From Hyphomicrobiales bacterium (lineage in GTDB: Bacteria > Pseudomonadota > Alphaproteobacteria > Rhizobiales > Xanthobacteraceae): a stretch of 64,000 nucleotides of DNA. Below, piece by piece: positions 1 through 64,000 of this stretch. A program made the translations under genes and the position numbers. The stretch is from the NCBI GenBank assembly GCA_016185205.1, contig JACPOA010000012.1, positions 1 through 64,000 of the forward strand, written 5' to 3'. The first letter of the stretch is position 1, and every line of letters begins with the position of its first letter. The notes beneath the pieces were generated by a model. The model made no database searches, was not told the origin of the DNA, and was given only the letters and a program-made list of their open reading frames with translations.

Positions 1-290
1 CCGAGGATCGACCAACGGCGAAAAGCATTCTGCAAAGCGGTCCAAAATCGTCTCCTGCCAAAACGGGAGACACGTTCAGAATCAATTTTTCCTTCCCTGG
101 CAATAGCTTGCCCCCGCACACATGCGATTCCCCTGCCCCTTTCGGGGGGAGGGAACTGCGCTTCATCCCCGCTATCGCGCGATTGCAACAGCCACAGTTT
201 TAACCGTCGTTTACTTTACTTCGAGCTTTCGCCCGAGCCTTGCGCGCGCTGCATTATCATTGCGCCCGTTAACGATTATGGGCGGGCGTC
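1..290. other. Left-edge non-coding region with one GC-rich hairpin
   Basis: I see no convincing gene here. There is a possible weak stem at about 51-72 (GTCTCC against GGAGAC) and a GC-rich hairpin at 128-155 with a CCCC-tttc-GGGG core like the repeat hairpins seen elsewhere in the window. The region just before 291 presumably carries the promoter of the L,D-transpeptidase gene, but no clear -35/-10 pair can be defended. Confidence 0.5.
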
Positions 291-818
291 ATGGCTTTCG
301 TGCTGAGACGGGCGGTAATTTTCATCGCCATCGTACTGGCGGGCGCGCTGCTGGCGGCGGTAGTGGCGCATTCCGCGACGCTCGAACGCGACATCGTCGC
401 GTTCTCCGGTTTCGCGCCCGGCACCATCGTGGTGAAGACCGGCGAGCGCCGGCTTTATTATGTCATCGACGCGCAGCGCGCCTTGCGCTTTCCGGTCGGC
501 GTCGGCCGCGGCGGCAGGACCTGGACCGGCACCGCGCACGTCGAAGGCAAATATGTACGGCCGGCCTGGTCGCCGCCTCAGGAAATCCGCCGCGCGCATC
601 CCGGCCTGCCGCGGGTCATCGCCGGCGGCGCCGCCAATAATCCGATGGGCGCGGCCGCGCTCACCCTGCGCGGCGGCGAATATGCCATCCACGGCACCAA
701 CCGGCCGGCCTCGATCGGCGGCTTCGTGTCTTACGGCTGCATCCGCATGTACAACCGCGACATCGTCGAACTCTTTTCGATGGTCGATATCGGCACGCCG
801 GTGATCGTCGAGCGCTAA
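291..818 (+). CDS. L,D-transpeptidase (YkuD domain), exported
   Basis: A 175-residue protein with an N-terminal hydrophobic segment (about residues 7-27) that should act as a signal peptide or membrane anchor, followed by a YkuD catalytic domain. The active-site region is visible as I-H134-G-T-N and S-Y-G-C150-I-R-M-Y-N, matching the family pattern of a His and a Ser-x-Gly-Cys-x-Arg with Cys as nucleophile. Family members make 3-3 cross-links in peptidoglycan or attach lipoproteins to it in the periplasm. The ATG at 291 is the only start that keeps the hydrophobic N-terminus. It is monocistronic and converges on the nuclease gene at 832-1362. Confidence 0.88.
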   Translation: MAFVLRRAVIFIAIVLAGALLAAVVAHSATLERDIVAFSGFAPGTIVVKTGERRLYYVIDAQRALRFPVGVGRGGRTWTGTAHVEGKYVRPAWSPPQEIRRAHPGLPRVIAGGAANNPMGAAALTLRGGEYAIHGTNRPASIGGFVSYGCIRMYNRDIVELFSMVDIGTPVIVER

Positions 819-831
819 GCTTGCGCCGATA

Positions 832-1362
832 TCACCCGCACCAGCCCGCGCGCCGGCCGCCGGAATAGCGCCGCGCCAGCCCGCGCTCAAGCAGCGCCGC
901 CGACACATCGGGCGTTCGCGCGGTCGACACGTCGGCATCGACGCGGCCGCCATATTTGTCCTGGCCGATGCGTGAAATGCCCACGTTGCCTTCGCTCAAG
1001 ATGCGCGTGAGCGCGTCGCGCGCGGCCAGCGCCTTTACCCGTTCGTCCTCGCAGCGCGCGCGCAGTTCCGGCGCGTCGATGCCGCGCAGCCGCACCCGCG
1101 TCGTCACGTCCATGCCCGGCCAGATGCGCACGCGCGCCTCGAAGGTGTCGCCGTCGAGCACGCGGATCACCTCGGCCGGGTGACCGCTCCGCAACGCGGT
1201 GGTCGCCGGTTCGGTGCGCGGCGGCGCGCGTTCGACGCCGCGGCTGGCCGCCACCGGCGCGATCAGCGCGCCCGCGCTGAGCCCGGCGACAAAGCAGGCC
1301 GCCGCCAGCGCCAGTGTGGCGCCGCAATGCGGCAGGGCGAAATGCTTGAGCGTCAGGAACAT
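832..1362 (-). CDS. Thermonuclease (SNase)-like secreted nuclease
   Basis: A 176-residue protein starting at the ATG complementary to 1360-1362. The longer frame up to 1509 has no ATG-type context and would add a non-homologous tail, so I use the internal Met. Residues 15-40 form a hydrophobic export segment. The SNase fold is seen in VLDGDTFEA (about 68-76), in R91-x7-E99 inside RLRGIDAPE, and in DKYGGR140, which match the catalytic Arg/Glu/Arg triad of staphylococcal nuclease. It probably cleaves nucleic acids outside the cytoplasm. It is divergent from rsmB, whose start is 168 bp away. Confidence 0.82.
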   Translation of the reverse strand: MFLTLKHFALPHCGATLALAAACFVAGLSAGALIAPVAASRGVERAPPRTEPATTALRSGHPAEVIRVLDGDTFEARVRIWPGMDVTTRVRLRGIDAPELRARCEDERVKALAARDALTRILSEGNVGISRIGQDKYGGRVDADVSTARTPDVSAALLERGLARRYSGGRRAGWCG

Positions 1363-1529
1363 GCTCCTAATTATCGCCTGTGCCCTTGATTCGGCCAAGC
1401 ACAATCTCAGATAGAAACAAAAATACAACTCAACCGCGAAGATCGGCGGCAGTCGCCGATATCGTTGCTCCACGATGTTTTTTGCATTGCACTCGCGTCC
1501 GCGCCACATTTCATGGCAATAAGTGCCGC

Positions 1530-2882
1530 ATGGCGCGACCGCGCATCTCCCCTCAGCCGGAAGTCCCCGGCCTCGCCGCCCGTCGAATCGCCGCCGACAT
1601 CGTCGACGGGGTGCTGCGGCGGCGCATCGCGCTCGACGAGCAGCTCTCGGGCAAGGCTGCGCATCCCGGCCTCGCCGCGCTCGCCGACCGCGACCGCGCG
1701 CTGATGCGCCGGCTCACCGCCACCGTGCTGCGCCGGCTCGGCACCTTGCGCCATCTGCTCAAGGGCTTCCTGGACAAGGGATTTCCCGCCGACGCCCCGC
1801 GCACCGAGACCATTCTGCTGCTCGGCGCCGCGCAGATCCTCTGGCTCGAGGTTCCCGACCACGCCGCGGTCGATCTTTCCGTGCGCCTGGCGCAAGCCGA
1901 CCGCCGCGCGGCGCGTTACGCAGGCTTGATCAACGCCGTGCTGCGCCGCGTGGCGCAGAGCCGCGATAAGCCGCTGCCCGCCAGGGCCACGCGCGACACC
2001 CCGGAATGGCTGGTGAAACGCTGGACCATGACTTACGGCGCCGACACCGCGCGCGCGATCGCGGAAGCCAATGGCCACGAGCCGGCGCTCGATCTCACCG
2101 TCAAGCAGGATGCGGAAATTTGGGCCGAGCATCTGCGCGGCCGCGTGCTGCCGACCGGCACCGTGCGCACCATCGCGCAAGGCGCGATCTCGCTGCTGCC
2201 GGGCTTTTCCGAAGGCGCCTGGTGGGTGCAGGACGCCGCCGCCGCGCTGCCGGCCCGCCTGCTCGGCGACGTGCGCGGGCTTAGCGTCGCCGATCTATGC
2301 GCGGCGCCGGGCGGCAAGACCGCGCAGCTCGCCTGCGCCGGCGCGCGCGTCACCGCGGTCGACCGTTCGGCCAACCGGCTCGCCCGCCTGCGCGAAAACC
2401 TCAAGCGGCTCTCGTTGCAGGCCGAGACCGTCATCGCCGATGTGCTGGAATGGCAACCTGAATCGTCCAATGCCGGTCCGTTCGACGCCGTGCTGCTCGA
2501 TGCGCCCTGTTCCTCGACCGGCACCATCCGCCGCCATCCCGACGTGCCCTGGCTCAAGACCGAAGCCGACCTCGCCGTGCTCATTTCGTTGCAGCAGCGG
2601 CTGCTCGACCGCGCGGTCGACCTGCTCAAGCCCGGCGCCACGCTGGTCTACTGCGTCTGCTCGCTGGAGCCCGAGGAAGGCGTCAACCAGATCGCGGCCC
2701 TGCTGGCGCGCAACCCGAACGTCGCCCGCAAGCCGGTCATTGCAGCGGAACTCGCCGGCCACGGCGAATTCGTCAGCAAGGATGGCGACCTGCGCACGCT
2801 GCCGCTGCACCTTCCCGATCCCGACCCGCGCTGGGGCGGGCTGGACGGCTTCTATGCCGCCCGGCTCACCCGCAATGCGTAG
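1530..2882 (+). CDS. rsmB: 16S rRNA m5C967-type methyltransferase RsmB (NusB domain + SAM domain)
   Basis: A 450-residue RNA cytosine-C5 methyltransferase. Residues 1-140 look like the NusB-type RNA-binding domain (ADIVDGVLRR, LILLGAAQILWLEVPDHAAVDL-type segment). The SAM-binding motif I is C257-A-A-P-G-G-K-T. The two cysteines of the RsmB mechanism are in D-A-P-C327-S-S-T-G and C375-V-C377-S. It methylates 16S rRNA during 30S assembly. I chose ATG 1530, since the frame extends upstream to 1380 without homology. It is followed by a palindromic repeat (2893-2942) and a heparinase-like gene, then purH, a gene order common in Hyphomicrobiales. Confidence 0.92.
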   Translation: MARPRISPQPEVPGLAARRIAADIVDGVLRRRIALDEQLSGKAAHPGLAALADRDRALMRRLTATVLRRLGTLRHLLKGFLDKGFPADAPRTETILLLGAAQILWLEVPDHAAVDLSVRLAQADRRAARYAGLINAVLRRVAQSRDKPLPARATRDTPEWLVKRWTMTYGADTARAIAEANGHEPALDLTVKQDAEIWAEHLRGRVLPTGTVRTIAQGAISLLPGFSEGAWWVQDAAAALPARLLGDVRGLSVADLCAAPGGKTAQLACAGARVTAVDRSANRLARLRENLKRLSLQAETVIADVLEWQPESSNAGPFDAVLLDAPCSSTGTIRRHPDVPWLKTEADLAVLISLQQRLLDRAVDLLKPGATLVYCVCSLEPEEGVNQIAALLARNPNVARKPVIAAELAGHGEFVSKDGDLRTLPLHLPDPDPRWGGLDGFYAARLTRNA

Positions 2883-2892
2883 TATTTTGTTG

Positions 2893-2942
2893 GCGCATGA
2901 TCTTTTCCGGAAAACCGGTTCCCGCTTTTCCGGATCATGCGC
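2893..2942. repeat. Palindromic intergenic repeat, family 1 copy A
   Basis: An imperfect inverted repeat with arms GCGCATGATC and GATCATGCGC around a centre containing GGAAAACCGGTTCCCGC. It lies just after the rsmB stop codon. Four more copies occur in the window at 16407-16453, 27806-27854, 41860-41908 and 61424-61472. This copy has the centre in the opposite orientation to the other four. Confidence 0.85.
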
Positions 2943-3044
2943 TAATTCACGCTTAAATCAGGCGTATTGGCCCTGCGCCGACGCTTCGCTATCGTGTGCG
3001 ACTCACGCGGGAATCGGGCCGCGTCGCCGGGGACGGGCAACTGC

Positions 3045-4805
3045 ATGATGCGGGTTTCGGTCGCGGAACGGGCCAAGCTCGCCGTGCTCATCGGGCGCCG
3101 CGCATTTCGTAGCCTGCTCGGCGGCTTCCACGCCCATCCCTTGATGCGCTGGCGCTTCGCCACGGCCAAGACCGACCGGCTGGTGATCGCGCCGCAGGAT
3201 CTGCGCACCGCCGACGCCACCCGCGCCGCCGAAATCTATGCCGGCCGCTTCGCCTTCGCCGGCAAGGTGGTGATCTGCGACCGCCGCTCGCCGTTTGAGA
3301 TGACGCCGCCGTCCGACGAATGGGCGGTGATCCTGCTCAGCTTCGCCTGGCTGCGCCATTTGCGCGCCGCCGACTCGGCCATCACCCGCGCCAATGCCCG
3401 CTCGCTGATCGACGATTGGATCAACCTGCAAGGCGGCTGGCATCCGCTCGGCTGGCGTCTCGATATCCTGTCGCGCCGCATCGTCTGCTGGCTGAGCCAG
3501 GCGCCGTTCGTGCTGCAGGATGCCGACGCGCGTTTCTACCGCCGCTTCATCCGCAGCCTGTCGCGCCAGGTGCGCTATCTGCGCCGCACGCTCAAGCAGT
3601 CGCGCGACGGCCTGCCGCGGCTGCAAGCCTTGATCGCGCTCAATTATGCGACGCTGTGCATGCAAGGGCAGTCGGGCTATCTGCGCGGCAATGCCCGCAA
3701 GCTGATCGACGAATTGCGCGCGCAGATTCTGCCTGACGGCGGCCATGTCAGCCGCAATCCCGGCGCGCTGATCGAATTGCTGGCCGACCTGCTGCCGCTG
3801 CGCCAGCTGTTCTCCACGCGCAATCTGCAGCCGCCGCAGGCGATCAACAACGCCATCGACCGCATGATGCCGATGCTGCGCTTCTTCCGTCATGCCGACG
3901 GCAATTTCGCGCAATTCAACGGCATGGGCCCGACGCCGGTCGATCTGCTCGCCACCGTGCTGGCCTATGACGACGCGCGCGGTACGCCGGTGGCGAATGC
4001 GCCGCATTCCGGCTATCAGCGCATCGACGCGGGGCAGACCGCGCTGCTGATGGATACCGGCCGGCCGCCACCGCTGGCGCTGAGCCAGGAGGCGCATGCC
4101 GGCTGCCTGGCGTTCGAACTGTCGTGGAAGCAGCACCGGCTGGTGATCAATTGCGGGCTGCCGGCGGTCAACAAGGTGACCTGGCGGCAGGTGGCGCGCG
4201 CCACCGCCGCGCATTCGACCGTCACCTTCAACGACAAGTCTTCCTGCCAGTTCCTCGAATCCGGCGCGTTCCGCGGCCTGCTCTCCGGCATGCCGATCGT
4301 GGCGTGTCCGCGCCAGGTGCCGGTCGCGCGCGAGGACACCGCCGAGGGCGCCATGCTGCGCGCCTCGCATGACGGCTATGCCAGGGACTTCGGCGTGATC
4401 CACACCCGTGCGATCCGGCTCAGCCCGGATGGCCGCACACTCGACGGCGAGGACAGTTTCACGCCGGCCGACGGCCACGCCTTTCCCGCGCGCGCCGCCG
4501 ACGAATTCGCCATCCGCTTTCACCTGCATCCGGCGATCAAGGCCAGCCGGCTGTCGGACGGCCGCGGCGTCATCCTGCTGCTGGCGGACCGCGAGGTGTG
4601 GACCTTTTCGACGCTGGCCGACGCGGTGGAGCTCGAGGAAAGCGTCTATCTCGCCGGCACCGACGGCCCGCGCCGCGCCGTGCAGATTGTGATCTACGGC
4701 CATGCCCGCAAGGACGCCAAAGTGCGCTGGAGCTTCGGCTACACCCCGCGGCCGGCGCCGGGTACCCGCGTGGGCCGGGCCGACGAGCCGGAATTGCCGC
4801 TGTAA
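3045..4805 (+). CDS. Heparinase II/III family protein
   Basis: A 586-residue protein with an alpha-helical N-terminal half (toroid-like, residues about 90-330, rich in R/L/W) and a beta-rich C-terminal half beginning near HSGYQRIDAGQTALLMDTG, which is the usual heparinase II/III-like layout. These proteins are polysaccharide lyases or relatives; the substrate in alphaproteobacteria is not established. ATG 3045 is preceded by GGGGACGGGC, whereas the frame further upstream starts only at a TTG inside poor context. The gene sits between rsmB and purH, a conserved position in Hyphomicrobiales, which suggests a housekeeping envelope role, but this is inference. Confidence 0.8.
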   Translation: MMRVSVAERAKLAVLIGRRAFRSLLGGFHAHPLMRWRFATAKTDRLVIAPQDLRTADATRAAEIYAGRFAFAGKVVICDRRSPFEMTPPSDEWAVILLSFAWLRHLRAADSAITRANARSLIDDWINLQGGWHPLGWRLDILSRRIVCWLSQAPFVLQDADARFYRRFIRSLSRQVRYLRRTLKQSRDGLPRLQALIALNYATLCMQGQSGYLRGNARKLIDELRAQILPDGGHVSRNPGALIELLADLLPLRQLFSTRNLQPPQAINNAIDRMMPMLRFFRHADGNFAQFNGMGPTPVDLLATVLAYDDARGTPVANAPHSGYQRIDAGQTALLMDTGRPPPLALSQEAHAGCLAFELSWKQHRLVINCGLPAVNKVTWRQVARATAAHSTVTFNDKSSCQFLESGAFRGLLSGMPIVACPRQVPVAREDTAEGAMLRASHDGYARDFGVIHTRAIRLSPDGRTLDGEDSFTPADGHAFPARAADEFAIRFHLHPAIKASRLSDGRGVILLLADREVWTFSTLADAVELEESVYLAGTDGPRRAVQIVIYGHARKDAKVRWSFGYTPRPAPGTRVGRADEPELPL

Positions 4806-4888
4806 GGCTGCGATGCCTGTGGATGCGCAGGGCTGGCATCGCAGTGGCGAATACACTTTTGCCCGCTTGATGTGCTAGCCCGTCACTC

Positions 4889-6481
4889 ATGCCCAGCCAC
4901 CCGCGCCGTATCACCCGTGCCCTGCTGTCGGTCTCCGACAAGATCGGCCTCATCGACTTCGCCAAATCGCTTGCCGGCTACGATATCGAACTGGTCTCCA
5001 CCGGCGGCACCGCCAAGGCGCTGAAAGACGCCGGTCTGCCGGTGATTGACGTCGCCGAGCTGACCGGCTTTCCCGAAATGATGGACGGCCGCGTCAAGAC
5101 GCTGCATCCGAAGGTGCATGGCGGGCTGCTGGCGATCCGCGCCAACGCGGAGCACGCCGCCGCGATGGGCAAGCACGGCATCAAGCCGATCGATCTCTTG
5201 GTGGTGAACCTCTATCCGTTCGAGTCAACCGTCGCCAAAGGCGCGGCGTTCGACGACTGCATCGAGAACATCGACATCGGCGGGCCGGCCATGATCCGCG
5301 CCGCCGCCAAGAACCACGCCGACGTTACCGTGGTGGTCGAGCCCGCCGACTACGGCAAGGTGCTGGCCGAACTTGCCGCGCATGGCGGCATGACCACGCT
5401 CGAGCTGCGGCAGCGGCTGGCGGCGAAAGCCTATGCGCGCACCGCCGCCTATGACGCGGCGATCTCCAACTGGTTCACTGAGGTGCTGCACGACGACGCG
5501 CCGGATTACCGCGCCTTCGGCGGCCGGCTGATCCAGGCGCTACGCTATGGCGAGAACCCGCACCAGAACGCGGCGTTCTATCGCGCCCCGGGCGAGCGCT
5601 TCGGCGTGGCCTCGGCGCGCCAACTGCAGGGCAAGGAGCTGTCCTACAACAACATCAACGACACCGACGCCGCTTACGAATGCGTGGCGGAATTCGATGC
5701 CAGGCGCACCGCGGCTTGCGTGATCGTCAAGCACGCCAATCCCTGCGGCGTAGCGGAAGGCGACAGCCTGCTCGACGCCTACCGCAAGGCGCTGGCCTGC
5801 GATTCCACCTCGGCCTTCGGCGGTATTGTCGCACTCAATCGAAAATTGGATGCGGACGCGGCCAAGGCGATTACCGAGATTTTCACCGAGGTGATCATCG
5901 CGCCCGACGCCAGCGAGGAAGCGATCAAGATTGTGGCTTCGAAAAAGAATCTGCGGCTGCTGCTGGCCGGCGGGTTGCCCGATCCGAAGAGCGCCGGCTT
6001 GACGGCGAAGACGGTGTCCGGCGGATTGCTGGTGCAGTCGCGCGACAATGCGGTGGTCGACGAGATGCAATTGAAGACCGTGACCAAGCGCGCGCCGAGC
6101 GAAGCCGAGCTGCGCGACCTGCGCTTCGCCTTCCGCGTCGCCAAGCACGTGAAGTCGAACACCATCATCTATGCCAAGGGGCTGGCCACCGTCGGCATCG
6201 GCGCCGGCCAGATGAGCCGCGTCGATTCCGCCCGCATTGCCGCGCGCAAGGCGGAAGACGCGGCTAAGGAATTGAAGCTGCCGGCGCCGCTGACCAAAGG
6301 CTCGGTGGTCGCCTCGGATGCCTTCTTTCCGTTCGCCGACGGACTACTGGTCGCGATCGCGGCCGGCGCCACCGCGGTGATCCAGCCTGGCGGCTCGATG
6401 CGCGACGACGAGGTGATCAAGGCCGCCGACGAGCACGGGGTAGCGATGGTGTTCACCGGGGTGAGGCATTTCAGGCATTAG
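4889..6481 (+). CDS. purH: Bifunctional AICAR formyltransferase / IMP cyclohydrolase PurH
   Basis: A 530-residue enzyme of the last two steps of de novo IMP synthesis in the cytoplasm. The N-terminal MGS-like IMP cyclohydrolase domain (about 1-200) shows the conserved LVSTGGTAK and [12 protein letters not shown] segments. The C-terminal AICAR transformylase domain shows [10 protein letters not shown] and the catalytic KHANPCG segment. Length agrees with the family (about 520-535). The start at 4889 is preceded by a short 83-bp gap after the heparinase-like gene. It converges on gdhB with a strong palindrome (6491-6544) between them. Confidence 0.96.
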
Positions 6482-6490
6482 CACTGACTC

Positions 6491-6544
6491 GTGTCCCGGC
6501 TGCGGTGCAGCGCATCACTTCGTGCTGCGCTGCGCCCGGGACAC
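6491..6544. repeat. Palindromic repeat between convergent purH and gdhB (GTGTCCCGG family)
   Basis: Long imperfect hairpin with outer arms GTGTCCCGG and CCGGGACAC and an inner stem of GCGCAGC-type sequence. A shorter relative lies between the convergent xthA-like and cNMP-binding genes at 32160-32201. Position between two convergent stop codons suggests it works as a bidirectional terminator, though no U-tract is present. Confidence 0.8.
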
Positions 6545-6546
6545 GG

Positions 6547-9500
6547 CTACTCCCGCGCCAAATCGCCCAGCAAGCTCGCCGCCACCGACAGCTTCGAGAG
6601 TGTGAGCCCGGAGCCGGCGATCTCGTGGATTGCCGCGCGGATGCGCTCGACCTCCGCCTGCCGCGGCTTGACCCATTCGTCCACCGCGCCGGCGCCAGCG
6701 TTGTCGTTGCCGACCATGGCGGCGGTGAGCCGGCGTTCCGCCTCGCCGATTGAATCGAGCGCGCGGTCGAGCGCCAGCCGATCGAAATAATCCGCCACCG
6801 CGATACCCGGCACCGCATGGGCGACGCGATCGAGCTGGAAGAAGGCCTCGGTGGCGAAATAGGTCGCGGTCACTTCGCCGACCGGTTTCTGCGCGCGATC
6901 CGCCACCAGCACGATGTCGGGCGCCGCCTTGAGCGCCGGCAAACTTGCAAACCGGCGCGCAAGCTCCGCCGGCACGCCGCCTTTAGTCAGCTCCGCCTGC
7001 CGCGCGTCGCGTGCGGCAATCGCCTCCTTCGACAGCGCGCCGTCGAGCGCCGCCGCGACTTGCGCGATGCCGGCGCGGTAATGCGCGACGATTTTTTCCA
7101 GGCCTTGCTTGAGATCGCCATTGCGCAGGAACCAGACCAGCCGGTCGAGCAGCAGGTCCTGCACGGCGGCGTAAAGATCGAGCTGGGTCTTGCCGGAGAC
7201 TTTGTTGTCGAGCGCGTCGATCTCGCCGTTGAGCGCGATCAGGTCGTAGCTCTGGCGCACTGCCGCGAAGGCCGCCGCAATCGAGGCGGCGGACGCGCCG
7301 GTCTGGTCGGCAATGCGCACGATCAGCGTGGCGCCGCCGCGATTGATCATGGAATTGGTGAGTTGCGTCGCGATGATCTCGCGCCGCAGCCGGTGCGCAT
7401 GCAGCGCATCGGGAAACAGGTTCGACATCTCCCGGGGGAAATAGCGCTCGAGCTCGCGCCCGAGATAAGGATCGTCCGGCACGTTCGAGTCGAGCAGTTC
7501 GCCGTAGAGCGAGAGCTTGGCATAGGCCAGCAGCACGGCGAGTTCCGGCCGCGTCAGCGCCAGATTGCGCTTGCGTCGCTCGGCGAGCGCCAGGTCGTCG
7601 GGCAGGAATTCCACGCTGCGGTCGAGCTTGCCCTGCGTTTCCAATAGCTGCATCAGCCGCTGCTGGAAGCCGAGGTCCTCCAGCCCGCGCCGTGCGGCAA
7701 GCGAGAGCGCCAGCGTCTGCTGATAGTTGTTGCGCAGCACCAGGCGCGCGACCTCCTGCGTCATCTCGGCCAGCAGCGCATTGCGCGCGTCGAGCGTGAG
7801 CGCGCCGGAGCGCACCGGAGTGCTGAGCGCGATCTTGATGTTGACCTCGACGTCGGAGGTATTGACGCCGGCGGAATTGTCGATGGCGTCGGTGTTGAGC
7901 CGGATGCCGCGCAGCGCCGCTTCGATACGGCCGCGCTGGGTCATGCCCAGATTGGCGCCCTCGCCGATCACCTTGCAGTTGAGATCGGCGCCGCTGACAC
8001 GGATGGCATCGTTGGCGCGATCGCCCACCATCTCATCCGTTTCGTTCGAGGCGCGCACATAGGTGCCGATGCCGCCGAAGAACAGCAGATCGACCTTCGC
8101 CTTCAAGATGGCCTTCATCAAATCCTGCGGCGTCACCGCCTCGGCCACGCCGAATAATCGCCGCGCCTCGGGGCTGAGCCGGATTTCCTTGGACGAGCGC
8201 GGATAGACGCCGCCGCCCTTGGAGATCAGTTTCTTGTCGTAATCCTGCCAGCTCGAGCGCGGCAGCGCGAACAGCCGCTTGCGCTCAGCGAAACTGGCGG
8301 CCGGATCGGAATCGGGGTCGATGAAGATGTCGCGATGATCGAACGCCGCCAAAAGCCGCGTCGTGGTTTCGCGCAGCAGGCCGTTGCCGAACACGTCGCC
8401 CGACATGTCGCCGACGCCGACCGCGCTGAACAGCGTCTCGTGGATGTTGACGTCCATCTCGCGGAAATGCCGCTTCACCGATTCCCAGGCGCCGCGCGCG
8501 GTGATGCCCATGGCCTTGTGGTCGTAGCCGGCCGAGCCGCCGGAGGCGAAGGCGTCGCCCAGCCAGTAATCGTGCGCGATGGAAATGGCGTTGGCGATGT
8601 CGGAGAAAGTGGCGGTGCCCTTGTCGGCGGCGACCACCAGATAGGGATCGTCGCCCTCGTGCCGCACCACGTTATCGGGCGGAACGATCGCGCCGTCGGG
8701 GGCGAAATTGTCGGTGATGTCGAGCAGCGTCGACATGAACAATTCGTAGGTGGCGACGCCTTCGGCCTGCACCTGTTCGCGCGTGGCGCCCGTCGGCATC
8801 AGCTTGGGCACGAAGCCGCCCTTGGCGCCGACCGGCACGATCACCGCGTTCTTGACCTGCTGCGCCTTCACCAGGCCGAGCACTTCGGTGCGGAAATCCT
8901 GCGGCCGGTCGGACCAGCGGATGCCGCCGCGCGCCACCTTGCCGAAGCGCATGTGCACGCCTTCCACGCGCGGCGAATAGACGAACACCTCGTAGAGCGG
9001 GCGCGGCCGCGGCAGGTCGGTGAGCTTGCCGCTGGCGAACTTGACCGCGATCAGCGGCTTGGGCTGGCCTTGCTCGTCGGTCTGATAGAAATTGCTGCGG
9101 ATCGCCGCCTGCACCGCGTTGACGAAGCGGCGCAGGATGCGGTCTTCGTCCAGGCTGTCGACTTTCTGCAAGGCGTCTTCGATGCGCGCGGCGATTTCTT
9201 TTTGCTTCGCGTCACGCTCGGCCGCCGCTTCGGCGCGCGGATCGAAGCGCGCATGGAACAGCGCGACCAGATCGCCGGCAATGCAAGCGTGCTTCACCAG
9301 CGTCGTCCACATGTAATCCTGCGAATAGGGTACCCTGATTTGCCGCAGGAAACGCGACAGCGTGCGGATCAGCGCCACGTCGCGCCAGGCCAGCGAACCG
9401 GCGAGCGTGAGCGCGTTATAGCCGTCGTTCTCGGCCTGTCCGCGCATCACCGTCAGGAAGGCGGCTTCCAGCCGCGCCTTGGCCTCGCCGAGATCGATCA

Positions 9501-11361
9501 TGCCGCCGTCGCGCCGCTCCAGCAGCATGTCGTGGAACCAGACGCCTTCGCCGCCCTGCGGTTCGACGTGATAGGTGCGCTCGTCCACCACCTTAAAGCC
9601 CATGTTCTCCAGCACCGGAACGCGCTCCGACAGCGGCAGCGGGCGCGCAAAGCTCCACACTTTCAGGCCGACCGCGCGTTGTTCCTCTTCCAGCCGGCGA
9701 TGGAAATCGACGCCGAGCGGACGCTGCTCGTTCAAAGCTTCGACCACGCGGATATCGCCGGCCGCGATGGCCGGCGCGTAAGACTCCTGGAACCCGGCGG
9801 AAAACGCCTCGCGGTAGCGGGTAAACAGTGCGCGCGCCTGCTCCGGCGCATGCAGCAGCGCCAGCGCATCACCAAGTCCATCGGTCCAGCTGCGCACGAT
9901 GGCCGCGACTTCTTGTTCGAGCGTTGCGCGGCTCACCTCGGGCGTGACGCCACCGGAGCGGCCGATGATGAAGTGCACGCGCACCAGCGGGCCTTCCGCG
10001 AAGAACGGATAGAACGCCGAGACCCGCCCGATGAAAGCGCTGCTGAGATAATCGCCGATCTTGGCGCGGATATTGCTGTCGTAGCGTTCGCGCGGAACGA
10101 ACACCAGCACCGACACGAACCGGTCGAAGCGGTCGCGGCGCGCCAGCACGCGCACATGCGGACGCTCGTCGAGTTGCAGGATCGCCAGCGCAAAACGATG
10201 GAGCGTGTCGTCGTCGACCTGGAACAGTTCGTCGCGCGGATAATGCTCGAGCACGTTTGCGAGTGCTTTTCCGGAATGGCTGCTGGGATCGAAACCGGCG
10301 CGCTGCTCGACGCTGGCGATCTTGCGCCGCAGATAAGGGATGCTGTGGGCGGTGCGCGTATAGGCGGTGGAGGTGAACAGCCCGATGATGCGGTGCTCGC
10401 CGATCAGGTTGCCGGCGGCGTCGAAACGTTTGACGCCGATATAGTCGAGATAGACGCGCCGGTGCACGCGCGCCTGGATATTCGCCTTGGCGATGATCAG
10501 CGGGCGCGGCTCCTGCAGGAACGCCATGATCTCCGGCGTGAACTCGAGCCGCTCCTGGCCGCGCCGCAATACGCGCAGCTCGCGCGCGCGCATGATGCCG
10601 AGCGCGCCGTCGAAATCCGGTTTGAGCGCCTGGCCGTCGCACACGTAATCGCGCAGGCCGAGGAAGGTGAAATTGTCAGCCAGCAGCCATTGCAGGAACT
10701 GGATCGCCTCGGCGATCTCGTCGACCGGCAGCGGCGGCGGATTGCTCCTGAGCTCGTCGACGATACCGGTGACGCGCGCGCGCATGGCGCGCCAGTCCTG
10801 CACCGCCAGCCGCACCTCGCCGAGCACGGTTTGCAGCGCGCCGACGATTCTGTCGCGTAGACCTGCGTCCTCGATCGGCTCGCAATGGATATGGATGAAG
10901 CTTTCACGCGTGCCATTGGCCTCGTCGGCGGCGCCGAGCGCGCTGAGTTTGCCGCCATCGCGCGTCACGCCGAACACCGGATGCGCCACCAGCCGCACTG
11001 CGAGCCGGCGATCGGCGATCTCGCCCATCACCGAGTCGACCAGGAACGGCATGTCATCGTTAACGATCTCAATGATCGAGACCGCTTTGCGCTCGCCCGC
11101 GGCCGACAGCGTCACCGTCTCGCAGCGGATTTTCGGCGCACCTGTCTCTCGCTGACAAAGAAAATCGAACGCCCGTTCGGCCAGACGGCTAAGATCGGCG
11201 GCGCCATAGCGCACCACGTCCTCCGGCACGGCGCGCCCATAGAGCTGCGTAACGAAGCTCGCCGGGATGTCGCTGCGACGTTGGCTCAGCGCGGTCCCGG
11301 CCTGCGCGATGGTCGCCCGGGCGGCGCTTTCTTCCTGGCTGGCGGGAAGCTCAACGGACAT
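6547..11361 (-). CDS. NAD-specific glutamate dehydrogenase, large (~180 kDa) type
   Basis: A 1604-residue protein of the large NAD-GDH class, which interconverts glutamate and 2-oxoglutarate plus ammonia. The catalytic domain lies in the C-terminal half and shows VIVPVGAKGGFVPK with the substrate-binding Lys, and a nucleotide-binding region further on. The long N-terminal half carries ACT-like and helical regulatory segments (for example DDMPFLVDSVMGEI). Length and domain order are typical of the roughly 1600-residue alphaproteobacterial enzymes. It is a single gene; a 237-bp divergent region separates it from the peroxidase-related gene. Long open frames on the opposite strand are GC-driven shadows. 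Confidence 0.95.
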   Translation of the reverse strand: MSVELPASQEESAARATIAQAGTALSQRRSDIPASFVTQLYGRAVPEDVVRYGAADLSRLAERAFDFLCQRETGAPKIRCETVTLSAAGERKAVSIIEIVNDDMPFLVDSVMGEIADRRLAVRLVAHPVFGVTRDGGKLSALGAADEANGTRESFIHIHCEPIEDAGLRDRIVGALQTVLGEVRLAVQDWRAMRARVTGIVDELRSNPPPLPVDEIAEAIQFLQWLLADNFTFLGLRDYVCDGQALKPDFDGALGIMRARELRVLRRGQERLEFTPEIMAFLQEPRPLIIAKANIQARVHRRVYLDYIGVKRFDAAGNLIGEHRIIGLFTSTAYTRTAHSIPYLRRKIASVEQRAGFDPSSHSGKALANVLEHYPRDELFQVDDDTLHRFALAILQLDERPHVRVLARRDRFDRFVSVLVFVPRERYDSNIRAKIGDYLSSAFIGRVSAFYPFFAEGPLVRVHFIIGRSGGVTPEVSRATLEQEVAAIVRSWTDGLGDALALLHAPEQARALFTRYREAFSAGFQESYAPAIAAGDIRVVEALNEQRPLGVDFHRRLEEEQRAVGLKVWSFARPLPLSERVPVLENMGFKVVDERTYHVEPQGGEGVWFHDMLLERRDGGMIDLGEAKARLEAAFLTVMRGQAENDGYNALTLAGSLAWRDVALIRTLSRFLRQIRVPYSQDYMWTTLVKHACIAGDLVALFHARFDPRAEAAAERDAKQKEIAARIEDALQKVDSLDEDRILRRFVNAVQAAIRSNFYQTDEQGQPKPLIAVKFASGKLTDLPRPRPLYEVFVYSPRVEGVHMRFGKVARGGIRWSDRPQDFRTEVLGLVKAQQVKNAVIVPVGAKGGFVPKLMPTGATREQVQAEGVATYELFMSTLLDITDNFAPDGAIVPPDNVVRHEGDDPYLVVAADKGTATFSDIANAISIAHDYWLGDAFASGGSAGYDHKAMGITARGAWESVKRHFREMDVNIHETLFSAVGVGDMSGDVFGNGLLRETTTRLLAAFDHRDIFIDPDSDPAASFAERKRLFALPRSSWQDYDKKLISKGGGVYPRSSKEIRLSPEARRLFGVAEAVTPQDLMKAILKAKVDLLFFGGIGTYVRASNETDEMVGDRANDAIRVSGADLNCKVIGEGANLGMTQRGRIEAALRGIRLNTDAIDNSAGVNTSDVEVNIKIALSTPVRSGALTLDARNALLAEMTQEVARLVLRNNYQQTLALSLAARRGLEDLGFQQRLMQLLETQGKLDRSVEFLPDDLALAERRKRNLALTRPELAVLLAYAKLSLYGELLDSNVPDDPYLGRELERYFPREMSNLFPDALHAHRLRREIIATQLTNSMINRGGATLIVRIADQTGASAASIAAAFAAVRQSYDLIALNGEIDALDNKVSGKTQLDLYAAVQDLLLDRLVWFLRNGDLKQGLEKIVAHYRAGIAQVAAALDGALSKEAIAARDARQAELTKGGVPAELARRFASLPALKAAPDIVLVADRAQKPVGEVTATYFATEAFFQLDRVAHAVPGIAVADYFDRLALDRALDSIGEAERRLTAAMVGNDNAGAGAVDEWVKPRQAEVERIRAAIHEIAGSGLTLSKLSVAASLLGDLARE

Positions 11362-11598
11362 AAGACCTCGTACTTTATAAAGAATCAGTCGCGCCGGGAG
11401 TTTTTACCTTCCGCACGAGGGCGTCGAGAGCAACCCGGCATTTGGTAACGCGGCCACGACAGGCCTGCACGGCGCCCTTGGCACCACCGCTTAAACTGCT
11501 GATTTAACAGGCAAAACCATGGTCGTGCCATCGTATCGCGAGGCCGCGGAACCATGTAGTCTTGGTGTTCGGGCACGGACAGCAAGGGGCTAGGGGAA

Positions 11599-12408
11599 AT
11601 GGGCAAGGCTAAAATGTCAGTCAAAACCGCCGGCAAGGCGGCACGTGCAAGGCCCGGCAAGAATCCACCCAAGAGCAAGCCGATGCTGCGCGCCATCAAA
11701 GGCGGCAAATCGGCGCCCACGAAATTGCCGCCGCCCAAACCCGCCGCCACGAAACCTGCCGCGCCGCCGGCTGCGCAATCCAAATCTTCACAATCCAAGC
11801 TCGCGATGATGAAGGCGCTGTCCACCAAGCCGGTACCGGCGGCCGACGACGTGCCGGTGACCGCGCTCAATCTGGAGCCGGGCAAGCTGTCGCCGGCGAT
11901 GGCCGCCTATTTCAAGAAATGCCAGGACAGACTCGGCTTCGTGCCGAACGTGCTGCTCGCCTACGCCTTCGACATGGCCAAGCTGGAAACTTTCGTCGCC
12001 TTCTACAACGATCTGATGCTCGGCGAGAGCGGCCTGAGCAAGCTCGAGCGCGAGATGATCGCGGTGGCGGTGTCGTCGCAGAACCGCTGCTACTACTGCC
12101 TCACCGCCCACGGCGCCGCGGTGCGGCAATATTCCGGCAATCCGCTGCTCGGCGAACAGATCGTGATGAACTATCGCGCCGCGCGGGTGAACAAGCGTCA
12201 GCGCGCCATGCTCGACTTCGCCGTCAAGCTCACCGCGCAGCCCTGGAGCGTGGAGGAAGGCGATCGCGAGCGGCTGCGCCGCGCCGGCTTCACCGACCGC
12301 GACATCTGGGACATTTCGGCGGTGGCCGGCTTCTTCAACATGTCGAACCGTGTGGCCTCCGCCACCGACATGCGGCCGAACGCGGTCTATCACGGGCAGG
12401 CAAGGTAA
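11599..12408 (+). CDS. Peroxidase-related enzyme (AhpD/carboxymuconolactone decarboxylase-like)
   Basis: A 269-residue protein. The first 80 residues are low-complexity, rich in Lys, Pro and Ala, and resemble a basic linker or targeting tail. Residues about 85-265 form an AhpD-like helical domain with the redox motif C-Y-Y-C in QNRCYYCLTAHGAAV, the hallmark of peroxidase-related (uncharacterised peroxidase) CMD proteins. It is probably a cytoplasmic peroxide- or thiol-linked reductase; the substrate is unknown. The start at 11599 is preceded by AAGGGGCTAGGGGAA, a good ribosome-binding region. An internal start that omits the K/P/A-rich tail cannot be excluded. Confidence 0.82.
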   Translation: MGKAKMSVKTAGKAARARPGKNPPKSKPMLRAIKGGKSAPTKLPPPKPAATKPAAPPAAQSKSSQSKLAMMKALSTKPVPAADDVPVTALNLEPGKLSPAMAAYFKKCQDRLGFVPNVLLAYAFDMAKLETFVAFYNDLMLGESGLSKLEREMIAVAVSSQNRCYYCLTAHGAAVRQYSGNPLLGEQIVMNYRAARVNKRQRAMLDFAVKLTAQPWSVEEGDRERLRRAGFTDRDIWDISAVAGFFNMSNRVASATDMRPNAVYHGQAR

Positions 12409-12419
12409 GCCTCTCCGCG

Positions 12420-12544
12420 GTCATGCCCGGCACTCGGGTCCGGCTTCGCCGGCCCGAGCACATGCCTTGTGCCGGGCATCCACGTCTTAATACGCTTACC
12501 GTGTTAAAGGCGTGGATGGCCGGGACAAGCCCGGCCATGACGAG
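12420..12544. repeat. Intergenic palindromic repeat (TCATGCCCGGC family) before ggt
   Basis: A 125-bp composite inverted repeat: outer arms GTCATGCCCGGC and GCCCGGCCATGAC, inner CATCCACGTC against GCGTGGATGG. It ends only 6 bp before the ggt start codon, so it forms most of the ggt leader. Relatives lie at 45718-45824 and 52978-53068. Confidence 0.8.
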
Positions 12545-12550
12545 TGAACA

Positions 12551-14272
12551 ATGAATCGCTTTGCCCGCATTTCGGCGTTCGCCCTTGCGCTGCTGCTCAC
12601 CGTCGCGGCTTACGCCCAAGTCGCGCCGGTCACGCGCGCACCGGCGATTGCGCCCGCGCAAGCAATCCTCGCCCACAACGGCATGGTGGTGGCGCAGGAG
12701 AGCCGCGCTGCCCGCATCGGCGTCGAGATGCTCGATCGCGGCGGCAACGCGGTCGACGCCGCGGTGGCGGTCGGCTTCGCGCTCGCGGTCACCTATCCGC
12801 GCGCCGGCAATATCGGCGGCGGCGGCTTCATGCTGATCCATCTCGCCAAAGAGAACCGCGATATCGCAATTGACTATCGCGAGACCGCCCCGAGCGCGGC
12901 GACCGAAACCATGTTCCTCGACGCCAAGGGCGAACCTGATCCGGCGAAATCGCGCAACAGCGCACTGTCGATCGGCGTGCCCGGCACCGTCGCCGGCCTG
13001 GCGCTGGCGCAGCGGAAATACGGCTCCGGCAAGCTCACGCTCGCCGAGCTGATTCAGCCTTCGATCGATCTCGCCAGCAAAGGCTTCGCGGTCAAGGACG
13101 ACCTCGCCGATTCGCTGCCGCGCGCGCACGACCGGCTGGCGCGCTGGCGCTCGTCGGCGGAAATTTTCCTGAACGGCGGCCGGCCGCTGCGCGAAGGCGA
13201 CCGGTTGATCCAGTTCGATCTCGCCGACACGCTGCGGGCGATCGCGCAGAATGGCCCGAACGCCTTCTATCAGGGTCCCATCGCCGCGCGCATCGCCGAC
13301 GCCGTCGTCAAAGCCGGCGGCATCGTGAGCAAGGACGACCTCGCCAGCTACCGCGCAGTCGAGCGGCCGGTCGTGCGCGGCAATTATCGCGGCTACGACA
13401 TCGTCGCGATGCCGCCGCCCTCCTCCGGCGGCGTGCATCTGATCGAGATGCTCAACATGCTGGAGGGCACCGATCTGGCGAAGCTGCCGCGCGAGCAGGC
13501 GCTGCATGTCGAGATCGAGGCGATGAAGCGCGCTTATGCCGACCGCGCCATGTTCATGGGCGATCCCGACGCGGTGAGCATGCCGGTCGCCGGCCTGATC
13601 TCGAAAAAATATGCTGAGTCATTGCGCGCCGGCATCGGCGAGCGCGCGACGCCCTCGGCCGATATCCGCGCCGGCAAGCCGGACGAATACGAAGGCCGCA
13701 ACACCACGCATTTCTCCGTCATCGACCGCGACGGCAACGCGGTGTCGAACACCTACACGCTCAACTTCTCCTATGGCGTCGGCCTGGTCGCCGAAGGCAC
13801 CGGCGTGCTGCTCAACAACGAGCTCGACGATTTCACCGCCAAGCCGGGCGCGGCCAATGCCTACGGGCTGGTCGGTTTTACCGCCAATTTGCCGGGGCCG
13901 GGCAAGCGCCCGCTGTCGTCGATGTCGCCGACCATCGTGCTGAAGGACGGCAAGCCGTTTTTGGTCACCGGTTCGCCCGGCGGCAGCCGCATCATTTCCG
14001 CTGTCTTGCAGGTGATCGTCAACGTCATCGATTTCCGCATGGCCGTAGACAAGGCGGTGAGCGCGCCGCGCCTGCACCACCAGTGGCAGCCGGACCAGGT
14101 GTTGGCCGAGCCGGATTTTCCGCCCGATCTGCTCGATGCGCTGGCGCGCCGCGGCCACAGCATCGTGCCGACCGAGCCGCACACCTCGGCCAATTCCATC
14201 ATGGTGACGAAAGACGGCTATGTCGGCGCCGCCGACCGGCGCACGCGCGGGGCGCTGGCGGCGGGGTATTGA
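12551..14272 (+). CDS. ggt: Gamma-glutamyltransferase
   Basis: A 573-residue periplasmic Ntn-hydrolase that hydrolyses or transfers gamma-glutamyl groups from glutathione and related substrates. Residues 1-22 are a signal peptide (hydrophobic FALALLLTVAAYA). The self-cleavage site is N384-T385-T-H-F-S, with Thr385 as the nucleophile of the small subunit. PLSSMSPTIVLKDGKP and TGSPGGSRI, downstream, are the conserved gamma-glutamyl-binding segments. Length is normal. It starts immediately after a large palindromic repeat, and the Shine-Dalgarno sequence is weak. Confidence 0.93.
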   Translation: MNRFARISAFALALLLTVAAYAQVAPVTRAPAIAPAQAILAHNGMVVAQESRAARIGVEMLDRGGNAVDAAVAVGFALAVTYPRAGNIGGGGFMLIHLAKENRDIAIDYRETAPSAATETMFLDAKGEPDPAKSRNSALSIGVPGTVAGLALAQRKYGSGKLTLAELIQPSIDLASKGFAVKDDLADSLPRAHDRLARWRSSAEIFLNGGRPLREGDRLIQFDLADTLRAIAQNGPNAFYQGPIAARIADAVVKAGGIVSKDDLASYRAVERPVVRGNYRGYDIVAMPPPSSGGVHLIEMLNMLEGTDLAKLPREQALHVEIEAMKRAYADRAMFMGDPDAVSMPVAGLISKKYAESLRAGIGERATPSADIRAGKPDEYEGRNTTHFSVIDRDGNAVSNTYTLNFSYGVGLVAEGTGVLLNNELDDFTAKPGAANAYGLVGFTANLPGPGKRPLSSMSPTIVLKDGKPFLVTGSPGGSRIISAVLQVIVNVIDFRMAVDKAVSAPRLHHQWQPDQVLAEPDFPPDLLDALARRGHSIVPTEPHTSANSIMVTKDGYVGAADRRTRGALAAGY

Positions 14273-14282
14273 AAGTAATGTT

Positions 14283-14378
14283 CAAAACTTGAAGCCCGCC
14301 TACGTTGCTTCGCAACTTCGGCGCGGCAGCCTTCGCCGCAATATGGCTTGCCGAGCCGTAGCTCCGAAGGAGCGAAGG
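14283..14378. repeat. Palindromic sequence between ggt and tRNA-Gly
   Basis: An imperfect inverted repeat with AGCCTTCGCC/CTTCGCTCC-type arms, in the style of the other GC-rich intergenic repeats. It abuts the 3' end of the reverse-strand tRNA gene and may end transcription from both sides. Only one copy was seen here. Confidence 0.5.
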
Positions 14379-14379
14379 C

Positions 14380-14454
<75 letters not shown>

Positions 14455-14551
14455 ATCCGTTAGCTAGTTGACCGATCAAGCGTTAATCGGCCGCCAAGCC
14501 GTTCGTATAGCCATAAGCGGCACCCCTTGGCAACCGCGGCGCCAGGAAGCG

Positions 14552-14827
14552 TTAATGGCCCTGGGCGTGGCGTTTACGGTGGTGGGCGCGTGGCCTGACG
14601 GCCGGGGGTTCCCAGTATGGGTTGTGATTGCAAAAGCCGCGATTGCCGGCCAGCACATTCGGCACGCATTCCTCGATCGTGCGGTACCGGCAGTCCCAGT
14701 GGACCGAGCCTTTGCCCGCCGAGACCACCGCGCACCAGGGCGCATGGCCGAGCTGGGCCTGCACCGGGCGGACGTCAACCGATAGAACGGCCATGAACGC
14801 GGCCAGAGACAGCAATAAGCGTGGCAT
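14552..14827 (-). CDS. DUF3551 small secreted Cys-rich protein
   Basis: A 91-residue protein starting at the ATG complementary to 14825-14827. Residues 1-24 are a signal peptide ending in VQA. The mature part carries APWCAVVSAG, W-D-C-R-Y-R-T-I-E-E-C, and GNRGFCNHNPYW, with the Cys pattern typical of the DUF3551 family that is abundant in Bradyrhizobium and relatives. The function is unknown. Divergent from the prolyl-tRNA deacylase gene, with starts 81 bp apart. Confidence 0.82.
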   Translation of the reverse strand: MPRLLLSLAAFMAVLSVDVRPVQAQLGHAPWCAVVSAGKGSVHWDCRYRTIEECVPNVLAGNRGFCNHNPYWEPPAVRPRAHHRKRHAQGH

Positions 14828-14907
14828 CGCAAGCCTCCCGGTTCCCGGCGCATGATGGCTTTCATGCGCAACCGAAGACACCGATACTAACACCGACCGG
14901 CCGAAAT

Positions 14908-15426
14908 ATGTCCCCTCTCCCGACCACCCCCGAGCAGCTGTTCGCCGCGCTCGATGCCCTCGGCATCAAGCACGCCACGGTCAAGCATCCGCCGCTGTTC
15001 ACGGTCGAGCAGAGCCGCAGCCTGCGCGGCCAGATTCCGGGCGGCCACACCAAGAACCTGTTCCTGCGCGACAAGAAGCACGCGCTCTATCTGGTGGTGG
15101 TGCTGGAAGACGCCGAGATCGACCTCAAGGGGCTGCACCGGCTGTTGGGCGCCAGCGGGCGGTTTTCCTTCGGCTCGGCCGACCTGCTGGCCGAAGTCTG
15201 GGGCGTGGCGCCCGGCGCGGTGACGCCGTTCGGCGCCATCAACGACCGCCAAGGCCGCGTGACCGTGGTGCTCGACGCCGCCATGATGCAGCACGAAACG
15301 CTCAACTATCACCCGCTGGTCAACACCATGACCACCTCGATCGCGCGCGCGGATCTGGTGAAATTCCTCGAATCCACCGGCCATGTGCCCCGCATCGAGC
15401 GGGTCTCCGGCCGCGGCGCGCCCTGA
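14908..15426 (+). CDS. Prolyl-tRNA deacylase (YbaK/ProX editing domain)
   Basis: A 172-residue single-domain YbaK-type editing protein. It carries the K-N-L-F-L-R-D motif with the conserved Lys, and GAINDRQGRVTVVLD and NYHPLVNTMT towards the C-terminus, as in ProX/PrdX proteins that hydrolyse Ala-tRNA(Pro). Length fits free-standing ProXp-ala enzymes (about 165-175). ATG 14908 is the first start that gives the family N-terminus (TPEQLFAALDALGI). It lies upstream of the thioredoxin-like gene. Confidence 0.88.
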   Translation: MSPLPTTPEQLFAALDALGIKHATVKHPPLFTVEQSRSLRGQIPGGHTKNLFLRDKKHALYLVVVLEDAEIDLKGLHRLLGASGRFSFGSADLLAEVWGVAPGAVTPFGAINDRQGRVTVVLDAAMMQHETLNYHPLVNTMTTSIARADLVKFLESTGHVPRIERVSGRGAP

Positions 15427-15500
15427 TACGATTGCATTCGCCCGCCGGATGACCCATTTAAGCCGGAACGGAACCGGGAACGGACCAAGAGGCGCAGACT

Positions 15501-16406
15501 ATGCTGGGATTTGGTGGGGCGACGCCGGCGGCGGCCGATGGCGCGGTCAAGGACACGACCACGCAAGGCTTCGTCAAGGACGTGATCGAGGAATCCAAGA
15601 AGCAGCCGGTGCTGGTGGATTTCTGGGCGCCCTGGTGCGGCCCGTGCAAGCAGCTCACGCCGATCCTGGAAAAGGCGGTGAAGGCGGCCAAGGGCAAGGT
15701 CAAGCTGGTCAAGCTCAACATCGACGAGCATCCGGCGATCCCCGGGCAGATGGGCATCCAGTCGATCCCGGCGGTGATCGCGTTTTCCAACGGCCAGCCG
15801 GTCGACGGCTTCATGGGCGCGCTGCCGGAAAGTCAGGTCATCGCTTTCCTGGAGCGGCTGACCAAGGGCAAGATCGGCAACGACGATCAGGATCTGCTGA
15901 AAGCCGCCGACGCCGCGCTGGTCGCAGGCGATCCGGCCGCCGCCGCCGAAATCTATGCGCAGCTGCTCGCCGCCGACAGCGGCAACGTGCACGCGCTCGC
16001 AGGTCTCGCGCGCTGCTACGTCGAGACCGGCGCGCTCGAGCAGGCCAAGCAGACACTCGCTTTGGTGCCGGAAGCCAAGCGCAACGAGGCGCCGGTGGCG
16101 GCCGCGCGCGCCGCGCTGGAGATCGCCGAGCAGGCCAAGACGCTTGGGCCGCTGGCCGAGCTGGAAGAAAAAGTGCTGGCCAATCCGCTCGATCATCAGG
16201 CGCGCTTCGATCTCGCCGTCGCGCTCAATACCAAGGGCAAGCGCGACGAGGCGGTCCAACAGCTGATCGAGATCATCAAGCGCGACCGCAAATGGAACGA
16301 GGACGGCGCCCGCAAGCAGCTGGTGCAGTTCTTCGAGGCCTGGGGTTTTGCCGATCCGGCGGCCGCGGAAGGCCGCAAGAAGCTGTCGTCGATTTTGTTT
16401 TCGTAA
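15501..16406 (+). CDS. CnoX/YbbN-type thioredoxin with TPR domain
   Basis: A 301-residue protein. Residues 18-118 form a thioredoxin domain with an intact W-C46-G-P-C49-K site; the rest is a TPR-like helical domain (repeated A/E/L-rich segments to the C-terminus). This is the layout of the CnoX (YbbN) chaperedoxins, which protect proteins from oxidation and cooperate with GroEL and DnaK. Unlike E. coli YbbN, which lacks the full CXXC, this one keeps both cysteines, so thiol reductase activity is likely. Family 1 repeat copy B follows its stop codon directly. Confidence 0.9.
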   Translation: MLGFGGATPAAADGAVKDTTTQGFVKDVIEESKKQPVLVDFWAPWCGPCKQLTPILEKAVKAAKGKVKLVKLNIDEHPAIPGQMGIQSIPAVIAFSNGQPVDGFMGALPESQVIAFLERLTKGKIGNDDQDLLKAADAALVAGDPAAAAEIYAQLLAADSGNVHALAGLARCYVETGALEQAKQTLALVPEAKRNEAPVAAARAALEIAEQAKTLGPLAELEEKVLANPLDHQARFDLAVALNTKGKRDEAVQQLIEIIKRDRKWNEDGARKQLVQFFEAWGFADPAAAEGRKKLSSILFS

Positions 16407-16453
16407 CGCATGATCCCGAAAAGTGGGAACCGGTTTTCGGATAAGATCATGCG
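16407..16453. repeat. Palindromic intergenic repeat, family 1 copy B
   Basis: Inverted repeat starting one base after the preceding TAA stop. Arms CGCATGATC and GATCATGCG flank the shared centre AAGTGGGAACCGGTTTTC. It may serve as a terminator between the thioredoxin-like gene and the Lon-domain gene. Confidence 0.85.
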
Positions 16454-16492
16454 TCGGTGAGGAGTTGCACCGGCACGCGGAGTAATGCGCCA

Positions 16493-17182
16493 ATGCCGAT
16501 GAACGCCGACTATCGCGGACCCATCGACCTGCCCGCAACGATCCCGGTGTTCCCGCTGCCGGGCGCGCTGCTGCTGCCGCGCGGGCAGATGCCGCTCAAC
16601 ATCTTCGAGCCGCGCTATCTCGCCATGATCGACGACGCGCTGCGCGACGGCCACCGCCTGATCGGCATGATCCAGCCCGATCCCGCGCATGGCTCCCAAG
16701 CACTTGGCGGGCCGGCCGACAAGCCGCCGCTCTACAAGACCGGCTGCGTCGGCCGCATCACGCAGCTGGCCGAAAGCGGCGACGGCCGCTACCTGATCGA
16801 ACTCACCGGCGTGGCGCGCTTCCGGGTCGAGGAGGAGCTGGCGGTTTCCACCGCCTATCGCCAATGCCGCGTCACCTTCGCGCCGTTCGCCGACGACTTC
16901 GTCGCGCGCAAGGGCGAGAACGAGGTCGACCGCAAGGCGGTGCTGCGGGCGCTCGCCGCTTTCATGAAAGCCAACGACCTGAAGGCCGACTGGGAGGATA
17001 TCGACAAGGCGCCCAACGAGGCGCTGGTCAATGCGCTGGCGATGATGTCGCCCTATGGCCCGCCCGAGAAGCAGGCGATGCTGGAAGCGCCCGACCTGAA
17101 AACCCGCGCCGAGATCCTGGTGGCGATCACCGAGATCGAACTCGCCAAGAAGAACACCGAAGGCGAGCCGCAGCTGCAGTAA
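16493..17182 (+). CDS. LON peptidase N-terminal (substrate-binding) domain protein
   Basis: A 229-residue stand-alone Lon N-domain (PUA-like) protein without any ATPase or protease part. The N-terminus IPVFPLPGALLLPRGQMPLNIFEPRYLAM is the family signature. The biochemical role of these short proteins is not established; substrate recognition for proteolysis is a guess from the domain name. ATG 16493 follows GAGGAGTTG at a loose spacing; Met at 16499 is an alternative start. It is followed 48 bp later by a Trm112-like gene, an arrangement common in Hyphomicrobiales. Confidence 0.87.
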   Translation: MPMNADYRGPIDLPATIPVFPLPGALLLPRGQMPLNIFEPRYLAMIDDALRDGHRLIGMIQPDPAHGSQALGGPADKPPLYKTGCVGRITQLAESGDGRYLIELTGVARFRVEEELAVSTAYRQCRVTFAPFADDFVARKGENEVDRKAVLRALAAFMKANDLKADWEDIDKAPNEALVNALAMMSPYGPPEKQAMLEAPDLKTRAEILVAITEIELAKKNTEGEPQLQ

Positions 17183-17230
17183 TCAGTTGCGCCATGCTAT
17201 AACCCCGTCGAATTCGCCCGGAGCCAGCCC

Positions 17231-17434
17231 ATGTCCACCGTCCCCGCCACCGAACGGCCCGAAGGCAGCGTCGATCCCAAGCTGCTGGAAATCCTGGTCT
17301 GCCCGCTGACCAAGACCACGCTGGAATACGACGCTGCCAGGCAGGAGCTGATCTCGCGCAAGGCCAAGCTCGCTTATCCGATCCGCGACGGCATTCCGAT
17401 CATGCTGCCGGAGGAAGCGCGCAGGTTGGATTGA
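17231..17434 (+). CDS. Trm112 family protein
   Basis: A 67-residue Trm112/YcaR-like protein with [14 protein letters not shown] near the N-terminus and [19 protein letters not shown] at the C-terminus. In other organisms Trm112 proteins activate methyltransferases; the bacterial short form has only one Cys here, so a zinc site is probably absent. The partner in this organism is unknown. Confidence 0.88.
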
Positions 17435-17487
17435 AAGCGACAATTCCCACTTCGCTCAAAAAAACCACGACAAATCAGGAAACGCTC

Positions 17488-18117
17488 ATGATCAAAATCT
17501 GGGGCCGCAACACCTCGTCCAACGTGCAGAAGGCGATGTGGGCGGTGGGCGAGCTCAAGCTTGAGCACACCCGCATCGATGTCGGCGGCGCCTTCGGCAA
17601 GAACAAGGAAGCGCCTTACCTGGCGATGAACCCGAACGGTCTGGTGCCGACGCTGGAGGAAGACGACGGCTTCCTGCTCTGGGAGAGCAACTCGATCGTG
17701 CGCTATCTCGCGGGCAAGCACGACAAGGCCGGCGCGCTGGAGCCGAAGGAGCCAAAGCAGCGCGCGCTCGCCAGCCAGTGGATGGACTGGCAGTTGTCGG
17801 TGGTGGGGCCGGCCATCTTCCACGCCTTCTGGGGCCTGATCCGCACGCCGACGGAAAAACGTGACCTGGCCGCGATCAAGACCTCGCAGGACAAGACCGC
17901 CGACGCGATGAAGATGCTCGACGCGCAACTGGGCAAGACCGCCTATGTCGCGGGCGAGGCGTTTTCCTACGGCGACATTCCGGTCGGCGTGATGTGCTAC
18001 CGCTACCGCCAGCTGGTGCCCGGCCGCCCGCCGACGCCCAACCTCGACCGCTGGTACGACGCCATCGCCAAGCGCAAGGCGTTCCAGGATCACGTCGGCA
18101 GCATTACTCTGAGCTAA
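17488..18117 (+). CDS. Glutathione S-transferase family protein
   Basis: A 209-residue GST. The N-terminal thioredoxin-like domain starts with IKIWGRNTSSNVQKAMWAVGEL, where Ser in the NTSSNVQK segment is the likely catalytic residue, and has the glutathione-binding NPNGLVPTLEED and ESNSIVRYL. The helical C-terminal domain carries AFSYGDIPVGV (the conserved N-capping region). I use ATG 17488; the frame upstream to 17431 overlaps the Trm112 region without homology. A degenerate palindromic element follows (18122-18177). Confidence 0.88.
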   Translation: MIKIWGRNTSSNVQKAMWAVGELKLEHTRIDVGGAFGKNKEAPYLAMNPNGLVPTLEEDDGFLLWESNSIVRYLAGKHDKAGALEPKEPKQRALASQWMDWQLSVVGPAIFHAFWGLIRTPTEKRDLAAIKTSQDKTADAMKMLDAQLGKTAYVAGEAFSYGDIPVGVMCYRYRQLVPGRPPTPNLDRWYDAIAKRKAFQDHVGSITLS

Positions 18118-18121
18118 GTTT

Positions 18122-18177
18122 TCTTATCCCTGCCCTCTTAGGGGACGGTGGCCGCCGAAGACGGCCGGGTGGGGTTG
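18122..18177. repeat. Solo, diverged copy of the DUF559-element end repeat
   Basis: This 56-bp sequence aligns to the left end of the DUF559 element (58739-58795): both begin TCTTATCCCT, continue with GGTGGCCGCCGAAG and end CGGGTGGGGT. Substitutions have weakened the first hairpin. A complementary CCCCACCCG follows at about 18198-18206. It marks the left edge of a lower-GC patch that contains a methyltransferase and a decayed gene. Confidence 0.75.
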
Positions 18178-18220
18178 CACGATTACGCGAGCAGGGCCCC
18201 CACCCGAAGGAGAAAAGAAC

Positions 18221-18883
18221 ATGAGCGAAGATCGCGCCAACTATATTCCAGCCCTGCGGTATAAGTGGCTGACCGGTTTCTACGACACTGTTATGGAAGG
18301 AATGATGCGCGAAACCGAGTTCAAGCAAGCCCTTGTTCGCCAGGCCCGGGTGGCAGAAGATTATCAGGTACTTGACCTTGGCTGTGGGACGGCAACGCTC
18401 ACGCTCATGATCAAGCAGGCTCACCCTGAGTCAAATGTCACCGGCCTGGATGGAGATCCAAAGGCTCTTGAAATCGCGAGAGATAAGATCGCCAAGTCCG
18501 GACTGACCATTACTCTCGATGAAGGCATGGCGTTCAACCTGCCATATTCGGATAACTCGTTTGACCGTGTTTTCTCCGGTCTGCTCTTCCATCACCTGAC
18601 TCGCGAGGATAAAGAACGCACCTTGAAAGAAGTATATCGAGTCCTGCGGCCCGGCGGAGAGCTGCATGTCGCAGACTGGGGAAAGGCCAGCAATGCGCTC
18701 ATGCGCTCGGCTTTCTTCCTGGTGCAGCTGTTGGATGGTTTCAAGACGACCGCTGATAACGTGAACGGTCTGCTGCCGGAGTTCTTCAACAAAGCCGGTT
18801 TACAGGAAGTCCAGGAGGCGGCGCGATATGCAACGATGTTCGGCACGATGGCGCTGTATAAGGCCTCGAAACCCGCTAATTAA
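18221..18883 (+). CDS. Class I SAM-dependent methyltransferase (UbiE-like), probably acquired
   Basis: A 220-residue Rossmann methyltransferase: motif I VLDLGCGTATLTL at about residues 49-61, acidic loop GLDGDP, then FSGLLFHHL and LRPGGELHVADWGK. The substrate is unknown. The ATG has a strong GAAGGAG ribosome-binding site. Base composition and codon use are less GC-rich than the neighbours (many A/T-ending codons), and it lies between a solo repeat and a decayed cupredoxin fragment, so horizontal acquisition is likely. Homologues next to metal-handling genes are known to me only loosely, so I draw no functional conclusion. Confidence 0.85.
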   Translation: MSEDRANYIPALRYKWLTGFYDTVMEGMMRETEFKQALVRQARVAEDYQVLDLGCGTATLTLMIKQAHPESNVTGLDGDPKALEIARDKIAKSGLTITLDEGMAFNLPYSDNSFDRVFSGLLFHHLTREDKERTLKEVYRVLRPGGELHVADWGKASNALMRSAFFLVQLLDGFKTTADNVNGLLPEFFNKAGLQEVQEAARYATMFGTMALYKASKPAN

Positions 18884-18901
18884 TTCAAAACGATTAAAGA
18901 C

Positions 18902-18945
18902 GGAAGGATGAATGAAGTGCAAATGCCATCCGCCTTCATCCTTCC
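18902..18945. terminator. Hairpin after the methyltransferase gene
   Basis: An 11-bp perfect stem, GGAAGGATGAA against TTCATCCTTCC, with a 22-nt loop, 18 bp past the stop codon. It has no clean U-run, so termination is only probable. Confidence 0.5.
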
Positions 18946-18960
18946 AAATTGGAGATACCT

Positions 18961-19088
18961 ATGACCCCCGATAAAATTCTAGTAACAGTACTTGGCTAGG
19001 CCGGCATCGCTTTCATCGTCTGGTTTTTCTGGATGGTGAAGAAGCCCGGCGTAAAAGCCACTGTATCCAGTAGTGGATATCAGGAAAA
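18961..19088 (+). pseudogene. Decayed N-terminal fragment of a small membrane/cupredoxin-type protein
   Basis: From ATG 18961 the frame reads MTPDKILVTVLG, then an in-frame TAG, then AGIAFIVWFFWMVKK and a short degraded tail before it runs into the end of the reverse-strand ubiH-like gene. The hydrophobic anchor followed by KK resembles the N-terminus of small membrane-anchored cupredoxin-domain proteins; this identification is tentative because the cupredoxin domain itself is missing. The preceding TTGGAGATACCT is a good ribosome-binding site. It is a relic, truncated at the right border of the acquired patch. Confidence 0.5.
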
Positions 19089-19091
19089 GCG

Positions 19092-20420
19092 TCATAACGC
19101 CTCGCCCCTGAGCAGCTTCGGCACGTCGCCGGTGAAGCCGGCGGCTTCGCGGATGAACATGTGCTTGAGCGCCGGAATCCGCTCGACAATCCCCAAGCCG
19201 ACATCGCGCGCCAGCCGCAGCACATCGGAGCGGTTGGAGAACAATCTATTCAAACCATCCGTGGCGACACCCATGGTCATAGTGTCGAAGCGCCGCCAGC
19301 GCTGATAACGCTCGAGCACGTCCGCCACGCCGATATCGAGCCCGAGTCGCGCCGCGTCGACGACCGCTTCGGCCAGCGCCGCCACATCGCGCAGGCCCAT
19401 ATTGAGTCCCTGGCCGGCGATCGGATGGATCACATGCGCGGCGTCGCCGACCAGCGCAAGCCGCTCGGCGATGAAGGAGCGCGCGGTGAACAGCCCGAGC
19501 GGAAAGGCGCGGCGCGGGCCGATCACTTCGAGATCGCCGAGATGCAGGCCGAAGCGCTTCTCCAGCTCGGCGTGAAATTCCGCGTCGGTGAGCGCGATGA
19601 CGCGCTCGGCCTCGCGCGTTTCTTCGGTCCACACGATCGAGGCGCGCCTGCCCATGAGCGGCAGAATTGCGAACGGCCCGGCGGGCAGGAAATGCTCCTC
19701 GGCGCGGCCGTTGTGCTCGCGCTCATGCGCCACCGTAGTGACGATGGCCGACTGATCGTAATTCCAGCCGTGCGTGGCGATGCCGGCCTGCTCGCGGATT
19801 TTCGACTTGGCGCCGTCGGCGCCGACCAGCAGGCGCGCGGAAAGTTTTTCGCCGTCGGCGAGCGTCACATCGATGCGTCGACTGACCCCCTCCACACTCC
19901 TCCCCCTTTCAGGGGGAGGAAGGTCGTGCTGCGAATCCTCCCTCCCCCTGAAAGGGGGAGGGTTGGGGTGGGGGTCATATGCAAATGAATCGACGGCAGT
20001 ACCCCGCAGATCAATACCGATCTCCTTCGCCTTCGCCACCAGCGCATCAATCAGGTGCCGGTTCTCGATCATGTGCGCGAACGGCTCGCCTTCTTCCACT
20101 TCGCCGCCGAAGGTGAGGAAGGTCGGCCGCACCGCGTCGTCGAGCTTGCTGTCGGTCACCACCATGTCGAGGATCGGCTGCGCCTCGTCGGCGACCGCGT
20201 CCCAGACCTCGATCGTCTCGAACAGCCGGCGCGCGGCGGCCGCGATCGCCGAGGCGCGCGGGTCCTTCGACTTGGACTGGCTGAGCGCCGGATCGACCAC
20301 CGTCACGGTGAAGGCCTCGCCCAGCGCCTCTCGCAAAGCGATCGCCAGCGCCAGGCCGGCAAAGCCCGCCCCGCCGATCAGCAGGTCGATTTTATGGTGT
20401 TGCTTCAGCGCTTTCGGCAT
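19092..20420 (-). CDS. FAD-dependent UbiH/UbiF/Coq6-type hydroxylase with a 31-codon repeat insert
   Basis: A 442-residue flavoprotein monooxygenase of ubiquinone biosynthesis type. It has the N-terminal FAD-binding GGAGFAGLALA (16-26), the mid-sequence LVGADGAKSKIREQAGI, and the C-terminal LALVGDAAHVIHPIAGQGLNMGLRD signature of the UbiH/COQ6 family. Residues 149-179 (DPHPNPPP...VEGV) are encoded exactly by a 93-bp palindromic element at 19884-19976, which sits in a loop before the ADGEKLSARLLVGADGA segment and keeps the reading frame. ATG 20420 is chosen by homology; a longer frame without homology continues upstream across tesB. Which ring position it hydroxylates cannot be told. Confidence 0.88.
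   Translation of the reverse strand: MPKALKQHHKIDLLIGGAGFAGLALAIALREALGEAFTVTVVDPALSQSKSKDPRASAIAAAARRLFETIEVWDAVADEAQPILDMVVTDSKLDDAVRPTFLTFGGEVEEGEPFAHMIENRHLIDALVAKAKEIGIDLRGTAVDSFAYDPHPNPPPFRGREDSQHDLPPPERGRSVEGVSRRIDVTLADGEKLSARLLVGADGAKSKIREQAGIATHGWNYDQSAIVTTVAHEREHNGRAEEHFLPAGPFAILPLMGRRASIVWTEETREAERVIALTDAEFHAELEKRFGLHLGDLEVIGPRRAFPLGLFTARSFIAERLALVGDAAHVIHPIAGQGLNMGLRDVAALAEAVVDAARLGLDIGVADVLERYQRWRRFDTMTMGVATDGLNRLFSNRSDVLRLARDVGLGIVERIPALKHMFIREAAGFTGDVPKLLRGEAL
19884..19976. repeat. 93-bp double-hairpin element inside the ubiH-like gene
   Basis: Ends are GACCCCC and GGGGGTC. Two hairpins, each CTCCCCC-tttcag/ctgaaa-GGGGGAG, are separated by about 20 bp. Length is exactly 93 bp, 31 codons, so the host frame is kept. 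The reverse complement of the element at 21401-21493 matches it at 88 of 93 positions by my alignment. Confidence 0.92.
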
Positions 20421-20507
20421 CGCAGATTTCTTGCAGTTTCCTTGTAAAACTTGCCCCAGCATAGCAGGTTGAGGCCTTATTCGACCAATCTTGAGAACCC
20501 TGCCCCC

Positions 20508-21368
20508 ATGACCTCCGCCGTCCAGGATCTGCTCAACCTCCTCGATCTCGAAGAATTGGACATAAACCTGTTCCGCGGCGGCAGCCCGCAGGTCGGCTGG
20601 CAGCGCGTGTTCGGCGGCCAGGTGATCGGGCAGGCGCTGGTGGCCGCGGTGCGCACGGTCGAGGGCCGGCCGCCGCATTCCATGCACGCCTATTTCCTGC
20701 TGCCGGGCGACCCCAAGGTTCCCATCATCTACGACGTGGATCGCATGCGGGACGGCAAGAGCTTCACCACGCGGCGCGTCACCGCGCGCCAGCACGGCCA
20801 TCCGATCTTCTCCATGCTGGTGTCGTTCCACACCGACGAGCCGGGCCTGGCGCATCAGGCGACAATGCCGGACGTGCCGCCGCCGGAAAAGCTGCCGAGC
20901 GAAACGGAAATCCGCGAGAAGATTCTTCCGACCATGCCCGATCCGGTGCGGCGCTATTACGAGCGCGAGCGGCCGATCGAATTGCGGCCGGTGGAGTTCG
21001 AACGCTATCTCGGCAAGAAATATCCCGACGGCCGCTTTAACCTCTGGATGCGCACTACCGGCCGGCTGCCGGACGTTCCTGCGATCCATCAATGCGTGCT
21101 GGCCTACGCTTCCGACATGGGGCTGCTCGACACTGCGCTGGTCCCGCACGGGCGCACGCTGTTCGAGAAGGAATTCATGGTCGCCAGCCTCGACCACGCG
21201 ATGTGGCTGCACCGGCCGTTCCGCGCCGACGACTGGTTGCTCTATGCCCAGGATTCGCCGAACCTGCAGGGCTCGCGCGGCTTCTCGCGCGGACTTATAT
21301 TCACGCGCGACGGCACCCTGGTCGCCTCGGTGGCGCAGGAAGGTTTGGTGCGCGTGCGACGGCAATAA
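20508..21368 (+). CDS. tesB: Acyl-CoA thioesterase II (TesB)
   Basis: A 286-residue double-hotdog acyl-CoA thioesterase. Family features include FRGGSPQVGWQRVFGGQVIGQAL near the N-terminus, HSMHAYFLLPGDP, and RPFRADDWLLYAQDSPNLQGSRGF towards the C-terminus, which contain the conserved Asp and Gln/Thr-type active-site elements. It hydrolyses medium- and long-chain acyl-CoA in the cytoplasm. ATG 20508 is used; the frame upstream lacks homology. It is divergent from the ubiH-like gene with only 87 bp between starts. Confidence 0.92.
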   Translation: MTSAVQDLLNLLDLEELDINLFRGGSPQVGWQRVFGGQVIGQALVAAVRTVEGRPPHSMHAYFLLPGDPKVPIIYDVDRMRDGKSFTTRRVTARQHGHPIFSMLVSFHTDEPGLAHQATMPDVPPPEKLPSETEIREKILPTMPDPVRRYYERERPIELRPVEFERYLGKKYPDGRFNLWMRTTGRLPDVPAIHQCVLAYASDMGLLDTALVPHGRTLFEKEFMVASLDHAMWLHRPFRADDWLLYAQDSPNLQGSRGFSRGLIFTRDGTLVASVAQEGLVRVRRQ

Positions 21369-21398
21369 TCTTGGCGCGATGAGACGCAGAACAAGTTC

Positions 21399-22295
21399 AT
21401 GACCCCCACCCCAACCCTCCCCCTTTCAGGGGGAGGGAGACATCGCCGCGCGACCTTCCTCCCCCTGAAAGGGGGAGGAGTGTGGAGGGGGTCAATACTT
21501 GCACTGTTGATTTTTGTGTCGTGCGTAAACTCCGCCCTCGCCGCGTCCGGCAAACAGCCGGCGCCGGCGGGCGCCTTGGCCGGCGCGCCGGCCGAATACA
21601 CAAGCTTCTCCGCCGCCGAACTCACGCGCGGATTTCTGGCGCTCGCCTTCGGCTCCGATCTGCGCATCGGCGCTGAGCCTCGCGGCATCCGCCGCTTCGA
21701 TCATCCGATCCGTGTCGCCGTGATCGCCGGCGGCAGCGTCGACCGCGGCGCGGCGATGGCGCGCGTCGTCGACGACTATGCCCGCAAGGTCCCCAACCTG
21801 CATCTGAGCCTGGTGGCCGCCTCCGCGCCGGCCGAGGTCGAGGTACGGCTGATCGACGAGCGGAATTTCAAATCGGCGCTGCAGGCGGCCTTCGGCGTGC
21901 AGGTCACCGCGGCCTTCATCGCGCGCACCGATCCGCAATGCATGACCAGCGTGAAATCGAGCGCCGACGGCGCTATCGTGCGCGCGGTCTCCTTCATCAT
22001 CGTCGACAAAAGCGAGGCTGTCTTTCTCGACTGCGCCTATCACGAGCTACTGCACGCCTTCGGCCTGTCCAACCATGACCAGCGCAATCCGTGGACCACG
22101 CTCAACCAGAAACGCATGGTCGGCTACCTGTCGGTCTATGACCGCGCTTTGCTCACCATCCTGTACGACGCGCGTGTCACGCCCGGGTTGACCGCCGACC
22201 GCGCCCGCGCCCGCGCCGTGCTGCCCGGCGTCATCCGCGACTTGGGCCCGAGCTTGGGCCTGGCCGCGCCGCCACGGCACAAACCGGCTAGATAA
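21399..22295 (+). CDS. DUF2927 family protein whose N-terminus is built by a repeat element
   Basis: A protein of up to 298 residues. The C-terminal 220 residues match the DUF2927 family by overall pattern: RFDHPIRVAVIAGG, then DCAYHELLHAFGLSNHD, a possible metal-binding HELLH motif, then LTILYDARVTPG. Function is unknown; a metal-dependent hydrolase role is speculation from HELLH. The ATG at 21399 and the alternative GTG at 21480 both lie in the 93-bp repeat. Using GTG 21480 gives a compact signal peptide (WRGSILALLIFVSCVNSALAA), which I think is nearer the real start. Confidence 0.7.
   Translation: MTPTPTLPLSGGGRHRRATFLPLKGGGVWRGSILALLIFVSCVNSALAASGKQPAPAGALAGAPAEYTSFSAAELTRGFLALAFGSDLRIGAEPRGIRRFDHPIRVAVIAGGSVDRGAAMARVVDDYARKVPNLHLSLVAASAPAEVEVRLIDERNFKSALQAAFGVQVTAAFIARTDPQCMTSVKSSADGAIVRAVSFIIVDKSEAVFLDCAYHELLHAFGLSNHDQRNPWTTLNQKRMVGYLSVYDRALLTILYDARVTPGLTADRARARAVLPGVIRDLGPSLGLAAPPRHKPAR
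21401..21493. repeat. 93-bp double-hairpin element at the 5' end of the DUF2927 gene
   Basis: Same length, same GACCCCC...GGGGGTC ends and same two hairpins as the element in ubiH, in the opposite orientation; the five differences are all between the hairpins. It overlaps the first codons of the downstream frame, giving it both possible start codons. Confidence 0.92.
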
Positions 22296-22370
22296 GTCAG
22301 CCTTATTGACTTAACCTGCCTAAGCAATCGACGATTGCCTTGGATATAGGCAATAATCCCGCTTAAGCTT

Positions 22371-22386
22371 TGGCCCGTCTGTCGCT
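22371..22386 (+). promoter_or_regulatory. Possible sigma-54 promoter upstream of glnK1
   Basis: TGGCCCG-N4-TCGCT keeps the GG-N10-GC spacing of sigma-54 promoters but departs from TTGC at -12. It is located 107 bp before glnK1, and a hairpin (22403-22433) would fall in the leader. It is plausible because glnK-amtB operons are usually NtrC/sigma-54 controlled, but the match is moderate. Confidence 0.35.
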
Positions 22387-22402
22387 ACGTTATGCATCTA
22401 TG

Positions 22403-22433
22403 CCCGTGCCGGCCTCCGCCGGGGCGGGTTTTC
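22403..22433 (+). terminator. GC-rich hairpin with T-run upstream of glnK1
   Basis: CCCGTGCCGG pairs imperfectly with CCGGGGCGGG around a 7-nt loop and is followed by TTTT. It may end transcription of the DUF2927 gene, or act in the glnK1 leader if the sigma-54 site at 22371 is real. Confidence 0.5.
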
Positions 22434-22493
22434 GCTGTGACGAGCGCGTGATACCGAATCGCGCCATCACCAATACTGCCGGGAAGGGAAACT

Positions 22494-22832
22494 ATGAAAC
22501 TGGTCATTGCCATCATCAAACCGTTCAAACTCGACGAGGTACGCGACGCCCTCACTGGCATCGGCGTCCACGGCATGACCGTGGCCGAGGTCAAAGGCTA
22601 TGGCCGCCAGAAAGGCCACATGGAGATCTATCGTGGCGCCGAATACGCCGTGAATTTCCTGCCCAAGCTGCGCATCGAGGTCGCCATCGCCACCGAACAG
22701 CTCGACCAGGTGATGGACGCGCTCGTCGCCGCCGCCAAGACCGGGCAGATCGGCGACGGAAAAATCTTCGTCCTGCCGATCGAGCAAGCCGTGCGCATCC
22801 GCACCGGCGAAACCGACGTCGACGCACTCTAA
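22494..22832 (+). CDS. glnK: P-II nitrogen regulatory protein GlnK (copy 1)
   Basis: A 112-residue P-II protein. The T-loop contains the uridylylation site Tyr51 (RGAEY51AV), and the B- and C-loop signatures [11 protein letters not shown] and VRIRTGETD are intact, so ATP and 2-oxoglutarate binding are expected. P-II proteins gate AmtB transporters and signal nitrogen status to NtrB, GlnE and others. It is 23 bp upstream of amtB copy 1, with which it surely forms an operon. GGGAAGGGAAACT precedes the ATG. Confidence 0.96.
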   Translation: MKLVIAIIKPFKLDEVRDALTGIGVHGMTVAEVKGYGRQKGHMEIYRGAEYAVNFLPKLRIEVAIATEQLDQVMDALVAAAKTGQIGDGKIFVLPIEQAVRIRTGETDVDAL

Positions 22833-22855
22833 AAACCAAGCCGGGGGATCATGAA

Positions 22856-24187
22856 ATGATACGGGCGCCATTCCGCCTTGCCGTGGCCGCGAGCGCGGCA
22901 GCGGCGACACTCGCCGCATCGCCGGCGTTCGCGCAAGCTACTCAACAAGCATCCAAGATTGACGGTGCCGACACCGCCTGGATGATCGCCGCCACCGGCC
23001 TGGTGCTGATGATGACGATACCGGGCCTCGCCTTGTTCTATGCCGGCATGGTGCGCAAGAAGAACATGCTCGCCACCATGGCGCAGAGCCTGGCCGCCAC
23101 GTTCCTGATCTCCATCCTGTGGGCGATGGTCGGCTACTCGCTGACCTTCACCGGCGACGGCGCCTTCATCGGCTCGCTGGAGCGGATTTTCCTGCGCGGC
23201 ATCGCGCTCGATACGGTCTCGCCGCTGGCCAAGACCATCCCCGAAAGCCTGTTCATGCTCTACCAGATGACCTTCGCCATCATCACGGTGGCGCTGGTGG
23301 CGGGCTCGGTGGCGGATCGTCTGCGCTTCTCGGCGTTCCTGCTGTTCTGCGTGTTCTGGCTGCTGCTGGTCTATGTGCCGATCGCGCATTGGGTCTGGGG
23401 CGGCGGCTTCCTCGGCAGCTATGGCGTGATCGATTTTGCCGGCGGTCTGGTGGTGCATCTCAACGCCGGCATCGCCGGCCTGGTGGCGGCGCTGGTGATC
23501 GGCAAGCGGCGCGGCTACGGCAGCGAAAATCTGTCGCCGCACGATCTCACTTTGGCGGTGATCGGCACCGGCCTGTTGTGGGTCGGCTGGTTCGGCTTCA
23601 ACGGCGGCTCCGCCTTGGGCGCCAATTCGCGCGCGGCCATGGCGATCGTGTCCACGCATCTCGCCGCCTGCGCCGGCGCCTTCACCTGGATGGCGCTGGA
23701 GTGGTGGACGCGCGGCAAGCCTTCGGTGCTGGGCATGATCTCCGGCGCGGTCGCAGGGCTGGGCACCATCACGCCGGCCTCCGGCTTCGTGCTGCCGATG
23801 CAGGCGGTGCTGATCGGCCTGATCGCCGGCACGGTCTGTTTCTGGGCCTGCACCTGGCTCAAGATGAAGCTCGGCTACGACGATTCGCTCGATGTGTTCG
23901 GTGTGCACGGTGTTGGCGGTGTGACCGGCACCTTCCTCGTCGGCGTGTTCGCAGTCGCCGCGCTGTCGGTCGGACCCGACACACCGCAAGGCGTCGCCGG
24001 TCTGCTCGAAGGCAATCCGCGCCAGCTGCTGGCGCAAGCTTACGGCATCGTGGTCACGCTGGTCTGGTCGGGCGCGCTGACCTTCGTCATCCTCAAGGTC
24101 ATCAGCATCATCGTGCCGTTGCGCGTGCGCTCCGAGGACGAAGTCATGGGTCTCGATGTCAGCCAGCACGGCGAAGCGCTGCAATAA
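22856..24187 (+). CDS. amtB: Ammonium transporter AmtB (copy 1)
   Basis: A 443-residue inner-membrane ammonium channel with about 11 membrane segments after a cleavable signal peptide (ends AFA near residue 26). The substrate pathway is recognisable: TAWMIAATGLVLMM and PGLALFYAGMVRKKN at the first segments, the pore histidine in VVHLNAGIAGLV, and the second in DVFGVHGVGG. The start is the ATG at 22856; the ATG 5 bp upstream opens a frame that stops at once. Partner of GlnK copy 1. A strong terminator follows. Confidence 0.95.
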   Translation: MIRAPFRLAVAASAAAATLAASPAFAQATQQASKIDGADTAWMIAATGLVLMMTIPGLALFYAGMVRKKNMLATMAQSLAATFLISILWAMVGYSLTFTGDGAFIGSLERIFLRGIALDTVSPLAKTIPESLFMLYQMTFAIITVALVAGSVADRLRFSAFLLFCVFWLLLVYVPIAHWVWGGGFLGSYGVIDFAGGLVVHLNAGIAGLVAALVIGKRRGYGSENLSPHDLTLAVIGTGLLWVGWFGFNGGSALGANSRAAMAIVSTHLAACAGAFTWMALEWWTRGKPSVLGMISGAVAGLGTITPASGFVLPMQAVLIGLIAGTVCFWACTWLKMKLGYDDSLDVFGVHGVGGVTGTFLVGVFAVAALSVGPDTPQGVAGLLEGNPRQLLAQAYGIVVTLVWSGALTFVILKVISIIVPLRVRSEDEVMGLDVSQHGEALQ

Positions 24188-24201
24188 CTAACCAAAAATT
24201 A

Positions 24202-24240
24202 CCGCGCCGGCTGTGCGGCCGGCGCGGACTTCGCTTTTTG
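24202..24240 (+). terminator. Intrinsic terminator after amtB copy 1
   Basis: A perfect 10-bp stem CCGCGCCGGC/GCCGGCGCGG with a 6-nt loop, followed by ACTTCGCTTTTT. It is a classic Rho-independent terminator 14 bp past the amtB stop codon. Confidence 0.85.
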
Positions 24241-24839
<599 letters not shown>

Positions 24840-24873
24840 CAACCGCGCAATTCGCTTTCACAGGAGTTAGACC

Positions 24874-26361
24874 ATGACGTTCAAACTTAATTCCCGCGTG
24901 GTGCTGGGCCTCGCCGCTCTTGCCGCCGGTGTTTTGATCTCCGATTGGGCGCTGGCCCAAGCGGCAGCGCCCGCTGCGGCACCAGCGGCCCCGGCGGCGC
25001 CGACCTTCAACAAGGGCGATAACGCGTGGATGCTCACATCCACCGTGCTCGTGCTGTTGATGACCATCCCCGGCCTCGCACTGTTCTACGGCGGAATGGT
25101 GCGGTCCAAGAACATGCTCTCGGTGCTGGCGCACGTGTTTTACACCGTCTGCATCGTCACCCTGATCTGGGTGATCTACGGCTACAGCCTCGCCTTCACC
25201 GGCGGCTCGGCCTTTATCGGCGGCCTGTCGAAAGCTTTCCTGATGGGCGTGACCGCCGATTCGCAGGCGGCGACGTTCTCCGCCGGCGTGACCATCAACG
25301 AGTACATCTACATCTGCTTCCAGCTGACCTTCGCCGCGATCACCCCGGCGCTGATCGTCGGCGCCTTCGCCGAGCGCATCAAGTTCTCGGCGGTGGTGCT
25401 GTTCATTCCGCTCTGGGTCACGCTGGTCTACTTCCCGATCGCACACATGGTCTGGTACTGGAGCGGCCCCGATGCGATCGTCGACGCGGCCAAGGCGCTT
25501 GCTGCGGCGGCGGCCGGTCCGGCCAAGATGGCGGCGCAGGCCAAGCTCGACGAAGCGCTGGCTGACGCGGGGCTGGTGTTCGCTTGGGGCGCGATCGACT
25601 TCGCCGGCGGCACCGTCGTGCACATCAACGCCGGCATCGCCGGTCTGGTCGGCGCGCTGTTGATCGGCAAGCGGACTGGCTACGGCAAGGATGTCATGTC
25701 GCCGCACTCGCTCACTTTGACCATGGTCGGCGCCTCGCTGCTATGGGTCGGCTGGTTCGGCTTCAACGCCGGATCGAATCTGGAAGCCAGCGGCGGCGCC
25801 GCGCTTGCCATGATCAACTCGTTCGTCGCCACTGCCGCCGCTGCGTTAGCGTGGATGTTCGTCGAATGGATGGTCAAGGGTAAGCCCTCGCTGCTCGGCG
25901 TGGTGTCCGGCTGTATTGCCGGTCTGGTCGCGGTCACCCCCGCTTCGGGCTTCTCCGGCCCGATGGGGGCGATCGTGCTCGGCCTGGTGGCCGGCGTCGT
26001 ATGCTTCTTCTTCTGCACCGCGGTCAAGAACGCGCTCGGCTACGACGACTCGCTCGACGTATTCGGCGTGCACTGCATCGGCGGCATCATCGGCGCTCTT
26101 GGCACCGGTATCCTGGTCAACCCGGCGCTCGGCGGCGCGGGCATCATGGATTACGCGGCGGGCAAGATAGCCGATTACGACTTCATCACGCAGATGACCG
26201 CCCAGACCAAGGCGGTGCTGCTGACGCTGGTGTGGTCAGGCGTCGGTTCCGCCATCATCTACAAGGTAGTGGACGCGATCATCGGTCTGCGCGTGCCGGT
26301 CGAAGCCGAGCGTGAAGGCCTCGACCTCACCGGGCACGGCGAACGCGCCTACACCACGTGA
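24874..26361 (+). CDS. amtB: Ammonium transporter AmtB (copy 2, with long periplasmic loop)
   Basis: A 495-residue Amt protein with a signal peptide (to about ALA-QA, residue 29) and an Ala/Pro-rich start of the mature protein. Pore features are intact: VVHINAGIAGLV and DVFGVHCIGG. Compared with copy 1 it has an extra segment of about 40 residues rich in Ala and Lys between HMVWYWSGPDA and VFAWGAIDFAGG, which would lie on the outside in the Amt fold. It belongs to the second glnK operon and is followed by a terminator. Confidence 0.95.
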   Translation: MTFKLNSRVVLGLAALAAGVLISDWALAQAAAPAAAPAAPAAPTFNKGDNAWMLTSTVLVLLMTIPGLALFYGGMVRSKNMLSVLAHVFYTVCIVTLIWVIYGYSLAFTGGSAFIGGLSKAFLMGVTADSQAATFSAGVTINEYIYICFQLTFAAITPALIVGAFAERIKFSAVVLFIPLWVTLVYFPIAHMVWYWSGPDAIVDAAKALAAAAAGPAKMAAQAKLDEALADAGLVFAWGAIDFAGGTVVHINAGIAGLVGALLIGKRTGYGKDVMSPHSLTLTMVGASLLWVGWFGFNAGSNLEASGGAALAMINSFVATAAAALAWMFVEWMVKGKPSLLGVVSGCIAGLVAVTPASGFSGPMGAIVLGLVAGVVCFFFCTAVKNALGYDDSLDVFGVHCIGGIIGALGTGILVNPALGGAGIMDYAAGKIADYDFITQMTAQTKAVLLTLVWSGVGSAIIYKVVDAIIGLRVPVEAEREGLDLTGHGERAYTT

Positions 26362-26405
26362 GGAGCTAGCGGTAGGGGCGGAAACCCGGCACTGTCCCTT
26401 CCGTC

Positions 26406-26437
26406 GAGGCCCCCGGTTCGCAAGAGCCGGGGGCCTC
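26406..26437 (+). terminator. Intrinsic terminator after amtB copy 2
   Basis: A 14-bp stem GAGGCCCCCGGTTC against GAGCCGGGGGCCTC (one G-U pair) with a GCAA tetraloop, followed by the T-rich TCTATT. Very stable hairpin 44 bp past the stop codon. Confidence 0.85.
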
Positions 26438-26592
26438 TCTATTGGGGGGTGCGCGCGCATCGGACACAGCCCGCTACGCCCTTGGCGCTGCAATAAAAAG
26501 CCCGGATTTCCGATGGTTAATCGGGTCTTAACCTCGCCCTCTCTATTGTGATCTATCGCCGTGCCGCGGGTCGCTCCCGCTTGTGTAGCCGC

Positions 26593-27813
26593 ATGCCCAT
26601 GATGACCGCCCAGCGCGAGACTGCCTCTCAAACTGCCACGGCGGTCGAAAGCCGCTCGCCGTTCGTGCGGCTGACCGAGTTGATCGCCGGCATCATGCCG
26701 GGCAAGCCGGCCATCAATCTATCGGTCGGCGAGCCGCAGCATCCGGTTCCCGCTTTCGTCGGACCTGAGATCGCCGCACATCTCAATGAATTCGGCCGCT
26801 ACCCGGCCAACAAGGGCATCGAGCCGTTCCGCCGCGCGGTCGCCGACTGGCTCGGCCGCCGTTATAAACTGGCACGACCGATCGACGCCGAACATGAAGT
26901 GCTGGTGCTCAACGGTACGCGCGAGGGCTTGTTCCTCGGCGCCATCGCCGCCAAACGCTGGGTCGCGCCGCGCGCCGGCAAACCCGCGGTGCTGATCCCC
27001 AATCCGTTCTATGCCGCCTATAGCGCCGGCGCGCTCGCGGCCGACTGCGAGCCGGTCTATCTGCCGGCGACGCGGGCAAGCTCGTTCCTGCCCAATCTCG
27101 ACACGCTCGACGACGCGCTGCTGGCGCGCACGGTGACGTTCTACATCGCCTCGCCGTCGAACCCGCAGGGCGCGGTAGCCAGCCGCGCTTACCTCGACAG
27201 ACTCGCGGGCCTCGCCCGCCGCTTCGGCTTCCTGGTGTTCGCCGACGAATGCTATTGCGAGATCTACAGCGAACACGCGCCCGCCGGCATGCTGGAAGCG
27301 GCCGGGCCCGACTTCGCCAATGCGGTTGTGTTTCACTCGCTGTCGAAGCGCTCGAACCTGCCCGGCCTGCGCGTCGGCTTTGCCGCCGGCGACCGGCGTT
27401 TCCTGGCCGCCTATCTCGAACTGCGCAATGTCGCGGCGCCGCAGGTGCCGACGCCGGCGCAGCATGTCGGCGTCGCGGCCTATGGCGACGAGGCGCATGT
27501 GCGGGAAAACCGCAAACTCTATGCGGCCAAGTTCGATCTCGCCGACCAGATCATCGGCGACCGCTACGGCTACACGCGGCCGGCCGGCGGATTTTTTCTC
27601 TGGCTCGACGTCGCCCAATACGGCGGCAGCGAGATCGTGACCAAACGTCTCTGGCAGGAAGCCGGCGTGCGCGTGGTGCCCGGGCGCTATCTGGCGCGCG
27701 AGCAGGCCGACGGCAGCAATCCCGGCGCGGACTATATCCGCGTCGCCATGGTTCAGGACAAGGCGACCACGGCGGAGGCGCTGCATCGCCTCGTCGCCGT
27801 GCTAGGCGCATGA
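26593..27813 (+). CDS. Class I/II PLP aminotransferase, likely succinyldiaminopimelate transaminase (DapC)
   Basis: A 406-residue fold-type I aminotransferase. Substrate-binding VGEPQHPVP is near residue 45, SPSNPQGAV and ADECYCEIY are central, and the PLP lysine is in H-S-L-S-K-R-S-N-L-P-G. Similarity of pattern and position upstream of ftsK point to DapC of lysine/diaminopimelate biosynthesis, but other substrates cannot be excluded. The stop codon TGA (27811-27813) is inside repeat family 1 copy C, so the C-terminal Gly-Ala and the stop come from the repeat. Confidence 0.8.
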   Translation: MPMMTAQRETASQTATAVESRSPFVRLTELIAGIMPGKPAINLSVGEPQHPVPAFVGPEIAAHLNEFGRYPANKGIEPFRRAVADWLGRRYKLARPIDAEHEVLVLNGTREGLFLGAIAAKRWVAPRAGKPAVLIPNPFYAAYSAGALAADCEPVYLPATRASSFLPNLDTLDDALLARTVTFYIASPSNPQGAVASRAYLDRLAGLARRFGFLVFADECYCEIYSEHAPAGMLEAAGPDFANAVVFHSLSKRSNLPGLRVGFAAGDRRFLAAYLELRNVAAPQVPTPAQHVGVAAYGDEAHVRENRKLYAAKFDLADQIIGDRYGYTRPAGGFFLWLDVAQYGGSEIVTKRLWQEAGVRVVPGRYLAREQADGSNPGADYIRVAMVQDKATTAEALHRLVAVLGA

Positions 27814-27854
27814 TCCCGAAAAGTGGAAACCGGTTTTCGGACAAGATCATGCGC
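27806..27854. repeat. Palindromic repeat, family 1 copy C, overlapping the aminotransferase stop
   Basis: Arms GCGCATGATC and GATCATGCGC, centre AAGTGGAAACCGGTTTTC. It covers the last two codons and stop codon of the aminotransferase gene and ends 21 bp before the ftsK start. Confidence 0.88.
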
Positions 27855-27875
27855 AAACAATATTTGGTATAACCC

Positions 27876-30299
27876 ATGCGAGCAACCGATCGCAGCCTCG
27901 ACGTCGTCGCCTTCGTCTCGGAGCATTTCCGCGACATCGTGCGCCGACGCCTGAGCGAACTCGCCGGGCTGGCGCTGCTCACGCTCGGGCTGATCGGCGC
28001 CATCGCGCTCGCCACCTGGTCGGTGCAGGACCCTTCGCTCAGCCACGCCACGCAAAAACCGATCCACAATCTGCTCGGCTTCCCGGGCGCCATCTTTTCC
28101 GATCTGGCGATGCAGCTGCTCGGCCTCGCCGCCATCCTGCTGCTGCTGCCGGAAACCCTGCTCGGCTGGCGGCTGCTAGCGCACCGGCCGGTGGGCGAGA
28201 AATGGCGCGGCCTGGTGTGGATTGTCGCGACGTTCCTGGCCGCCGGTTTTGCCTCCACGCTGCCGCGCATCGGTTCTTGGCCGCTGCCGACAGGCTTAGG
28301 CGGCGTGCTGGGCGATGCGCTGCTGCATGTGCCGGCCTTGCTGGTCGGCGCGCCGCTGTCGCGGCTGACGCTCATCGTGCTGTCCGTCCTGTTCGGCATC
28401 GCCACCGTCGTGACGCTCGCCATCGCCGCCGGAGCGCGCTGGCCATACCCGCGCGCCGAGCAGGCGGCGGCGGACAACCATCACGACGACGAAGATGACG
28501 ACGCCGGCGACGATCGCGCCTCCGCCTGGCTCGGCATGATCGTGCACGCGCTGCTGAGCTGGAAGGCGCGCATCGGTCGCTGGCTGCGCGGTGCCCCGCG
28601 CGCGCCACAGCGCGCCGCCATGCCGGCGGCGACGAGCGGCCGCCAGGAGCCGCGCTTCGACAGCTTCGGCCGTGTCGCGATGCCGGCCGCCACTGAGGCG
28701 GAAGAAGAATACGAGGAAGAACCGGCGCCGCGGCGCCGCGCGCCCGTGCGTGTGCCGCCGCGCCGTATCGGCAACGGCTATACGCTGCCCTCGCTCAATC
28801 TGCTGACCGCGCAGCGCGTCTCCGAGCGCACCACGCTGTCGAAGGACATCATCGACGCCAACGCGGTGGCGCTCGAAAGCGTGCTCGGCGATTTCGGCGT
28901 GCGCGGCGAGATCATCAATGCGCACCCCGGCCCGGTGGTGACGCTGTACGAGCTTGAACCCGCGCCCGGCATCAAATCCTCGCGCGTGATCGGGCTGTCC
29001 GACGATATCGCCCGCTCGATGAGCGCGATATCGGCGCGCGTCGCCGTGGTGTCGGGCCGCAACGCCATCGGCATCGAGTTGCCCAATCCGACGCGCGAGA
29101 AGGTGTATCTGCGCGAATTGCTCACCGGCAAGGATTACAACGAGAGCGCCGCCAAGCTGCCGCTCTGCCTGGGCAAGACCATCGGCGGCGAGTCGGTGAT
29201 CGTCGATCTCGCGCGCATGCCGCATCTCTTGATCGCCGGCACCACCGGCTCCGGCAAGTCGGTCGCCATCAACACCATGATCCTGTCGCTGGTCTATCGC
29301 CTGAGCCCCGAGCAGTGCCGGCTGATCATGGTCGATCCCAAGATGCTCGAACTCTCGGTCTATGACGGCATCCCGCATCTGCTGACGCCGGTGGTCACCG
29401 ATCCGAAAAAGGCGGTGGTCGCGCTCAAATGGGCGGTGCGCGAGATGGAGGGCCGCTACAAGAAGATGTCGAAGCTCGGCGTGCGCAATATCGACGGCTA
29501 CAACGCGCGCGTCGCCGAGGCGAAGGCCAAAGGCGAGACGCTCACCCGCACCGTGCACACCGGCTACGACAAAGAAACCGGCGAGGCGATCTACGAGAAG
29601 GAGCCGCTCGATCTCGATCCGCTGCCGTTCGTGGTGGTGATCGTCGACGAGATGGCCGACCTGATGATGGGCGCCGGCAAGGACATCGAGGGTGCCATCC
29701 AGCGTCTGGCGCAGATGGCGCGCGCCGCCGGCATCCACGTCATCCTGGCGACGCAACGCCCGTCGGTCGACGTCATCACCGGCACCATCAAGGCCAATTT
29801 CCCGACCCGCATCTCGTTCCAGGTCACCTCCAAGATCGACAGCCGCACCATCCTGGGCGAGCAGGGCGCCGAGCAGCTCCTGGGTCAGGGCGACATGCTC
29901 TATATGGCCGGCGGCGGCCGCATCAGCCGCGTGCACGGCCCGTTCGTGTCCGATGATGAAGTTGAGAAGGTAGTGCGCCACCTGAAGTCGCAAGGCGCCC
30001 CGGAATATCTTGAGGAAGTGGTCGCCGGCGATCCGGAAGAGGACGAGGACGGCGCGGTGTTCGACGCCACCGGCATGGGGCTGGCGGAAGGCGGCGACCT
30101 CTACCAGCAAGCCGTCGCGATCGTGAAACGCGACCGCAAGGCGTCCACCTCCTACATCCAGCGCCGGCTGCAGATCGGCTACAACCGCGCCGCCACGCTC
30201 ATGGAGCGCCTGGAACAGGAAGGCATCATCGGCCAGCCCAACCATGCCGGCAAACGCGAGATCCTGATCCCCGAAGAGGGCGGCCAAGAGCGCTATTGA
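27876..30299 (+). CDS. ftsK: DNA translocase FtsK
   Basis: An 807-residue septal DNA translocase. The N-terminal 190 residues have four hydrophobic segments (for example [20 protein letters not shown] and [23 protein letters not shown]). A linker rich in Asp, Arg and Pro follows. The RecA-like motor has Walker A GTTGSGKS near residue 455 and Walker [14 protein letters not shown]. The C-terminal gamma winged helix ([24 protein letters not shown]) binds KOPS sites. It resolves chromosome dimers and clears DNA from the septum during division. It is about 33 kb from the predicted origin region on this strand. Confidence 0.96.
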
Positions 30300-30418
30300 G
30301 ACAAGAGCGCTGCTAAACCTGGAATGGATCGCGATTAGCGCCGAATCAGCGCATAATTCGGGCCGTGAAATCGCCACAGCCTGCCCTTAACTGCAGTGGG
30401 GCTGAAGCGGAGACCGTC

Positions 30419-31273
30419 ATGCCAGCACATCACACTGCGCAAACCCCCACACTGGCGATGGCCGCGTCGTTGGCATCCTTGTTGATTTGCCTGACGGCCG
30501 CGCCCGCTCTGGCACAGAATATCCCGCTGCCGAAACCGCGCCCGGCGGTCGGCAGCCAGCCCAACACCACCGGATCGATCGTGCCGCGTGCCGCCAATTC
30601 CGCCACTAAGCCGGCCATTCCCAGCGCCGCGCTCGGTGCCCGCGCGCAGGCAACGTCCGCCCCGCAATCGCCGAACCCGGTCTCCAATCCGTTCGCGGCC
30701 CTGCTCGGCAAGCCGGGCAACGCCAGCGCGCTCAACCCCGAGCAGCGCGCCATCGTCGACCGGGTCAACGGCTACCTCTCCAGCGTGGCGGTACTGTCGG
30801 GCAAATTCGTCCAGGTCGGACCGGACGGCGGCCGCACGCAGGGCGATTTCTATATTTCCAAGCCCGGCAAGGTGCGCTTCGAATATGACGAGCCGAGCCC
30901 GATCGAACTGATTGCCGACGGCCAGTCGGTGGTTGTGCGCGACCGCCGGCTGGCGACGCAGGACGTCTATCCGCTGTCGCAGACGCCGCTGCGCTTCCTG
31001 CTCTCCGACCGTGTCGACCTGACGAAGGACACCCACCTGGTCGCGGTCCATGCCGACGATGTGTTCATCACCGTCGTGGTCGAGGAAAAGAACGGCGTCG
31101 TCGGCACCAGCCGGCTGATGATCATGTTCAGTGCCAAGGACATGCAGCTCAAGCAATGGACGGTGACCGATCCGCAGGGCTACGACACCACCGTGGCGGT
31201 GTACAATCTCGACAGCAGCCGGCGTCCCGATCCCAATATGTTCCGGATCGACTACACCAAGTATCGGAATTAG
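30419..31273 (+). CDS. LolA-like outer-membrane lipoprotein carrier protein
   Basis: A 284-residue periplasmic protein. Signal peptide residues 1-35 (LASLLICLTAAPALA), then a Pro/Ala/Ser-rich linker of about 70 residues that is longer than in E. coli LolA, then a LolA fold starting at LNPEQRAIVDRVNGYLSSVAVLSGKFVQVGPDG with the typical LRFLLSDRVDL and FSAKDMQLKQWTVTDPQG segments. It should carry lipoproteins across the periplasm, although alphaproteobacterial family members near xthA are not all tested. The ATG at 30419 is chosen over the upstream GTG (30365) because it leads directly into the signal peptide. Confidence 0.85.
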   Translation: MPAHHTAQTPTLAMAASLASLLICLTAAPALAQNIPLPKPRPAVGSQPNTTGSIVPRAANSATKPAIPSAALGARAQATSAPQSPNPVSNPFAALLGKPGNASALNPEQRAIVDRVNGYLSSVAVLSGKFVQVGPDGGRTQGDFYISKPGKVRFEYDEPSPIELIADGQSVVVRDRRLATQDVYPLSQTPLRFLLSDRVDLTKDTHLVAVHADDVFITVVVEEKNGVVGTSRLMIMFSAKDMQLKQWTVTDPQGYDTTVAVYNLDSSRRPDPNMFRIDYTKYRN

Positions 31274-31278
31274 CTAGC

Positions 31279-31322
31279 CGTCATTCCGGGACGCGAGCGC
31301 AGCTCGCGGACCCGGAATGACG
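31279..31322. repeat. 44-bp palindromic repeat (CGTCATTCCGGG family), intergenic copy
   Basis: Perfect ends CGTCATTCCGGG / CCCGGAATGACG with a partly paired centre. The same 44-bp unit occurs inside mnmE at 50016-50059 with seven or so differences. Here it separates the lolA-like gene from xthA. Confidence 0.88.
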
Positions 31323-31337
31323 TGGTACATACCTCCC

Positions 31338-32156
31338 ATGCCCCTCAAGATCACCACCTGGAATATCAACTCCGTCCGCCTGCGCATCGATCTGGTCGCC
31401 AAGTTCCTCAAATCGGCGCGGCCGGACGTGCTCTGCCTGCAGGAGACCAAATGCCCGGACGACGCCTTTCCGCTCAAGCGCTTCCAGCGGCTCGGCTACG
31501 AGCACGCCGCGCTCAACGGGCAGAAGGGCTATCACGGTGTCGCCGTGCTCTCGCGCGCGCCGTTCGAGAGCTTCGACGTGCAAAGCTTCTGCGGCAAGAC
31601 CGACTGCCGCCATGTCGCGGTGGTGCTGGGCGAGCGCGCCGGCTTGAGCGACCCGGTGACGCTGCATAATTTCTACGTGCCGGCCGGCGGCGACGAACCG
31701 GACCCCGCGATCAATCCGAAATTCGAGCACAAGCTCGCCTTCCTCGACGAGATGGGCGCGCACCCTGCGCTGCGCCCGGCGGCATCGCAGCGCGCCATCC
31801 TGGTCGGCGATCTCAACGTGGCGCCGCTCGAGCACGACGTCTGGAGCCACAAGCAGATGCTCAAGGTGGTCTCGCATACGCCGGTCGAATGCGAGAAGCT
31901 GAACGCGGTGCGCGCGGCCGGCAACTGGATCGACACCATGCGCGTGTTCACGCCGGAGCCGGAGAAGCTCTACACCTGGTGGAGCTATCGCGCGATGGAT
32001 AACTGGAAGACGGCCGACCGCGGCCGCCGGCTCGATCACGTCTGGGCTTCGGACGCGCTCGCCGACCGCGTCTCCAAGATCAAGATCGCCAAGGACTATC
32101 GCGGCGCGACGCGCCCCTCCGACCACGTGCCGGTGACGGCGACGGTGGAGATATGA
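31338..32156 (+). CDS. xthA: Exonuclease III (AP endonuclease family)
   Basis: A 272-residue metal-dependent phosphodiesterase of the Xth/Ape1 fold, acting in base-excision repair. Catalytic motifs: TWNINSVRLR, LCLQETKC with the metal-binding Glu, GYHGVAVLSR, LVGDLNVAP, and the C-terminal RRLDHVWAS and RPSDHVPV with the catalytic Asp-His. ATG 31338 gives the normal MPLKITTWN start; an ATG at 31317 lies within the repeat tail and would add seven residues. Confidence 0.93.
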   Translation: MPLKITTWNINSVRLRIDLVAKFLKSARPDVLCLQETKCPDDAFPLKRFQRLGYEHAALNGQKGYHGVAVLSRAPFESFDVQSFCGKTDCRHVAVVLGERAGLSDPVTLHNFYVPAGGDEPDPAINPKFEHKLAFLDEMGAHPALRPAASQRAILVGDLNVAPLEHDVWSHKQMLKVVSHTPVECEKLNAVRAAGNWIDTMRVFTPEPEKLYTWWSYRAMDNWKTADRGRRLDHVWASDALADRVSKIKIAKDYRGATRPSDHVPVTATVEI

Positions 32157-32159
32157 TGC

Positions 32160-32201
32160 GTGTCCCGGATCGTCACTCGCGAGTTCGCTCGTCCGGGACA
32201 C
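32160..32201. repeat. Palindrome between convergent xthA and cNMP-binding genes (GTGTCCCGG family)
   Basis: Arms GTGTCCCGG and CCGGGACAC with inner CACTCGCGAGTTCGCTCG. The next gene's stop codon is 4 bp further on, so this is the entire intergenic spacer and a likely bidirectional terminator. Confidence 0.8.
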
Positions 32202-32204
32202 GGG

Positions 32205-32666
32205 TTACTTCCCGTTCTTATCCATCTTGCGCTGCACCGCGCCGAGCTCGCGCGTCCAGACATCGAGCCGCGCCGTCATGATTTCGCGCAATTTCACCGC
32301 CGCCTCGGGATAGCCTTCCAGCATCTTGCGGAACAGGCTGCGCGAAATGCGGATCACCTTGGTCGGCTCCTTGGCGAGGGCGGTGGCCGGACACACCATG
32401 TCGGTGAGCAGCGCCAGTTCGCCCACCAGCGTGCCGGGGCCGGCGATGAATTCCTTGCCCTCGGAAAACGTGCCCGGCTCCAGCAGCAGCGAGCCTTCCT
32501 GCACGACATAGCCGCCGTCGGCGAGTTCGCCGGCATAGAACAGAACCGCCCCGCTCGCCAGCTGCTTGGTCTCGGCGCCGATCGCGAGGATGCGCAGCGC
32601 CTGCTTGCCGAGCATGGCGAAGGTCGGCACCCGCTCGAAGAAGGCGATGTCGTCTTCGAGGGACAT
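32205..32666 (-). CDS. Cyclic nucleotide-binding (CRP-like) domain protein without DNA-binding domain
   Basis: A 153-residue protein consisting of one cNMP-binding beta-barrel domain (residues 20-120; SGAVLFYAGELADGGYVVQEGSLLL, then GPGTLVGELALLTD, the phosphate-binding cassette-like region) plus a helical tail. It lacks the HTH of CRP/FNR regulators, so it is likely a partner or sensor rather than a transcription factor. The ATG at 32666 is used, since codons upstream are repeat-derived. It follows the response regulator on the same strand with a repeat-filled gap of about 170 bp. Confidence 0.83.
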   Translation of the reverse strand: MSLEDDIAFFERVPTFAMLGKQALRILAIGAETKQLASGAVLFYAGELADGGYVVQEGSLLLEPGTFSEGKEFIAGPGTLVGELALLTDMVCPATALAKEPTKVIRISRSLFRKMLEGYPEAAVKLREIMTARLDVWTRELGAVQRKMDKNGK

Positions 32667-32673
32667 GGCCCTA

Positions 32674-32815
32674 ACCGTCATCCCGGGACGACCCGAAGGA
32701 CCGGACCCGGAATTCAGAAGCATGCTCAAAATTTGTTTCTGGATTCCGGGTTCGCCGCCATAGCGCGTCGAAGACGCGCGTAAACGCGCTTATGGCGGCG
32801 CCCCGGAATGACCGT
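32674..32815. repeat. Composite palindromic repeat between response regulator and cNMP gene
   Basis: CGTCATCCCGGG at the left and CCCCGGAATGACCG at the right enclose GGATTCCGGG and a second hairpin around 32760-32800 (GCCGCCATAGCGC / GCGCTTATGGCGGC). It is a relative of the 44-bp repeat with extra inserted hairpin. Confidence 0.7.
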
Positions 32816-32837
32816 GGGGAAATTCCGCGCACGGTGC

Positions 32838-33524
32838 TCACGGCACCAGCTTGTAGCCGCCGGCTTCGGTCACCAGGATCGCAGGCTGAGCGGCGTCCTT
32901 CTCCACCTTCTGCCGCAGCCGGTAGATGTGCGTCTCCAGCGTGTGGGTGGTGACGCCGGAATTGTAGCCCCACACTTCCTGCAGCAGCGTCTCGCGCGAC
33001 ACCGACTTCTGCCCGGCACGATAGAGATAGCGCAGGATGGCGGTTTCCTTTTCGGTCAGCCGCACCTTGCTGCCCTTCGGGCTGAGCAGAATCTTGGAAC
33101 TTGGGCGGAACGTGTAGGGTCCGATGGTGAAGACCGCGTCCTCGCTCGCCTCGTGCTGCCGCAGTTGCGCGCGGATGCGCGCCAGCAGCACGGCGAAGCG
33201 GAACGGCTTGGTGACGTAATCGTTGGCGCCTGATTCCAGACCCAGGATGGTGTCGCTGTCGGTGTCGTGGCCGGTCAGCATGATGATCGGTGACTTGAAG
33301 CCGTTCTTGCGCAGAATGCGCACCGCCTCGCGGCCGTCGACGTCGGGCAGCCCCACATCCATGATCACCAGGTCGATCTGGCCGCCCTTGGCGGCCTGCA
33401 CCGCCTTGGTGCCGCTGTCGACCGCGATCGCCTCGAACTCCTCGTGCAGCGCCAATTGCTCGACCAGCGCTTCGCGCAGCTCGTCGTCGTCATCCACAAT
33501 CAGGATGGTTCGCCTATTGGGCAT
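32838..33524 (-). CDS. OmpR/PhoB-type response regulator
   Basis: A 228-residue two-domain regulator. The receiver has acidic pocket DDDD (11-14), phosphoacceptor D56 in VIMDVGLPD, conserved Thr in MLTG and Lys in VTKPF. The winged-helix domain (about 130-225) includes LTEKETAILRYLYRAG and THTLETHIYRLRQKVE. No histidine kinase is adjacent, so the partner is unknown. In Hyphomicrobiales an essential envelope regulator of this type (CenR) exists; this may be it, but the assignment is not proven by sequence alone. Confidence 0.88.
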   Translation of the reverse strand: MPNRRTILIVDDDDELREALVEQLALHEEFEAIAVDSGTKAVQAAKGGQIDLVIMDVGLPDVDGREAVRILRKNGFKSPIIMLTGHDTDSDTILGLESGANDYVTKPFRFAVLLARIRAQLRQHEASEDAVFTIGPYTFRPSSKILLSPKGSKVRLTEKETAILRYLYRAGQKSVSRETLLQEVWGYNSGVTTHTLETHIYRLRQKVEKDAAQPAILVTEAGGYKLVP

Positions 33525-33657
33525 CGCTCAAAGGCCCCTGTGATGCGCACAATGCGCTCAATCCAGCACCTCGCGAAGTAGAGCATTCAGGGCTAAAAGA
33601 GCAAGCGCGAACTGGCCTTTAGACCCGGATCGCCGACCGGCAAGGAATTGACGGACG

Positions 33658-34188
33658 ATGCATAAACGGACGTTGTCCCGCATCACGATACGCCGCAAGC
33701 CGGGCGATTCGACGCGCGGCTGGCTTATTACCGGGCCGCTGTCGCTGCCGGTGGCGCTCGGCCGCGGCGGCATCAAGGCCAACAAGCGCGAAGGCGACGG
33801 CGGCACGCCGCGCGGGGCGTTCCGGGCGAAGCGGTTGTGGTGGCGCGCCGAACGGCATGCGCGGCCGACAACCCTGTTGCCGTCGCGCCGCATCAAGCCG
33901 GACGACGGCTGGTGCGAGGACCCCTCCGATCGCCGCTACAACCGGCCGGTCAAACTGCCGCCCAAGAGCAAGGCCGACCGGCTGGCGCGCAAGGACGATC
34001 TCTACGACTTTATCGTGGAAATCGATCACAACACGCGGCCGCGCGTCGCGGGCCGCGGCAGCGCGGTGTTCATCCATGTGGCACGGCCGCGCTTCGCGCC
34101 GACCGCCGGCTGTGTCGCGCTCGACATGAGTTCGCTGCGCCGGTTGCTCGCGCGCGTCGGCCCGCGAACGCGAATCGTGGTTGAATAG
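33658..34188 (+). CDS. L,D-transpeptidase catalytic-domain protein (COG3786-like)
   Basis: A 176-residue YkuD-fold protein without a signal peptide. The catalytic region is FIHVARPRFAPTAGCVALDM, with His and the Gly-Cys nucleophile; the upstream GRGGIKANKREGDGGTPRG is characteristic of the COG3786 group. How a cytosol-looking protein reaches peptidoglycan is unclear; the start could be mis-set, but no good upstream start with a signal peptide is visible. It is divergent from the response regulator gene (133 bp). Confidence 0.82.
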   Translation: MHKRTLSRITIRRKPGDSTRGWLITGPLSLPVALGRGGIKANKREGDGGTPRGAFRAKRLWWRAERHARPTTLLPSRRIKPDDGWCEDPSDRRYNRPVKLPPKSKADRLARKDDLYDFIVEIDHNTRPRVAGRGSAVFIHVARPRFAPTAGCVALDMSSLRRLLARVGPRTRIVVE

Positions 34189-34286
34189 CCTCGGCGAATG
34201 ACGCCGGCTTCGCGGTCATATGGTCCTCGAGCTCGTCGAGGAAGCGACGCTTGGGGGCCACCGCGCCTCCGCAAGCAAAGATTACG

Positions 34287-34904
34287 CTATTTTCGACCGA
34301 CCAGATCGACCAGCGCCGACATTCCGACATGGCGCTCGCCCTCCTCCATCACGCTGTCGTACTCGCGGATCTCGAGCGCGGAAAAATCGCCGAACGCGTC
34401 CTGCAAGAGCTGGCGGGTATAGAGCCGCGCCGCGTCGGACGGCCCGCCGGTCTTGTAGTCGAGCTGCTTCAAGCCGTAGCCCTCCAGCAGCAGAAGACCA
34501 CCCGGCTTCAGCGTGTGCTTGATGCCGGCGAAGATTTCCGCGCGTTCCGCCGGCTTGGAGAACTGAATGAAGATCGCCGCCACCACGTCGAACGCCGCCG
34601 GCGCCCAGATCCAGGTCTCGATATCGGCCTGTTCGGTGCGCAGCGTGACCCCGCGCTCGGCCGCAAGCTTGTGCACCTTCTCCTGCGCCAACGGCGAAAA
34701 ATCCACCGACAGCACGTCGAGCCCCTGCTCGGCCAGGAACACGCCGTTGCGGCCTTCGCCGTCGGCGATGGCCAGCGCGCGCTCACCCTTGCGCAGCAGA
34801 TGCGCCTGCGATTTGAGAAACGCATTGGGCGCCGTGCCGAATAGATAGCCAGCCGCGGCGAAGCGGGCCTGCCAGCGGTCGAATTCGGATCCGCCTTGAG
34901 TCAC
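34287..34904 (-). CDS. TehB-like class I SAM methyltransferase
   Basis: A 205-residue methyltransferase: FGTAPNAFLKSQAHLL near the N-terminus and the SAM-binding ALAIADGEGRNGVFLAEQGLDVLSVDFS are typical of TehB/thiopurine-type enzymes. It starts with GTG at 34904, whose GTGA overlaps the TGA stop of yggS, so the two genes are translationally coupled. The long open frame that continues upstream is a shadow of yggS. Substrate unknown. Confidence 0.82.
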   Translation of the reverse strand: MTQGGSEFDRWQARFAAAGYLFGTAPNAFLKSQAHLLRKGERALAIADGEGRNGVFLAEQGLDVLSVDFSPLAQEKVHKLAAERGVTLRTEQADIETWIWAPAAFDVVAAIFIQFSKPAERAEIFAGIKHTLKPGGLLLLEGYGLKQLDYKTGGPSDAARLYTRQLLQDAFGDFSALEIREYDSVMEEGERHVGMSALVDLVGRK

Positions 34905-35608
34905 GTCCGCCCGCCGAAAATCGCGCTGCCGATGCGCACATGGGTGGCGCCGAGCGAAATGGCGGTGGCGAAATCCGCGCTCATGCCCATCGACAACAGC
35001 TTCAAGCCGTTGCGCTTGGCGATCTTGGCGGTGAGCGCGAAATGCGGGCCCGGCGCCTCGTCGAGCGGCGGAATGCACATCAGGCCGGACATGGTGAGGC
35101 CGTAAGTCTCGCGGCAGGCGGTCAGGAAGGCATCGGCATCCTGCGGCAGCACGCCGGCCTTCTGCGGCTCGGCGCCGGTATTGATCTCGGCAAACAGCAG
35201 CGGCGCCCGCCTTTGCTTGGCGATCTCCTTGCCCAGCGCCTCGCACAGGCTGGCCCGGTCGACCGAATGGATGGCGTCGAACAGCGCCACTGCCTCCTTG
35301 GCTTTGTTGGATTGCAGCGGGCCGATCAGATGCAATTCGATGCCCGGATGCAAATCTTGATATTTGGCCATCAGCGGCGGCCATTTGGCCTTGGCTTCCT
35401 GCACGCGGTTTTCGCCGAACACGCGCTGGCCGGCGGCGATCGCCGGCTTGATCGCCTCGGCCGGGAACGTCTTCGACACCGCCACCAGCGTGACCGAGGC
35501 AACATCGCGCCCGGCGTCGCGGCAGGCGCGCGCGATCTCGGCGCGGACGGCGGCGAGGGCAGCGGCAGAATCGGCGGTGGCAGGGGACGGAGCTTGGGTC
35601 ATGGCCAT
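34901..35608 (-). CDS. yggS: YggS/PROSC family PLP homeostasis protein
   Basis: A 235-residue alanine-racemase-like TIM-barrel protein that binds pyridoxal phosphate. The PLP lysine is in TLVAVSKTFPAE and the phosphate-binding region in LSMGMSADFATAISLGATHVRIGSAIFG. These proteins buffer PLP levels. It lies head to head with leuS, with about 97 bp between starts, and is coupled to the methyltransferase downstream. Residues 1-15 are Ala/Ser/Thr-rich; the second Met gives an equally possible start. Confidence 0.92.
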   Translation of the reverse strand: MAMTQAPSPATADSAAALAAVRAEIARACRDAGRDVASVTLVAVSKTFPAEAIKPAIAAGQRVFGENRVQEAKAKWPPLMAKYQDLHPGIELHLIGPLQSNKAKEAVALFDAIHSVDRASLCEALGKEIAKQRRAPLLFAEINTGAEPQKAGVLPQDADAFLTACRETYGLTMSGLMCIPPLDEAPGPHFALTAKIAKRNGLKLLSMGMSADFATAISLGATHVRIGSAIFGGRT

Positions 35609-35705
35609 CCATGTAATGCCCGCAAATAGGGCCTGCCCGTCAAGCCACCGGTTGACCCTTAAACCCCTTTCATGTCACGTCCCGGCACCCTAAAAAGAGC
35701 CGGAA

Positions 35706-38390
35706 ATGCCCCCCGATTCGAACAAAAACGAGCGCTATAACGCCCGCGCGGCCGAGGCCCGCTGGCAAAAGACGTGGGACCAGCGCGGCATCTACGCCAC
35801 CCAAAACTCCGATCCCAGGCCCAAATATTACGTCCTTGAGATGTTCCCCTACCCGTCGGGGCGCATCCACATGGGCCACGTGCGCAACTACACCATGGGC
35901 GACGTGGTGGCGCGCACCAAACGCGCACAGGGCTTCGCCGTGCTGCACCCGATGGGCTGGGACGCCTTCGGCATGCCGGCGGAGAACGCCGCCATCGACC
36001 GCAAGGTGCATCCCAAGGAATGGACCTACGACAACATCGCGGCGATGAAGAAGCAGCTCCAATCCATGGGGCTGTCGCTCGACTGGGCGCGCGAGATCGC
36101 GACCTGCGATCCGTCCTACTACAAGCACCAGCAGAAAATGTTTCTCGACTTCCTCAAGGCCGGGCTGGTCGAGCGCAAGCAGTCGAAGGTGAACTGGGAC
36201 CCGGTCGACCACACCGTGCTCGCCAACGAGCAGGTGATCGACGGCCGCGGCTGGCGCTCGGGCGCCGAGGTCGAGCAGCGCGAGCTCACCCAGTGGTTCT
36301 TCAAGATCAGCGATTATTCCGAGGACCTGCTGGCCGCGCTCGACCGACTCGATCGCTGGCCGGAAAAAGTCCGGCTGATGCAGAAGAACTGGATCGGCAA
36401 GTCGGAAGGCTTGACGCTGCGCTTCATGCTCGATCCCAATTCTTTGACGAACTTGAGCGCGCCCAACCAAGAAAACGAGCTGGAGATTTTCACCACAAGG
36501 CCGGACACTCTGTTCGGCGCCAAGTTCATGGCGCTGTCGCCCGATCATCCGCTCAGCCTTGCGGCGGCGGCGAAGAACCCGAAGCTCGCGACCTTCATCG
36601 CCGAGTGCAAGAAGATGGGCACCGCGCAGGCCGAGATCGACACCGCCGAGAAGCTCGGTTTCGATACCGGCATCAAGGCGATCCATCCGTTCGATCCGAA
36701 CTGGAAACTGCCGGTCTACGTCGCCAATTTCATTTTGATGGAATACGGCACCGGCGCCATCTTCGGCTGCCCGGCGCACGACCAGCGCGACTTGGATTTC
36801 GTCAACAAATACGGCCTCGGCAATACGCCGGTGGTGTGCCCGGACGGGCAGGACCCGAAGACCTTCGTCATCACCACCACCGCCTATGACGGCGACGGCC
36901 GCATGATCAATTCGCGCTTCCTCGACGGCATGAGCATCGAGGAGGCCAAGGAAGAAGTGGCCAAGCGGCTGGAGCGCGAGACGCGCCCCCTCCCTACCCC
37001 TCCCCCGCAAGCGGGGGAGGGAAGGGTGGGGGTCGCGCAGCGCCAGGTCAATTACCGCCTGCGCGACTGGGGCATTTCGCGTCAGCGCTATTGGGGCTGT
37101 CCGATCCCGATCATCCATTGCGAAAAATGCGGCGTGGTGGGCGTGCCGGAAAAAGATCTGCCGGTGACGCTGCCGGAGGACGTCAGTTTCGACAGACCGG
37201 GCAACCCGCTCGATCGCCATCCGACCTGGAAGAACGTCACGTGTCCCACGTGCCATGGCCCGGCGCGGCGCGAGACCGACACCATGGACACCTTCGTGGA
37301 TTCGTCCTGGTACTTCATCCGCTTCACCGATCCGTGGAACGCCAAAGCGCCGACCGATGCCAAGGTCGCCAATGCCTGGATGCCGGTCGATCAATATATC
37401 GGCGGCATCGAGCACGCCATCCTACATCTGCTGTATTCGCGCTTCTTTACGCGCGCCATGCACAAGACCGGCCACGTCGGCATGGATGAGCCGTTCGCCG
37501 GCCTGTTCACGCAGGGCATGGTGGTGCACGAAACCTACCGCAGCAAAAGCGGCGATTGGGTCGAGCCCGCCAACGTCAAGATAGAAGGCATGGGCGACGC
37601 GCGACGCGCCACGCTGGCCGCCACCGGCGAGCCGATCGAGATCGGCTCGATCGAGAAGATGTCGAAGTCGAAGAAGAACACCATCGACCCTGACGACATC
37701 ATCGCCGCCTACGGCGCCGACACCGCGCGCTGGTTCATGCTGTCCGACTCGCCGCCCGAGCGCGACGTGATCTGGACCGAGGAAGGCGTACAGGGCGCCT
37801 GGCGCTTCGTGCAGCGGCTGTGGCGGCTGGTGGGCGAGATCGCGGACATCAAGGCGCCGGCGACGCGGCCAGCGGTCTTCAGCGAGCAGGCGCTGGTGGT
37901 GCGCAAGGCCGCCCACCGCGCGCTCAACAACGTCTCCGACGACATCGCGCGCCTGCGCTTCAACCGCTGCGTCGCGCATATCTACGAATGCGCCAATGCG
38001 CTCTCCGACGCCATCGGCGCGGTCGAAACCGCCCCCGGCCCCGACCTGGCCTGGGCCTTGCGCGAATCGGGCGACATTCTGGTGGCGCTGTTCCACCCGA
38101 TGATGCCGCATCTGGCCGAGGAATGCTGGCAGGCGCTCGGCCACAAGACCCTGGTGGCGACCGAGGCCTGGCCCGTCGTTGAGCCCGATCTGCTGGTCGA
38201 AAACACCATCACTTTGCCGGTCCAGATCAACGGCAAGAAGCGCGCCGACGTCACCGTGCCGCGGGAGGCTGGAGAAACCGAGATTAAGGCTGCCGTTCTG
38301 GCCCTCGATGCGGTAAAAAGGGCGCTGGACGGCAAAAGCCCGAAAAAGGTCATTGTCGTCCCGCAGAGGATCGTCAATGTCGTGGCCTGA
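35706..38390 (+). CDS. leuS: Leucyl-tRNA synthetase with a 17-codon repeat insert
   Basis: An 894-residue class I synthetase. HIGH is H55-M-G-H58 and KMSKS is K651-M-S-K-S655. The CP1 editing domain (about 220-420) includes [18 protein letters not shown] and an intact editing region. Residues 427-443 (RPLPTPPPQ...GRVGV) are encoded by a palindromic repeat at 36984-37034. They sit just before [25 protein letters not shown], at the junction where CP1 returns to the catalytic core. The frame is kept and all catalytic motifs are intact, so the enzyme should work. It overlaps lptE by 14 bp. Confidence 0.96.
36984..37034. repeat. 51-bp palindromic element inserted in frame in leuS
   Basis: Core hairpin CCTCCCCC-gcaa-GGGGGAGG with outer CCCCCTCCC against GGGTGGGGGTC. 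Length 51 bp, exactly 17 codons starting at a codon boundary. The central 28 bp are identical to the element in the yyaL homologue (55311-55364), and the reading frame of the insert is the same in both genes. Confidence 0.9.
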
Positions 38391-38940
38391 CCAATTGACT
38401 GGGAAATTGACCCGGATTTGCGCAGCGCTGGCGCTGGCCGGCCTCACCGCCGGCTGCTTCCAGCCGCTCTATGGCACCCAGTCGTCGGTCGGCGGCAAGA
38501 CCGGCGTCGGCGACAAGATGAGCGCCGTCGAGGTCGCGCCGATCGCGGCGCCCAACGGCACCCGGCTCGCGCGCGTCGGCGTCAATGTCCGCAACGAACT
38601 GATGTACCAGCTCACCGGCGGCGGCGCCGCGGCGGCGACCAACTACCGGCTCGATGTCAGGCTTTCCGCCACCAACCTGCAGGTGCTCGTGGACGTCAAC
38701 ACCGGGCGACCGGACATTCAGAACTACGGCATCGACGCTACCTATACGCTGACCGACATCACCAACGGCAAGAGGGTCGTCACCAGCACCACCTTCTCGC
38801 GCGTGTCCTACAATATTCCAGGCCAGCAGCAGCGCTTCGCCGGCGAGCGCGGCTTGCGCGATGCCGAAGACCGCGCCGCCAAGGTGATCGCGGAGCAAAT
38901 CCGCTCGCGGCTGGCGTCGTATTTCGCGGCGGGGACGTAA
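38377..38940 (+). CDS. lptE: LPS-assembly lipoprotein LptE
   Basis: A 187-residue outer-membrane lipoprotein; the lipobox LTAGC places the lipidated Cys at residue 27. It partners LptD for LPS insertion in the outer membrane. The position between leuS and holA is diagnostic for lptE across proteobacteria. ATG 38377 overlaps the leuS stop region by 14 bp. The mature part ([25 protein letters not shown], then [11 protein letters not shown]) agrees with the LptE pattern. Confidence 0.9.
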
Positions 38941-38943
38941 GGT

Positions 38944-39064
38944 CCGTCATCCTGAGAGGCTGTGAATCTTTCGATTTTGGCGATTTTGGCATGAGTCAAA
39001 TCAATGACTTACGAGCACCAAAATCGCAGAAATCAAATAAATTCACACGCTCTCAGGGTGACGG
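38944..39064. repeat. 121-bp long inverted repeat between lptE and holA
   Basis: Left arm CCGTCATCCTGAGAGGCTG and right arm CTCTCAGGGTGACGG pair with GTGAAT/ATTCAC and then CGATTTTGG/CCAAAATCG inside, around a 40-bp centre. It is much less GC-rich than the other repeats. It may form a long hairpin that separates lptE from holA transcripts. Confidence 0.75.
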
Positions 39065-39087
39065 ATCAAAGGGCGCGCAGAACTCTA

Positions 39088-40119
39088 ATGACCGCCATCA
39101 AATCCTCCGACGTTGATCGCTTCATCGCGCGGCCCGACCCTAGCCTGCCGATCGTGCTGGTGTTCGGGCCCGACGCCGGCCTGGTGCGCGAGCGCGTCGA
39201 TGCGTTGGTGCGAGCGTCGGTCGACGATCCGAACGATCCATTCGCGCTCGCGCGCATCGAGGGCGAGGATCTCGCCGGCAATCCGGCGCGGCTGGTGGAG
39301 GAAGCGCACACGGTGCCGCTGTTCGGCGGCCGCCGCGCCGTGCTGGTGAAGGCCGGCTCGCGCAACATCGCCGCCGCGGTCGAGACGGTGATCGCATCGC
39401 CGTCGAACGAATGCCGCGTCATCATCGAGGCCGGCGACCTGCGCAAGACCGCGCCGCTGCGTACGCTGTGCGAGAAGGCCAAGGTCGCGGCCGCGCTGCC
39501 GTGCTACGCCGACAATGAGCGCGACCTGGCGCGGCTGATCGACGAGGAGATGCGCGCTTCCAGCCTCACGATCGCGCCGGACGCGCGCGCGGCGTTGCTC
39601 GCGCTGCTCGGCGGCGACCGGCTGGCCTCGCGCAACGAGATCCGCAAGCTCACGCTCTATGCCAAGGGTGCCGCGCGCATCGAGCTCGCCGACGTCATGG
39701 CGGTGGTGGCCGATGCCTCGGCGCTGGCGCTCGACGGCGTGATCGACGCCGCCTTCGCCGGCCGCACGGCGGAAGTGGAAACCGAATTCAGCAAAGCGCG
39801 CGCCGGCGGCTCGTCGCCGGCCGCGATCGTTTCGGCGGCGATCCGCCAGGTCTCGAATCTGCACAAGATGAAGCTGGCGGTGGACAGCGGCGACAGCATC
39901 GAATTCGCCATGAAGCGCGGGGCGCCGCCGGTGCATTTCACGCGCGAAAAGCCGGTCGGCGAAGCGCTGCGCGTCTGGGCGCCGGCGCGGCTGCTGCGCG
40001 CCATGGAGCAGCTGGCGGAAGCTTCCCTCGACATGCGGCGCAATGCCGCGCTGGCCGAGACGATCGCGCAGCGCACGCTGCTGTCAATCGCCGTCAGCGC
40101 GCGGCGACAGGATTCTTGA
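39088..40119 (+). CDS. holA: DNA polymerase III delta subunit
   Basis: A 343-residue HolA protein of the clamp-loader complex. It starts MTAIKSSDVDRFI and shows the degenerate AAA+ region (VLVFGPDAGLVRERVDALV), PLFGGRRAVLVKAG and the C-terminal helical collar (LDMRRNAALAETIAQRTLLSIA). Placed after lptE as in most proteobacteria. ATG 39088 is used because the frame upstream lies within the inverted repeat. Confidence 0.92.
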   Translation: MTAIKSSDVDRFIARPDPSLPIVLVFGPDAGLVRERVDALVRASVDDPNDPFALARIEGEDLAGNPARLVEEAHTVPLFGGRRAVLVKAGSRNIAAAVETVIASPSNECRVIIEAGDLRKTAPLRTLCEKAKVAAALPCYADNERDLARLIDEEMRASSLTIAPDARAALLALLGGDRLASRNEIRKLTLYAKGAARIELADVMAVVADASALALDGVIDAAFAGRTAEVETEFSKARAGGSSPAAIVSAAIRQVSNLHKMKLAVDSGDSIEFAMKRGAPPVHFTREKPVGEALRVWAPARLLRAMEQLAEASLDMRRNAALAETIAQRTLLSIAVSARRQDS

Positions 40120-40188
40120 TCGCTTAACGATCAAATTCGAACGTCGGTTTTTAGACGGCGTCAATATTTTTGCATTAGTAAACGATCG

Positions 40189-40569
40189 ATGAACACAGCC
40201 GTCGGTGACATCGAACCCGGCCGGAACACGCTGAGGCTGCGCGCCGCGCGCCAGCGGCGCGAGGCGCGCGTCCGATTCTGGCGCGTGTTCGCGGTGTCGT
40301 CGTTCTTTGTCGTCGCGCTGGGCGCCAACCTGTATGTCGGCGCGGTGGTGATGATGGGGAATTTCGGCAATCCGTTCGAATCCGGCAAAGCCACGCACGG
40401 TTCGACCGCGCAAATCAAGCGCACGCTGTTCGACGGCACGTTCTGCCGCAACATCGTGTTCGACAACAACACGTCGCAATCGATTACCGACAGGGTCGAG
40501 CGTTGCGACAAGGTGCCCAGCCAGCCCAAGGGCAAGACCAGGACGCAGTTCAGCTGGGGCGGGCGATAG
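40189..40569 (+). CDS. Small single-pass membrane protein, hypothetical
   Basis: A 126-residue protein with an Arg-rich N-terminus, one membrane segment (about 33-56, VFAVSSFFVVALGANLYVGAVV) and a C-terminal domain of about 60 residues with two Cys (DGTFCRNIVFDNNTSQSITDRVERCDKV). Positive-inside rule suggests the Arg-rich end is cytoplasmic and the Cys-containing part periplasmic. I do not recognise the family. Single gene after holA. Confidence 0.75.
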   Translation: MNTAVGDIEPGRNTLRLRAARQRREARVRFWRVFAVSSFFVVALGANLYVGAVVMMGNFGNPFESGKATHGSTAQIKRTLFDGTFCRNIVFDNNTSQSITDRVERCDKVPSQPKGKTRTQFSWGGR

Positions 40570-40590
40570 CCGCCGGCCCGCGCACGAACC

Positions 40591-41496
40591 TCACAAACTC
40601 AGCTGATAACTCACCGCCACCCAGCGATAGCCGCCTTGCGCTTTCTCCACCCAGCCGATGCCGGGGAACGGGAAGTGAAAGCCGGCGAAGAACAGTTTGT
40701 CGGTCGCCAGCATGTCGAGGATGCGCCGGCGGGTGGCCACCGCTTTGTCCTTGTCGTCGTCCATCTCGAAATACCATTCCGGCCGCTGCACCGCCATCAC
40801 GTACTGGGTGCAGGTGTCGGCGGTAATCATGAAGCGTTTGCCTTGGCTCTCGACGTGGAAGGCCATCAATCCGGGCGAGTGTCCGGCGGCATCGATCGCG
40901 TGAATCCCCGGCACCACCTCGTCGCCCGGCTTGATGAAGGTGGAGCGGTCGGCGAGCGGTACGCAGATCTTCACGAACAGCTCGCGATTGAACTTGCGCG
41001 CCTCGCGTACGTTCTCGCCGCGCTTCCAGAAATCGAACTCGGCGGCGCCGAACACGTAGCGCGCGTTGCGGAACACCAGTTGGCCGGCCTCGACCAGCCC
41101 ACCGATGTGGTCGGGATGGCCGTGCGTGCTGACCACCACGTCGACGTCGTCCGGCTTGTAGCCGGCCTTGGCCAGCTGCGCGACCAGTTGGCCGGGCGGC
41201 AGCCGCTTGCTGAGCTGCTCGTATTCGCGCGACAGCGCGCCGTTGCCGGTGTCGAACAGCACCAGCTCGCGGCCGGTGTTCACCAGGGTCGGGATATAGG
41301 GATGCTCGAAGCGGTTGCTATCGATATGATTGGCGCGGGCGAGCGCGTGCACCGCCTCGGCCGAGGCATTGCCGCCGAAATTCGGATGCAGCCCCTCGCG
41401 CAGCGACTTGCCGTCCAGGAGAGTGGCGACCTCGAAGCCGCCCAGCTTGAAGCGGTAAATAGTCGGCTGCAGTTCGCCTTGCAGTGATGCGGGCAC
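40591..41496 (-). CDS. MBL-fold metallo-hydrolase
   Basis: A 301-residue metallo-beta-lactamase-fold protein with the zinc motif S-T-H-G-H-P-D-H-I-G-G near residue 135 and later the His in AAGHSPGLMAFHVE. The GTG at 41496 is preceded by GGGGAGGACAAG, a near-perfect Shine-Dalgarno sequence; the TTG 15 bp upstream is then the SD itself. Substrate unknown; lactonase or thiol hydrolase activities are usual in this class. Confidence 0.85.
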   Translation of the reverse strand: MPASLQGELQPTIYRFKLGGFEVATLLDGKSLREGLHPNFGGNASAEAVHALARANHIDSNRFEHPYIPTLVNTGRELVLFDTGNGALSREYEQLSKRLPPGQLVAQLAKAGYKPDDVDVVVSTHGHPDHIGGLVEAGQLVFRNARYVFGAAEFDFWKRGENVREARKFNRELFVKICVPLADRSTFIKPGDEVVPGIHAIDAAGHSPGLMAFHVESQGKRFMITADTCTQYVMAVQRPEWYFEMDDDKDKAVATRRRILDMLATDKLFFAGFHFPFPGIGWVEKAQGGYRWVAVSYQLSL

Positions 41497-41623
41497 CCTT
41501 GTCCTCCCCAACTGTCATGTCGCGTTGGCCGATCATAGCGGCGGCCGACGCGCGCGTAACCCCTGGCGCGGCGGCAAGCCTGCTCCTATGGTGCGGTGAC
41601 GCTCGCACACATGGGGGTGGTTG

Positions 41624-41845
41624 ATGGCCAAGAAAGCGCGCAAGAAATCCGCTGCGAAACGAGGCAAGAAATCCAAACCCGCGAAAAAGAAGAAAGCGGC
41701 CAAGCGCGTCACCAGGCGCAAGGCCAAACGGAAAACCATCGGCGAGCGGCTGTCGAGAGGCTATCACACCGTGGTCGACACCGTGAAAGGCACCGACCGG
41801 CTGCGCAACAAGCTGGAGCCGCCGGGCACCTCGGAAACCGCATAG
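41624..41845 (+). CDS. Small Lys/Arg-rich basic protein
   Basis: A 73-residue protein whose first half is almost entirely Lys, Arg and Ala (K-K-A-R-K-K, KRGKKSKPAKKKK), followed by a more ordered TIGERLSRGYHTVVDTVKGTDRLRNKLEPPG. It resembles a nucleic-acid-binding or histone-H1-like tail, but no function is known. GGGGGTGG precedes the ATG. Family 1 repeat copy D follows. Confidence 0.65.
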   Translation: MAKKARKKSAAKRGKKSKPAKKKKAAKRVTRRKAKRKTIGERLSRGYHTVVDTVKGTDRLRNKLEPPGTSETA

Positions 41846-41859
41846 CGTCAGCGTAGCAG

Positions 41860-41908
41860 GCGCATGATCCCGAAAAGTGGGAACCGGTTTTCGGAAAGGA
41901 TCATGCGC
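41860..41908. repeat. Palindromic repeat, family 1 copy D
   Basis: Arms GCGCATGATC and GATCATGCGC with the centre AAGTGGGAACCGGTTTTC. It lies between the basic-protein gene and a remnant of an SDR gene. Confidence 0.88.
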
Positions 41909-41913
41909 AAGCG

Positions 41914-42030
41914 CTAAAGCTGCCCCTGTCCGGTGGCGCGCCGCCGGACCTGGGCGTAGGTGCCGAGCTCGGTGAAGCCGCCGTCGACCGGCAGATCGAG
42001 CCCGGTCAGGATACCGGCTGTCAGACCTTG
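41914..42030 (-). pseudogene. C-terminal remnant of a short-chain dehydrogenase/reductase gene
   Basis: Reverse-strand translation from about 42030 reads AGILTGLDLPVDGGF followed by TELGTYAQVRRRATG and a stop at 41914. The TG-x2-LPVDGG tail is the typical C-terminus of SDR enzymes. The rest of the gene, including the Rossmann fold and the YxxxK site, is missing; the upstream sequence belongs to the next gene's start region. This is a decayed relic. Confidence 0.65.
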
Positions 42031-42046
42031 TTAAGCACAAGCGCCT

Positions 42047-42322
42047 ATGAGTCTGCCCATGAAAAAAGCCCTGCCGGAAACGATGTTCAACGAGCACGAT
42101 CAGCCCCGGCTGACCACGCTGCGCAATTGGGTGCTCGACCATAAGGTCACCGAAATCGAGATGAGCGAGCGGCAGTTCTGGAATTTCGCCCAGCTGCAGC
42201 CGGTCGCCGAGAAGCCGTGGACCACGTTCATGGGCCGCCAGTTGCGCGTGCCGAACATGCCGGAAGAGGCGCAACGGCAGCTTGGGGTTTTCGACATAAA
42301 AAACGGTCCGGGCGCCATTTGA
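42047..42322 (+). CDS. Hypothetical 91-residue protein
   Basis: Sequence MSLPMKKALPETMFNEH..., with W-rich QFWNFAQLQPVAEKPWTTFMG in the middle, no membrane segment and no Cys. I do not recognise the family. It starts 17 bp after the SDR relic ends. Codon use matches the genome, so it is probably a real gene. Confidence 0.55.
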   Translation: MSLPMKKALPETMFNEHDQPRLTTLRNWVLDHKVTEIEMSERQFWNFAQLQPVAEKPWTTFMGRQLRVPNMPEEAQRQLGVFDIKNGPGAI

Positions 42323-42341
42323 GCGCGCCCGCGGCGGCGCC

Positions 42342-42458
42342 TCAGGACTTGTAGCCGGTGCCGCCGCAGCGCTGACATTTCACTTTCTTGTCGCCCTGTT
42401 TGACCAGGCCTTTGCCTTCGCAGTTTTTGCACTTCGGTATTTTCTTGCCGGCCTGCAT
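42342..42458 (-). CDS. Tiny zinc-finger-like protein with two CXXC motifs
   Basis: A 38-residue protein, MQAGKKIPKCKNCEGKG then a Lys-rich turn, then CQRCGGTGYKS and stop. C-K-N-C-E-G-K-G and C-Q-R-C-G-G-T-G repeat the DnaJ-type CXXCXGXG zinc-binding module, here as a free-standing single zinc ribbon. The ATG at 42458 has GGGAGC 5 bp upstream. It faces the 91-residue gene tail to tail. It may be a minimal zinc-binding chaperone-like or RNA-binding peptide; function unknown. Confidence 0.68.
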   Translation of the reverse strand: MQAGKKIPKCKNCEGKGLVKQGDKKVKCQRCGGTGYKS

Positions 42459-42545
42459 GGTCGCTCCCATGATAAAAGCCGGTGCTTACGCCCCGGCGAC
42501 GGCGAATGCTAGGTTCGCGGGCGTGGCATTGCCGCGTCCTCAGCC

Positions 42546-42947
42546 ATGCGAAAGCGACTCATGCTCCTGGTCAAAACCTACCTCGATAAAAGCGCCATTC
42601 ATGGGCTCGGCGTCTTTGCCGGCCAATTCATCCGCAAGGGCACGAAAATCTGGCGCTACGTCGAGGGCTTCGACCGCGCCTACTCGCTTAAAGCTTTTGC
42701 CAGGCTGCCGAAACCGGCGCGTGACTACATCAGGTTCCACGGCTATCGGGTGGACGGCGAAATCATTCTGACCGGCGACCACGATTGCCACATGAATCAT
42801 TCCGACGATGCCAACACCTATCTGCACAACGGCTACGCCATCGCGCGCCGCGCCATCGCCAAGGGCGCCGAGATCACCAACGATTATCGCGAATTCGAGC
42901 CGGGCTTTTGCGCGGCGTTCCTGCGGAAGAAAGAGCGGCGCCGCTAG
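42546..42947 (+). CDS. SET domain-containing protein
   Basis: A 133-residue minimal SET-fold protein. N-terminus TYLDKSAIHGLGVFAGQFIRKGTKIWRYVEGFD matches SET motif I, and HMNHSDDANTYL plus the later GAEITNDYREFE match the N-H-S and D-Y motifs for cofactor and substrate. Bacterial SET proteins are often lysine methyltransferases with unknown targets. It converges with the DoxX gene; the stop codons almost touch. Confidence 0.83.
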   Translation: MRKRLMLLVKTYLDKSAIHGLGVFAGQFIRKGTKIWRYVEGFDRAYSLKAFARLPKPARDYIRFHGYRVDGEIILTGDHDCHMNHSDDANTYLHNGYAIARRAIAKGAEITNDYREFEPGFCAAFLRKKERRR

Positions 42948-43405
42948 TTGCGCCGGCGCAGCCAGCCGTCGAGGCTGAAGCGTCCGGCGCCGCAGACGAA
43001 CAGGAAAAGGAATCCGCCCTGCATCGCCATGTTCTTGTAGAAACTCGAATCCTGCGCGCGCCGCACGGCCACGTCGGTGAAGGTCCAATAGCGGTGCGAG
43101 CTGAAGGTCGCCACCAGCATGAACACCGTCATCGCCAGCACGACGTAGCGGGTGGCGAGGCCGAGGATCAGCGCGATGCCGCCGAAGAATTCCACCGGCA
43201 CGGCAATATAGGCGAGCCAAGGATACAACCCGCGCACCGGGAAGGTGTTGGCATAGGCGGGAATATCAAAGATTTTGCCGTAGCCGCTGCGCACGAAGAT
43301 CCAGCCGAGCAGGATACGACCCACCAGCAAAACGAAATCGGATGTAACGTTGGCGAGCTGATCGGCGCCCGACAGCGCGGGATGCGAACTACTCTGCATG
43401 CTCAT
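42944..43405 (-). CDS. DoxX family membrane protein
   Basis: A 153-residue integral membrane protein with four predicted helices (FVLLVGRILLGWIFVRSGYGKIF, AYIAVPVEFFGGIALILGLA, VVLAMTVFMLVATF, GGFLFLFVCGAGRFSLD). DoxX proteins are linked to quinone or thiol redox processes; the exact role is unknown. GTAACGTTGG-type upstream region overlaps nothing. Its end overlaps the SET gene's stop codon by 4 bp. Confidence 0.85.
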   Translation of the reverse strand: MSMQSSSHPALSGADQLANVTSDFVLLVGRILLGWIFVRSGYGKIFDIPAYANTFPVRGLYPWLAYIAVPVEFFGGIALILGLATRYVVLAMTVFMLVATFSSHRYWTFTDVAVRRAQDSSFYKNMAMQGGFLFLFVCGAGRFSLDGWLRRRN

Positions 43406-43611
43406 GAGGTGCCCCGGTTACGGTGGCGCAGCTTGCGTTGCGTCCCCTCGGTAACAACAATGACGACGCCTGTTTATTCCATTGGTTGCGGCGGTCCAAC
43501 GCGCCGAAAGCGCACACCGCACTAAATACCGTCCGCTGTGCGCCGGTGGGGATTGCCGCTAGAATCCAGGCCGGCGGGGAACCTGCGGGGGCGAGCCGAA
43601 CGGAGAGCAGC

Positions 43612-43980
43612 ATGATCGCGGTGATTTTTGAGGTGTGGCCGGCGCAGGGCCGCAAGGACGACTACCTTGGGATCGCGGCCGCCTTGCGCGACGATCTCAG
43701 CCGGATCGACGGTTTCATTTCGGTCGAACGTTTTCAGAGCATCACCGATCCGAACAAGCTGCTGTCGCTGTCGTTCTGGCGCGATGAAGAGGCTGTGAAA
43801 CAATGGCGCAACCAGGCGCACCACCGCGCCAGCCAAGCACAGGGACGCGCCGGGATTTTCGCCGAGTACCGGCTGCGTGTCGCCGCGGTGCTGCGCGATT
43901 ACGGCCTGACCGATCGCGCCGCGGCGCCGGATGATTCGAAGGCGGTGCACGATGCGCAACCTCTCCCCGCCTCATCCTGA
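43612..43980 (+). CDS. ABM-domain (antibiotic biosynthesis monooxygenase-like) protein
   Basis: A 122-residue ferredoxin-like-fold protein. MIAVIFEVWPAQGRKDDYLGIAAAL and FISVERFQSITDPNKLLSLSFWRDEEAVKQW are the usual ABM pattern; the terminal 25 residues are disordered and include bases of a palindromic repeat, which gives the stop codon. These proteins range from quinone monooxygenases to heme-degrading enzymes; substrate unknown. ATG 43612 follows GGAGAGCAGC. Confidence 0.82.
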   Translation: MIAVIFEVWPAQGRKDDYLGIAAALRDDLSRIDGFISVERFQSITDPNKLLSLSFWRDEEAVKQWRNQAHHRASQAQGRAGIFAEYRLRVAAVLRDYGLTDRAAAPDDSKAVHDAQPLPASS

Positions 43981-44025
43981 GGAGCCCGCCGAAGCGTTCA
44001 GCGAAGGCGGGTGTCTCGAAGGATG
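43970..44025. repeat. Palindromic repeat covering the stop codon of the ABM gene
   Basis: CCTCATCCTGAGGAGC pairs with TCTCGAAGGATG-type sequence around GCCCGCCGAAGCGTTC. This is a common type of intergenic repeat in Hyphomicrobiales. It encodes the last residues (ASS) and the TGA of the ABM-domain gene. Confidence 0.75.
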
Positions 44026-44061
44026 TGGCGGTTTACGCCTTCGGCTAACCCGCCCTACGCG

Positions 44062-44352
44062 CTACGGCGTATGAAGGTCATCGTCGCGCGCACTATGGTG
44101 GACGTACAGAATCTCGACGCGGTCGGATAACACACGGTAGAATATTTTATACGGATAGCGGATGAACGGGACGCTGCGGATATTCGGCCGCTGCACGACT
44201 TCCTGCGCGCTCTCCGGCCAGGTGCCGATACGAGTCACGATGGTGCGCAGGCGCGTCTCGAACGGGCTGTAAACGCCCGGATAATTTGCCGAAATGAACT
44301 GGAGAATCTCGTCGAGATCGCGCAACGCGTCGTCCGTGTAGACGACCTTCAT
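44062..44352 (-). CDS. RelE/ParE-family toxin
   Basis: A 96-residue RelE/ParE superfamily protein: MKVVYTDDALRDLDEILQFISANYP at the N-terminus, and RYPYKIFYRVLSDRVEILYVHHSARD at the C-terminus, which carries the conserved Arg/Tyr. It either cleaves mRNA on ribosomes or inhibits gyrase; the sequence does not decide. It starts with ATG 44352 and overlaps the antitoxin stop by 4 bp (ATGA). Confidence 0.87.
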   Translation of the reverse strand: MKVVYTDDALRDLDEILQFISANYPGVYSPFETRLRTIVTRIGTWPESAQEVVQRPNIRSVPFIRYPYKIFYRVLSDRVEILYVHHSARDDDLHTP

Positions 44353-44585
44353 GCCGGCCGGTGTTTGGCAATGACGGCTTCGACCTGATCGTCGGTCGCA
44401 AAGCGGCCCTCACGCGCGGCTTTCAGGCCGCGGTCGATGCCGGCAAGCTCGGCCGGCGTCGCATGATACTTGCCCTCGCGCAGTTCATGGTCGATCTCGA
44501 GCGCGAGTTCGGCCAGCATATCCTGCGCATGCTGCGGCCAAGCTTCCACGCGGTGAAGCGCATCCTTGAGGGTCTTCGCGGTCAT
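44349..44585 (-). CDS. Antitoxin of the RelE/ParE-type module
   Basis: A 78-residue acidic protein upstream of, and overlapping, the toxin gene. The N-terminal half (TLKDALHRVEAWPQHAQDMLAELALEIDHEL) is helical; the end has GRFATDDQVEAVIAKHRPA. It fits the size and position of an antitoxin, with the fold not certain. ATG 44585 is preceded by the AT-rich TATATTAAAAGC. Confidence 0.78.
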   Translation of the reverse strand: MTAKTLKDALHRVEAWPQHAQDMLAELALEIDHELREGKYHATPAELAGIDRGLKAAREGRFATDDQVEAVIAKHRPA

Positions 44586-44625
44586 GCTTTTAATATAACA
44601 TACGTGCGTCGGCTTGCCATAGCTC

Positions 44626-44712
44626 GTAGCCCGCATGGAGCGAAGCGCAATGCGGGGACGACCGTTCTGCCCGAATCGTGATCCCGGATTTCGCTTCGCT
44701 CATCCGGGCTAC
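44626..44712. repeat. Palindromic repeat (GTAGCCCG family) upstream of the TA module
   Basis: GTAGCCCGCATGGAGCGAAG pairs with CTTCGCTCATCCGGGCTAC across an inserted inner hairpin. This kind of repeat is widespread in proteobacteria. It separates the toxin-antitoxin operon from parB. Confidence 0.8.
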
Positions 44713-44783
44713 GCTTGCTGTTTCTCCCCATATTATATCGGAGACCTTAAACGTCCGCTCTGGAGCAATATTAGACGCGCGCG

Positions 44784-45653
44784 TCACTTCCTATCCAACT
44801 TCCGCAACACCGCATCGAGCTGATCCAAATCGCGATACTTGATATGCAGCGTGCCGCCGCCGTCGGCGCGATGATCGACCGCCACCTCGAGCCCAAGCGC
44901 ATCGGACAGCCGCCGCTCCAGCGCTTTGGTGTCGGCGTCCTTGGCGCGTGAAGTGCCGAGCACGTCGCGCGCCTGGCGCGCGCCGTCCTGGCGCGCCATG
45001 GTTTCGACCTGCCGCACGTTGAGGCCGCGCTTGATGATGTCGTGCGCGATCTCGAGCGCGTTGGGCTGGCCCACGAGTTGCCGCGCGTGGCCGGCCGAAA
45101 GCTGGCCCGACGCGATCAGCGCCTTCACCGGCTCCGACAGCTTCAACAGCCGCAGCATGTTGGCGACATGGCTGCGGCTCTTGCCGACGATCTGCGCCAC
45201 GTCGTCCTGGCTGTGATTGAATTCTTCCATCAGCGCCAGATAGCCGGAGGCCTCCTCGATCGGATTCAAATCGGAGCGCTGCACATTCTCGATGATGGCG
45301 AATTCGAGCGCCTGCGCGTCGGTCGCCTCGATCAGCGCGATCGGCACGTCGTGCAGGCCGGCGCGCTGCGCCGCGCGCCAGCGCCGCTCGCCGGCGATGA
45401 TCTCGAAGCGCTCCTCCTTGCCGTGCACCGGGCGCACCACGATCGGCTGGATGATGCCGCGCTCCTTGATCGAGGCGGCGAGTTCGTTGAGTTCGCTGTC
45501 GGTGAAATTGCGCCGCGGGTTGCGCGGATTGGCGGTGAGGTTTTCGATCGGCGCGCGCCGCGGCTTGCGCGCGGCGTCGCCGCCTTGCGTCTCCTCGCCG
45601 ACGTCGCCCATCAACGCGGCCAGGCCGCGCCCCAATCGCGAGTGATCCGCCAT
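44784..45653 (-). CDS. parB: Chromosome-partitioning protein ParB
   Basis: A 289-residue ParB. N-terminal LGRGLAALMG (box for ParA contact), CTP-binding G88-E-R-R-W-R-A94 and ENVQRSDLNPIEEA, central HTH (TQD-like SQDDVAQIVGKSRSHVANMLRLL) that binds parS, and a C-terminal dimerisation domain. Two perfect parS sites are near (47370-47385, 49362-49377). ParB loads as a CTP-dependent clamp and ParA moves the origin domain. The ATG at 45653 is chosen by homology. Confidence 0.96.
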   Translation of the reverse strand: MADHSRLGRGLAALMGDVGEETQGGDAARKPRRAPIENLTANPRNPRRNFTDSELNELAASIKERGIIQPIVVRPVHGKEERFEIIAGERRWRAAQRAGLHDVPIALIEATDAQALEFAIIENVQRSDLNPIEEASGYLALMEEFNHSQDDVAQIVGKSRSHVANMLRLLKLSEPVKALIASGQLSAGHARQLVGQPNALEIAHDIIKRGLNVRQVETMARQDGARQARDVLGTSRAKDADTKALERRLSDALGLEVAVDHRADGGGTLHIKYRDLDQLDAVLRKLDRK

Positions 45654-45717
45654 CGCCGCCGCTCCCGAACTTCTCGACACGCCTGCCTCTTTGTTAATTC
45701 CGGTTTGTTTTCTTCTT

Positions 45718-45824
45718 GTCATTGCCGGGCGAAAGGTGCGAAGCGCCGTCTTTACACCCTAAGTCCCGGCAATCCATCGTCTTACGAAAAAGTTGGATGC
45801 GCGGGTCAAGCCCGCGCATGACGG
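45718..45824. repeat. Palindromic repeat between parA and parB
   Basis: GTCATTGCCGGGC at the left and GGATGCGCGGG...CCCGCGCATGAC at the right; a strong hairpin GCGCGGGTCAAGCCCGCGC lies near 45799-45818. parA and parB are usually closely spaced, so this roughly 180-bp repeat-filled gap is unusual and could reduce read-through from parA to parB. Confidence 0.75.
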
Positions 45825-45834
45825 CTGTGGCTGC

Positions 45835-46704
45835 TCAACTCGCCTTCAATTCCTTCTCGCGCTGGATGATCTCGGTGGCCAGCCGCAGATAGGCTTCGCT
45901 GCCGACACATTTGAGATCGTAGACCAGCACCGGCTTGCCGTAGGACGGCGCTTCCGAGATGCGCACGTTGCGCGGAATCACCGTGTCGTAGACCTTGCGG
46001 CCCATGAACTGGCGCACGTCGGCCACCACCTGGTTGGCGAGATTGTTGCGCGAGTCGTACATCGTCAACACGATGCCGTGGATGGTGAGGTTCGGATTGA
46101 GCGTCTTCTTGACCTCGTCGACCGTCTTCAACAGTTGCGACAAACCTTCGAGCGCGAAGAATTCGCATTGCAGCGGCACCAGGATCGAATCGGCCGCCGC
46201 CATGGCGTTGACCGTGATCAGATTGAGCGAGGGCGGGCAGTCGACCAGCACGTAAGTGAAATCGTAACTGCGCGGACCGCTGTTGATGTTGGCGAGCGCC
46301 GTGCGCAACCGATAAGCGCGGTCGCGTGCCTGGCCGATCTCGAGCTCGAGGCCGGAGAGGTCCATGGTCGAGGGCGCGATATAGAGCTGCGGCACCGCCG
46401 TCGGCACCACCGCCTCGCGCATCGGCGCCACGCCGGTGAGCACGTCATAGGTCGAAGTGCGGCGCGATTTGCGTTCGATGCCGAGCCCGGTCGAGGCGTT
46501 GCCTTGCGGATCGAGGTCGACGATCAGCACGTGCTCGCCGATGGCCGCTAAGGCAGTGCCGAGATTGATGGCGGTCGTGGTCTTGCCGACGCCGCCCTTC
46601 TGGTTGGCGATCGCCAGCACGCGCGGACGTTGGCCGTCGGGCCGCGCCGTCGTCTTGCCGAACGGGACGACCTGCGGGGGGTGGTCGGTGGGAATATCGG
46701 TCAT
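45835..46704 (-). CDS. parA: Chromosome-partitioning ATPase ParA
   Basis: A 289-residue deviant-Walker ATPase: KGGVGKTT at residues 36-43, Walker A' and the acidic VDLDPQGNAS, and the switch region with DCPPSLNLITVNA. It partners ParB for chromosome segregation. Start ATG 46704 gives a 28-residue unstructured leader before the NQKGGVGKTT domain, normal for alphaproteobacteria. It precedes parB on the same strand. Confidence 0.96.
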   Translation of the reverse strand: MTDIPTDHPPQVVPFGKTTARPDGQRPRVLAIANQKGGVGKTTTAINLGTALAAIGEHVLIVDLDPQGNASTGLGIERKSRRTSTYDVLTGVAPMREAVVPTAVPQLYIAPSTMDLSGLELEIGQARDRAYRLRTALANINSGPRSYDFTYVLVDCPPSLNLITVNAMAAADSILVPLQCEFFALEGLSQLLKTVDEVKKTLNPNLTIHGIVLTMYDSRNNLANQVVADVRQFMGRKVYDTVIPRNVRISEAPSYGKPVLVYDLKCVGSEAYLRLATEIIQREKELKAS

Positions 46705-46763
46705 GAGAACAGCATCCAATCGGTTGCTCGGCGGCCCGGCGGGGGTGCTCGCGGGCGAGCAAG

Positions 46764-47450
46764 TCATGCTCGGCGGCGAGCTTTGGCCCTTCTAAGAGGC
46801 ATAAGAGCGCGAATGACGACGATACAGCCCTGTGGGCTGGTCTTGCTGGGTACTTTCGAGGCCTCGATAGTCCAATATTTAGCGGCTTCGGTCAATTCAG
46901 CCTCTACATCTTGTCCCTTGGGGAATACGGCGACCGCGCCGCGCGCAATCAAAGGAAACGCCTGATCGCACAGTGTTTTCAACGGGGATAAGGCCCTGGC
47001 GGTCACCACCTCCACCTTATCCCCGCAACTGTCCCCAAAATTCTCCGCCCGGATATGGTGGACCAGCGCCGGCACGCCGGTGACTTGCACCGCCTCGCGC
47101 AGGAAGTTCACTTTTTTCCCAACGCTTTCAACCAGATGCACCATGGCGCCGGGTTGGTCGGCGAGCGCGCAGGCGATCGGAAGGCCGGGAAATCCGGCGC
47201 CCGAACCGAAGTCGGCCCAGATTTTTGCGCCGGCCGGCGCGCAGTCCAAAAGCTGCAGCGAATCGGCGACGTGCCGCGTCCAAATTGTCGGAATCGTCGA
47301 GGGGCCGATCAGATTCTGCCGCTGCTGTCGGAGCAGCAGCAGATCGACGAACAGCTCCAGGCGCCGCAATGTTTCACGTGAAACAGGCGTCAGCGCGAGC
47401 GCACGCGCTTTGTCGGCGGGATCGACGGCGCCCTGCCCGCGCGTGTTCAC
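46764..47450 (-). CDS. rsmG: 16S rRNA m7G527 methyltransferase RsmG (GidB)
   Basis: A 228-residue SAM-dependent methyltransferase. [17 protein letters not shown] is motif [17 protein letters not shown] is the RsmG signature. It starts at GTG 47450, whose GTGA overlaps the mnmG stop, so the two are translationally coupled. Residues PVSRETL near 22-28 are encoded by a perfect 16-bp parS site (47370-47385), which therefore does double duty as coding sequence. Confidence 0.93.
47370..47385. promoter_or_regulatory. parS site 1 (inside rsmG)
   Basis: Perfect 16-bp palindrome TGTTTCACGTGAAACA, the consensus parS bound by ParB in most bacteria. It is embedded in the rsmG coding sequence, 2-3 kb from parB. 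Confidence 0.95.
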
Positions 47451-49306
47451 GCGCGTTTGCGCCCGCGCCGCACATGCGCGACCAGCAAGGTCAGCGCCGC
47501 CGGCGTCATGCCGTCGATCTTGCTGGCGTGACCGATGGTGCGCGGCCGATGCGTCTGCAATTTTTGTTTGGCTTCGTTCGACAGACCCGGCAGCGCGGCG
47601 TAATCGAAATCGTCCGGCAGCGCGAAACTTTCATCGCGCCGATAGGCCGCGACATCGGCCGCCTGGCGCGACAGATAGACATGGTATTTCGCATCGATCT
47701 CGATCTGCTCGGCGATTTTCGGCGCAAGCTCGCCGAAGCGCGGCCAGATCTTCGCGAGATCCGTCATCGCAATGTTCGGATACGACAACATCTCAAACGC
47801 CGTGCGCCGCTGACCATCTTTGTTCAGCGTGACGCCGTGGCGCTCGGCTTCTTTCGGCGTGAGCGAAACCGAATCCGCAAACTCGCGCGCGGCTTTCAGC
47901 GCCGATGATTTTTTGCCGTACACGCGCGCACGCTCGCTGCCGACGCAGCCGATCGCGATGCCCTTGTCGGTCAGACGCTGATCGGCATTGTCGGCGCGCA
48001 GCTTCAGCCGATACTCCGCGCGCGACGTGAACATGCGGTACGGCTCGGCAACGCCGCGCGTCACCAGGTCGTCGATCATCACGCCGAGATAGGCTTCGGC
48101 GCGATCGAAGGTGATTTCTTTTCCATCGCCCGCAAGTGACGCCGCGTTGAGACCTGCAAGAAGTCCCTGTGCCGCAGCCTCTTCGTAGCCTGTGGTGCCG
48201 TTGATCTGGCCGGCTAAAAACAATCCGCGCAGACGTTTTGTTTCGAGTGTCGGATTCAATTCGCGCGGATCGACGTAATCATATTCGATGGCGTAACCGG
48301 GCCGAATGAATTTCGCTTTCTGCAAACCTGGAATCGTCGCGACCAGCGCGTGCTGAACATCTTCCGGCAGCGAAGTTGAAATTCCATTCGGATAGACGGT
48401 CGGATCGTCGAGACCTTCCGGCTCCAGAAATATCTGATGTCCGTCGCGTTCGCCGAACTTGACGATCTTGTCTTCGATCGACGGACAATAGCGCGGGCCC
48501 GTGCTCGCGATTTGTCCGGAATACATCGGCGAGCGATGCACGTTGGCGCGGATGATCGCATGCGTGGCAGCAACCGTGCGCGTGATGCCGCACTGGATTT
48601 GCGGCGTCGTGATGCGTGTCGTGAGCATCGAGAACGGCTCCGGCACATCGTCGCCGGGCTGCATCTCAAGCGCCGACCAATCGATCGTGCGGCCATCGAG
48701 CCGCGGCGGCGTTCCCGTTTTCAAACGGCCGAGCGTGAAGCCGAACGTTTCCAACGTTCGCGACAGTCCCGTCGATGGCGCTTCGCCGACGCGGCCGGCG
48801 GGAATTTGTTTTTCGCCGATATGGATAAGGCCGCGTAAAAACGTGCCGGTCGTGAGCACCACGGCGCCGCAGGAAATCTCGCGCCCGTCGGCGAATTTCA
48901 CCCCGCGGACGCGGCCGTTTTCGACGACCAGGTCGTCTGCCTCGCCCGCGATCACTTCGAGATGGGGCGTGGCGCGGATCGCCGCTTGCATCGCCGCCGC
49001 ATAGAGCTTGCGATCGGCCTGCGCGCGCGGACCGCGCACGGCCGGGCCTTTGCGGCGGTTCAAAACGCGGAATTGGATGCCGCCCTGGTCGGCGACCCGG
49101 CCCATCAGGCCGTCCAAAGCGTCGATTTCGCGCACCAGATGGCCCTTGCCGAGGCCGCCGATGGCCGGATTGCACGACATGGCGCCAACGGTGGGGAATC
49201 GATGCGTCACCAGCGCCGTTTTGGCGCCGGCACGGGCGGCGGCGGCGGCGGCCTCACAGCCGGCATGGCCGCCGCCAATCACGACAACGTCGAATTGCGT
49301 GCGCAT
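47447..49306 (-). CDS. mnmG: tRNA uridine-5-carboxymethylaminomethyl modification enzyme MnmG
   Basis: A 619-residue FAD- and NADH-dependent enzyme acting with MnmE at U34 of tRNAs. FAD-binding [11 protein letters not shown] starts at residue 10; [25 protein letters not shown] follows; the C-terminal domain is complete. Length is normal. ATG 49306 is used. The stop TGA overlaps the rsmG start. The two parS sites flank the gene. Confidence 0.96.
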
Positions 49307-49361
49307 GGCGGCGTTGTAGCGGAGGCGCGGGAAGGGGTCAAAAAATCGCGGTTTCCAGGAA

Positions 49362-49377
49362 TGTTTCACGTGAAACA
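49362..49377. promoter_or_regulatory. parS site 2 (upstream of mnmG)
   Basis: Second perfect TGTTTCACGTGAAACA palindrome, lying between mnmE and mnmG, about 2 kb from the first. Two perfect parS sites so close to parAB show that this is the centromere-like origin-proximal region. Confidence 0.95.
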
Positions 49378-49416
49378 TGACCGAAAACGGTGAAAGGATA
49401 CCGTATAGGTTCAGGC

Positions 49417-51000
49417 CTACTTCCCGATGCAAAAGTCGCGGAAGATCACGTCCAGGATATCCTCGACATCGACCCGGCCGGTCAGGCGGCCGAGCGCGCG
49501 GGCGGCGATGCGCAACTCTTCGGCCAGCAGGTCCTCGCGTCCGGCGACCTCGCCGCTCTGCGCCCGCCGCAGGGCGGCCAGCGTCTCCTCCAGCGCGCGG
49601 CGGTGGCGCTCCCGCGTCACCAGCGCCGATTCGGCCCCGGCCATGAAGTTGTCGGCATAGCCGGCCAGAGCCGCTAGCAACTGGTCAAAGCCCTCGCCTG
49701 TTGTCGCAGAAAGAGTGAATTCAACTTCATTACTAGTGAACTGGTGTTCAATCTTATGTGCTAACTCTCTGTTAACAATAGGTTTTAACGCTTCATTAGA
49801 TCGTACTATAGGTTCACTTTTATACTTGAATTGTAATATCGATTCACTACTTGTGGAGGCGGCTAAAAGGTCGATTTTGTTGCGAACCAGCCAGGTTGGC
49901 GGCTGGTCCGTCGTAACGGAGGCGACCGGGGCGGGCGAGGGGGGCGGTACCATCTCGACAGCCGGCAAGAGGTCGCGCGAGGCGGGCGCGGCGGCAGCGC
50001 CCGGTCTGCTATCGCCGTCATTGCGGGGCGCAGTCGCAGCCCGCGAACCCGGAATGACGGCGGCCGCCTCCGGCCCGCTCGCATCCACCACCCACAGCAC
50101 CAGGTCGGCGCCGGCCGCGCGTTCGCGCGCGCGCCGCACGCCTTCCAGCTCGACCGGATCGTCGGTTTCCCGAATGCCGGCGGTGTCGAGCAGCGTCACC
50201 GGCAGGCCGCCGAGATCGAGATGCACCTCGATTACGTCGCGCGTGGTGCCGGCATAAGGCGACACGATCGCCGCCTCGCGCCGGGCGATGCGATTGAGCA
50301 GCGTCGACTTGCCGGCATTGGGCGGGCCGGCGATCGCCACCACCAGGCCTTCGCGCAGCCGCTCGCCGCGCCCGCCGTCGGCCAGCGCAGCGGCGATCTC
50401 GTCCGCCAGCTCGCGCGCCATCGTCAATGCCGGCGCCAGCAGATTTTCCGGCACATCGGCCTCGTCGGAAAAATCGATGCGGGCCTCGACCAGCGCGAGC
50501 GCCTGGATCAGCCGCTGCCGCCAGCTTTCCGCGCGACCACCGAGCAGGCCGTTCATCTGGCGAAACGCCTGCCGGCGCTGGCCCTGCGTTTCCGCCATCA
50601 CCAGGTCGGCAAGGCCCTCGACCGCGGTGAGATCGAGCTTGCCGTTCTCGAAGGCGCGGCGGGTGAACTCGCCGGCCTCGGCCGGCCGCAGGCCCTCGAC
50701 GCGGGAGAGCGCGGCGAGGGTGGCGGCGATCACCGCGCGCCCGCCATGCAGCTGCAGCTCGGCCACGTCCTCGCCGGTCTCGCTATGCGGCGCCGGAAAC
50801 CACAGCACCAGCGCCTCGTCGATGATGTCTGCTGTGCGTGGATCGCGCAGGCGGGCGAGGCCTGCTTTGCGCGGCTCGGGGATTTTGACGCCCAGGCTGA
50901 TGAGCGCCGCGCCGGCACGCGGCCCGGAAATGCGCACCACGGCAATCGCCGCCGGCCCGCGGCCGGAGGAGAGGGCGAAGATGGTGGGGTGCTGGGGCAT
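49417..51000 (-). CDS. mnmE: tRNA modification GTPase MnmE with two insertions in its G domain
   Basis: A 527-residue MnmE, well above the usual 440-460. N-terminal THF domain, then G1 GPPNAGKS (226-233), G3 DTAG (272-275), G4 NKID (374-377), and the terminal F-C-I-G-K with Cys524. Two extra segments are seen in the G domain: residues about 311-366 (partly a 44-bp palindromic repeat, coding [16 protein letters not shown]) between G3 and G4, and residues about 380-427, AT-rich, between G4 and G5 (SAT, 431-433). All G motifs remain intact and in frame, so it should still hydrolyse GTP and modify tRNA U34 with MnmG. The first 82 bp region of its 5' end is duplicated at 51752-51833. Confidence 0.94.
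49711..49850. other. AT-rich in-frame insert within mnmE
   Basis: These 140 bases contain 45 G/C by hand count (32%) while the surrounding gene is about two-thirds GC. The reverse-strand frame is open and encodes [14 protein letters not shown]... to ...[10 protein letters not shown], a Lys/Glu/Ile/Asn-rich stretch absent from the usual MnmE plan. Repeats of AGTGAA/AATGAA motifs and two similar segments (SEPIV, LKPIV) are visible. Confidence 0.85.
50016..50059. repeat. 44-bp palindromic repeat inside mnmE
   Basis: CGTCATTGCGGG / CCCGGAATGACG ends and the same length as the intergenic copy at 31279-31322. Translated on the mnmE strand it yields [14 protein letters not shown], between G3 and G4 of the GTPase domain. 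Confidence 0.9.
50908..50989. repeat. 82-bp direct repeat, copy 1 (5' part of mnmE)
   Basis: Part of the intact mnmE gene (codons about 5-31). It is matched at 51752-51833 with a single mismatch (A at 50917, G at 51761). An 11-bp match GGTCAAGGACC also follows both copies at similar distance (51032 and 51880). Confidence 0.93.
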
Positions 51001-51102
51001 TGCAGCGCAGGTGAGCGCCGAGGGGAGGGCGGGTCAAGGACCAAGAAATCGGATGGATTCCTTGTATTGCACCATTGCCGTGCGCGTATTACACTGCCGG
51101 TC

Positions 51103-51360
51103 ATGAAAACGCTCACCGTCCGTCTGCCCGAGCCGCTGGTCGCCCAGATCGAGGCCGAATCGCGCTCGCGCCAGATTTCCAAGTCCGACGTCGTGCGCGA
51201 GCGACTGGCCCGCGCCGCATCGACGGACCGGAAACTTCCGCCCACGTATGAGGCCATTGCGGATCTGATCGGTGCCATCGATGGTTTGCCGCCCGATTTG
51301 GGCGCACGCAAGAAGCATTATTTGAGAGTCATGGGCTATGGCCGCAAGCGTCATCGTTGA
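51103..51360 (+). CDS. Ribbon-helix-helix antitoxin of a PIN-toxin module
   Basis: An 85-residue protein whose N-terminus TLTVRLPEPLVAQIEAESRSRQISKSDVVRERLARA is a CopG/RHH DNA-binding domain. The Pro/Gly-rich tail should bind the toxin. ATG 51103 follows GCCGGTC. It overlaps the PIN gene by 23 bp, as in VapBC operons. It is located between the two copies of an 82-bp mnmE-derived direct repeat. Confidence 0.82.
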   Translation: MKTLTVRLPEPLVAQIEAESRSRQISKSDVVRERLARAASTDRKLPPTYEAIADLIGAIDGLPPDLGARKKHYLRVMGYGRKRHR

Positions 51361-51751
51361 CGCAAGCTTTCTCGTCACACTGCACAGTCGCCGCGAAACG
51401 AATCACGGCTGGGCTGATCGTCAGGCGCGGCGGTATCCGCCCCCGTGGCATACCTGCGAGGCTGCGATCTCCGAAACTTTCTACTTGTTGGGAGCCGGCG
51501 ACGGTGCATCTGTATTCGCGGCGCTCCTGCAGCGCGGCGTTGTCGCCGCCTCTTTTCATTTTGCCGACTCGGCCGAGCCGGTTCTTGCCTTGATGGCGAA
51601 ATATGCCGATGTCCCCATGAGCTTTGCCGACGCGTGCCTCGTACGCATGACCGAACTATTGCCTGAGCCAATCCTGCTCACAACGGACACCGATTTCCGA
51701 GTCTACCGTCGCCACAGCCGCCGCACCGTTCCCTGCGTTCTCCCTTCGTAA
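51338..51751 (+). CDS. PIN-domain toxin (VapC-like)
   Basis: A 137-residue PIN-domain ribonuclease-like protein. Acidic site residues: D8 in VIVDAS, E46 in AAISETFYL, D98 in MSFADACLVRM, and D117/D119 in LLTTDTDF. It overlaps the upstream antitoxin gene. VapC-type toxins cleave tRNA or rRNA. This pair lies immediately upstream of mnmE on the opposite strand, bounded by direct repeats, consistent with insertion. Confidence 0.85.
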   Translation: MAASVIVDASFLVTLHSRRETNHGWADRQARRYPPPWHTCEAAISETFYLLGAGDGASVFAALLQRGVVAASFHFADSAEPVLALMAKYADVPMSFADACLVRMTELLPEPILLTTDTDFRVYRRHSRRTVPCVLPS

Positions 51752-51833
51752 CGCGCCGGCGCGCGGCCCGGAAATGCGCACCACGGCAATCGCCGCCGGC
51801 CCGCGGCCGGAGGAGAGGGCGAAGATGGTGGGG
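51752..51833. pseudogene. 82-bp duplicate fragment of the mnmE 5' end
   Basis: Copy 2 of the direct repeat; it contains mnmE codons about 5-31 without the start codon or the rest of the gene. It begins right after the PIN gene's stop codon. It is a truncated duplicate that most likely records the insertion of the toxin-antitoxin segment at the mnmE promoter-proximal end. Confidence 0.9.
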
Positions 51834-52050
51834 CGGGCGGGGGGTCATTACGAAGCAACGAAGCGTCGTAAAGACATTAGGTCAAGGACCTATAGAGAAC
51901 GGGCACCACAGCCAACATGGCGCGTCGCGATCGAGCTTTTCCGCAATCGTCGCAACTTAGCTACCGATAATCTATATTCGCGGGAGTGCTATTACCGAAC
52001 CGCACAAGCCTAAATCTCCCGGGCAAAGCCAATTTGGCAGGAGGAGTATT
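51834..52050. other. Non-coding gap before the DUF2806 gene
   Basis: No gene seen. The 3' part is AT-richer and holds TTAGCTACCGATAATCTATATT, a promoter-like stretch, then GGCAGGAGGAG as a strong ribosome-binding site for the following gene. Confidence 0.5.
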
Positions 52051-52908
52051 ATGAATAGCGAGTTGCCTTCCACAGTTGCGCAAAGCCTTGGTCCGGCCGC
52101 TGAAAAGCTTGCTGACACGGTGCGCCATGTTGTCGATCTTGTGGCTGGCTCAGATCGTATAATTGCCAAGGCACAAGCTCAGGCTCACGCTGAGTTAATT
52201 CTCGCCGAGGGTCGCGCTCAAAAACAGGACATTGAAGCGCGCGCTATAGACCGACTTCGGAAGCGGGAAGCTCGCCGCCAGAACAACATCGAGAGCATCA
52301 CAGTTAAGGCGCTCAAGGCGCTCCCTCCGCCAGAACAATTATCAGAACAGCCTGTAAGCGAAGACTGGACGTCACGTTTCTTTGAAGAATGCCAAGACAT
52401 CAGCGATGTTGAGATGCAGCAGATTTGGGCGCGCATACTCGCTGGCGAAGTTGCGCGGCCGGGCAGTTTTGCTCCCCACACTCTTAGCGTAGTACGCGAC
52501 CTCACCAAAAATGATGCAAATTTGTTTACGAAGGTGTGCGGATACGTCTGGCGCATTACAGACACCGAAACCATGCCAGTGATACATAGTATTGAAATGC
52601 CCGAGTTCGTTAATACAGATATCGACTTCGGGTCTCTAACGCATCTGACTACTATTGGACTGATAGAATACGATCACATAGCGGGATACGAAATCAAAAA
52701 ACCCGCAACTGAAATTGCGGTTTCGTATTTCGGTGCTGTCCATCAATTGAAATCTGATGGAGGGCAAGAACGACGACTAAGTCTTGGCCATGTCATCTTT
52801 ACTGCCGTGGGTAATGAGTTGCTTGGAATCTCAGGCGCACAGAAAAATGACGAGTATTGCAGGGCGACGCTCAACACCTGGAGCAAAGCTGGGTGGAAGG
52901 AAGCTTGA
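52051..52908 (+). CDS. DUF2806 family protein, lower GC
   Basis: A 285-residue protein. The N-terminal half is helical and charged (ARAIDRLRKREARRQNNIESITVKALKALP), and the centre carries VSEDWTSRFFEECQDISDVEMQQIWARILAGEVARPGSFAPHTLSVVRDLT, the DUF2806 signature. The C-terminal half is a mixed domain. Function is unknown; similar proteins often occur in accessory regions. The gene has visibly lower GC than the neighbours and strong GGAGGAG, suggesting recent acquisition. A role in defence or stress is only a possibility. Confidence 0.78.
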   Translation: MNSELPSTVAQSLGPAAEKLADTVRHVVDLVAGSDRIIAKAQAQAHAELILAEGRAQKQDIEARAIDRLRKREARRQNNIESITVKALKALPPPEQLSEQPVSEDWTSRFFEECQDISDVEMQQIWARILAGEVARPGSFAPHTLSVVRDLTKNDANLFTKVCGYVWRITDTETMPVIHSIEMPEFVNTDIDFGSLTHLTTIGLIEYDHIAGYEIKKPATEIAVSYFGAVHQLKSDGGQERRLSLGHVIFTAVGNELLGISGAQKNDEYCRATLNTWSKAGWKEA

Positions 52909-53239
52909 AGGTTTTGCTAATGTGCATCGTTCGCGCTGCTTCCAATAAATTACCATCCCGGAAACAGTTAAACGCTAGTCATTGCCGGGCTTGACCCGGC
53001 CATCCACGTCTTGCTTGTGATGTTGGAATAGAAAGACGTGGATGCCCACAACAAGTGCGGGCATGACGAGTGTGCCGCAAACGCAGGCGCGCTCCCTCTC
53101 CCCTGGGGGAGAGGGTTGGGGTGAGGGGGCAAGTGACTCTCGATAGGCTATAACCCCTCACCCGACGCGCTACGCGCGTCGACCTCTCCCCATGGGAGAG
53201 GTGAAGATAGTAGTATCCCGCCCTCACCGGAGAACCCTC
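52909..53239. repeat. Repeat-filled gap: two palindromic composites
   Basis: No gene. 52978-53068 is a copy of the TCATGCCCGGC-type repeat (GTCATTGCCGGGC...GCGGGCATGACG, with CATCCACGTCTT/AAGACGTGGATG inside). 53092-53213 is a two-hairpin element (CCTCTCCCC-tggg-GGAGAGG, and ACCTCTCCCCATGGGAGAGGT) joined by CGACGCGCTACGCGCGTCG, related to the double-hairpin element of ubiH. The ribosome-binding site of the next gene (CCGGAGA) lies after it. Confidence 0.8.
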
Positions 53240-54160
53240 ATGAAAGCAGTACTCCTCACAAATCACGGCGGGTCGGAGATGCTGAGCTATGGCGAGGCGG
53301 CGGACCCGGTCGCTGGAGCCGGCGAAGTCGTGGTCGACATTCACGCGGCCTCCGTCAATGGCGCCGATTACAAAGTGCGGCGCGGCAAAGGCCGCTACCT
53401 GCTCAATAAATTCCCGCACATTCTGGGCCGCGACTTCTCCGGCGTGGTCAGCGCGCTGGGCGCAGGCGTCAGCGATTTCAAAACCGGCGATGCCGTGTTC
53501 GGCGTCACCGACGTGGGGCTGGAAGGCGCCTACGCGGAAAAGATCGCCATCAAGGCCGCCATCGTCGCCAAGAAGCCCGCCTCGCTCAGCCATACGCAAG
53601 CGGCGGCGCTCGGGCTTATCAGCCTGACCGCGCTCACCGCCATTGAGGACACCGCCCACCTCAAGGCCGGTCAGACCATCCTGATCCAGGGCGGCGCCGG
53701 CGGCGTCGCCGGCTTTGCCGTGCAGCTCGCCAAGCATCTTGGCGCCACGGTGATCGCCACCGCCAGCGCCGGCAATCACCCTTATGTACGCGGCCTCGGC
53801 GCCGACCGGGTGATCGACTACAACGCCGAGGATTTTTTCGCCATCGGTCCGGTCTGCGACGTGGTGTTCGACACCGTCGGCGGCGATAGCGTGCGCGCGG
53901 GCTGCTACAAGGTGCTCAAGCCGGGCGGCAGACTGGTGTGGATCGCCCCGGCCGAGGGACCGGCGCGCGCCGACGTCGAGACCCTGCGGCCCGACGTCAA
54001 ACGCGACCGCGCCCATCTCGAGCGCATGCTGGCGCTGCTCGCCGCCGGCGCGGTGAAGCCGCCCGCCATCACCCGCTACAAGCTCGCCGACGCCGGCGAG
54101 GCGCACCGGGTCAGCGAAGCGCGCCATCTGCAGGGCAAACTGGTGTTCGATGTGCGCTGA
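53240..54160 (+). CDS. MDR-family NAD(P)-dependent quinone oxidoreductase
   Basis: A 306-residue zinc-free medium-chain dehydrogenase/reductase, quinone-oxidoreductase-like. N-terminal LTNHGGSEMLSYGEAADP and DYKVRRGKGRYLLNKFPHILGRDFSGVV build the catalytic fold; the Rossmann part has ILIQGGAGGVAGFAVQLAKHLGATVIATAS, a cofactor-binding AGGVG-type loop. No catalytic-zinc Cys/His set is visible. Substrate unknown. ATG 53240 is chosen over an upstream frame in the repeat. Confidence 0.87.
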   Translation: MKAVLLTNHGGSEMLSYGEAADPVAGAGEVVVDIHAASVNGADYKVRRGKGRYLLNKFPHILGRDFSGVVSALGAGVSDFKTGDAVFGVTDVGLEGAYAEKIAIKAAIVAKKPASLSHTQAAALGLISLTALTAIEDTAHLKAGQTILIQGGAGGVAGFAVQLAKHLGATVIATASAGNHPYVRGLGADRVIDYNAEDFFAIGPVCDVVFDTVGGDSVRAGCYKVLKPGGRLVWIAPAEGPARADVETLRPDVKRDRAHLERMLALLAAGAVKPPAITRYKLADAGEAHRVSEARHLQGKLVFDVR

Positions 54161-54252
54161 CGCACAATTGTTATCGTCCGACAAATGCGGGACAATCTGC
54201 AATTCGACTTGCTAGACTGCGTCATCCATATCGGCCACCAGGAGGAAACAAC

Positions 54253-54638
54253 ATGCGCGCCAACATCAAATCGCTGCTTGTGACGTCTATCGCCTTGGCA
54301 TCGTTCGCCGGTCTGACCGGCACGGCGAGTGCTGCCGATCCCTACGGCAACTGGGTGCGTCCCTCGACCGGCACGCAGGTGAGCTTCTACGCTTGCGGCG
54401 GCAAGCTCTGCGCCAAAATCGTCGCGGTCAAGGATGAGGCCCGCAAGAAGACGGTCGGCACCGTGATCATAAAAGGAATGATCAAAGCCGGCGACAACAA
54501 GTGGGAAGGCGACCTGTTGGATGTCGAGTCCGGAAAAACCTATTCGGGCGTGGCCACGCTGGAGGGCCCGAGCGCGTTGAACCTCAAAGGCTGCGTGGCT
54601 GGATTATTCTGCAGGGGCGAGACCTGGGCCAAGGTGAA

Positions 54639-54642
<4 letters not shown>
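54253..54642 (+). CDS. DUF2147 exported protein
   Basis: A 129-residue secreted protein: signal peptide 1-27 (ending ASA), then [35 protein letters not shown], the DUF2147 signature with a Cys-containing pair (CGGKLC), a second Cys near [13 protein letters not shown]. Function unknown; the family is widespread in proteobacteria. AGGAGGAAACAAC is a near-perfect ribosome-binding site. The stop TGA overlaps the start GTGA of the next gene, so they form an operon. Confidence 0.85.
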
Positions 54643-56756
<2,114 letters not shown>

Positions 56757-56759
56757 GTC

Positions 56760-58025
<1,266 letters not shown>

Positions 58026-58316
58026 TGGGGGTTTACGTCCTTGGAAGAGTGACCGGTGGAGTCTTGGCTACGGAAGCCTTGGAAAAAATGAAAAGACTCG
58101 GACCCGAGTGACTTGAGAGGAGAGAGAGATCGCAGGTCTGGGGTATCGAGGGAGTTGGGAAAAGCGCCCGGGGGACCCGATGCTGCGACCGGCCCGAACA
58201 TTTGGGGCCGGAACGCGACTAGCATCCGCCTGCGTTCGGTGGGAACAATCAACATATGGCGGGCGACGATTTCGCGCAAGAGGCGGCACCCCGCTTTGCA
58301 CGAATTAATGCTGATT
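58026..58316 (-). other. Long leader region between hemJ and rho
   Basis: About 290 bp without a supported gene. A short open frame (58013-58279, 88 residues) overlaps the rho start but has no family resemblance. The sequence has many purine-rich and C-rich stretches in the transcript sense, as expected if rho controls its own leader. I see no riboswitch structure I can name. Confidence 0.45.
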
Positions 58317-58739
58317 TTAGAAAGGCTTGACGGTCGCCAAGATCACGATGACGATCATCAGCACCGTCGGTATCTCATTGACGATACGGAAGAATTTCTG
58401 AGAATGCCGATTCCGGTCGTAGCTGAATTCGGTGGTCCAGTGCCCGAGCAGGCCGTGCATGATCGTCAGGGCGATTACCAAGATAAATTTTGCAATGAAC
58501 CAGCCGGACGCGAACCACTGGCCTTCGAACGCCAGCACGATGCCCACCACCCACGCGCCGATCATCGCCGGCATCATGATGAATTTATAGAGCCGGCGCT
58601 CCATCACCTTGAAGGTTTCCGACTGCTCGGAGCCGGGCGTTGCCTGCGCGTGATAGACGAACAGCCGCGGCAGATAGAGCAGGCCCGCCATCCACGAGAT
58701 GACGGCGATGATGTGCAGGGCTTTGAGGGTGAGATACAT
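58317..58739 (-). CDS. hemJ: Protoporphyrinogen oxidase HemJ
   Basis: A 140-residue integral membrane protein with four helices (LHIIAVISWMAGLLYLPRLFVYH, MMPAMIGAWVVGIVLAFEG, WFIAKFILVIALTIMHGLL, NEIPTVLMIVIVILATV). The conserved His in LHIIAVISWM and Lys residues in the C-terminus fit HemJ of heme biosynthesis (protoporphyrinogen IX to protoporphyrin IX). Its start codon touches the left end of the DUF559 element, and the GGGGAGGGATAAG of that end serves as the ribosome-binding site. The DUF559 stop TAA is 1 bp from the hemJ ATG. Confidence 0.92.
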   Translation of the reverse strand: MYLTLKALHIIAVISWMAGLLYLPRLFVYHAQATPGSEQSETFKVMERRLYKFIMMPAMIGAWVVGIVLAFEGQWFASGWFIAKFILVIALTIMHGLLGHWTTEFSYDRNRHSQKFFRIVNEIPTVLMIVIVILATVKPF

Positions 58740-59184
58740 CTTATCCCTCCCCTGAAAGGGGAGGGTGGCCGCCGAAGGTGGCCGGGTGGGGTTTGCTCTC
58801 CATCAGGGCAGCATCGATGGTTTCCAGTATGCCGTCCAGATTTGAATCGACGTCGCTGTTCCAAAAGCGCAGTACACGAAAACCAGAACGTATCAACGTC
58901 TGGTCGCGCTTTTCATCGGCGGTCGCGTGAGCTTTTAGATTGTGCTGACCGCCGTCGATTTCGACAACAAGTCCGTACTTCAAACAAACGAAATCGACGA
59001 TGTATCCCTTGCGCGGGGCCTGACGGCGGAAATGATATCCTCGCTTGCGCCAAGACCGCAGATGATTCCAGACTTTCACCTCCTGCTGGGTCATCGTCTT
59101 GCGGAGACGTCTTGCGATTTGGTTGGCCATACCCCACCCGTCTCGCTTCGCTCGCCACCCTCCCCTTTCAGGGGAGGGATAAGA
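58739..59184. mobile_element. 446-bp candidate mobile element: DUF559 gene between perfect 31-bp inverted repeats
   Basis: 58739-58769 and 59154-59184 are a perfect 31-bp inverted repeat, each starting TCTTATCCCT and carrying its own hairpin CTCCCC-tgaaa-GGGGAG. Inward of each lies a further partly conserved GGTGGGG/CCCCACC stretch. The unit fills exactly the gap between hemE (stop 59186) and hemJ (start 58739). A solo diverged copy of the end is at 18122-18177. No target duplication is evident. Confidence 0.7.
58741..59130 (-). CDS. DUF559 endonuclease-like protein
   Basis: A 129-residue DUF559 protein, a restriction-endonuclease-like fold related to the Vsr type: MTQQEVKVWNHLRSWRKRGYHFRRQAPRKGYIVDFVCLKYGLVVEIDGGQHN, with the D and E-x-D catalytic acids in IVDFVC and VVEIDGGQH, then VLRFWNSDVDSNLDGILETI. 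The last 17 residues (KPHPATFGGHPPLSGEG) and the stop codon come from the left inverted repeat. Start ATG 59130 lies just inside the right repeat. It is wedged in the heme operon but does not resemble any heme enzyme. Its activity is untested; DUF559 proteins are thought to be nucleases by fold. Confidence 0.82.
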   Translation of the reverse strand: MANQIARRLRKTMTQQEVKVWNHLRSWRKRGYHFRRQAPRKGYIVDFVCLKYGLVVEIDGGQHNLKAHATADEKRDQTLIRSGFRVLRFWNSDVDSNLDGILETIDAALMESKPHPATFGGHPPLSGEG

Positions 59185-59185
59185 G

Positions 59186-60238
59186 TCATCTCCGCATCCG
59201 CTTCAGCATCTGCTCGACATGCGCGATCGGCGTATTGGGCAGAATGCCGTGGCCGAGATTGAAGATGAGACGGCCGCCCGAGAGCGTCGCCATCACGTCA
59301 TCGACTTCGCGCTCGAGCGCGGTGCCGCCGGCAAGCAGCGCGAGCGGGTCGACATTGCCCTGCACCGCTACGCGCGATTGCAGCGTATCGCGCGCGATCT
59401 CACGCTCGAAGGTCCAGTCGATGCCGATGCCGTTCACGCCAGTCATGTCGGCATAGGCTAATGCCATCGCGCTGACGCCGCGCGGAAAACCGATAATCTT
59501 GGCGCCCGGGACCTGCCGGCGCACACCCTCGACGATTTTCTGCGTCGGCTGGATACACCAGCGCTCGAATTGTTCGGGTCCCAGCACGCCTGCCCAGGTA
59601 TCAAAAATCTGCACGCATTCGGCGCCGGCCTTCAGTTGCCCGACCAGATATTCGATCGAGCCCTGCACCAGCCGGTCGATCAACCGGCCGAAACCAGCCG
59701 GATCGCGATAGGCGAACAGCCGCGCCGGCGCTTGATCGGGCGTCGCCTCGCCCGCTACCATATAAGTAGCCACCGTCCAGGGCGCGCCGCAAAATCCGAT
59801 CAGTGTGGTCTTGCTGTCGAGCGCCGACTTGACCCGTGACACGGTCTCATAGACTGGGGCTAGTACCTTTGTATCGATGGTCTCGTGCAGACTATCCAGC
59901 GCTGCGGTATCGGCCAGCGGCTCCAGTCTGGGTCCTTCGCCAACCTGAAACTCAACCTTGCGACCGAGCGCCAGCGGGATCACCAGAATATCGGAAAACA
60001 AAATCGCGGCATCGAAGCCGAAGCGCCTCACCGGCTGTAAAGTGACTTCCGCCGCCAACTCGGGATTGAAGCAAAGGTCGAGAAATCCTCCAGCTTTCTC
60101 ACGCACCGCACGATATTCCGGCAGATACCGGCCGGCTTGCCGCATCATCCAGACCGGTGGGATCGCTTCGCGAGCGCCATCCAGCACGCGAAGCAGCGGC
60201 TTTATCCCCACACTCTCAGTTTGGTAAGCTTCTTCCAT
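59186..60238 (-). CDS. hemE: Uroporphyrinogen decarboxylase
   Basis: A 350-residue TIM-barrel enzyme making coproporphyrinogen [20 protein letters not shown] near residue 30 is the substrate-binding signature, with FSDILVIP, then [16 protein letters not shown], and GIGIDWTF later. The start ATG 60238 is used because the frame upstream (to 60301) lies in the origin region. It precedes the DUF559 element and hemJ in the same direction. The Hyphomicrobiales chromosome origin is next to hemE. Confidence 0.95.
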
Positions 60239-60590
60239 AAAGACTCTTATAAGACTCTTTGTAGTGTTTATTAGGCGGTTGATTGGACTCATGACTCGCA
60301 AGCGACAATCTGTCCACCGGCTGGCGCGGGTGAATTCAGAATCGAGTGCTATTCAGTCGCAGGCTATCCACAGCGGCAATGGCGGTTTTATTGGGCTTTT
60401 GCCATTCTATCCCCCGATGTCCCCAGACCGGCGTCCACAATCCTGCATCGCCGTCCGTTCGGTGTTCCAGCATTGTCCCGCGATCAGCCATGTGGATGGA
60501 AATAACACGCCCGACCAGTGTCGGCTTGCGTGAGGGTCAAAGCCGTGGCCTCCTCCCATGGTATCCACAGCTCATCCTGTTGTCATACAG
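60239..60590. other. Probable chromosome replication origin (oriC) between hemE and ppsR
   Basis: Non-coding divergent region. An AT-rich start (60239-60286) with direct repeat AGACTCTT (60241 and 60253) could be the unwinding element. DnaA-box-like 9-mers one base from TTATCCACA: CTATCCACA (60364-60372), GTATCCACA (60561-60569), TTATCCCCA (60202-60210, inside hemE). A two-mismatch box TGTGGATGG sits in reverse at 60491-60499; GTCCACAA near 60432 is weaker. Location beside hemE fits oriC of Caulobacter and Hyphomicrobiales; parAB-parS lie 10-15 kb away. Confidence 0.7.
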
Positions 60591-61424
60591 ATGCCTGAAC
60601 CCGGTTATTTCCATCTCCATCTAGTGTCCGACGCCACCGGCGAGACCCTGATCACGGTCGCGCGTGCGGCCGCGGCGCAATACGCCAATGTGCATCCGGT
60701 CGAGCATCTCTATCCGATGGTGCGCTCGAAGAAGCAGCTCGATCATGCGCTGGCCGAAATCACCGAGGCGCCCGGCCTGGTGCTTTATACCCTGCTCGAG
60801 GAAGACCTGATCGCGCTCTTGGAAACCAAATGCCGCGAACTCGGCCTGCCCTGCATGTCGGTGCTGGGTCCGATTCTGCGGGTGTTCCAGTCCTATCTTG
60901 GCGCCGAAACCATCCACCGCGCCGGCGCTCAGCACGTGCTCAACGCGGAATATTTCCAGCGCATCGATGCGCTCAACTACACCATGTTTCACGACGACGG
61001 CCAGCATGTGGAAGGGCTGGAACAGGCCGATGTGGTGCTGATCGGCGTCTCGCGCACCTCGAAAACCCCGACCTCGATCTATCTCGCCAATCGCGGCGTC
61101 AAGACCGCCAATGTGCCGCTGGTGCCGGGCGTCCCGCTGCCGCCGCAGGTCGAGAAGCTGGCGCGGCCGCTGGTGATCGGGCTTTATGCCAGCGCGGAAC
61201 GCATCGTGCAGATCCGCGAGAACCGCTTGCTCGGTCTGAAAGCGCATCGCGACGACTCGCAATATATCGACAAGACCGCGGTGGCCGAGGAGGTGGCGTT
61301 TTCGCGCCGGCTCTGCGCCAAGAACAATTGGCCGAGCATCGACGTGACGCGTCGCTCGATCGAGGAAACCGCCGCCGCGGTGATGAAGCTGTTGTCGGAA
61401 CGCCGCCGCCATACGGTGGGCTAG
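60591..61424 (+). CDS. ppsR: Pyruvate, phosphate dikinase regulatory protein (PpsR family)
   Basis: A 277-residue kinase/pyrophosphorylase of the DUF299 family that switches PPDK or PEP synthase by phosphorylation. [20 protein letters not shown] starts the fold; the P-loop-like [20 protein letters not shown] is near residue 148. ATG 60591 is chosen because it gives the family's usual N-terminus; ATG 60558 lies in the origin region, before a DnaA-like box. Divergent from hemE across the origin. Confidence 0.92.
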
Positions 61425-61472
61425 CGCGTGATCCCGAAAAGTGGGAACCGGTTTTCGGAAAAGATCGCGCGC
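61424..61472. repeat. Palindromic repeat, family 1 copy E
   Basis: Starts on the last base of the ppsR stop codon; arms GCGCGTGATC and GATCGCGCGC, centre AAGTGGGAACCGGTTTTC. Both arms differ from the other copies, partly in a paired fashion. It is followed by the maf-like gene. Confidence 0.88.
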
Positions 61473-61496
61473 CAAGAAAAGGATTAAAGGAAAATC

Positions 61497-62105
61497 ATGC
61501 CGCTCTGGCTCGACCGTCAGCCTTTGGTGCTTGCGTCCAAGAGCGACGTGCGCGGCAAGCTGCTGGCGGCCGCCGGGCTTCGCTTTGAGATCAGGCCGGC
61601 GCATATCGACGAGCGCGCCGTCGAAGCCAAAGCCGGCCCCATCGACGCGGCCGCGGCGGCGCGGCTGCTGGCGCGCGCCAAGGCGCTCGCCGTGGCGGCC
61701 ACGCGTCCCGGACAATTGGTGCTGGGTGCCGACCAGACGCTGGCGCGCGGCGCCATCCGCTTCAGCAAGCCCGCCAATCGCGACGTCGCGGCCGAGCAAT
61801 TGCGGGCGCTGCGCGGACGCACGCACGAGCTGCATTCCGCGCTCGCCTTGGCGCGTGACGCCACGGTGCTGTTCGATTGCGTCGATACCGCGCGGCTGAC
61901 CATGCGCGACATTTCCGATCGTTTCCTCGACGACTATCTTGCCATGGCCGGCGATGCCGCCTTGCTCAGCGTCGGCGGCTATCAGCTCGAAGGCATCGGC
62001 GTGCATCTGTTCGAGAAGATCGAGGGCGACTATTTCACCATTCTCGGCCTGCCGCTGTTGCCGCTGCTCGGGTTCCTGCGGCAAAATAAGTTCGTCGACG
62101 GTTGA
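61497..62105 (+). CDS. Maf-like nucleoside-triphosphate pyrophosphatase
   Basis: A 202-residue Maf family protein. LVLASKSDVRGKLLAAAGL is the N-terminal signature with the S-x-R substrate-binding segment, VLGADQTL the metal-site region, and YQLEGIGVHLFEKIEGDYFTILGLPLLPLL the C-terminus. Maf proteins hydrolyse modified or canonical NTPs to NMPs. It precedes coaE with a 3-bp gap; in many relatives aroE lies between them, but not here. Confidence 0.88.
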   Translation: MPLWLDRQPLVLASKSDVRGKLLAAAGLRFEIRPAHIDERAVEAKAGPIDAAAAARLLARAKALAVAATRPGQLVLGADQTLARGAIRFSKPANRDVAAEQLRALRGRTHELHSALALARDATVLFDCVDTARLTMRDISDRFLDDYLAMAGDAALLSVGGYQLEGIGVHLFEKIEGDYFTILGLPLLPLLGFLRQNKFVDG

Positions 62106-62108
62106 TCC

Positions 62109-62708
62109 ATGTTCATCCTCGGTCTCACCGGCTCGATCGGCATGGGAAAGTCCACCACGGCGAAATTCTTCGCCGAGGCGGGCGTGCCGGTCTATGACGC
62201 CGATGCCGCCGTGCACCGGCTGTACGAGGGCGAGGCCACGCCCGCGATCGAGACGGCGTTTCCGGGCACCACCGCGAACGGCAAGGTCGATCGCGATAAA
62301 CTCGCCAAAAGCGTGCTGGGCGATGCCGCCGCCATCAAGCGGCTTGAATCGATCGTGCATCCGCGGGTAGCAGGCGCGCGCGAACGCTTCCTGGCCGAGG
62401 CCGAGCGCAGCGGTGCGCCGGTGGTGGTGCTCGACATTCCGCTGCTGTTCGAGACCGGCGGCGACAAGCGCTGCGACGCCGTGGTGGTGGTCTCGGCGCC
62501 CGCCGACATGCAGCGCATGCGCGCCTTCGAGCGGCCCGGCATGAGCGAGAGCAAACTCACGGCCATCATGGCCAACCAGGTGCCGGACGACGAGAAGCGT
62601 CGGCGCGCCGATTTCGTGGTGGATACCTCGCAAGGATTCGAGCACGCCCGCGGCCAGGTGCGTGATATCCTGACCCGCGTTGCTATAATGCCGAAACGGT
62701 CGCGGTGA
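62109..62708 (+). CDS. coaE: Dephospho-CoA kinase
   Basis: A 199-residue P-loop kinase for the last step of CoA synthesis. Walker [14 protein letters not shown] at residues 4-16, then D-A-D-A-A-V-H acceptor segment and [24 protein letters not shown]. Length is normal. The stop codon overlaps a possible GTG start of dnaQ. Confidence 0.94.
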
Positions 62709-62728
62709 TTCTGCCGGCCTGGAACCTA

Positions 62729-63430
62729 ATGCGCGAAATCGTCCTCGACACTGAAACTACCGGGTTGGATCCCAACCAGGGCCATCGCCTGGTCGAGGTC
62801 GGCTGCATCGAATTGCTCAACCGGATTCCGACCGGCGCGACCTTCCACGCCTATCTCAATCCGGAGCGCGAGGTGCCGGCCGAGGCCTTCGCCATTCACG
62901 GGCTGTCGAGCGACTTCCTCAAGGGCCACAAGCGTTTCGTCGAGATCGTCGACGACTTCCTCGCCTTCATCGGCGATGCGCCGCTGGTGATCCACAATGC
63001 CGGCTTCGATCACGGCTTCCTGTGCGCCGAGCTCAAGCGCGTCAAGCGTGCGCTGATCGCGCGCGAACGGCTGGTCGATACGCTGCTGCTGGCGCGCCGC
63101 AAGCATCCGGCCGGACCCAACCGGCTCGACGATCTGTGCGCGCGCTATGGCATCGACAATTCGCGCCGCAGCAAGCATGGCGCGCTGCTCGATGCCGAAA
63201 TCCTGGCCGAGGTCTATCTGGAGCTGATCGGCGCTCGCCAGGCGCAGCTGGGCTTGGCCGAAACCGTCGAGCGGCGCGGCACGGACGGCGACGGCATCGT
63301 GGCCCGGCGCGAACGCAGCGTGCCGTTGACGTCGCGCCTCAGCGAGGCCGAACGTACCGCGCACCGTCAGTTCGTGGCGAGCCTGGGCGAAACCGCGCTG
63401 TGGCGGAATTATCTGCCGGACGGAACCTGA
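62729..63430 (+). CDS. dnaQ: DNA polymerase III epsilon subunit (proofreading exonuclease)
   Basis: A 233-residue DEDDh exonuclease. Exo I IVLDTETTGLDP, Exo II VIHNAGFDHGFL and Exo III K-H-G-A-L-L-D-A-E-I are intact, so it can proofread. A C-terminal tail binds the alpha subunit. ATG 62729 gives the usual MREIVLDTETTG start; a GTG at 62705, overlapping the coaE stop, is possible. Confidence 0.94.
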   Translation: MREIVLDTETTGLDPNQGHRLVEVGCIELLNRIPTGATFHAYLNPEREVPAEAFAIHGLSSDFLKGHKRFVEIVDDFLAFIGDAPLVIHNAGFDHGFLCAELKRVKRALIARERLVDTLLLARRKHPAGPNRLDDLCARYGIDNSRRSKHGALLDAEILAEVYLELIGARQAQLGLAETVERRGTDGDGIVARRERSVPLTSRLSEAERTAHRQFVASLGETALWRNYLPDGT

Positions 63431-63434
63431 CCGC

Positions 63435-63914
63435 TCAGCTCTGATTGGCCGCCGGCTGCGGCGTCATCTGTTCCATCTTCTGGCGGTAGAGCCCGACGAA
63501 ATCCACCGGATCGAGCAGCAGCGGCGGGAAGCCGCCATTGCGCACCGCGGTGGCGACGATCTCGCGCGCGAACGGGAACAGCAGGCGCGGGCATTCGATC
63601 AGCACGATGGCGTTCAGGCTCTCTTGCGGCACATTGCGGATGCGGAACACGCCGCCGAATTGCAGCTCGAAATTGAACAGCAGCGAGCCGGCATTTTCCG
63701 CCTTGCCTTGCAGATCGAGCACCACCTCGATGTCGGTGTCCGACAGCGGCGTGGCGTTGACGTTGATCTGGATGTTGATCTGCGGCGGCTCCTGCTTGGG
63801 GGCCAATGACTGCGGCGCGTTCGGATTCTCGAACGAGAAATCCTTGATGTATTGCGCCACCACGTTGAGTTGCGGCACGTTTTCGGCGGAGGGGCCGCCA
63901 TTGGTCGTCGACAT
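63435..63914 (-). CDS. secB: Protein-export chaperone SecB
   Basis: A 159-residue Sec[44 protein letters not shown] and [38 protein letters not shown], the last two being the hydrophobic substrate groove region. The tetramer delivers precursor proteins to SecA. ATG 63914 is used; the Met-rich frame upstream is out of family. It converges on dnaQ. Confidence 0.95.
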
Positions 63915-64000
63915 GAACACTCCTTCGCGCCGCCAGGCGGCCTCATAATTTGGCGGTTGGCTAACATAGGGCCTGTAGGGGAACAAGGACGTGCGGTTGT
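63915..64000. other. Right window edge
   Basis: Upstream region of secB with no complete gene; a purine-rich strand lies at 63926-63990. The window ends here, so the promoter cannot be judged. Confidence 0.4.

Follow-up and report, generated by a model that had tools for sequence, protein, structure and literature searches.

What is a nuclease gene doing between two perfect inverted repeats in the gap between hemE and hemJ, and do the repeats belong to it? The locus lies in the window, by which we mean the whole 64,000-nucleotide stretch analysed, and the genome that contains it comprises 4.38 Mb in 112 contigs, the window being contig 21. An initial annotation had reported a 446-bp unit with perfect 31-bp inverted repeats around a DUF559 gene, and had likened the possible role of DUF559 to that of the RAYT transposases, which are flanked by REP sequences. 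On the evidence set out below, we consider it somewhat probable that DUF559 and these repeats form a partnership like that of REPINs and RAYTs, the nuclease being unrelated to the latter.

The unit in the hemE-hemJ gap

The DUF559 gene (58741-59130, minus strand; 129 residues) was identified through Pfam family PF04480, an AlphaFold2 model and a fold search, and is set between hemE (URO-D; 59186-60301, minus strand) upstream and hemJ (UPF0093; 58317-58739, minus strand) downstream, both assigned by profile match. Alignment bears out the annotated unit: the longest perfect inverted match is of 31 bp, pairing 58739-58769 with 59154-59184, and tolerating mismatches lengthens the arms to 65 bp at 83%. 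The perfect arms are the outer halves of two REP-like units of ~53 bp, each made up of two hairpins, at 58739-58791 (left, plus strand) and 59132-59184 (right, minus strand). Both have the outer hairpin CCCTCCCC-TGAAA-GGGGAGGG; the second part is hairpin-capable and variable in sequence, the middle of the right unit differing from that of the left, and it is followed by an inner tail, GGGTGGGG, directed towards the gene. The internal hairpin previously claimed for each repeat is present in that each arm folds; the DNA fold of the left unit contains both hairpins (z -3.9), and the lowest-energy DNA fold of the right unit only the first (z -1.6).

The ATG of DUF559 directly follows the inner GGGTGGGGT of the right unit, and its TAA falls within the left arm, 1 bp from the ATG of hemJ (58739), with the C-terminal residues PHPATFGGHPPLSGEG being encoded by the left repeat unit. 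The hemJ ATG is preceded by GGGGAGGGATAAG, its ribosome-binding-like GGGGAGGG is part of the left unit, and the first base of hemJ is itself included in the perfect arm; thus, the annotation was correct both in the spacing of the DUF559 stop and the hemJ start and in having the element supply a Shine-Dalgarno-like stretch to hemJ. At the other end, 1 bp separates the unit from the hemE stop (59186). The description of the element as 'exactly filling' the gap holds for the window, and fails for the relatives, where the gap contains various palindromes. As in the annotation, no target duplication was found at the window unit.

A search of the 4.38-Mb genome for a 17-bp core of the repeat, with two mismatches at most, gives 26 occurrences, as against none for the reversed control pattern. 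By eye, many of these copies are one half of an inward inverted pair, with a spacer of ~20-30 bases that varies between copies, and others are single or truncated; the suggestion that the remaining repeats may be solo derivatives of the unit would apply to some of them, many being halves of inward pairs (REPINs). The solo end copy annotated at 18122-18177 (plus strand) is real, albeit diverged, having 4-5 mismatches in a 21-bp core and a fold no better than those of shuffled sequences (z -0.29). Elsewhere in the window, two outward-facing CCTCCCCCTGAAAGGGGGAGG palindrome pairs lie 1.5 kb apart, at 19899-19961 and 21416-21478; these are of a related but different flavour.

The encoded protein matches PF04480 with 118.9 bits (gathering cut-off 20.6; E 1.2e-34), a family that Pfam still labels as being of unknown function. 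Its AlphaFold2 model (pLDDT 85) has 3HRL, I-Bth0305I and Vsr as its nearest folds, and there is a profile match to I-Bth0305I as well. The EDxHD-type fold and the likeness to the catalytic domain are both present: across 18 sequences, Glu17, Asp46 and Glu57 are invariant, and Asp59, His63 and Asp72 are nearly so. It differs from I-Bth0305I (3R3P), an EDxHD-type homing endonuclease, in that no intron or intein is seen at the gene, and in that the protein consists of little beyond the catalytic domain and is framed by hairpins; it differs from Vsr, and from VsrA of Caulobacter, in its NCBIfam vsr score of 20 bits, which is under the cut-off of 97.85. Additionally, there are weak matches to parts of two PADLOC defence proteins, mREase_II (E 3.6e-6) and DpdF (E 1.6e-5).

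DUF559 is under purifying selection, with pN/pS values of 0.11-0.37 in 24 Pseudolabrys pairs, for which synonymous sites are mostly near-saturated; the medians at two other sites are 0.10 and 0.14, and those of neighbouring genes are 0.05 and 0.10. Such constraint would be expected if DUF559 had an unrelated role for its host, such as Vsr-like mismatch repair or defence, and the repeats gathered around the gene or carried it passively. There is a precedent in Caulobacter VsrA, itself a DUF559 protein: in PMC12907096, it is reported to cause an SOS response in the absence of a solitary cytosine methyltransferase, which its authors ascribe to a proposed role in very-short-patch repair. We nevertheless hold passive gathering to be unlikely, on account of the flavour matching at unrelated sites, the lack of bracketing at other tested genes and the repeat numbers, all of which are described below.

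Inverted arms around other DUF559 genes

DUF559 loci were gathered across 40 relatives (Pseudolabrys and its order), and each was given an arm score, defined as the best inverted alignment of the 200 bp before against the 200 bp after the DUF559 domain. From 82 loci, two duplicates (L002 and L006) were dropped, four fused loci were set apart and five with short flanks were left out, giving 71 standalone loci. Inverted arms with a score of at least 20 flank 57 of these, compared with 12% of 837 cross-paired flanks; the other 14 are without strong arms. Among control genes of the same genomes, none reached even 18 (hemJ, 0/28; other large ORFs, 0/30; large ORFs around GIY-YIG domains in long frames, 0/19, this last control using 19 of 20 loci whose identity as UvrC was assumed from length). 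To the annotation's question of whether the ends flank DUF559 genes more often than chance, the answer is that they do so far more than they flank other genes, and arms of matching flavour are found at further DUF559 genes.

The window's genome contains six DUF559 domains, one of which follows a SpoU-type RNA methylase domain in a fused protein; this copy has lost the DGGQH stretch and is without arms. In 22 of the 24 genus genomes, a single DUF559 match lies in a frame of 400-522 residues, fitting this fusion, and methyltransferase-fused loci had arm scores of only 9-11 in all four cases tested; the fusion looks domesticated. A methyltransferase-DUF559 fusion was noted earlier, in PMC1829167. 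Fusions of the SpoU type were seen at L006 and L137-L140, the domain having been identified in L137.

Outside the genus, the arrangement was followed in two sets. Among 80 named loci chosen by similarity (from Bradyrhizobium, Methylorubrum, Sphingopyxis, Dyella, Geobacteraceae, Nitrospirae and others), 54 scored at least 20, against 7% of cross-paired flanks; one of these (L154) owes its score to N runs, and the set is partly non-independent, as L150 repeats L071 and the values of L202 equal those of L069. In a phylum-wide draw of 299 genomes, 10 of the 29 best-scoring loci reached 20 and 19 fell below it (cross-paired flanks, 7%). The direct-orientation control is weak outside the genus, 35% reaching at least 20, because each hairpin is itself palindromic. 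With arms at 54 of 80 and 10 of 29 loci, the association between DUF559 and arms is therefore wide, and not universal.

The arms are, moreover, matched to the protein. Protein identity and arm similarity were compared in 1,635 pairs of loci, the two members of each pair being from different genomes and different sites; they are correlated with a Spearman coefficient of 0.29, a value reached by none of 500 permutations. At protein identities of at least 60%, the arms are shared (score of at least 25) in 42 of 54 pairs, compared with 8-15% of pairs at 40-60% identity; this concentration of sharing at high identity implies that repeat flavour and nuclease type travel together. It is scarcely credible, then, that the arms are mere transcription terminators or mRNA-stabilizing hairpins selected around a small gene: they do fold stably, as such elements should, but neither the division of each arm into two parts, with an inner tail directed at the gene, nor flavours that match the protein clade, nor control genes devoid of such arms fit that explanation. 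Across these sets, the pairing of DUF559 with hairpins is recurrent in many bacteria, and this suggests that such enzymes help to spread short genomic palindromes.

Repeat numbers, geometry and likeness to REPINs

Two repeat patterns, flavours A and B, were counted in the 40 relatives, with the reversed controls giving zero everywhere, and DUF559 genes were counted if they matched with E below 1e-20, were not fused and had no internal stop. Six genomes of the genus have no intact standalone DUF559, and contain 0, 0, 0, 1, 3 and 5 repeats of the two flavours combined, compared with 6-75 in the 18 genomes that do have one (Mann-Whitney p 1.8e-4); over all 24, repeat number follows DUF559 number with a Spearman coefficient of 0.82, the units' own arms being included. 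This correlation is partly built in, because those arms are themselves counted; on removing two per intact unit, whatever its flavour, the 18 genomes range from 0 to 65 (three of them at 0, 1 and 4), the Spearman coefficient falls to 0.59 and the Mann-Whitney p rises to 0.0012. The weaker link after removal of the arms is what passive gathering around a host gene might produce, but the near absence of repeats (0-5) from genomes in which no intact standalone copy was found is not. These p-values are optimistic, given the relatedness of the genomes and the draft, incomplete state of many of them. Resolved by flavour, flavour B depends on its own DUF559 clade (p 0.0014), whereas flavour A shows no strict dependence on the clade that corresponds to it (p 0.11), which is missing from two genomes that each have 46 copies.

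The geometry of flavour-A repeats was examined at 118 sites in ten genomes, among the sites listed (G006, G009, G015, G018, G028 and G038 were left out). Neighbouring sites up to 600 bp apart face inwards in 31 cases and outwards in one; 27 of the inward pairs measure 91-137 bp, and the other four, at 394-415 bp, are DUF559 units. As the gene-less pairs and the DUF559 units thus have the same geometry, the unit can be viewed as a REPIN with a gene for its spacer. The excess of gene-less inward pairs over DUF559 units in this typed set, 27 to 4, would also suit a mover acting in trans (a RAYT, an IS transposase or a GIY-YIG nuclease) that shifts the repeats and has captured DUF559 as a passenger. 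This we regard as quite unlikely: the Y1 transposase family of the RAYTs (PF01797), the family used for the transposase search, exceeds its cut-off in none of the 24 genus genomes, the window's genome having one sub-threshold match, and the GIY-YIG nucleases are considered in the next section.

The second hairpin changes in sequence and keeps its pairing: 83% of 58 distinct units, all caught by one pattern, are at least 0.8 complementary, compared with 14% of shuffles and 34% of chimeras joining halves of different units. This points to a structure that is recognized or restored, although palindrome correction during replication could achieve the same. Concerted evolution of the two arms was entertained as a general rule and rejected, as identity within units (0.855) is lower than that between orthologues (0.892); of 29 pairs entered, 24 were usable, and identity within the unit was the larger in seven and equal in three, the window unit being an exception to the trend. 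The within-unit value is lowered because the automatic arm finder took another palindrome in L117 and L125. At L306, one REP unit has further palindromes nested in its outer hairpin, which gives the impression of one palindrome inserting into another.

A comparison with the REPIN/RAYT systems brings out both likeness and difference. In PMC3116915 and PMC3733652, those systems have few enzyme genes per genome, each beside its own hairpin flavour, with gene-less inverted pairs elsewhere; here, too, an enzyme gene is enclosed by REPs of its own genome in inverted orientation, and these REPs are also found as inward pairs. The window enzyme, however, is a PD-(D/E)XK/Vsr-like DUF559 protein (PF04480), whereas a RAYT is an HUH Y1 tyrosine transposase (PF01797), and REPs of that kind carry a GTAG tag, which a reading of the window units does not reveal at their ends. 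The system is, therefore, alike in anatomy and population structure, and it departs from REPIN/RAYT in the enzyme that defines them.

We propose that the 446-bp unit belongs to a REP/REPIN family as a form that bears a nuclease, in which two inward hairpin repeats would enclose the gene of a Vsr/homing-type endonuclease at the position where ordinary REPINs of the family have a short spacer. DUF559 most likely recognizes the hairpin ends cognate to it, or else some structured target, and nicks or cuts there; host repair or replication would then copy the hairpin pair to other intergenic places, usually without the gene. Candidate routes for this copying are homing-like repair and single-strand transposition as proposed for RAYTs. 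A covalent tyrosine link of the kind formed by RAYTs is not expected of a Vsr or PD-(D/E)XK nuclease, and copying would therefore more plausibly fall to host repair or replication once a nick or cut has been made, as happens in homing. The unit itself would often be inherited vertically, and occasionally move, flip or be replaced. Thus, of the RAYT-like role first suggested for DUF559, the partnership is favoured by the bracketing, the flavour matching, the counts and the lack of a RAYT over cut-off in the genus genomes; the binding and cutting of hairpins, and a resulting spread of repeats, are inferred.

Insertion sites and GIY-YIG units

The hemE-hemJ gap, taken from the end of aligned hemE to the start of hemJ, measures 12-27 bp in 8 of the 20 genus relatives for which the locus was fetched. 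G000 and G011 have a DUF559 unit there, G017 and G023 have single ends that are truncated, and still other relatives have palindromes of unrelated kinds; at L036, L041, L047 and L049, another palindrome family is present (GGTTCGAGACGCGCAGC... / ...CGCGTCTCGAAGGATGG or similar). The comparison with relatives that the annotation had recommended thus reveals a gap that varies, with no clean empty site at this position. The units of G000 and G011 may not be one inherited insertion, as the G011 gene groups with a gene from another site (tree support 0.87-0.91); being grouped away from the window gene, it implies that the gap may have been filled twice.

One unit has been inverted in place: G013 and G014 (L104 and L106) have a DUF559 unit at the same position in opposite orientations. 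Once one is flipped, the flanks are identical at 348 of 394 and 364 of 401 positions, and the orientation switches within the 26 bp of arm that the two species share, or at its edge; the event could have been one of ordinary recombination between arms. At a further Pseudolabrys site, L075, L102, L103, L109, L111, L115 and L117 share flanks and present DUF559 units of differing clades and flavours from species to species.

Another gap, which we take from its sequence to be that between dnaN and recF, has DUF559 units in both Pseudolabrys and Bradyrhizobium. For L180, the Bradyrhizobium unit, matches to both flanks lie next to the units of L077, L084 and L108; in L100 and L119, the right flank alone is adjacent. 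This occupation of one site across genera, as well as the purifying selection on DUF559, would agree with a nuclease that acts on the repeats (in repair, chromosome structure or killing after loss) and does not spread them. We think such maintenance or addiction quite unlikely, given that related DUF559 units are found at unrelated sites with the same arms, and that 6 of the 24 genus genomes do without an intact standalone copy.

The same gap was surveyed in the 30 best-matching of 116 genomes (inferred to be Bradyrhizobium; L284-L313), together with L180. Intact DUF559 is present in 12 of the 31, and a GIY-YIG nuclease unit (PF01541, E 4.6e-16) with palindromes of its own in 8, assigned by a text rule; GIY-YIG-bearing loci were noted at L285, L289, L291, L292, L301, L303, L307 and L311. 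Otherwise, the gap contains palindrome pairs, broken copies, remnants or almost nothing, such that DUF559 units, GIY-YIG units and gene-less palindromes alternate at one site among close species. At a site presumed to be glcD-glcE (inferred Mesorhizobium), one species (L266) has a single hairpin alone and another (L267) has nothing. No target duplication was found at the hemE-hemJ, dnaN-recF or glcD-glcE sites, where the sister sites are too diverged, nor was a clean empty site found to set against a unit-bearing sister; L267, L309 and L312 are without a unit and are too different.

Standalone GIY-YIG genes are frequently bracketed in their turn. The 30 best and the next 40 standalone genes in the match list of the 40 genomes (L314-L383) yielded 68 with usable flanks, of which 39 have inverted flanks scoring at least 18 (cross-paired, 5%). 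A CGTC-type hairpin, recognized as a stem-loop starting with GTCAT or GTCGT, is present on both sides and directed inwards in 18 of the 68, and outwards in three. CGTC REPs differ in sequence from those of the window and here bracket GIY-YIG genes, although both kinds are palindromic inverted dimers. In PMC3733652, CGTC REPs are described as palindromic inverted dimers that are common in Alphaproteobacteria and lack a dedicated transposase, which is posed as an open question; the GIY-YIG nuclease is a candidate for the missing enzyme.

The count of one CGTC pattern follows GIY-YIG number (matches minus one UvrC-size gene) with a Spearman coefficient of 0.74, own arms included. The partial correlation of CGTC repeats is 0.64 with GIY-YIG given DUF559 and 0.55 with DUF559 given GIY-YIG; the specificity is therefore incomplete, and part of the link between DUF559 and its repeats may reflect general permissiveness, a point in favour of repeats that gather passively around a host gene. 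For the A and B repeats, the partial correlation is 0.77 with DUF559 given GIY-YIG number (uncorrected counts) and 0.16 with GIY-YIG given DUF559. Thus, although GIY-YIG nucleases are also bracketed by repeats, as a mover in trans might be, their number hardly accounts for those of the window's kind and, where tested, their genes have a different repeat type.

REP-like palindromes occupy the intergenic DNA of many bacteria, and in the papers found an enzyme had been proposed for the GTAG kind only; DUF559 is a concrete candidate for the enzyme of a second large kind, and the same reasoning can be extended to GIY-YIG and the CGTC kind. We see an even chance that hairpin-bounded nuclease units form a general class of bacterial replicator with an interchangeable enzyme (HUH with GTAG, a pairing already known, DUF559 with CCYTCYCC-type and GIY-YIG with CGTC repeats), whose members compete for intergenic sites, the dnaN-recF gap being an example, and explain much of the palindromic repeat content of the Proteobacteria. 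Among open PMC full texts, none was found that links DUF559, Vsr or GIY-YIG genes to REPs; preprints and subscription papers lie largely outside that search, and earlier notice is possible. The bracketed units also give DUF559 a setting, and suggest a different way of viewing the DNA damage ascribed to VsrA in Caulobacter.
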